From IMG/VR virus record IMGVR_UViG_3300042691_009614, positions 1-24,628 of that record: a stretch of DNA of 24,628 nucleotides. One strand, written 5' to 3'. Positions 1 to 24,628 of this stretch are shown in pieces (the first letter of the stretch is position 1; every line of letters starts with the position of its first letter). Both the position numbers and the translations under genes were made by a program. The notes beneath the pieces are model-generated. The model saw only the letters and a list, made by a program, of their open reading frames with translations, did not search any database and was not told the DNA's origin. The stretch comes from a virus.

Positions 1-183
1 CTGGAAATAACTGCCTAGTCTCTTTGAAAGTCTTGCTGGATTTCGCCCGTAGGACGCTACGGGAAGTGGTGCAGTGCGTGTAGTCGCTGTGCGTGGGAAA
101 TGCCAAGGGAATGAATAAAACCTGAGGCGGGGCGGTTCTTATGGACATTAGAAATTCGCTGACGAGCGAACGCCCTAATCTTC
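1..183 (+). ncRNA. Candidate structured non-coding region upstream of tRNA array
   Basis: No convincing reading frame covers this stretch, but it holds several inverted repeats. The strongest is a 7-bp stem CCCGTAG/CTACGGG (46-52 with 57-63) closed by a GACG loop. A weaker 6-bp stem with G-U pairs joins 71-76 to 85-90. At 130-175 a nested pair is seen: GGGCG/CGCCC (130-134 with 171-175) around a hairpin TTCGC/GCGAA (155-159 with 166-170). ATTAG (147-151) could alternatively pair with CTAAT (175-179). TATGG (140-144) and CCTAA (174-178) recall the two halves of an 11-nt GAAA-tetraloop receptor, but the match is incomplete. Large ornate RNAs such as GOLLD and ROOL are known to sit beside tRNA genes in phages, so this may be the 3' end of such an RNA cut by the window edge. 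That is inference; it could also be plain spacer. Confidence 0.3.
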
Positions 184-259
184 GCACTGGTAGTTCAATT
201 GGCAGAATGGCTGTTTTGTAATCAGTCGGTTGTGGGTTCGATTCCCACCCAGTGCTCCA
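184..259 (+). tRNA. tRNA-Thr (TGT)
   Basis: Full cloverleaf: acceptor GCACTGG (184-190) pairs with CCAGTGC (249-255). The D stem is GTTC/GAAT and the T arm is GTGGG-TTCGATT-CCCAC. The anticodon loop TTTGTAA (215-221) carries TGT at 217-219. The innermost anticodon-stem pair is T-T, so the stem is slightly imperfect. The discriminator is T and CCA is encoded (257-259). It decodes ACA and is first in an eight-tRNA array. Confidence 0.93.
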
Positions 260-262
260 TTT

Positions 263-336
263 TGCCTAGTAACTCAGTCGGTGAGAGTGCCCTCTTTATA
301 AGGGGGAAGTCGAGGGTTCGAATCCCTCCTAGGCGA
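263..336 (+). tRNA. tRNA-Ile (TAT)
   Basis: Acceptor TGCCTAG (263-269) pairs with CTAGGCG (329-335), with a T-G wobble at the first pair. The D stem is ACTC/GAGT, the anticodon stem CCCTC/GGGGG and the T arm GAGGG-TTCGAAT-CCCTC. The loop TTTATAA (295-301) gives anticodon TAT at 297-299, reading AUA. Most bacteria read AUA with a CAT anticodon modified to lysidine, so a TAT isoleucine tRNA is unusual. The discriminator is A and CCA is not encoded. Confidence 0.9.
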
Positions 337-340
337 CTCA

Positions 341-414
341 GGGGGATTGGCTCAACGGTACAGCACTCGGTTTGCATCCGAGAAATAGGAGTTCGATTCT
401 CCTATCCTCCACCA
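341..414 (+). tRNA. tRNA-Ala (TGC)
   Basis: Acceptor GGGGGAT (341-347) pairs with ATCCTCC (404-410) with one G-T wobble. The anticodon stem is CTCGG/CCGAG and the loop TTTGCAT (371-377) carries TGC at 373-375. The T arm is AGGAG-TTCGATT-CTCCT. The discriminator is A and CCA is encoded (412-414). Confidence 0.95.
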
Positions 415-460
415 TTTAAGGCTCCCGCCTCTGGGCAACTACGTGGGGGTCATTCTTTAA

Positions 461-546
461 AGAGGGGTGGCAGAGTGGTCTATTGCGGCAGTCTTGAAAA
501 CTGTTAGGGCTTATGGCCCACAAGGGTTCGAATCCCTTTCCCTCTA
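461..546 (+). tRNA. tRNA-Ser (TGA)
   Basis: Class II tRNA with a long variable arm (GGGC-TTAT-GGCCC core). Acceptor AGAGGGG (461-467) pairs with TCCCTCT (539-545). The anticodon loop CTTGAAA carries TGA at 495-497 on a GCAGT/ACTGT stem. The T arm is AAGGG-TTCGAAT-CCCTT. The long variable arm plus TGA make the serine identity firm. CCA is not encoded; the 3' end runs straight into a tandem repeat. The 46-nt spacer before it (415-460) holds a 10-bp palindrome TCTTTAAAGA (454-463) that overlaps the 5' end, and no gene. Confidence 0.95.
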
Positions 547-586
547 GACTTTAAATTAGTCAGGTTTAGACTTTAAATTAGTCAGG
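545..586 (+). repeat. 22-bp tandem direct repeat in tRNA spacer
   Basis: The 20-mer TAGACTTTAAATTAGTCAGG occurs at 545-564 and again, identical, at 567-586, a 22-bp period. Each copy contains a short inverted repeat, GACT/AGTC, around TTAAATT. The first copy overlaps the 3' end of tRNA-Ser and the second overlaps the first two bases of tRNA-Lys. It could be a processing signal, a recombination scar from tRNA gain, or a protein-binding site; the sequence alone does not decide. Confidence 0.85.
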
Positions 587-657
587 GCCGATAACTCAAT
601 GGTCAGAGTAGCCGCCTTTTAAGCGGTAGGTTGAGGGTTCAAGTCCCTCTCGGCCCA
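585..657 (+). tRNA. tRNA-Lys (TTT)
   Basis: Acceptor GGGCCGA (585-591) pairs with TCGGCCC (650-656). The D stem is ACTC/GAGT, the anticodon stem GCCGC/GCGGT, and the loop CTTTTAA carries TTT at 618-620. The T arm is GAGGG-TTCAAGT-CCCTC. The discriminator is A, followed by CCC rather than CCA. Confidence 0.95.
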
Positions 658-660
658 CCC

Positions 661-735
661 GTCCTGATAGTTCAACGGATAGAACATCTGCCTTCTAAGC
701 AGAGAATCTTGGTTCGATTCCAAGTCGGGACGCCA
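661..735 (+). tRNA. tRNA-Arg (TCT)
   Basis: Acceptor GTCCTGA (661-667) pairs with TCGGGAC (725-731) with one T-G pair. The D stem is GTTC/GAAC, the anticodon stem TCTGC/GCAGA, and the loop CTTCTAA carries TCT at 694-696. The T arm is CTTGG-TTCGATT-CCAAG. The discriminator is G and CCA is encoded (733-735). It reads AGA and by wobble AGG, both seen often in the genes downstream. Confidence 0.95.
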
Positions 736-739
736 TTTG

Positions 740-818
740 GCTCCGTTGGTGAAATGGCAAACACGGGAGACTTAAAATCTCTTGCATACGCTTGCAGGTT
801 CAAGTCCTGTACGGAGCA
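740..818 (+). tRNA. tRNA-Leu (TAA)
   Basis: Acceptor GCTCCGT (740-746) pairs with ACGGAGC (811-817). The anticodon stem is GGAGA/TCTCT and the loop CTTAAAA carries TAA at 773-775. The T arm is GCAGG-TTCAAGT-CCTGT. The variable region is longer than five bases but short for a leucine tRNA. The discriminator is A and CCA is not encoded. Confidence 0.92.
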
Positions 819-823
819 CTTTC

Positions 824-894
824 TGGCTTGTGGTGTAACGGTAGCACTGGAGATTTTGATTCTCCATGTCGGGGTTCGAATCCCTGCAAGCCAA
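824..894 (+). tRNA. tRNA-Gln (TTG)
   Basis: Acceptor TGGCTTG (824-830) pairs with CAAGCCA (887-893). The anticodon stem is GGAGA/TCTCC and the loop TTTTGAT carries TTG at 856-858. The T arm is CGGGG-TTCGAAT-CCCTG. The weak first acceptor pair (T-A) is typical of glutamine tRNAs. CCA is not encoded. It is the last tRNA, 30 nt before the first protein gene. Confidence 0.94.
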
Positions 895-924
895 CGCTTG
901 ACAGCAAGATTATTAACACTTTAT

Positions 925-1332
925 ATGAAAACCATGAAGGAAAAGGAACTATGCATTGCACTCGGCCTTAGCCGAACCCAGATGCGTGAACTTCGCCAGA
1001 AGTACACCGAGGGCAAGGACTGGGTTGTTATCCCATCCAAACGCCCGAAGAACCTGTGGGAAGTCCAGTGGACCGAGGTTGGCGTAGATAAACTTAGGGA
1101 CGTGATTGGCGTAACGGAACAGGAAGACCTCACTCCGCCAGCGAACTACAAGGCCACGGTAATCGGGCGGTACCCGAACCCTCGCATGCTCCAAGTAGAG
1201 ATGCAGGGAGTGAAGCACAACGTGCTCTGCCGCGACAACTCAAAGTTCAGGGCTGGCATGCCAGTCTGGTTGCGATGGGACGGCTCACGCTGGCTCGTCG
1301 CCAGACACCCTAGGTTTGATGGAAAGTACTAG
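925..1332 (+). CDS. HTH plus small beta-barrel protein, candidate small terminase
   Basis: A 135-aa protein whose frame opens back through the tRNA genes, so the start must lie after 894. The in-frame ATGs are at 925 and 934, and neither has a Shine-Dalgarno. Residues about 5-30 look like a helix-turn-helix (IALGLSRTQMREL). Residues about 75-130 are strand-rich and basic, with VWLRWDGSRWLVARHP, like a small OB or SH3-like barrel. A DNA-binding protein two genes before the large terminase fits a small terminase subunit, which would recognise phage DNA and start packaging. I do not recognise the family, and the barrel is not typical of small terminases, so a transcription regulator is an equal alternative. 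Confidence 0.75.
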   Translation: MKTMKEKELCIALGLSRTQMRELRQKYTEGKDWVVIPSKRPKNLWEVQWTEVGVDKLRDVIGVTEQEDLTPPANYKATVIGRYPNPRMLQVEMQGVKHNVLCRDNSKFRAGMPVWLRWDGSRWLVARHPRFDGKY

Positions 1333-1403
1333 GAGCCGTTTTCACCGAAAAAATTTTTAAATTTCCCATTGAGACATAATTGAAAAAGAAACATTAAATA
1401 AAT
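1333..1403 (+). promoter_or_regulatory. AT-rich gap before structural operon, possible promoter
   Basis: A 71-nt gap rich in A and T runs. A TTGAGA (1369-1374) lies 17 nt before CATTAA (1392-1397), which fits a weak sigma70-like promoter whose transcript would begin at or next to the ATG at 1404. CATAAT (1375-1380) is an alternative -10. A TTTTC/GAAAA hairpin (1339-1351) is too AT-rich to be a convincing terminator. Position between the tRNA/HTH genes and the packaging genes is the main support. Confidence 0.2.
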
Positions 1404-2267
1404 ATGAGCGAGCAAATCCCACAGTGGCAAATTGATTACATGCGTTGGAAATACGGTCTTCCTCCAGAGGGCGGTCAACCTAACCAGACATCTGGCAATC
1501 CGTCGAAAGGTGCCAAGAATCCTAACGCAAATAAGACCGTTGTAAAGCACAAGGGTCCAAGAATTGAAGTGAACAGCAGGGGCACAAAGACAAACTATAA
1601 CCCAGAGGAACTTCGCAGATTGCGTGAAATGATGATGGCAAAGGAGGTTCCTACATCTAGGTCTATGATTGGAAACGCATTGTCAAAGGCTAAGGGGTAT
1701 GTTGGAAATGCGGCAAAAGTCGCGGGAAGGTACGCAAACCCACTTATGGGAGCCGCACTTGCATATGACTCTTACAATCTTTATAAGATGGCTAAAGAAG
1801 AGCGTGATTTCGAGCAGTTCCTCAACGCACAGATGAACGCTGACCGTGCTGAGATGGGCGTTGAACTTGATGCGGAGGCTCAGATGCGTGGGATGCGTCC
1901 TCTGTTTGCTTCCGAGTTCTTCATGCAAAACGGTGCACCAAGCAGACAGATTCCTCAGTCTCTTGAGCGAGACATAGACCTTGCCAGACAACTTAGAAAC
2001 TATCTTGACGATGAACAAATTTCAAGGGCTGAAGATTCAGCCGCTTTTTACAGAGACCTCTCCAGATACAACGCCGAGGAGTACGAAAACCTGAGAATGC
2101 AAGAGAGCGAAAACAACTTCCGAAACGAACAAGAACGCTCTCGCAGAGAAGGCACTGGCCCAACACCAGCGTATCAGCCAAGAACTGAACCAAGAACACA
2201 AACACCACAAAGCGACGGTTTCTTTAGCGAAATAGAGGCGAAGATGGCTGAAATCTTTGGTCGTTGA
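1404..2267 (+). CDS. Hypothetical protein upstream of terminase, possibly virion-associated
   Basis: A 287-aa protein, not recognised. The N-terminus (residues 1-75) is polar and rich in Asn, Pro, Gly and Lys, likely disordered. Residues about 92-132 form an Ala/Gly-rich, partly hydrophobic segment (ANPLMGAALAYDSYNLY) that could be a membrane-active or packing helix. Residues 135-250 are highly charged and helical, rich in Glu, Arg and Asn, and the tail is Pro/Thr-rich. This build resembles internal or accessory virion proteins more than an enzyme. The start at 1404 has only an AT-rich leader and no Shine-Dalgarno. The stop TGA (2265-2267) shares a base with the terminase ATG, so the two are probably translated together. 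Confidence 0.8.
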   Translation: MSEQIPQWQIDYMRWKYGLPPEGGQPNQTSGNPSKGAKNPNANKTVVKHKGPRIEVNSRGTKTNYNPEELRRLREMMMAKEVPTSRSMIGNALSKAKGYVGNAAKVAGRYANPLMGAALAYDSYNLYKMAKEERDFEQFLNAQMNADRAEMGVELDAEAQMRGMRPLFASEFFMQNGAPSRQIPQSLERDIDLARQLRNYLDDEQISRAEDSAAFYRDLSRYNAEEYENLRMQESENNFRNEQERSRREGTGPTPAYQPRTEPRTQTPQSDGFFSEIEAKMAEIFGR

Positions 2268-3871
2268 TGTTCGTTCCGACGCCACACCCAGTCCTAGTGG
2301 CACCCACTGAGGACGAGATTAAATCTCTGGCGTTAAAGGTTGGGGCTGAGAAGGCCGCTGAAATTCTCTCACTCAGAGAAGATAAGATTCTAGCGGAGAA
2401 ACTTGACCCGTATCGACACGGATTCGACCTGCCGCACTGGAATGAAGCGGATTCTTTGCTGAAGGAAAACAGCGAGATACTAGTCCTTGGCGGCAACCGA
2501 GCATCAAAGACGGAGTGGGCGGCAAAGCGAGTTGTGCAAACGTTGGTGAACCTAAAGGATGCACGTGTTTGGTGTCTCCATACAACGAACCAGTCGAGCA
2601 TCCAGATGCAGCAAAATGTGATTTATAAGTATCTGCCATCTGAATTCAAGGACTTGAAGAAAAACAAAATTCAGAACGTACAGTACACCCAGAAAAACGG
2701 GTTTTCAGATAACACATTTATCCTTCCCAACAAGTCGCAATGCTTCTTCATGAACTATGCTCAGAAGCGGGACGTCATCGAGGGTGGTGAGGTTGATTTC
2801 ATATGGTGCGACGAACTTGTGCCCCTTGATTGGATTGAAACCCTCCGATATCGCATAGTCACCCGTGGCGGTAAGTTGGTAATAACCTTCACTCCCATAA
2901 CTGGATATAGCCCAGTCGTGAAAGAGTACATCCAAGGTTCCAAGATAGTTGAAACAAAAGCCGCGAGCCTCCTGCCAGACACAGTTAATGTCCTCGGCTG
3001 TGCGAAGGGCACCATGCCCTATAAGGCGAAATCCTATGGGAGACCTGCTTCCGTGATGTGGTTTCATTCGGAACTCAACCCTTACAGCAATTGGGATAAT
3101 CTCAAGAAAACACTTTCAGGAAAGAAATCCAATGAGATAAAGATTCGTGCATACGGGTGGGCTGATAACGTTGCTGGCAATCAATTTCCTCGTTTTTCTC
3201 AAGAAATTCACGTTGTTTCTAAGGAAGAGATACCAAAAGAAGGCACAAATTACATGGTTTGCGACCCTGCTGGGTCTAGAAACTGGTTCATGATTTGGGC
3301 TAGGGTCACGCCAGATGGCAAAATTTATGTTTACAGAGAATGGCCCGATGAGTCTGAAGGCGAATGGGCTATTCCATCACAAGACCCCGATGGAAAAATG
3401 GGAACAGCACAAAGAAATGGTGCTGGAAGGTCTTTGAACGAGTACAAAAACTTGATACTTTCTTTGGAAGAAGGTGAAAATATATGGGAAAGATACATCG
3501 ACCCTAGGGCTGGAGGTACCAAATCTGTGCTTGACGATGGTGGAGTCACGTTGATAGAAATGCTTGACTCTGGAGATAGGCCGATGTCATTCACACCTGC
3601 CGCTGGAGTAAAAATAGACCAAGGCGTAGCACTTATAAACGACGGATTTTCACATGAGCAAGAAACCACGGAATCAAAACACAAGGCACCGCATCTCTTC
3701 ATATCGGAAGAATGCCAAAATCTCATTTACTGCCTGTCAGAATGGACAGGACTCGATGGCGAAAAAGGTGCTACAAAAGACCCCGTGGATTGCCTCCGCT
3801 ATCTCATGGTTATGGAGCCTGTTTACACGGGTGGTGCGGCGATGAGGTCAATAGGCGGCGGCTCTTACTAA
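2267..3871 (+). CDS. terL: Terminase large subunit
   Basis: The 534-aa packaging motor: an N-terminal ATPase that drives DNA into the procapsid and a C-terminal RNase H-like nuclease that cuts concatemers. The Walker A motif GGNRASKT is at residues 75-82. Walker B, VDFIWCDE, is at 176-183 with the catalytic Glu at 183. The coupling motif ITFTP is at 206-210. The nuclease acids are probably D333 (VCDP), D412 (YIDP) and D505/D508 (KDPVD). The length is normal for the family. ATG 2267 is chosen over the in-frame TTG at 2264 because it overlaps the previous stop by one base, the coupling style of this operon. The nuclease-domain loop around residues 365-390 is long and Gly/Asp-rich. Confidence 0.96.
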   Translation: MFVPTPHPVLVAPTEDEIKSLALKVGAEKAAEILSLREDKILAEKLDPYRHGFDLPHWNEADSLLKENSEILVLGGNRASKTEWAAKRVVQTLVNLKDARVWCLHTTNQSSIQMQQNVIYKYLPSEFKDLKKNKIQNVQYTQKNGFSDNTFILPNKSQCFFMNYAQKRDVIEGGEVDFIWCDELVPLDWIETLRYRIVTRGGKLVITFTPITGYSPVVKEYIQGSKIVETKAASLLPDTVNVLGCAKGTMPYKAKSYGRPASVMWFHSELNPYSNWDNLKKTLSGKKSNEIKIRAYGWADNVAGNQFPRFSQEIHVVSKEEIPKEGTNYMVCDPAGSRNWFMIWARVTPDGKIYVYREWPDESEGEWAIPSQDPDGKMGTAQRNGAGRSLNEYKNLILSLEEGENIWERYIDPRAGGTKSVLDDGGVTLIEMLDSGDRPMSFTPAAGVKIDQGVALINDGFSHEQETTESKHKAPHLFISEECQNLIYCLSEWTGLDGEKGATKDPVDCLRYLMVMEPVYTGGAAMRSIGGGSY

Positions 3872-3872
3872 A

Positions 3873-4061
3873 ATGAAAGAATTCTTCCCAGCCCTCTTGT
3901 CACGCCGTCAAGCGATGGCTTTCACTGGAAAGGGAAGAAAAGCCCTTGAGAACATGATTTCAAGGAACGAGGTTCGCTCGTTCAAGACAAAAGGCGGACA
4001 CAACAGGTACAACAAGACTGACATAATCAAGGCAGTCGAAAACGAACTTAAAAATAAATGA
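3873..4061 (+). CDS. Small MerR/excisionase-like HTH protein
   Basis: A 62-aa basic protein placed between the large terminase and the portal. Residues about 9-35 (LLSRRQAMAFTGKGRKAL) look like the first helices of a winged HTH. The segment VRSFKTKGGHNRYNKTDI matches the GGHRRY-type wing typical of MerR, excisionase and helix_turn_helix_17-like domains. It starts one base after the terminase stop and ends in an ATGA overlap with the portal gene, so it is part of the same translation unit and is probably made in amounts close to these neighbours. It could be a minimal small-terminase subunit, a DNA-recognition accessory of the packaging motor, or an auto-regulator. No integrase is in view, so a true excisionase role is unlikely. 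Confidence 0.8.
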   Translation: MKEFFPALLSRRQAMAFTGKGRKALENMISRNEVRSFKTKGGHNRYNKTDIIKAVENELKNK

Positions 4062-6235
4062 AATATAACGTAAACAAGGACGAACTTGTGTTCGCGGCTG
4101 ACAAGCCAAACATTCCTTACCTAAGCAATGAATACAGACGCTCAATCGAGGATGGCGACTTTGCTGGAAGCATCGAGCGTGTAGACGATATCCGTTACGC
4201 AAGGTGGGAAGGGCAGACTCAGGACGGCAAGAAGCATTCAGAATTCAGGCCAGAGGGAGACCCAGCGTTTCCGTTTGAGGGTGCTTCAGACGTTCGTTGC
4301 AGACTGATTGACAGGACAATCAACGACATTGTGTCGATGTTAATGACTACGTTCGACAGGTGCAAGGTTAACGTAAACGGAACGGAGTTCAACGATTACG
4401 AGGTTGCCTCAACGTCCAATATCCTGATGGGGTGGTTGCTTCAACGGTTCAGGCCAGACATAAGAAGGGAAGCCGAATTGCTCGCACAGTACACGCACAC
4501 GTACGGTTGGGCCAGCATCAACATCATCTGGGAGCAGGAACAGGCTGTCAGGCTTCAACGCATTCGGATGGATGAGATTGTGTCAATTGTTCAGCAAATC
4601 ACACAGCAAGACCCAAAAAATCCGATAGTGGAATTGCCAGCCGCAATAATGAATCCAGAGATGGAGGATTTTGCGGCATCAATGATTGGGATGTACATGC
4701 CGAACCTGAAGCCAAAGAGAATCAAGAAGGCTCTGAAATCGCTTAGGGAAAATGGCGAGGCGTTTATCCCAGAACCTTACATCAGCAAGAATTACCCAAA
4801 ATTTGTGGCACTTAAGCCATACGATGAAATAGCGTTCCCTCCAGAAACAATCGACATTCAAAACGCACGTGTAATTTTCAGACGCCTATTCATGAGCGAA
4901 GTTGAACTCCGTGCTAAAGCGGCACAGGAAGACTGGAGCAAGGAGTTTGTTGAAGCCGCCGTGAAGACGGCTGGCTCCCAGCACAATCTTTACGACCCTA
5001 ACCTAAATCCAGTTGCCGACCTAATGGGCAACTATGTCGAGAGAAGCGAAAATCTAATTGAGATTGTTTACGCATACAACAGGGCTGTTGATGAAGACGG
5101 TGCAGTTGGAATCTACCAGACGATATTCTGCCCGAACGCGGGTGACGATGTTTTTGCACGTCATGAACTGACTGGATACGCACACAATAGGTATCCCTTC
5201 GTCATTTACTCACGCGAGCGTATCCGCAGGGCCATCTACGAATCTAGGGGCATTCCGCAGGTTGCCATGACCGACCAAGAGGAAATCAAAGCCCAGCATG
5301 ACGCATTCCGTGACCGAACCGCACTAACCACAATGCCTCCAGTTCTGATGCGTAAGAGGAACATGGGTATCAATAAGATTGCACCTGGGGTTCACGTCCC
5401 AGTTACGACTGTTGATGAGATGCGTTTCATGGACCCTCCTCGCGGAGACCCCAACGGTGCATTTATGCTCATTCAGACAGTTGAGCAGAACCACGCATCT
5501 TATTTCGGACAATACCATCCAAACATTCCTCTTCCAAAGACGCAGACAGCACAGCAATTCCTAGTCAACAACTGGCTGGACGTGTGGAGCGAGGCTTTTG
5601 CAATGGCGTTCAGCATGATGCTTCAATACATGTCGCCAGAAGAAATTGAGGGAATCACAGGAAAGTCGATTCCTCAAAATCTTAGCAACGTTTCAAACAT
5701 GTATGATTTTCAGGTCAAATACGACGTCAGGGAACTGGACACTGCTTTCGTTATCGAGAAGTTGAAGGCAATCACGCAATTTGTTCTTCCGCTTGATAAC
5801 GCTGGAGTCATTGACCGCACGAAACTTGTCAAGGCGGCTGTCGAGGCAATCGACCCAGATAAAGCCAAAGACCTTATCATCAACACTGGAACAGCATCGC
5901 AGATGCTCTACAAGAACGTCCAGACCGATTTGGGCATGATGATGCTTGGCAACGAGGCTCAGTACGTTGAAAACGACCCAACCGCTGAGTCCAAGTTGCA
6001 GTACCTTCAGGATATTATGGGTAAGAACCCCAAGGCTCAGCAGTATATGCAGGGCGACCCTCACTTCAGGGCACTTCTTGATAACTATGTCAAGAATCTC
6101 CAGATGTCCGTTATGCAACAACAGAACAAGCAAATTGGCAGAACTGGCGTTACTCCTATTGGTGAAAAGGCCGCTGGGCAGGTTCAGGGTGCAATCCAAC
6201 AGGCTGAAGAAGCACAAGCACAACAGGCTCAATGA
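4058..6235 (+). CDS. Portal (head-tail connector) protein
   Basis: A 725-aa protein, long as is usual for podovirus-type portals. It would form the dodecameric ring through which DNA is packaged and ejected, and on which the procapsid assembles. Family-like features: RYARWEGQTQDGKKH near residue 50, FPFEGASDVR near 72-81 followed by a long helix, a central wing region, and a stem with QEEIKAQHDAFRDR. The C-terminal region is helical and ends in a Gln/Ala-rich tail (QQAEEAQAQQAQ), a likely crown or barrel. Location between terminase and scaffold/capsid genes supports the call. It overlaps both neighbours by ATGA junctions and has no Shine-Dalgarno. Confidence 0.9.
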   Translation: MKYNVNKDELVFAADKPNIPYLSNEYRRSIEDGDFAGSIERVDDIRYARWEGQTQDGKKHSEFRPEGDPAFPFEGASDVRCRLIDRTINDIVSMLMTTFDRCKVNVNGTEFNDYEVASTSNILMGWLLQRFRPDIRREAELLAQYTHTYGWASINIIWEQEQAVRLQRIRMDEIVSIVQQITQQDPKNPIVELPAAIMNPEMEDFAASMIGMYMPNLKPKRIKKALKSLRENGEAFIPEPYISKNYPKFVALKPYDEIAFPPETIDIQNARVIFRRLFMSEVELRAKAAQEDWSKEFVEAAVKTAGSQHNLYDPNLNPVADLMGNYVERSENLIEIVYAYNRAVDEDGAVGIYQTIFCPNAGDDVFARHELTGYAHNRYPFVIYSRERIRRAIYESRGIPQVAMTDQEEIKAQHDAFRDRTALTTMPPVLMRKRNMGINKIAPGVHVPVTTVDEMRFMDPPRGDPNGAFMLIQTVEQNHASYFGQYHPNIPLPKTQTAQQFLVNNWLDVWSEAFAMAFSMMLQYMSPEEIEGITGKSIPQNLSNVSNMYDFQVKYDVRELDTAFVIEKLKAITQFVLPLDNAGVIDRTKLVKAAVEAIDPDKAKDLIINTGTASQMLYKNVQTDLGMMMLGNEAQYVENDPTAESKLQYLQDIMGKNPKAQQYMQGDPHFRALLDNYVKNLQMSVMQQQNKQIGRTGVTPIGEKAAGQVQGAIQQAEEAQAQQAQ

Positions 6236-6483
6236 GTAAAATACCAGAATTAATGGCTATTGGCATGTCTGTCTCAAAGAATAATGAGACATATTCAGCA
6301 ATCATGGCTTTGCTTGATGAGAGCATTAAAGCAGAAACTGCAATTGCGATTGGGCCATTGGAATCTTCTGAAAAGCGTCATTGGCAATGCGGCAGGGCAG
6401 ATGCACTTTCGGCGTTCAAGGAAGTTATTCTTAGCGTCAGAAGCGAGGCACTTTTACAAAGAGGTATCAGAGATGATGCTTAG
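6232..6483 (+). CDS. Small hypothetical protein downstream of portal
   Basis: An 83-aa helical protein that starts in an ATGA overlap with the portal stop. Residues 45-75 (EKRHWQCGRADALSAFKEVI) carry a pattern of an aromatic/His residue, a GRA motif and a following amphipathic helix, which I recall from small proteins next to portal genes in other phages; their function is not known to me. It has no signal peptide or membrane segment. The stop TAG is followed by the largest gap of the operon, so it closes the packaging/portal block. Confidence 0.75.
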   Translation: MSKIPELMAIGMSVSKNNETYSAIMALLDESIKAETAIAIGPLESSEKRHWQCGRADALSAFKEVILSVRSEALLQRGIRDDA

Positions 6484-6606
6484 TGTTTAAATAGCACCTT
6501 TGCTAAAAGCATGTTGCTTCTCAAAAATTACCCACTTTTTTCACACATGGTTCTGAGTCCATAACAAAACTCTGAAAAAACAACAGGTTCTTAGACCTTA
6601 AAACTA
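6484..6606 (+). promoter_or_regulatory. Largest intergenic gap of the operon, candidate control region before scaffold/capsid
   Basis: This 123-nt AT-rich gap has no gene. A hairpin TAGCA-CCTT-TGCTA (6492-6505) overlaps a second, TGCT-AAA-AGCA (6501-6511), so two exclusive folds are possible. Two near-identical 12-mers follow, GGTTCTGAGTCC (6549-6560) and GGTTCTTAGACC (6586-6597), 37 bp apart with two differences. No clear -35/-10 pair or Shine-Dalgarno is visible. Since other junctions here are 0-12 nt, a promoter, RNA-processing site or terminator read-through point for the highly expressed scaffold and capsid genes is plausible. Confidence 0.4.
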
Positions 6607-7572
6607 ATGGAAACAAATGAATCCGTCGAACCCGAATCGACACAAAACCATTCGGAGAACAACGTGAACACCGCAAGGGAATTCACCGAATCGGACCTAA
6701 CCGATGTAATCAAAGCGTCACTTCTCAACGATACAGAGCAAGAGGCCACTTCCGAGGCCGAGAACACGGAGGAAACGCCAGAAGTTGAAAGCGAAGGCGT
6801 AGAAGACAACGAAGTTCTATCACAGTCAGAAGAAGATACGGTTATCGATTCGGATGAGGAAAACTCTGACGAATACGATAGAGGTCTGCCCAGAGGGGTT
6901 AAGAAACGCATAGACAAACTTGCCGCAAAACGGCGAGAGGCGGAGCAACGTGCTAGGGAACTTGAAGCGGAAGTTGAACGACTGAGACAAGAGGCTGAAA
7001 AGCCAGTCCAGATTCAGCCAAACAAAAAGAACCCTTACAACAAGTTGAAAACTGTTGAGCAAATTCAGGCGGAAGTCGAGAAGGCAAAACAGATTCGTCG
7101 TTGGTGCGAGATGAACCCAGAGGGCGGAGTAGTCAGGGATGCCAAGGGCAATGAGACGGAGTATTCATCCGAAGATGTCAGAAACATCAAGGTGAACGCA
7201 CTGGACGCACTTGAAGAGCACCTTCCACGGCAGATGCAGTACATTCAGTACGAGGCAAACGTCGAGAAGGAGGTCAGCAAGGAATACCCTTGGTGGAAGG
7301 ACAGAAGTTCCGCTGAGCGACAAATCGCAGAGGCGTTTCTCCAGCACTTCCCAGAAATCACAAGGTTCCCAGACTACAAGATGGTTCTCGGAGATTACAT
7401 CCGTGGCGTCAAGGCACGTGAGCAATCAAGGGGAGGAAGCCAGCAAAGACCACCATCTCAACCAAAGTCAGGCTCAGCATACACTGGGGCCGCAGGTCGA
7501 AAGCCTGTCAGACTATCGAATCCTTCTGACGGAGACGAACTGGCGAACATCATCGCTTCAAGATTCATCTAA
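6607..7572 (+). CDS. Scaffolding protein
   Basis: A 321-aa protein between portal and capsid, the classic scaffold position. Residues 1-92 are extremely acidic and Ser/Thr-rich, with almost no hydrophobics. Residues about 97-140 form a strong charged coiled coil (RIDKLAAKRREAEQRAREL), and the middle (145-280) is helical. The C-terminal 40 residues are Gly/Ser/Pro-rich and basic, ending in ELANIIASRFI, a likely capsid-binding helix. An acidic elongated protein with coiled coil and a short C-terminal helix is what scaffolds look like; such proteins guide capsid shell assembly and leave before or during packaging. Primary sequence is poorly conserved in this group, so the call rests on composition and place. 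Confidence 0.8.
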   Translation: METNESVEPESTQNHSENNVNTAREFTESDLTDVIKASLLNDTEQEATSEAENTEETPEVESEGVEDNEVLSQSEEDTVIDSDEENSDEYDRGLPRGVKKRIDKLAAKRREAEQRARELEAEVERLRQEAEKPVQIQPNKKNPYNKLKTVEQIQAEVEKAKQIRRWCEMNPEGGVVRDAKGNETEYSSEDVRNIKVNALDALEEHLPRQMQYIQYEANVEKEVSKEYPWWKDRSSAERQIAEAFLQHFPEITRFPDYKMVLGDYIRGVKAREQSRGGSQQRPPSQPKSGSAYTGAAGRKPVRLSNPSDGDELANIIASRFI

Positions 7573-7584
7573 ACCATTATCATC

Positions 7585-8712
7585 ATGGCTAAATTAACCG
7601 AAAGACAATTCAAGACAGGCGACAAGATGGGCCAGCGGGAAGAACTCGCAGACCTTATTTCCCTCGTGGACGCCAAGGACACCCCATTCACCTCTATGGC
7701 GAAGAAGGGTTCCAAACCTCAGAACACCTACTTCCGCTGGCAGGTTGACCGCCTCCCATCGCCCCGCGTCCAGACCGTCATTGACGGCACTGACGTTGAC
7801 CCTAACGGTGCAGAAATCGAGAACTACGTCAGAGACACTGTTGGCGGCGAGACCGTCCAGTACCGCAAGGAACTCGCGGCGTACGTCCAGATTTTCCGCC
7901 GTTCCGTCCGCGTCTCACCTCTGACCGAGGACATCAACAACGTCGCTGGCGTGAACAGCGAACTCGCGAACAACGTCGCCAAGGCCATCAAACTCATCAA
8001 GCGTGACCAAGAAGTTACCTTCACTGGTACTCAGGGTTGCTCGCCTGACCGTGGTACTGGCTCTGGTCAGGGTTATCAAACCCGTGGCCTCCACAAGTGG
8101 CTCCTCAAACGCACCGCCACCGTCGAAACCGTCACCAACGGTGTTCCTACCCCCGATGCTACTAAGCACGACGGCCTTGAAACCATTCCATCCGAGTTCC
8201 GCACTCCAGATTCCTCGCATGCCACAGGCTCGGTTTCGGCACTTAGCGAAGCCCAGATTCAGAACGTGCTGACAAGCATGTACAAGGAAACTGGCACGTT
8301 CAGAGACATGGACGCCCTTGTTGGCCCTAACCTCAAGAGAGCGTTCACCAATCTGGTGTTCAACACTCCTTCGTCTGGTTCGCCCAACACTCAGGTCGCC
8401 ATCCGCACCCTGAATCGCGAGTCTAAGGAATCCTCATACATCTCGTCAGTTGACGTGTTTGTGGGCGACTTCGGCAAACTCCGCCTTCACCCTTCGCACT
8501 GGCTGAAGTGGAATGACAGCACCAAGCAAGCCAACGACAACGTTGGTTACGTCATTCCGTTCGACATGGTTGAGATTCGTTACGGCGGCAACGTCGCTGG
8601 CGTTCGTCCTCTCACCAACAACGGTGGCGGTGAAGCCCGTCTGGTGGAAGCGGTTGCTGGCCTCGTGGTCCACAACCCCCTCTCCTTCGGCGTCTTCGAC
8701 CTGACAGCCTAA
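7585..8712 (+). CDS. Major capsid protein, SU10/DUF5309-like
   Basis: A 375-aa shell protein expected to have the HK97 fold. The N-terminal region has DTPFTSMAKKG and NTYFRWQVDRL near residues 32-56, then VSPLTEDINNVAG near 112, which are hallmarks I associate with the DUF5309 (SU10-like) capsid family. A central insertion around 150-210 contains the Gly-rich GTGSGQGYQTRG. LVGPNLKRAF near 247 and VDVFVGDFGKLRLHPSHW near 290-307 match conserved strands of the same family. The gene is richer in C-ending codons than its neighbours, as expected for a very highly expressed protein. It lies 12 nt after the scaffold, with no Shine-Dalgarno. Confidence 0.92.
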   Translation: MAKLTERQFKTGDKMGQREELADLISLVDAKDTPFTSMAKKGSKPQNTYFRWQVDRLPSPRVQTVIDGTDVDPNGAEIENYVRDTVGGETVQYRKELAAYVQIFRRSVRVSPLTEDINNVAGVNSELANNVAKAIKLIKRDQEVTFTGTQGCSPDRGTGSGQGYQTRGLHKWLLKRTATVETVTNGVPTPDATKHDGLETIPSEFRTPDSSHATGSVSALSEAQIQNVLTSMYKETGTFRDMDALVGPNLKRAFTNLVFNTPSSGSPNTQVAIRTLNRESKESSYISSVDVFVGDFGKLRLHPSHWLKWNDSTKQANDNVGYVIPFDMVEIRYGGNVAGVRPLTNNGGGEARLVEAVAGLVVHNPLSFGVFDLTA

Positions 8713-8715
8713 CCG

Positions 8716-9078
8716 ATGTCGGGATTCGTCGAAAGTCTGCATGAAGTAGTCCCTCCCAACCTCCTACGGGAAGTTGAGAGGGTTCTAATCAACGGCTGGA
8801 GACGAGAAGAGGTTCTTGCGAGGGCGGAAGCGAAGCAAAATGCAATATATGGACACAGCCATGAGGCTAGTAATATTGACGGTGTTGGACAAATGGTTGC
8901 TCGCATTCCGCCCTCTGCTTACCACTACTGGGGCAAACGCCTTGGTTATGATTGCTGGCAGGACGACCAGTTTCTGAAGGAATTCCTAAGAGATAACCCA
9001 GAGGTCGCGGTCAGAAACTACGCAAAGAAAACCCTTGTCCGTGGGGCCGTGTTCACGGCGGACGGATTTATCACATGA
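8716..9078 (+). CDS. Hypothetical head/neck-region protein
   Basis: A 120-aa helical protein between the capsid and the adaptor genes. A conserved-looking block is seen in the middle, GVGQMVARIPPSAYHYWG followed by KRLGYDCWQDDQFLKEF, rich in Trp, Tyr and Cys. I recall similar short proteins after the capsid gene in SU10-like genomes, but no function. It starts 3 nt after the capsid stop and ends in an ATGA overlap with the next gene, so it is co-translated with neck proteins. Candidate roles are a head-completion factor or capsid accessory protein. Confidence 0.75.
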   Translation: MSGFVESLHEVVPPNLLREVERVLINGWRREEVLARAEAKQNAIYGHSHEASNIDGVGQMVARIPPSAYHYWGKRLGYDCWQDDQFLKEFLRDNPEVAVRNYAKKTLVRGAVFTADGFIT

Positions 9079-9839
9079 GGACGATAGATTTCAGCCAGAT
9101 ATTCTTCAACGCCCTGCAATTCAGCGGCAACGACAGGCAGAATATCAACACTGAGACGTTTTCCCAGTTCAGGGACTTTATCTCTTACAGGCTTAGGGAA
9201 ATCTGGGAGTCGTTTCCTTGGACTGAGGCGACTGTCCTCACTAATTTCAACGTCACCACGGAAAACGGGGTGGCATTTTTCGTCCCGCCAGTCGAGGCGG
9301 ACGAGATTTTGGGTGTTTTTTCAAAAAACCCACTCACAACATCGCGGCTTTCGGAACTTGACTACAAGATTTGGCAAGACGGAACCGTTCAGAAGGTTGT
9401 CATAGCGAACCAACTCGCGGACGGCTGGTTCCACTACAGAAAGGCTTGCCCAGAACTCAAGGGAGACCTTTTCAACGCAAGCACGGTTTATTTTCAAAGT
9501 TCTCAGGTTTATTTTGACTCTGGCTCAGGCACTGGAACATACATGCCCGTTGCTGGAAAGCCACACAGCGGAAATTTCTACGAATGCATTGTCCAGAGCA
9601 CAATTTCTGGAGATTCTCCAGCCTCGGCACCTTCAAAATGGCGTAAGATAGATATTCCGTACAACTTTGGCACCCCTCTCGCTTGGGGTTCGACAGCGAA
9701 CTGGTTCCTGTCAGAAGGTATGATTCAGGAAGCCGCCGCTATCGAGCAAAAGTATGAAGCCGCACGTGAGCAGGAATACGACAAAGCCACAAGACAGCAG
9801 GGGCAAGTCACACGCATGAACATGATTCGAACTTACTAA
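9075..9839 (+). CDS. Head-tail adaptor protein with lectin-like insert
   Basis: A 254-aa protein in the position of the podovirus adaptor/tail tubular A protein, which forms the ring below the portal. Residues 1-50 are helical (FRDFISYRLREIWESFPW), and 50-135 are mixed strands with FFVPPVEADEI. Residues about 140-192 look like an inserted beta domain: GNFYECIVQSTISGDSP then APSKWRKI resembles the C-terminal motif of carbohydrate-binding modules often attached to phage neck and tail proteins. The last 60 residues return to a helical body with an A/E/Q-rich end, as in adaptor proteins. The insert is the odd feature. ATG 9075 overlaps the previous stop. Confidence 0.72.
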   Translation: MRTIDFSQIFFNALQFSGNDRQNINTETFSQFRDFISYRLREIWESFPWTEATVLTNFNVTTENGVAFFVPPVEADEILGVFSKNPLTTSRLSELDYKIWQDGTVQKVVIANQLADGWFHYRKACPELKGDLFNASTVYFQSSQVYFDSGSGTGTYMPVAGKPHSGNFYECIVQSTISGDSPASAPSKWRKIDIPYNFGTPLAWGSTANWFLSEGMIQEAAAIEQKYEAAREQEYDKATRQQGQVTRMNMIRTY

Positions 9840-9840
9840 A

Positions 9841-10164
9841 ATGAGCAAACACATCCACTTTTCAGGCCCATTTATCAAGCAGTTCTACTGCAAGGATACT
9901 GGCACAAACGAAAGAACTTCTGACAACCCTGCGGCGGCAACTGATTACTCCGACACAGTTCCAGTTCCACTTCGCAGAGTTTACTTGTTTATCCAGAACC
10001 AAGGAACGACAAATGTGACCATCTCGCTTACTCCAGACGGTGTTCAAGGCGGAGAAACATCATTGATTCTCTACCCCTTCCAAAGCGTGTCGTTCGACAA
10101 CTACAACGGCCCAATTCTTGCGAACACGCTTGCTAACGTTCACATCATGGAGGCATTCGCCTAA
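9841..10164 (+). CDS. Small beta-sandwich virion protein
   Basis: A 107-aa protein with strand-rich sequence and few helices. Alternating patterns such as RRVYLFIQNQGTTNVTISL and ETSLILYPFQSVSFDN suggest a compact jelly-roll or Ig-like fold. Proteins of this kind in phages often decorate capsids or join neck and fiber parts. It starts one base after the adaptor stop and overlaps the next ATG by one base. No signal peptide or membrane segment. Role inferred only from fold impression and neighbourhood. Confidence 0.75.
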   Translation: MSKHIHFSGPFIKQFYCKDTGTNERTSDNPAAATDYSDTVPVPLRRVYLFIQNQGTTNVTISLTPDGVQGGETSLILYPFQSVSFDNYNGPILANTLANVHIMEAFA

Positions 10165-11261
10165 TGAGCATTAACATCTCAACAAAGCCTGAAGTTGGCG
10201 TAGTTAACGTTGGGGAAGAAATTACGACTGAACAGTTGGCGGCTATTACTTCCTCCTCTAATCCTACTGGAACGAACCCCCTTCTAACAGCCTCCGCTGG
10301 CAACGCCGCCTATGCTGGCCTGACAGCCAACAACACGCTGACAGGGACACAGGTTTACAACATCAACTCCGCTGGAACTGGTTTCCGCATCACTCATACA
10401 GGTGCTGGAGAATGTTTTAGGGTGGAGGACGAAAACCCCGATTCTACCCCTTTTGTCATTGATGCCATCGGCAATGTCGGGATTGGCACTAACACGCCTA
10501 GCACAAAGTTTAATGTTGTCACAAGCGGCTCAACCGATGCCGTCCGCATCACCAACACAGGCACTGGAAACTCCTTTGTCGTAGAGGATGACACCAATCC
10601 AGACACCAGCCCCTTTGTGATTGATGCGGCTGGCAGGGTCGGGATTGGCGTTTCAACCACCGCAAGTAAAATGGAGGTGCTGGGCCGTTCCTATTTTAGA
10701 GACACATCTGGGTCTGGCGGCAATCCTGTGCTTTGGGTGCGTCAAGAAGGGGCATCTGCCGCAACAGCACTACAAGTTACCAACCAAGGCACTGGCAACT
10801 CCTTTGTGGTTGAAGATGAATCGGGAGATACTTCGCCGTTTATCATTGATGCGGCTGGGGCTGTCGGAATTGGTCGCCAGCCAACCGCAGGGTTTAGGTT
10901 GGATTTGGCTGGCAACATTCTTGTGGCTGGTTCGGTTCACACATTTTCACTTGCCTCCCAAGGTGCTGTAATTACTCAAGTCAGCGGCACTGCTAACACA
11001 TTGACCGTCAATAACAGCGGCACTGGAAACTCGTTTGTGGTGAATGACGATGGCACTGGTGACCTCTCGCCGTTTATCATCGACAACGTTGGCAATGTGA
11101 CCCTCGGCGGCACACTCCGCTTTGGCACGGAAGGAGCCATTTCCTCGCTTACCTACCAGACTACTGGCCTTGCCGCCACTGTTGACAGGACTGCGTTCCC
11201 CAACGAAATCGCCATCGTCATCGCTGGCGTCACCTACCGCATTCCCGCTAGACAGGTCTAA
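10164..11261 (+). CDS. Repeat-built fiber or appendage protein
   Basis: A 365-aa, Gly/Thr/Asn/Ser-rich protein made of beta repeats. Four copies of a module with GTGNSFVVED, SPFVIDAAG and VGIG are seen at about residues 79-108, 132-162, 208-237 and 285-314; the first is the most diverged. Such repeats, with a coil-prone N-terminus (residues 15-60), are typical of trimeric fiber shafts or adhesins. The C-terminus (340-365) ends in a short basic strand segment, RIPARQV. It is one of the few genes with a recognisable Shine-Dalgarno, GGAGG ten bases before the ATG, in addition to a TAATG overlap. It could be a neck whisker, an appendage or a receptor-binding fiber. Confidence 0.75.
   Translation: MSINISTKPEVGVVNVGEEITTEQLAAITSSSNPTGTNPLLTASAGNAAYAGLTANNTLTGTQVYNINSAGTGFRITHTGAGECFRVEDENPDSTPFVIDAIGNVGIGTNTPSTKFNVVTSGSTDAVRITNTGTGNSFVVEDDTNPDTSPFVIDAAGRVGIGVSTTASKMEVLGRSYFRDTSGSGGNPVLWVRQEGASAATALQVTNQGTGNSFVVEDESGDTSPFIIDAAGAVGIGRQPTAGFRLDLAGNILVAGSVHTFSLASQGAVITQVSGTANTLTVNNSGTGNSFVVNDDGTGDLSPFIIDNVGNVTLGGTLRFGTEGAISSLTYQTTGLAATVDRTAFPNEIAIVIAGVTYRIPARQV
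10401..11038 (+). repeat. Imperfect intragenic repeats in fiber gene
   Basis: The 20-mer GGCACTGGAAACTCCTTTGT at 10560-10579 recurs with one or two changes at 10788-10807 and 11019-11038, spaced 228 and 231 bp. A diverged copy starts at 10401, 159 bp before. They correspond to the GTGNSFV protein motif and point to module duplication. Confidence 0.8.
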
Positions 11262-11265
11262 TCTT

Positions 11266-11385
11266 ATGTTCACCATCCTAATCATCGTTTCACTCGTCCT
11301 TGCCGCTGGCGTGGCTGGCTTTTGGTCAGGCGTTAAACACGCTGAAAAGGCCCGTACGCTCAAGGACTTCGCCAAGAAGTTCTAA
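11266..11385 (+). CDS. 39-aa single-span membrane peptide
   Basis: A short ORF in the gap between the fiber and nozzle genes. The first 20 residues are strongly hydrophobic (FTILIIVSLVLAAGVAGFW), followed by a basic tail with KHAEKARTLKDFAKKF. The build is a single transmembrane helix with a positive C-terminus. It ends in a TAATG overlap with the nozzle gene, which supports it being real. The ATG at 11266 is preferred; an upstream in-frame ATG lies inside the fiber gene. It may be a holin-like or spanin-like lysis peptide, or a small membrane factor for ejection; nothing decides between these. Confidence 0.65.
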   Translation: MFTILIIVSLVLAAGVAGFWSGVKHAEKARTLKDFAKKF

Positions 11386-13040
11386 TGCCACTTGAATACC
11401 TGAGGGATGGAGACTTGTTCTTTGTCGGGCTTAACAGCCGAGACAATCCAAGTGCTTTGTCAAAGGGTTACGTAAGCAAGGCTCAGAACTTTAGGATGGA
11501 TAGAGGTGTCGCATCGGTGCGGAAGGGCACAAGAAAGTACAGTGACATCTCAATAGTAGACAAGCAAATCAACGGGTGCGGCGTATATCTTGACCAGTTT
11601 GGTCAGGAAATAATGATTCTGGTTCTTTACACTCCAGCAACAACTGGAGAAGAGCCGACGCCAGCGTACTCAGAAATAGTCACATTTAACCCAGACGCAA
11701 ACGACTGGGGAGGCTCAGTTCAGTTTCCAACAGGGGAGACTGTGGATACAAGCGTTGGTTGTGACGTTGTTCAGGCAAATAACTACATTTTCATAAGCAG
11801 GGGTCACAATAAACCAGTTATCAGATGGGAGTACGGCACAATTAACTTTTTGGTGCTTTCTCACACAAATAACCACGAGTTTCCGCACTGCTCTGGGCTA
11901 ATGTACTATCAAAACAGGCTTGTTGCACTTGGTCGCCACAAAAGCATGTCAGCGTCAAGGGCAAGAGATTCTGTTTGCGTAAGCAATTTCCTTGATTTTA
12001 ACAAATTTGACTTGGTTGATACTTTCACGATTAACCAAGGCGGCAATGATGAGATTGTTTCCGTTGTCCCTTGGACTATGAACGAGTTCCTGATAATGAT
12101 GCGGAACTCAATATTTTACCTGAACGTAGGAAGTGACAGGTACTCAACTGGAGACCCGCTTTCGTCAGACGCCTTTTTGCAAACAATGTCAACAGACGTC
12201 GGTTGCTCTGCAAAAAGAAGTGCCGTCCAAGTCGCTGGAGGCGTTGTTTTCCTTTCTGATACAGGTGTTTATTTCCTTCAGCCACAACAGGTTGGTGCGG
12301 CTGAGGGCATGCGTCTGACCACGCTTTCTGAGCCTCTTTCTGCTACAATTGACGACGTTATTGCAAGGATTAACAAGAACCACGTTAGCAAGTCAGTTGC
12401 AATCTATTGGAATAGCAGATACTACTTGGCAGTGCCGTTGGACGGAAGCACCAAAAACAACGCAGTTCTTGTTTACAACTTTATCCTTAAGGCTTGGGAG
12501 TCAGTTGACATTTATCCAGAGGAATTCGATGCGTTTGTTTTCTTGGTGGCAAAAAAAGGCACCCAAAGGCGTATGTTTGCCGTAGACTCTTCTGACGGAG
12601 TGTTTCTGATGGAAGAAAATAATTGGGATGAGCACGGCAACGATGTTGGCAATCCATATCTTACCGTAAGATTGCCGTTTAGATTCGGCGGTTCTGATGT
12701 GTTTAGACAAAGGGTTATTCAGGGCGAAATCGTGACAAGAAGATTTACATTTGATTCTATGTCTAACAAGCGGTTTTCTTCTGTTGAGGCCGATTTGCTT
12801 TGTCCAGCGGCGGCGGCTATCGAAACATACGCCGAAATGAACAATCCTGATACAACATCTTTATTGGACAACTACGGCTCTCCTTCGGACGAGGCTCAGG
12901 ACACAACAAGAAGAAATCCTGTAAGAAAGATAGGATACGGCTTGCAAGTCAGGTTTAAGTCAACTAGCAACAGGCCGTCCGTAAGGGGCGTACTGGTAGT
13001 CGCAAAACCGCACGGCAAAAACAATCTTAACGTCAAATAA
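11385..13040 (+). CDS. Tail nozzle / tail tubular protein B-like, beta-propeller
   Basis: A 551-aa, strand-rich protein placed after the adaptor and fiber genes. The N-terminus has the pattern NFRMDRGVASVRKGTRK (residues about 35-52), which I associate with podovirus nozzle proteins. The body shows repeated blade-like segments: YSEIVTFNPDANDWG, GLMYYQNRLVALGRH, GGVVFLSDTGVYFLQP, AVLVYNFILKAWESVD and MFAVDSSDGVFLMEEN. These fit a beta-propeller as found in nozzle proteins of T7-, P22- and SU10-type tails, where a hexamer closes the tail channel and opens on host contact. Length is in the usual range for short versions. The start overlaps the previous stop by one base. Confidence 0.82.
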   Translation: MPLEYLRDGDLFFVGLNSRDNPSALSKGYVSKAQNFRMDRGVASVRKGTRKYSDISIVDKQINGCGVYLDQFGQEIMILVLYTPATTGEEPTPAYSEIVTFNPDANDWGGSVQFPTGETVDTSVGCDVVQANNYIFISRGHNKPVIRWEYGTINFLVLSHTNNHEFPHCSGLMYYQNRLVALGRHKSMSASRARDSVCVSNFLDFNKFDLVDTFTINQGGNDEIVSVVPWTMNEFLIMMRNSIFYLNVGSDRYSTGDPLSSDAFLQTMSTDVGCSAKRSAVQVAGGVVFLSDTGVYFLQPQQVGAAEGMRLTTLSEPLSATIDDVIARINKNHVSKSVAIYWNSRYYLAVPLDGSTKNNAVLVYNFILKAWESVDIYPEEFDAFVFLVAKKGTQRRMFAVDSSDGVFLMEENNWDEHGNDVGNPYLTVRLPFRFGGSDVFRQRVIQGEIVTRRFTFDSMSNKRFSSVEADLLCPAAAAIETYAEMNNPDTTSLLDNYGSPSDEAQDTTRRNPVRKIGYGLQVRFKSTSNRPSVRGVLVVAKPHGKNNLNVK

Positions 13041-13042
13041 TC

Positions 13043-14308
13043 ATGGCACAAATACAAGCAGGAGAAACTTTTTCTGACGGCGAACTGGTGACGGCTGACA
13101 GAATGAACGATATTGTTGGAGAAGCAAAGGCACTCAACGGCATCATAACCGAACAGAAATCCCTTACGGCAAGCGAACTTGAGAGCGATGTCTTAACAGA
13201 TGCAATCCCAGTCTCTAATCTAGACAGAATTCTGGTCTATGACGAAAGCAATGACGGCATTCGTCAAACAACCGTTGGAAATCTATTTCAAAGCAACAAC
13301 CCTATCGCAACAGAACTCGTCGAGGGAGATGGACTTATGCTAAGGCAGACCAGTGGGATGCTTAGCATTGGCAACCCGCTTATCGGCATGGGGGAAACTG
13401 CTGATGTCACTATTGTGGGGAACACAGTTATTAGCGGTTGGTACACAGAGATAGGTAGTCTTTTGAAAGTTACTGGCAATCAAGAGGTGTCTGGAGATGC
13501 TGAAATTGCTGGAGATTTATCCGTGCTTGGAGAAACTGAACTTAAAAACACCGTTATTGATGGAAACCTTACGCTTACAGGTTCTTTTGTTAGCGATGAT
13601 GCTCTTGCTAGAGAAAAAGTATTTGAAATAAACCAAGAATCATCTGTAACTGTTTTTAATTTAACAACTGCTCCTACTGGGGTTTCTCCACTTATACCTA
13701 GTCCAACAAGAACTCCTTATGAAATAAAACTTGGCAACGTAGAAGTTGGATTTAGGCAGGGAATTGTTTCTTTTCCTCAATTTAAAATAAGACTAAGGAA
13801 GGGCGGTCAAGGTATCTCACAAGAAGCAAGAGTAAAAATTGATTTGATTGCATACAAAGACCCCTCTAACCCAATTAACCCACTTCAAAAGGAGTACGTC
13901 ATTGCTGGTTTTAGAGATTCAATCAGTTCAGTTGAAAGCAATCCTTCTTACGACCTCACAAACACGTGTCCTCCTTGGGTTGAGTTAGTAACTCCATCAG
14001 GCATAAATCTCACACAATACAAGTTGAAACTTAGATTTACAGGGGATTTAGCATATACCACTCCTTCAGATGTATATAGAAACCAAATACTTTTTGACTA
14101 CCAAGTTCTTTCGTTTAAAAGTTTTTTCAAAATAAGAATTCTTTCAAAAAGAGAAGAAGATAATGTTAGCACTTCGTACTCACCTTATGAACAAAATGAC
14201 ATTCAGGCACCACTTGTTGGTTCCAATGACTTTAGCGGAAACTGGCAAAATCTAAGGTTTGGCAAAAAGGTGCCGTTTATTGCAAATCAGTCTGTATATG
14301 AAGTCTAA
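13043..14308 (+). CDS. Tail fiber protein
   Basis: A 421-aa protein with a likely N-terminal virion anchor (TFSDGELVTADRMNDIV, residues 9-25), which recalls N-termini of phage fibers. Residues about 85-185 are a repetitive beta shaft (GDAEIAGDLSVLGETELKN and similar), suggesting a triple beta-helix. From residue 187 (ALAREKVFEINQ) the sequence changes to a distinct beta-rich C-terminal domain, a candidate receptor-binding head. The codon composition also changes near 13600, becoming clearly more AT-rich, consistent with domain exchange. It sits between nozzle and internal virion genes, where T7-like phages can carry fiber or neck genes. Confidence 0.78.
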   Translation: MAQIQAGETFSDGELVTADRMNDIVGEAKALNGIITEQKSLTASELESDVLTDAIPVSNLDRILVYDESNDGIRQTTVGNLFQSNNPIATELVEGDGLMLRQTSGMLSIGNPLIGMGETADVTIVGNTVISGWYTEIGSLLKVTGNQEVSGDAEIAGDLSVLGETELKNTVIDGNLTLTGSFVSDDALAREKVFEINQESSVTVFNLTTAPTGVSPLIPSPTRTPYEIKLGNVEVGFRQGIVSFPQFKIRLRKGGQGISQEARVKIDLIAYKDPSNPINPLQKEYVIAGFRDSISSVESNPSYDLTNTCPPWVELVTPSGINLTQYKLKLRFTGDLAYTTPSDVYRNQILFDYQVLSFKSFFKIRILSKREEDNVSTSYSPYEQNDIQAPLVGSNDFSGNWQNLRFGKKVPFIANQSVYEV

Positions 14309-14744
14309 CAGTGAGTTTCAAGATGCACTTGAATTCGTAAAAAATGAAAAATTGTCAAAAGAAAATGAAAGGGTCTTCGGATTTGAGGGAGAGGACTTGG
14401 ATTTGTTTCTTCTTTGGTCATGTATTCATGGGTATCTTTTTCTTGATTCATGCAAAACTGGGGTCAAAGGCATCGGAATTGCTTATCCAGTTGACAAGAC
14501 TTTTGACAACTCGGAGAGATGGTTTTACTCATTTAATCCGCCAAAAAATGAGAAAAACTCAGATATTTGCATAATGGATTTTTTGGCAAAAACAAACGAA
14601 TCAAAATTCAAAATTTACAAAAAGTTCACCGAAAGATTCCCGAACTGGGAGAACCAAAACAAATACGCTCTCATACGGGGCGTTCCTAGGAAAATATCTA
14701 ACAAATTCATCAACAAATTCATAAAAATAACCAATGGGAAGTAA
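14298..14744 (+). CDS. Acyltransferase-like protein at the T7 gene 13 position
   Basis: A 148-aa protein. ATG 14298, overlapping the fiber stop by 11 nt, is preferred to an upstream in-frame ATG at 14259 buried in the fiber gene. The sequence DLDLFLLWSCIHGYLFL, then ERWFYSFNPPKN and a helix plus FPNWENQNKYALIRG, faintly recalls the GNAT-like fold of HlyC-type acyltransferases and the small internal protein gp13 of T7-like phages. The order nozzle, this gene, gp14-like gene, two giant genes is the same as T7 genes 12-16. The gene is notably AT- and Lys-rich compared with neighbours, like the end of the fiber gene before it. Function is inference only. Confidence 0.7.
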   Translation: MKSNSEFQDALEFVKNEKLSKENERVFGFEGEDLDLFLLWSCIHGYLFLDSCKTGVKGIGIAYPVDKTFDNSERWFYSFNPPKNEKNSDICIMDFLAKTNESKFKIYKKFTERFPNWENQNKYALIRGVPRKISNKFINKFIKITNGK

Positions 14745-15774
14745 AAGCGTAAAACCACCTCCTCCTCGCGATTACGCAGAGGAAATGAAAGGTGCTATAA
14801 GGTCACAGTTGGAAATGATGCCAAGCATCCTTGATGCCGAGCGTAGATACATTCCCCAGTGGCAGGAAAACCAAGAACGCCTGATGCGTGGTCAAGTTAG
14901 GTCGCTAATGGGAATTTATGATAGTGCCATTCCTATGGCGACACAAGTGGCACAAAGACAGCAAAACGCAATGGCACCGATTGTCGGCAACATAGCGACG
15001 TCTGCTCAGGATGTTTACAGAAAATCACTCGGAAGCGACGCCTATGGCTTGCTAAGCACAATGCAAAATCAGGCTTTGTCTGAACTGAAAATGGGCAGAA
15101 GTCTGTCTCCAGAGGAGACAAGACAAGCACAACAGGCTTCCCGTGCGGCTATGCAAGCGAGAGGACTTCAAAGCGGCAATCAAGCCGTTGCACTTGAAGT
15201 TCTCCTGAACAACAACATGGCTACGGCTAGGGAGAACTCCAGAAGACAGTACGCCTCAAACGTCTATGGTCTGTCGGAGGCTTCTGCGGCGAACGCATAC
15301 AATCAGTACGGAGGCCCGATGATGCAGATGGCGTACTCCGCGTCTCCTGCGGCTATGATTAACACCGCTGGCAACATGGTTCAGGGGCTTGGTCCGCAGT
15401 TGTTCAACGCCGAGTCTGGTTATAATGCGGCACTGATTTCATCAAACCGCAAGGAGCAGATGGACGCACAGATTGCGAACGCGAATTCAGCGGCGTCAAT
15501 TACTGGTGCTGGGTTGGGAGCGTTTGGGAAAATTTTTGGAGGTCTGTGCTGGGTTGCACGTGAGGTTTATGGAGAAAATAATCCCCGCTGGCTTGTTTTC
15601 AGTGACTGGATTTCAAACGACGCACCCAAGTGGCTTTTTGATGTTTATTCAAAACATGGAGAGGGTTTTGCGAGATTTATATCAAACAAACCCTTTGTTA
15701 AATTCATAATCAAGAAGGCTATGGACCTTGTTGTTGAGACAAGAATTCAAGAGAACCAAACAATAAAGGCATGA
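14734..15774 (+). CDS. Internal virion protein with C-terminal CWVAREVYG module
   Basis: A 346-aa protein in the T7 gene 14 position. Residues 10-255 are helical, Ala/Gln/Met-rich and lack cysteines, typical of an ejection-core protein (for example RQAQQASRAAMQARGLQSG). A Gly-rich hydrophobic linker (258-271) leads to a separate C-terminal module that begins CWVAREVYG (272-280) and continues with NPRWLVFSDW, a KHGEGFARFISNKP segment and a basic helix. This module resembles the CFI-box C-terminal domain (CFIATAAYG...) known from bacterial proteins. It probably anchors or folds at the membrane. The start overlaps the previous gene by 11 nt; the stop overlaps the next start (ATGA). Confidence 0.78.
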   Translation: MGSKSVKPPPPRDYAEEMKGAIRSQLEMMPSILDAERRYIPQWQENQERLMRGQVRSLMGIYDSAIPMATQVAQRQQNAMAPIVGNIATSAQDVYRKSLGSDAYGLLSTMQNQALSELKMGRSLSPEETRQAQQASRAAMQARGLQSGNQAVALEVLLNNNMATARENSRRQYASNVYGLSEASAANAYNQYGGPMMQMAYSASPAAMINTAGNMVQGLGPQLFNAESGYNAALISSNRKEQMDAQIANANSAASITGAGLGAFGKIFGGLCWVAREVYGENNPRWLVFSDWISNDAPKWLFDVYSKHGEGFARFISNKPFVKFIIKKAMDLVVETRIQENQTIKA

Positions 15775-18700
15775 AAGCAAATCCAATGTTCAAGGGTCTT
15801 CAGGGTGGAGAAATTTTCCCAGCCACCACAGACCTAGTTGCTGGAAAGGCCCGTGGAGATGAGATGCTTTTTAAAGGCATAATGGCGTTTGGAGAAGGAA
15901 TCGCAGATGGAATAAAGGAATATAACCGTTCGGCTGAACTTAATTCTGCGGCGGGGTCTGGCCTTGACGATGCATCTACTAGAGCAATGGTTTACATGAG
16001 CGACCCAGAACTCAAGGGCACTGTTGAGCCTTTGCTTGAAGCGGCTAAAAAGGCCAGAGAAAAGGGAAACACTCAAGGCATGCTTGCGGCAACCAAGGGT
16101 CTTGAAATAACGCTCGGACAACTTCCAACCGCCTATCAACTCCAACAGCAAGACAGGGAGACTGACACGCTCATTCGGACATCTGGTGCCTCATTGATGC
16201 AACTTTACGACATGGCTGGGAAAGACCCAAGGAACGCTGGCATGGTCGCTAACATGGCACCACTTTTTCAGGAATTCCAAGGCTACATTTCTGGGGAGAC
16301 AAGGTTGAGCAGAACTCAGGCTAGGACTTTAGGTGCAAGGCTTTCTGGCGAGGCACAGACATTCGGTGCGAAGTTCGGGCTTTTCAAGGAAGTCCAAAGC
16401 GGAGTTGAGCAACAGGCGGCTCTAGCGGCTAGAAGCGGACTGACGCCTACTGCCACGGTCCAGATTGCCGCAGACATGAACGTTGCCTTGGATTTTGGAA
16501 AATCGTTCGGAGAGAACTTCGACAGCGTGATGTCCAGCGTTGAAAAGGCCAAGTCCGCTGGAGTCCTTAAGGAATCGAAGAGCAGACAAGATATATTTGA
16601 AGAAACAGCGGCGGCGGCTCTCAGTGCGGCTGAAACATCGGCACCAGAGGTTAAGGAGGCTCTTGGTAGGCAGATTGTGCTGGCAAGAAGAAACATGTTT
16701 TTGGAAAGGCATCAGGAACTGTTTGGAATCTCAAGGGCTTCGACGCAAAGGCTTGGCGACTCTGTTGAGCGTTCGCTGATGAGCAGGGTTACTCCGAGGA
16801 TGTCAGCCGCCGCTTCGCTTGGCATCGTGAACGCTGTGAACGGCGGCTGGGCCAACAACTTGGACGTTTCTGGAAGAATGACGTCATCCCGCCCTCTTTC
16901 GCAGTCAATAGACTCGATTTATGAAAGAAAAGCGGCTGAGGCTTTTGCACGTGCAACCCCTGAGCAAAAGGAGGAATACCAGCGTTACTCAGAGAAGGTT
17001 AACGAATGGAGGGCACTTGCGGCTGGTGCAACAGTCAACGGGAGAAGCGGGATTGAAGGCTCTAGGGCGTATACAGCCGAGGAGTGGCTTGAAACCCAAA
17101 ATGTCCCCCAAAAGGCTGAACTGGACAGCCTTCAGGCAGAAGTCTCTTCTGCAAGAGATAGGCTTTGGCAGTTGGAGGACCAAAAGAAAAAAGGAATTTT
17201 CTCGAATGAAAGAGCGATAAACAGGCAGATTGAGGAAGCAAGGGGCAATCTCGATAGTGCACAATCAAGGTTTTCATCTGCATCATCAAAAAGGTCGGTG
17301 CGTATGGCTGAAGCACCAATCGAAAGCCAAATCGAGGTTACTAGCGTAATGGACTTCAGAGAATGGTCTGAATGGTTTTCTGCACTAACATCAGAGGGAA
17401 TGACGCCCCAACAGGCCAATGAAAAAATAAAGAAAGAGGTGATGGGTAGGGTTGGCATTGTCTACGCCGCCAAAGCAACTGAAAACTTAGTCAACGCAAA
17501 ACTCAAGGGAAACCCACTTGAGGTTGAAAAAGCACTTGAAAGACTTGATAAGGCACTGGATGGAGACAAGGATTTGCTTTATAAGGTTGCCGAGGCTTGG
17601 GGTGGCACAGCCGCCGCCGCCGCACTTACGGCGTACGGAAGCAAGATGGGCTATGATGCGGCAAAAAGGTCTCTCATTGGCGGAATCACAAAGGCACAGG
17701 TTTCCCCTACCCCAGCAACACCTCCTCCTATTCCGCAGGGAACTCCTAGACAATTGCACCTTAATTTCTATCCTCCTCCCAAGTTGGTTGGTCAACTTGA
17801 GTTGCTTGACGACGCTGGAAGACCTCTTGGCGTGGGGGCGGCACCTAAGCCGCCAACCCCTGCCGCTGGAGCCGCTGGGACTACCCCTGCCGCAAGCACG
17901 ACACCTGCCGCTGGAACAGCCGCACAGACTCCGCCAGCAAAGGCAGGGCTTGCGAGAAGAACGCTGTCTGGGTTAAAAACTTTTGGCGGAGGCGTCTTGA
18001 AGGTCGGAAGCGGAACCGTTACTGGAGGCTCGCTTGGCAAATATGCTGGAGGGACTGGTGCTATGGCATTGGGTGCAGACAGGGAAACTCAGGAAAATGC
18101 GGCTAGTTTGGGCGGTGTGCTTGGTAGCATCGCTGGTGCTGGACTTTCAGTTGGCTCGCTCGCTGGGCTTGGCTGGGCAACGACAGGTGCAAGGCTAGGC
18201 CCACAGGCACTCGCTGTCACAGAAACAGCGGCGGCGGCTTCGGTGCTTGGAACGAGATATATTGCGGCTCCTCTTTATTCACCAGACGGAGTTTCCTCTC
18301 AGGAGTACTTTGACAGAGGCATGCTTGGAACTTGGCACGAAAAGGTCGGAAGATTCTCGGTGATGTCACTGTTCTGGGACGCTTACAGGGGTCCAGCAGG
18401 GAGAGCAGAGGTTGAGCAACAAGTAAGAGACAGGAGGAGGCAAAAGGGTACCGAAATTAGGGCAGAGGCTCAGGCTGGCGTCAACTTGGCTGAAAAGAGA
18501 ATGTCTGAGTTCGAACGACAGTACAACATGCCTAAGAGAACTCCTTCTGCTGGGATAGCCATTGGAAAGATTGGGGTCGGCAAGCAAGAGGTTGTTGCGA
18601 AGAAAACGGAGGAACAGGTCAGGAATGACTTCGTTAGGCTAGTCTCCGACAGGCTTGGCTACACTCCAACCAACATAGACGAAATGTACGCTAAGTCTGT

Positions 18701-19352
18701 TGAGGGTTCAAAGCCAGTGCTTATTCAACAGGGTGGTTACACTTTCCAAAAAGAAATTACAAACGGGATGGTTTCTTGGAAGGTTCTGCCTCAACTTCAG
18801 AGAAGCGAGACTGAGGAGACTTGGCTGGCGAAGCAAAAGGCTTCTGGAAACGTTTATGACACGTACGTGTCTTCTGACGACAAAGACCCTAACGCTTACA
18901 GAATAAACATGAAAGGTTTCTTCAGGGGGTCCGACAAGGCTAGGGAAGACTTTAACAAGGAGGTTGTTGACACGACAATGGCTAACTCAGGGCTTAGAAG
19001 GTTGATTCAACTTTCTGGAAGCGTTGGCTCAAGGTTCTCGCCTACTGACAAGGCTGAGGCGGAGGCTCTTGCCATTGACATTAGAGGTAGGCTTAGAACC
19101 CAGATGGCTGGCGGTGGTGCTCCTTCGAACTACGAGCAAATCGAAATCCTCAAAAAGTTCATATCCAACCCAACCGACATATTCTCTTGGCCTCCAGCGG
19201 AGTTAAAGAAACTTGAGATGCTTATCCACAGGTCTGAACAGGGGATTGTGAACACTGGCAAACTGTCTGGCGTTTCAATTACATTTGGCAATCCTCAAGA
19301 CAATCTGCAACAAAAGATTGACGAACTTCGTGCAAAAGCCTCAAATAAGTAA
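15771..19352 (+). CDS. Large internal virion (ejection) protein
   Basis: A 1193-aa protein, not matched to a family but in the T7 gene 15 position. Residues 1-420 are helical and Ala/Gly-rich. Residues about 447-500 form a coiled coil (AELDSLQAEVSSARDRLWQ). Residues about 644-725 are a Pro/Ala/Thr-rich low-complexity linker (PTPAAGAAGTTPAASTTP). Residues about 733-835 are Gly/Ala-rich and hydrophobic (LGGVLGSIAGAGLSVGSLAG), like a membrane-inserting glycine-zipper block. The last 350 residues are charged and mixed. Helical core plus a glycine-zipper segment fits proteins that leave the capsid and build a channel through the host envelope. No lytic transglycosylase motif is seen. The start is an ATGA overlap. 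Confidence 0.78.
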   Translation: MKANPMFKGLQGGEIFPATTDLVAGKARGDEMLFKGIMAFGEGIADGIKEYNRSAELNSAAGSGLDDASTRAMVYMSDPELKGTVEPLLEAAKKAREKGNTQGMLAATKGLEITLGQLPTAYQLQQQDRETDTLIRTSGASLMQLYDMAGKDPRNAGMVANMAPLFQEFQGYISGETRLSRTQARTLGARLSGEAQTFGAKFGLFKEVQSGVEQQAALAARSGLTPTATVQIAADMNVALDFGKSFGENFDSVMSSVEKAKSAGVLKESKSRQDIFEETAAAALSAAETSAPEVKEALGRQIVLARRNMFLERHQELFGISRASTQRLGDSVERSLMSRVTPRMSAAASLGIVNAVNGGWANNLDVSGRMTSSRPLSQSIDSIYERKAAEAFARATPEQKEEYQRYSEKVNEWRALAAGATVNGRSGIEGSRAYTAEEWLETQNVPQKAELDSLQAEVSSARDRLWQLEDQKKKGIFSNERAINRQIEEARGNLDSAQSRFSSASSKRSVRMAEAPIESQIEVTSVMDFREWSEWFSALTSEGMTPQQANEKIKKEVMGRVGIVYAAKATENLVNAKLKGNPLEVEKALERLDKALDGDKDLLYKVAEAWGGTAAAAALTAYGSKMGYDAAKRSLIGGITKAQVSPTPATPPPIPQGTPRQLHLNFYPPPKLVGQLELLDDAGRPLGVGAAPKPPTPAAGAAGTTPAASTTPAAGTAAQTPPAKAGLARRTLSGLKTFGGGVLKVGSGTVTGGSLGKYAGGTGAMALGADRETQENAASLGGVLGSIAGAGLSVGSLAGLGWATTGARLGPQALAVTETAAAASVLGTRYIAAPLYSPDGVSSQEYFDRGMLGTWHEKVGRFSVMSLFWDAYRGPAGRAEVEQQVRDRRRQKGTEIRAEAQAGVNLAEKRMSEFERQYNMPKRTPSAGIAIGKIGVGKQEVVAKKTEEQVRNDFVRLVSDRLGYTPTNIDEMYAKSVEGSKPVLIQQGGYTFQKEITNGMVSWKVLPQLQRSETEETWLAKQKASGNVYDTYVSSDDKDPNAYRINMKGFFRGSDKAREDFNKEVVDTTMANSGLRRLIQLSGSVGSRFSPTDKAEAEALAIDIRGRLRTQMAGGGAPSNYEQIEILKKFISNPTDIFSWPPAELKKLEMLIHRSEQGIVNTGKLSGVSITFGNPQDNLQQKIDELRAKASNK

Positions 19353-19354
19353 AA

Positions 19355-22300
19355 ATGGAAGTAACAGACAACAATGGCCTGTATTCACAGACGCTTCCCG
19401 AAGAGTTCTCGCCACAGGCACCAAAGGGAGTAATTCTAGGCTCTGACAATAAGCCCGTAATAGGCTCTACTGGCAACCCAGAGTGGGATGCTTTGCTTGC
19501 AGAAGTTCCTCCAGAACAAAGGGAAGAGGTTCTTGCTAAACTTGCCGCACCAGAGACTCCGCAGGAAATAGACGCAAAGGCAAAGGCTGACGAGAACTTT
19601 GTCATGTCCTATGACCAGTTCTTAGTCTGGGAGCCTTGGAAGGCTGAGCAGGAAGGCGAGTTCTGGAAGTCGTTGGGAGAAGGCATAGACGCCTTTAAGG
19701 AATCGGTTGCACAGGGCGGAAAGGCACTTGCTGACGACCCTCTTGGGTCTCTCGCTAAACTGCCAGCATCGGTAACTGAGGGCTTTTGGCAAGCGACAAG
19801 AGAGTTCGTGCTTATGGCTGTCGATTCTGAGACGCCAGACTCGATTGTATTCAAACTTAATAATGTTATCAGGAACAGGGGTACTGCGGCTGAACGTTAT
19901 AACGGCTATGTCGAGGCAAGAAAAACTAACGCATTATCAAACAGGCTTTACAGAGGCGAAGAAACGCTGGTCATTAACAAGGACTTGATTTCGCCAGAGG
20001 TCACGCAGGTTGTGACTTGGGTCGCAGACCCTCCTTTCCTTGGCCCAGCCGCCGCTACGTTCATGCGTGGTACTGGGAAGATTCTTAATACTGGTGACAT
20101 GCTTTCAAAGGCCCAGATGAAGGCCCAGACGATTTACGCTGGCGTTGTTGGCGGAACCCTTAAGTGGGGTGCTGGCGTTCCGCTTGAGGCTATTGGCGGG
20201 GCGGTAAGCAACACAATCGATATGGGCGTCAGAAAGGCCGCTGGACTTGTTGAAATCGGAACTGGCATTGCCGCAGAGGATGCCACGAAGTTCGCACGTG
20301 TCGCTGGCATCGGTACGGCCTCGGCACACGTCGCTGGCGTTAGCATTCCTTACGCTGGCCCAATAGCGGCGGCTTCGGTTGGCGGCTCAATCCTTGAGTC
20401 TGTTGGCACGGCACTCAGGCTGACAGGAGAGCAGATAGTCAACCAAAAGGGTTACAAGGGTGTTTTCGGGTACGCTAGACAGGCTTTGATGGAAACCGAG
20501 GAAGCCCTGAAAAAGACAAACGGGCAACTTTCGGATAAAACAAAGATTTTTCTCCGTGCCATCGACACAATTGAGCCAGTTCTGTCGTACTCATACGATA
20601 TAGCATCTGGTGCCGTCGGAGGTGCTTTAATCTCAGGTGGCATGGGTTATGCAAACGCCAAAATGGACGGACTTGGTGCTGGCCTTGGCGTCGGCGGAAT
20701 CCTAGGTGCCGCTGGCTCGCTTACCGCTAGGACGATACTTGACGTCAGCGGTGCCTCTAGGAGATGGAGGGAACAGGTTCAAATTCAGTTTGGCCTTGAG
20801 AATCTTAGAAAGTCTAAGCCGAACTTGGCCCACAACTGGTCAACGGTGTTTTCGCATCCGCTTGGCGATGTCATGTCCAGACTTCAAATGGGCAGAACGT
20901 TTGTGATGGCTGAATCCGTCATCCCAAGGTACGACATGAAGGCTTTTTACGGTGCCGACTCTGGGTATGCTGACTTCGCCAAACTGGACCCAGAAAGGCC
21001 AGACGTTGCATCGTTTGAATCAACAGATGCCTACACAATCAGAAGAATGACAGATGGTGCCATTGAGATTGGCCTGAATCTGGACAACCTATTCAACCCA
21101 AGTAAAAAGTTCAAGGGTTTGACGATGGCCCACGAGTTCCACCACGTTCTGATGCGTGACACGGTTCTTGGAAAGCACTATGGCAGACTGTTCAGAGAAA
21201 CGACATTTGGCGTCAGAGACCAAAACGGTATTCTTGTGCAAAGAGGTCTTGTCCCAACAAACGAACTCATTGACTGGGCTAGAAACTATTCCTCGCTCCA
21301 GAATGACTTTGTTATTAGGAACTATTTGTCCCTTGTTGACCCAGATAACGCAAACGACAGGGCAACTATAAACAAAACAAAGGCAGAGTTAATCGAGGCC
21401 GTGCGTTCATACGCAGACGACCTAGATGTTGGCAAACCAACAAAACTTAGCAAGACGCAAGACGACCTGATTTCCTACGTTTCCGAAGAGTTCGGCTCGT
21501 ACTATTACAGCCTTTGGGCGAACGAGAAGCCTATGGAATATTGGCTTCTTGGCGGCAAACTTGAGGGGCTTAAGGCCGCTATGGACATCGCTGGTTCCGC
21601 ATGGGCTGACCACTGGGAATCAAGAATTACAAGGCACGGCACGATGTTCGACTTCCATAAGTTGAGAAAGGGAATCGAAGTTGAGTCTGTGTTCATGAAG
21701 GACGGAAAGCGTGTCCGAGTCGGTGCACTCGACTATCTTCTTGAAGATTTGGTTCGTGCATCGCACAGCCTTAAAAACAACGGATACATTGATATATCCA
21801 ACGCATCTAAGTCGTTCGTTGACGACCTAACAAGAAACGGCTCAGATGAACTCATCGGCTTCGACCCAAAGACGGGAAGGGTTAGAATAAAGAAGGCCAA
21901 GGAAATAGCGGTTGAGATGGCGGCACGTGGCAAGGAAATGGCGAAGGTTCTGGACGCACTTGACCCATCGCAGAGAACATCAATAAAGGGGCCAGACGGC
22001 GTTTACAGAGGCAAGTTCAGCGACTTCGAAATCGATACCTTTGTTCAGGCTGGCCTGATGTCTGGAGGGATGGCACAGAAAATTAAACTCCTTCAGAGGG
22101 CTAGAGACAACTGGCAGAACGGAATGCCAAACGTCTTTGAGACAACCTACTTCGGTGCGTCTATGGAGACTGGCGTTGGGCCTAACCCCCCACGTGTCAG
22201 GGGTAATAAGGTCGCCGTGAAGAACAGAAGGTTCCTTCTTGCTGGACTTGACTTTGCGGTTGGCGAGGACGGGACGCACAAGTTCAACGTTCGCTCAATC

Positions 22301-24628
22301 GACCTGAAGGTTGTCGAAAGGCGGGTCGCTGAGATGTTCCTTCGTCCAGAGGTTCGTGCCGTCTGGCATAGCACTGAGGCACTTGCTAGGGACTTCTTTG
22401 AGAATTACCTTCCATACATGTCGCTGGACCATAGCGTTCCAGAGCGTCAACTTGGTTCGCAATCCATATGGCAAGAGCACGGCTCATTCAAGCGTGACGT
22501 CATGCATCAAATCGCTGGCTTTGCCAAGAGCCAAGACCTTGCATACGCCAACAGGCCAATGGACGAAATTCCAAGGGGCATGCTTTCTTCAATTACCGAC
22601 TTTAGTATCGGCAGGATGCTCAACATTCAGACTGACGGCACAAATTACAGATACAACCACGAGAACGCTTTCTGGGATATAGCAAGAAACTTCAGCCTGA
22701 GCAATTTTGAAAAGACATCATCTGACGCTGGCGACATCTACAAAGGCAAGATGGGGCACAAAATTGTCTCAAGAAACGGCGTCAACATTGCGTTCGATGA
22801 GAACGGTGAAAAGATTGGCTCCTACAAAACTGTTGCCGAGGTCGAATCGGCATTAGATGATAACTTCACAAAAAGGGCTTCAATTTACCCAGACATTCAA
22901 AAAGAGGGCTTCAACGCTGTTACGAGAATGGCGAATTTCTCGCTCACGAATGTCGATGCGATGGAGTTCAGAAGGAGAATTGTTCAGGAAATGGAATCAG
23001 GCGTTCCTTGGAACCAGACATCAGCAATAAAGGAAGCAATTGGTGCAGACGCTGAAATTCCTGTATGGGCTTACGACGAAATTCTTCACAAAGACCTTAT
23101 CAACTTCAGGGAAAAACTTGAGAACAAAAACGCACCGTTCTCGGTTAACTCGGAACACAAAGTTGCGGCAACCGACGGCCTCCCGAACAGGGAGTTCCTT
23201 AAGTCAATAATGTCCGCACTTAACAATGGCGAAATGCCATCTCAAAGCGGCATTGTCAGCGGCAAGAAAATCGGACTGCTTGTTTATCTGGCGACCACAC
23301 CTGTTGTTGACACTAGGTTCTCGCTTGGGTCTTTGTCTGTTCATAGAGATTTTTACAGAAACAACATAAACCTTGTTCCAACAAGAAATAGAAAGGGCAT
23401 GATGCAACCATCCTCGCTTGGGCCTTATTGCGAGATAGCGGACTCTCTTTCATTCCAAGTCAATTCATCAAGGGTGGCAAGACGTTCGGACGTTAGGCTT
23501 CCGTCTGGGATGCCAGCAATGAGCAGATGGGTTGCTGGAATTGGAGGAGACTCTCCTGTTTACTATTACAAAGCACCATCATACTCTGAGGCGGCGGCGG
23601 AATTCGGAAGCGGAAATTTCCTTAAAAAAGCACAAATCGCCCATATGGAAATGGCGATTAAATCTGGTGCAAAGTGGTTTCTGAAGGACATGACAAACAC
23701 GGACGGCTCAAAAGGTGTTGAGTTGATTCCGATTGGCCCAGAATTCTTTGAGTCAATTCAGCAAGGAAAGTCATTTGCAGATTCATCACTTGTTGCTTTA
23801 GATTCAAACTACGAAATCAAGGATGGAAAATACGTTGATGTTCGTCCATTAGAACTAAACAGAGGTGAAAATTCTGATGGTGTAGACATAACTATGCAGA
23901 AGGCGTCGGAATACGCCTCAAGCAGAATTCCGAGAAAGGCTGGCGATGTTTCAACAACTGCCAGCAAATACTCAACGCCTAGAGAACTCAGGGAAATGCA
24001 AGGGGAAGGGGGTGCAGAAAGGCTTTCGCAACTTCGAAGATACAGCATCAACAACATATCGGAAGATGAGTACGTTGCATCTGGCGTTTCCTCTCAAGTT
24101 TTCAGCAAGCCCAATGGTGCTGAATATTACTTTTCTAACGGACCACTTTTTAAACCAGTTGTCACAAACATAGACCCACAGAAATTCACTACTGAGGACT
24201 TGATGCTTCTTTATCTTAAGCAGAAAGAGGCGGCATTCAAAGTGACTGAGGAAAATCCTCTTATTACTGAAGAAGAATGGAGCAGAAAATTTGCCGAATC
24301 AGAAAAAGAAAAGGTTAAAACCAACGCCGAGGCGTTTATGACGCTTGGATTTGCGGAGTCAGACTTTCTTGTAAGCGGAAACGTGAGTAGTTTTATGAAA
24401 AGGCTCAAGGAGGAGGGCTATTATTTCATAGCAAGAGGTTATGCCAATAACACCCACTTCCAAGCATTCAACAATGCGGGAAGAGTCTCTGATGTTCTTA
24501 CTTGGAACCTTGGCTCAAGGTCTTCGATAGACGGCGAGTTGATTTCAGCAAGGGAAGACTCTCTAGACCCATACGATGTTTTACTTACAAGAAAAATGGA
24601 TGATACCTTTAGCCAAAAAGGGTATGCA
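19355..24628 (+). CDS. Giant internal virion protein with zincin-like domain (3' end outside window)
   Basis: The frame is open for 1758 codons from ATG 19355 to the window edge, in the T7 gene 16 position. Residues 260-365 and 410-475 contain Gly/Ala-rich hydrophobic stretches (VGGALISGGMGYANAKMDG), probably membrane-active. After a strand IRRMTDGAIEIGLNLD comes AHEFHHVLMRD, with H593-E594-x-x-H597, a zinc metalloprotease HExxH motif. A possible third ligand is E711 or E712 in YVSEEFGSYYYS, unusually far away. The remaining 1000 residues have no domain I recognise. Likely roles are cell-wall or envelope-protein processing during ejection, or self-processing. The start lies 2 nt after the previous stop, with an A-rich leader and no Shine-Dalgarno. 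Confidence 0.85.
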   Translation, partial: MEVTDNNGLYSQTLPEEFSPQAPKGVILGSDNKPVIGSTGNPEWDALLAEVPPEQREEVLAKLAAPETPQEIDAKAKADENFVMSYDQFLVWEPWKAEQEGEFWKSLGEGIDAFKESVAQGGKALADDPLGSLAKLPASVTEGFWQATREFVLMAVDSETPDSIVFKLNNVIRNRGTAAERYNGYVEARKTNALSNRLYRGEETLVINKDLISPEVTQVVTWVADPPFLGPAAATFMRGTGKILNTGDMLSKAQMKAQTIYAGVVGGTLKWGAGVPLEAIGGAVSNTIDMGVRKAAGLVEIGTGIAAEDATKFARVAGIGTASAHVAGVSIPYAGPIAAASVGGSILESVGTALRLTGEQIVNQKGYKGVFGYARQALMETEEALKKTNGQLSDKTKIFLRAIDTIEPVLSYSYDIASGAVGGALISGGMGYANAKMDGLGAGLGVGGILGAAGSLTARTILDVSGASRRWREQVQIQFGLENLRKSKPNLAHNWSTVFSHPLGDVMSRLQMGRTFVMAESVIPRYDMKAFYGADSGYADFAKLDPERPDVASFESTDAYTIRRMTDGAIEIGLNLDNLFNPSKKFKGLTMAHEFHHVLMRDTVLGKHYGRLFRETTFGVRDQNGILVQRGLVPTNELIDWARNYSSLQNDFVIRNYLSLVDPDNANDRATINKTKAELIEAVRSYADDLDVGKPTKLSKTQDDLISYVSEEFGSYYYSLWANEKPMEYWLLGGKLEGLKAAMDIAGSAWADHWESRITRHGTMFDFHKLRKGIEVESVFMKDGKRVRVGALDYLLEDLVRASHSLKNNGYIDISNASKSFVDDLTRNGSDELIGFDPKTGRVRIKKAKEIAVEMAARGKEMAKVLDALDPSQRTSIKGPDGVYRGKFSDFEIDTFVQAGLMSGGMAQKIKLLQRARDNWQNGMPNVFETTYFGASMETGVGPNPPRVRGNKVAVKNRRFLLAGLDFAVGEDGTHKFNVRSIDLKVVERRVAEMFLRPEVRAVWHSTEALARDFFENYLPYMSLDHSVPERQLGSQSIWQEHGSFKRDVMHQIAGFAKSQDLAYANRPMDEIPRGMLSSITDFSIGRMLNIQTDGTNYRYNHENAFWDIARNFSLSNFEKTSSDAGDIYKGKMGHKIVSRNGVNIAFDENGEKIGSYKTVAEVESALDDNFTKRASIYPDIQKEGFNAVTRMANFSLTNVDAMEFRRRIVQEMESGVPWNQTSAIKEAIGADAEIPVWAYDEILHKDLINFREKLENKNAPFSVNSEHKVAATDGLPNREFLKSIMSALNNGEMPSQSGIVSGKKIGLLVYLATTPVVDTRFSLGSLSVHRDFYRNNINLVPTRNRKGMMQPSSLGPYCEIADSLSFQVNSSRVARRSDVRLPSGMPAMSRWVAGIGGDSPVYYYKAPSYSEAAAEFGSGNFLKKAQIAHMEMAIKSGAKWFLKDMTNTDGSKGVELIPIGPEFFESIQQGKSFADSSLVALDSNYEIKDGKYVDVRPLELNRGENSDGVDITMQKASEYASSRIPRKAGDVSTTASKYSTPRELREMQGEGGAERLSQLRRYSINNISEDEYVASGVSSQVFSKPNGAEYYFSNGPLFKPVVTNIDPQKFTTEDLMLLYLKQKEAAFKVTEENPLITEEEWSRKFAESEKEKVKTNAEAFMTLGFAESDFLVSGNVSSFMKRLKEEGYYFIARGYANNTHFQAFNNAGRVSDVLTWNLGSRSSIDGELISAREDSLDPYDVLLTRKMDDTFSQKGYA

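What the first reader, a model, noticed from the sequence alone, without database searches (positions are those of the whole stretch)
21053..21520. Zinc metalloprotease motif inside a giant ejection protein
Residues 592-602 read AHEFHHVLMRD, a clean HExxH with flanking helix, preceded by a beta strand (AIEIGLNLD) as in zincins. T7-type gp16 proteins usually carry a lytic transglycosylase, not a protease. A protease carried in the virion could cut envelope proteins, process the ejection core, or act in the host after entry. The third zinc ligand (E711/E712) is about 115 residues away, implying an insert or a new zincin subfamily.
Basis: partly seen in the sequence, partly recalled or inferred. 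Interest (0 to 1): 0.7.

Follow-up and report, generated by a model that had tools for sequence, protein, structure and literature searches.

The report
Protease inside a giant phage protein
An uncultured short-tailed phage encodes a giant protein, probably carried in the virion and injected into the host, with a conserved zinc-protease domain in its fixed front part, ahead of an interchangeable payload region that related phages fill with different host-modifying enzymes.

Summary
The motif is real. H593-E594-F-H-H597 lies in an open frame (19355 to the window end) whose closest relative encodes a 3,579-aa protein. HExxH would arise by chance in about 2% of shuffles. All 52 loci found with patterns that did not include HExxH, and holding the full region, keep it. 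E594, H597, E711 and E712 are invariant in 37 aligned relatives. One clade (L026/L028/L029) has lost the first His. AlphaFold2 (pLDDT 71.7) puts HExxH and the EE pair on two helices. The best structural neighbours are M34/lethal-factor-type zincins, and an intermediate profile links the domain to the MPTase of N4 virion RNA polymerase. This is therefore a divergent zincin of the 'polyvalent protein' kind (Iyer 2017), not a T7 gp16 peculiarity. The roughly 119-residue gap to the third ligand (best candidate E712) is typical of the family. The new part is the architecture: a conserved ~1,170-aa head containing the zincin, a small 'bookend' module, a swapped payload (ART, GNAT or unknown), then a second bookend copy at the C-terminus. 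No isolated phage or bacterial genome searched carries it. Self-processing to free the payload after entry is the most likely role, but it is inferred.

The parts
19355..24628 (+). Giant ORF, cut by the contig end (1,758 aa held; full-length relative in G001 is 3,579 aa)
19952..20854 (+). Residues 200-500, Gly/Ala-rich (26-39% G+A) region directly before the zincin; possible membrane-interacting segment
   Evidence: composition in 8 homologues; role inferred
20852..21574 (+). Zincin-like metallopeptidase domain, about residues 500-740
   Evidence: A8 alignment, AlphaFold2 model, VIA-align neighbours
21062..21079 (+). Predicted strand before the active-site helix (residues 570-575)
21131..21145 (+). 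H593-E594-x-x-H597 motif
21485..21490 (+). E711-E712; E712 is the likely third zinc ligand, on the predicted helix of residues 700-723
21575..22699 (+). Rest of the conserved head (residues 741-1115), conserved in 29 of 29 non-redundant relatives
22700..22876 (+). First copy of the small 'bookend' module (residues 1116-1174); the second copy lies at the C-terminus, beyond the window end
22877..24628 (+). Start of the variable payload region (residues 1175 on); identity to the nearest relative falls from 91% to 61% past residue 1215
15771..19349 (+). Upstream 1,193-aa protein of unknown family, in the position of an ejection/internal virion protein
   Evidence: conserved in G001
7585..8709 (+). 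Major capsid protein, SU10 type; sets the context of a late structural operon
2264..3868 (+). Terminase large subunit

Best explanation
The giant protein is a virion-associated 'polyvalent' effector. Its conserved head (about residues 1-1174) has a Gly/Ala-rich segment that may touch the membrane, a zincin-type metallopeptidase (about 500-740) and a small bookend module. A variable payload follows, and a second bookend closes the chain. H593, H597 and probably E712 bind zinc, and E594 is the general base. The most likely job is self-processing: after injection the protease cuts its own chain, plausibly around the bookends, to free payload domains from the membrane-held head. Shown: the sequence features, conservation, predicted fold, architecture and payload swapping. 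Inferred: packaging in the virion, zinc binding, proteolytic activity, self-cleavage and the cut site.
For: HExxH + EEFG conserved in 52/52 loci not selected for HExxH. Invariant E594, H597, E711, E712 in 37 sequences at 18-27% identity to the window apart from its close relative. Strongest constraint in the zincin core: dN/dS 0.018, against 0.044 for the whole head and 0.15 for the payload. AlphaFold2 of the domain pLDDT 71.7, pTM 0.76, with HExxH and EE on two helices. Top 24 VIA-align rows are all lethal-factor/edema-factor/Certhrax-fold chains or Pro-Pro endopeptidases, Z 6.4 to 4.9, with the next rows at 3.7 and below; the catalytic domain of lethal factor is among them (Z 6.4, 143 residues). 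Profile of intermediate relatives (A10) matches the N4 vRNAP HExxH domain (prob 94, E 1e-7). Viral Foldseek hits are uncultured-phage proteins named ART-PolyVal-like, Large polyvalent protein or NAT_SF. Head conserved in 29/29, middle 0-20/29, tail 25-29/29. Bookend occurs twice in 53 long ORFs. ART-PolyVal and GNAT in the payloads. Iyer et al. proposed self-processing for such domains, with P1 DdrB processing as support (PMC5512222).
Against: No activity, zinc or virion proteomics data exist. VIA Z scores are below 8 and Foldseek against the PDB found nothing significant. No Pfam, PHROG or NCBIfam peptidase model passes its cutoff; the best is DUF5700 'putative zinc dependent peptidase', sub-threshold in 8 of 37. 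N4 vRNAP, with the same type of domain, is packaged unprocessed (PMC5512222) and no degradation of the purified protein was reported (PMC12633501), so self-cleavage is not general. One sister clade has lost the first His yet keeps the domain, so a structural role is possible. No shared cut-site motif was identified.
Confidence: 0.6

Rival explanations
1. The zincin is itself an effector: after injection it cleaves one or more host proteins (a defence or regulatory protein), while the chain stays whole.
For: Iyer et al. list host targeting as an alternative role for such domains (PMC5512222). The fold neighbours include host-cleaving peptidases. N4 vRNAP with the same kind of domain is packaged uncut (PMC5512222).
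Against: The domain sits in the fixed head at a constant place, not in the swapped payload where ART and GNAT lie. An arms-race effector would be expected to vary more than the rest of the head, yet it is the most constrained part.
Confidence: 0.22
2. The domain is mainly structural (packaging, unfolding or anchoring of the giant chain in the ejection machine), with metal binding but little proteolysis.
For: The L026/L028/L029/G010 clade carries GELFH, losing the first His while keeping E, the second His and EE; the tree supports one origin. The N4 C-terminal region that holds this domain is required for encapsidation (PMC5512222).
Against: All other clades keep every catalytic residue, and the dN/dS minimum is at the active site. 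A purely structural role does not require E594.
Confidence: 0.13
3. The HExxH site is a metal site of a non-protease enzyme (for example an iron or alpha-ketoglutarate-type HExxH enzyme, as raised for N4 gp50).
For: The N4 structure paper notes that HExxH also occurs in fused radical-SAM/alphaKG-HExxH proteins (PMC12633501).
Against: Structural neighbours of the model are peptidase-fold proteins, and the strand/HExxH helix/distant Glu order is that of zincins.
Confidence: 0.04
4. Chance HExxH in a large protein.
For: HExxH turns up in 2.1% of shuffles of this sequence.
Against: Conserved in 52/52 independent finds with a co-conserved second Glu helix.
Confidence: 0.01

Closest known systems
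Phage N4 virion RNA polymerase gp50, C1 / MPTase domain (Schitoviridae)
   Same: Giant (~3,500 aa) ejected protein at the end of the structural operon; strand, HExxH helix, insert, then a Glu-Phe helix; a membrane-associated N-terminal domain is reported for N4 (PMC12633501). Linked through profile A10 (prob 94).
   Different: No RNA polymerase found; zincin lies before the payload rather than after the polymerase; H-to-ligand gap 119 against 82 residues; the window's own family profile does not match N4 directly (prob 17). No bookends were looked for in N4.
Phage polyvalent proteins with zincin-like MPTase domains (Iyer et al. 2017), e.g. P1 DdrB
   Same: Multidomain late-operon proteins with MPTase, ART and GNAT domains in one chain; [quoted passage not shown]
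   Different: Fixed head with zincin, two bookend copies and swapped payload form one coherent family; no match to the Pfam MPTase-PolyVal model was seen.
Peptidase family M34 (anthrax lethal factor, Pro-Pro endopeptidases) and the ATLF fold
   Same: Best structural neighbours of the model; HExxH plus a Glu in a later helix.
   Different: HExxH-to-Glu gap 119 against 44 in PPEP-2; no conserved Tyr seven residues before the Glu as in PPEP-2 (Tyr174/Glu181, PMC9147577); no sequence match.

Membership tests
Zincin metallopeptidase (HExxH) | HExxH on a helix after an edge strand | tested here: met
   strand 570-575, helix 589-602 with H593/E594/H597
Zincin metallopeptidase (HExxH) | Third zinc ligand in a later helix, conserved | tested here: met
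   E711/E712 invariant in 37 sequences, on a predicted helix; E712 preferred
Zincin metallopeptidase (HExxH) | Ligands converge on one metal in three dimensions | not testable with these tools
Zincin metallopeptidase (HExxH) | Zinc binding and peptidase activity | not testable with these tools
   needs purified protein
Phage polyvalent proteins (Iyer 2017) | Large protein with domains of unrelated activities in one chain | tested here: met
   zincin plus ART-PolyVal above cutoff (62.7 vs 31.2 bits) in L065 and GNAT above cutoff in L045/L053/L060/L088; no payload domain was named in the window's own lineage
Phage polyvalent proteins (Iyer 2017) | Gene next to late/virion genes | tested here: met
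   same strand, 3' of terminase, capsid and tail genes
Phage polyvalent proteins (Iyer 2017) | Protein packaged and injected | not testable with these tools
   no proteomics; inferred from gene order
Pfam MPTase-PolyVal (PF18818) | Match to the Pfam model | tested here: not met
   not among hits for 37 members at E<=1
Peptidase family M34 | Overall fold | tested here: inconclusive
   best VIA rows, Z up to 6.4, but below 8
Peptidase family M34 | Tyr seven residues before the third-ligand Glu and a ~44-residue HExxH-Glu gap (PPEP-2 pattern) | tested here: not met
   no conserved Tyr there in A8 and gap of 119; PPEP-2 numbers from PMC9147577
T7 gp16-type ejection protein | Sequence-family match, or a lytic transglycosylase domain | tested here: not met
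   no hit in Pfam, PHROGs or NCBIfam
N4-type virion RNA polymerase | Single-subunit RNA polymerase domain | tested here: not met
   no polymerase family hit in the window protein or the relatives scanned; payloads are largely unassigned, so a highly diverged one is not excluded

The most novel reading that the evidence does not exclude
A virion-delivered effector platform built like a polymorphic toxin: one fixed head with its own protease, two bookend modules that frame an exchangeable payload, and cutting by the head's zincin at or near the bookends (or at the Pro-rich linker that precedes the last bookend in 12 of 30 relatives) to release the payload in the host.
Probability: 0.25. Interest if true: 0.75.

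Novelty: new variant of a known kind. Interest (0 to 1): 0.5.

Why it matters
Why large injected phage proteins so often carry protease domains is an open question: self-processing and host targeting have both been proposed, and N4 does not settle it. This family gives a clean comparison. The protease stays in a fixed head, the payload is exchanged between bookends, and one natural clade has lost a zinc ligand. In the ~44-kb relative G010 a single such gene takes about a quarter of the contig, so its function should be important to the phage. Among the collections searched the family is known only from uncultured phages.

Tried and rejected
Pfam, PHROGs and NCBIfam scans of the window protein gave no usable hit. 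tblastn of the zincin or of whole heads against 50,697 phage records found nothing, and two scans of 84,980 bacterial/archaeal species genomes found none. Foldseek against the PDB returned no significant match for either model; only the VIA second look was informative. Direct profile comparison of the window family with the N4 domain was weak, and the link needed an intermediate profile. A recurrent '[KR]FS[LV]' motif was tried as a cut-site candidate; it occurs in few relatives and was dropped. The bookend has no convincing family or solved structure. No shared cut-site motif was found. Rejected: chance motif and T7 gp16 membership.

Full report
Observation. The reading frame starting at 19355 is open to the end of the 24,628-base window. 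A592-D602 reads AHEFHHVLMRD; HExxH is at nt 21131-21145 and the E711-E712 pair at 21485-21490. HExxH appears in 2.1% of shuffles of this protein, so by itself it would be weak evidence.

Context. The window carries a terminase, an SU10-type major capsid protein, tail proteins, a 1,193-aa protein of no family, and the giant ORF last, all on one strand. It is a fragment of an uncultured short-tailed phage. The nearest relative, G001, encodes a 3,579-aa giant, and the relative G010 a 3,655-aa giant on a 44,426-base contig.

Conservation. Relatives were gathered stepwise in viral contigs. The largest scan used patterns from the second motif and a following DKP motif, not HExxH. All 52 of its loci that hold the full region have HExxH, with the EE pair 84-118 residues on, mostly 100. 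Several are near-copies. In 37 aligned sequences E594, H597, a Gly, E711, E712 and a Tyr are invariant. Only L026, L028 and L029 (and G010, the same sequence as L027) have GELFH in place of HExxH; the tree is consistent with one origin on a long branch. Between the window and G001 the zincin core has dN/dS 0.018, the head 0.044 and the region past residue 1215 0.15; synonymous sites are close to saturation, so these values are rough.

Fold. AlphaFold2 on the 37-row alignment gave a 311-residue model with pLDDT 71.7 and pTM 0.76. It has a strand at window residues 570-575, the HExxH helix at 589-602 and the EE helix at 700-723. Foldseek against the PDB found nothing significant. VIA-align ranked 24 chains of the lethal-factor/edema-factor/Certhrax fold and Pro-Pro endopeptidases at Z 6.4-4.9, above a break to 3.7. 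The catalytic domain of lethal factor aligned over 143 residues. These Z values are below 8, so the fold assignment rests on agreement of fold, motif order and conservation together. Viral Foldseek hits were uncultured-phage proteins annotated as ART-PolyVal-like, Large polyvalent protein and NAT_SF.

Link to known domains. The HExxH domain of N4 virion RNA polymerase and nine relatives has invariant HExxH and an Asn-Glu-Phe-Met-Ala helix (one relative lacks the Asn). The window family does not match it directly (prob 17). Profile A10, built from L104, L105, L106 (also in the window family alignment) and L108, L110, matches at prob 94, E 1e-7, and aligns the Glu before Phe with N4's invariant Glu. 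This makes E712 the better third-ligand candidate. Iyer et al. [quoted passage not shown]

Architecture. Among 30 non-redundant giants the first ~1,170 residues (about 1,300 in some clades) are shared by nearly all, the middle by 0-20 of 29, and the last ~65 residues by 25-29 of 29. A module of about 50-60 residues ends the head and also ends the protein: a tail-only HMM finds the head copy in other giants at E down to 3e-10, and 53 long ORFs carry two copies. The window's own head copy (1116-1174) was placed through the multiple alignment and a profile that included its close relative; its pairwise identity to tails is only 13%. Payloads include ART-PolyVal above cutoff in L065, sub-threshold in L031, and GNAT domains in L045, L053, L060 and L088. 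The window lineage's payload matched no family. Pro-rich linkers before the last bookend occur in 12 of 30 relatives.

Mechanism. Shown: motif, conservation, predicted fold, architecture, payload exchange. Inferred: virion packaging (from gene order and the N4 parallel), zinc binding, proteolysis and its target. Self-processing is favoured because the protease belongs to the fixed head and a payload needs release from a large chain; P1 DdrB processing is a precedent (PMC5512222). Against it, N4 vRNAP is packaged whole and one clade lost a ligand. Host targeting and a structural role remain open.

Verdict. The zincin reading is well supported, and the T7 gp16 frame is not. The domain is a divergent member of a known kind in a newly delineated family architecture.

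Noticed in passing
window 22700-22876; C-termini of relatives, e.g. L060:15927-16112: A 50-60 residue 'bookend' module occurs twice in 53 long ORFs, at the head's end and at the C-terminus, framing the variable payload; no convincing known family.
   Followed up: partly
L026, L028, L029, G010 giants: A sister clade keeps the domain but has GELFH in place of HExxH: first zinc ligand lost once, a natural variant to compare.
   Followed up: partly
L065:8138-13000, L053:9870-15590, L060:9885-16112, L088:9858-16382: Payloads of relatives carry ADP-ribosyltransferase (ART-PolyVal) or GNAT acetyltransferase domains; some cassettes are repeated or reordered between giants.
   Followed up: partly
Last 85-160 residues of 12 of 30 giants (e.g. 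L082, L075, L097): Pro-rich linkers (PTPTP, VPPVVPP) before the C-terminal bookend; Pro-Pro endopeptidases are among the structural neighbours of the zincin, a speculative cut-site lead.
   Followed up: no
G012 (L024:7798-15477): 2,560-aa giant at the same genome position without the shared head, but ending in a similar FRVYNP...GYY tail motif (weak HMM match).
   Followed up: no
window 15771-19349: 1,193-aa protein upstream of the giant, no family match, 72% identical in G001; likely another internal virion protein.
   Followed up: no
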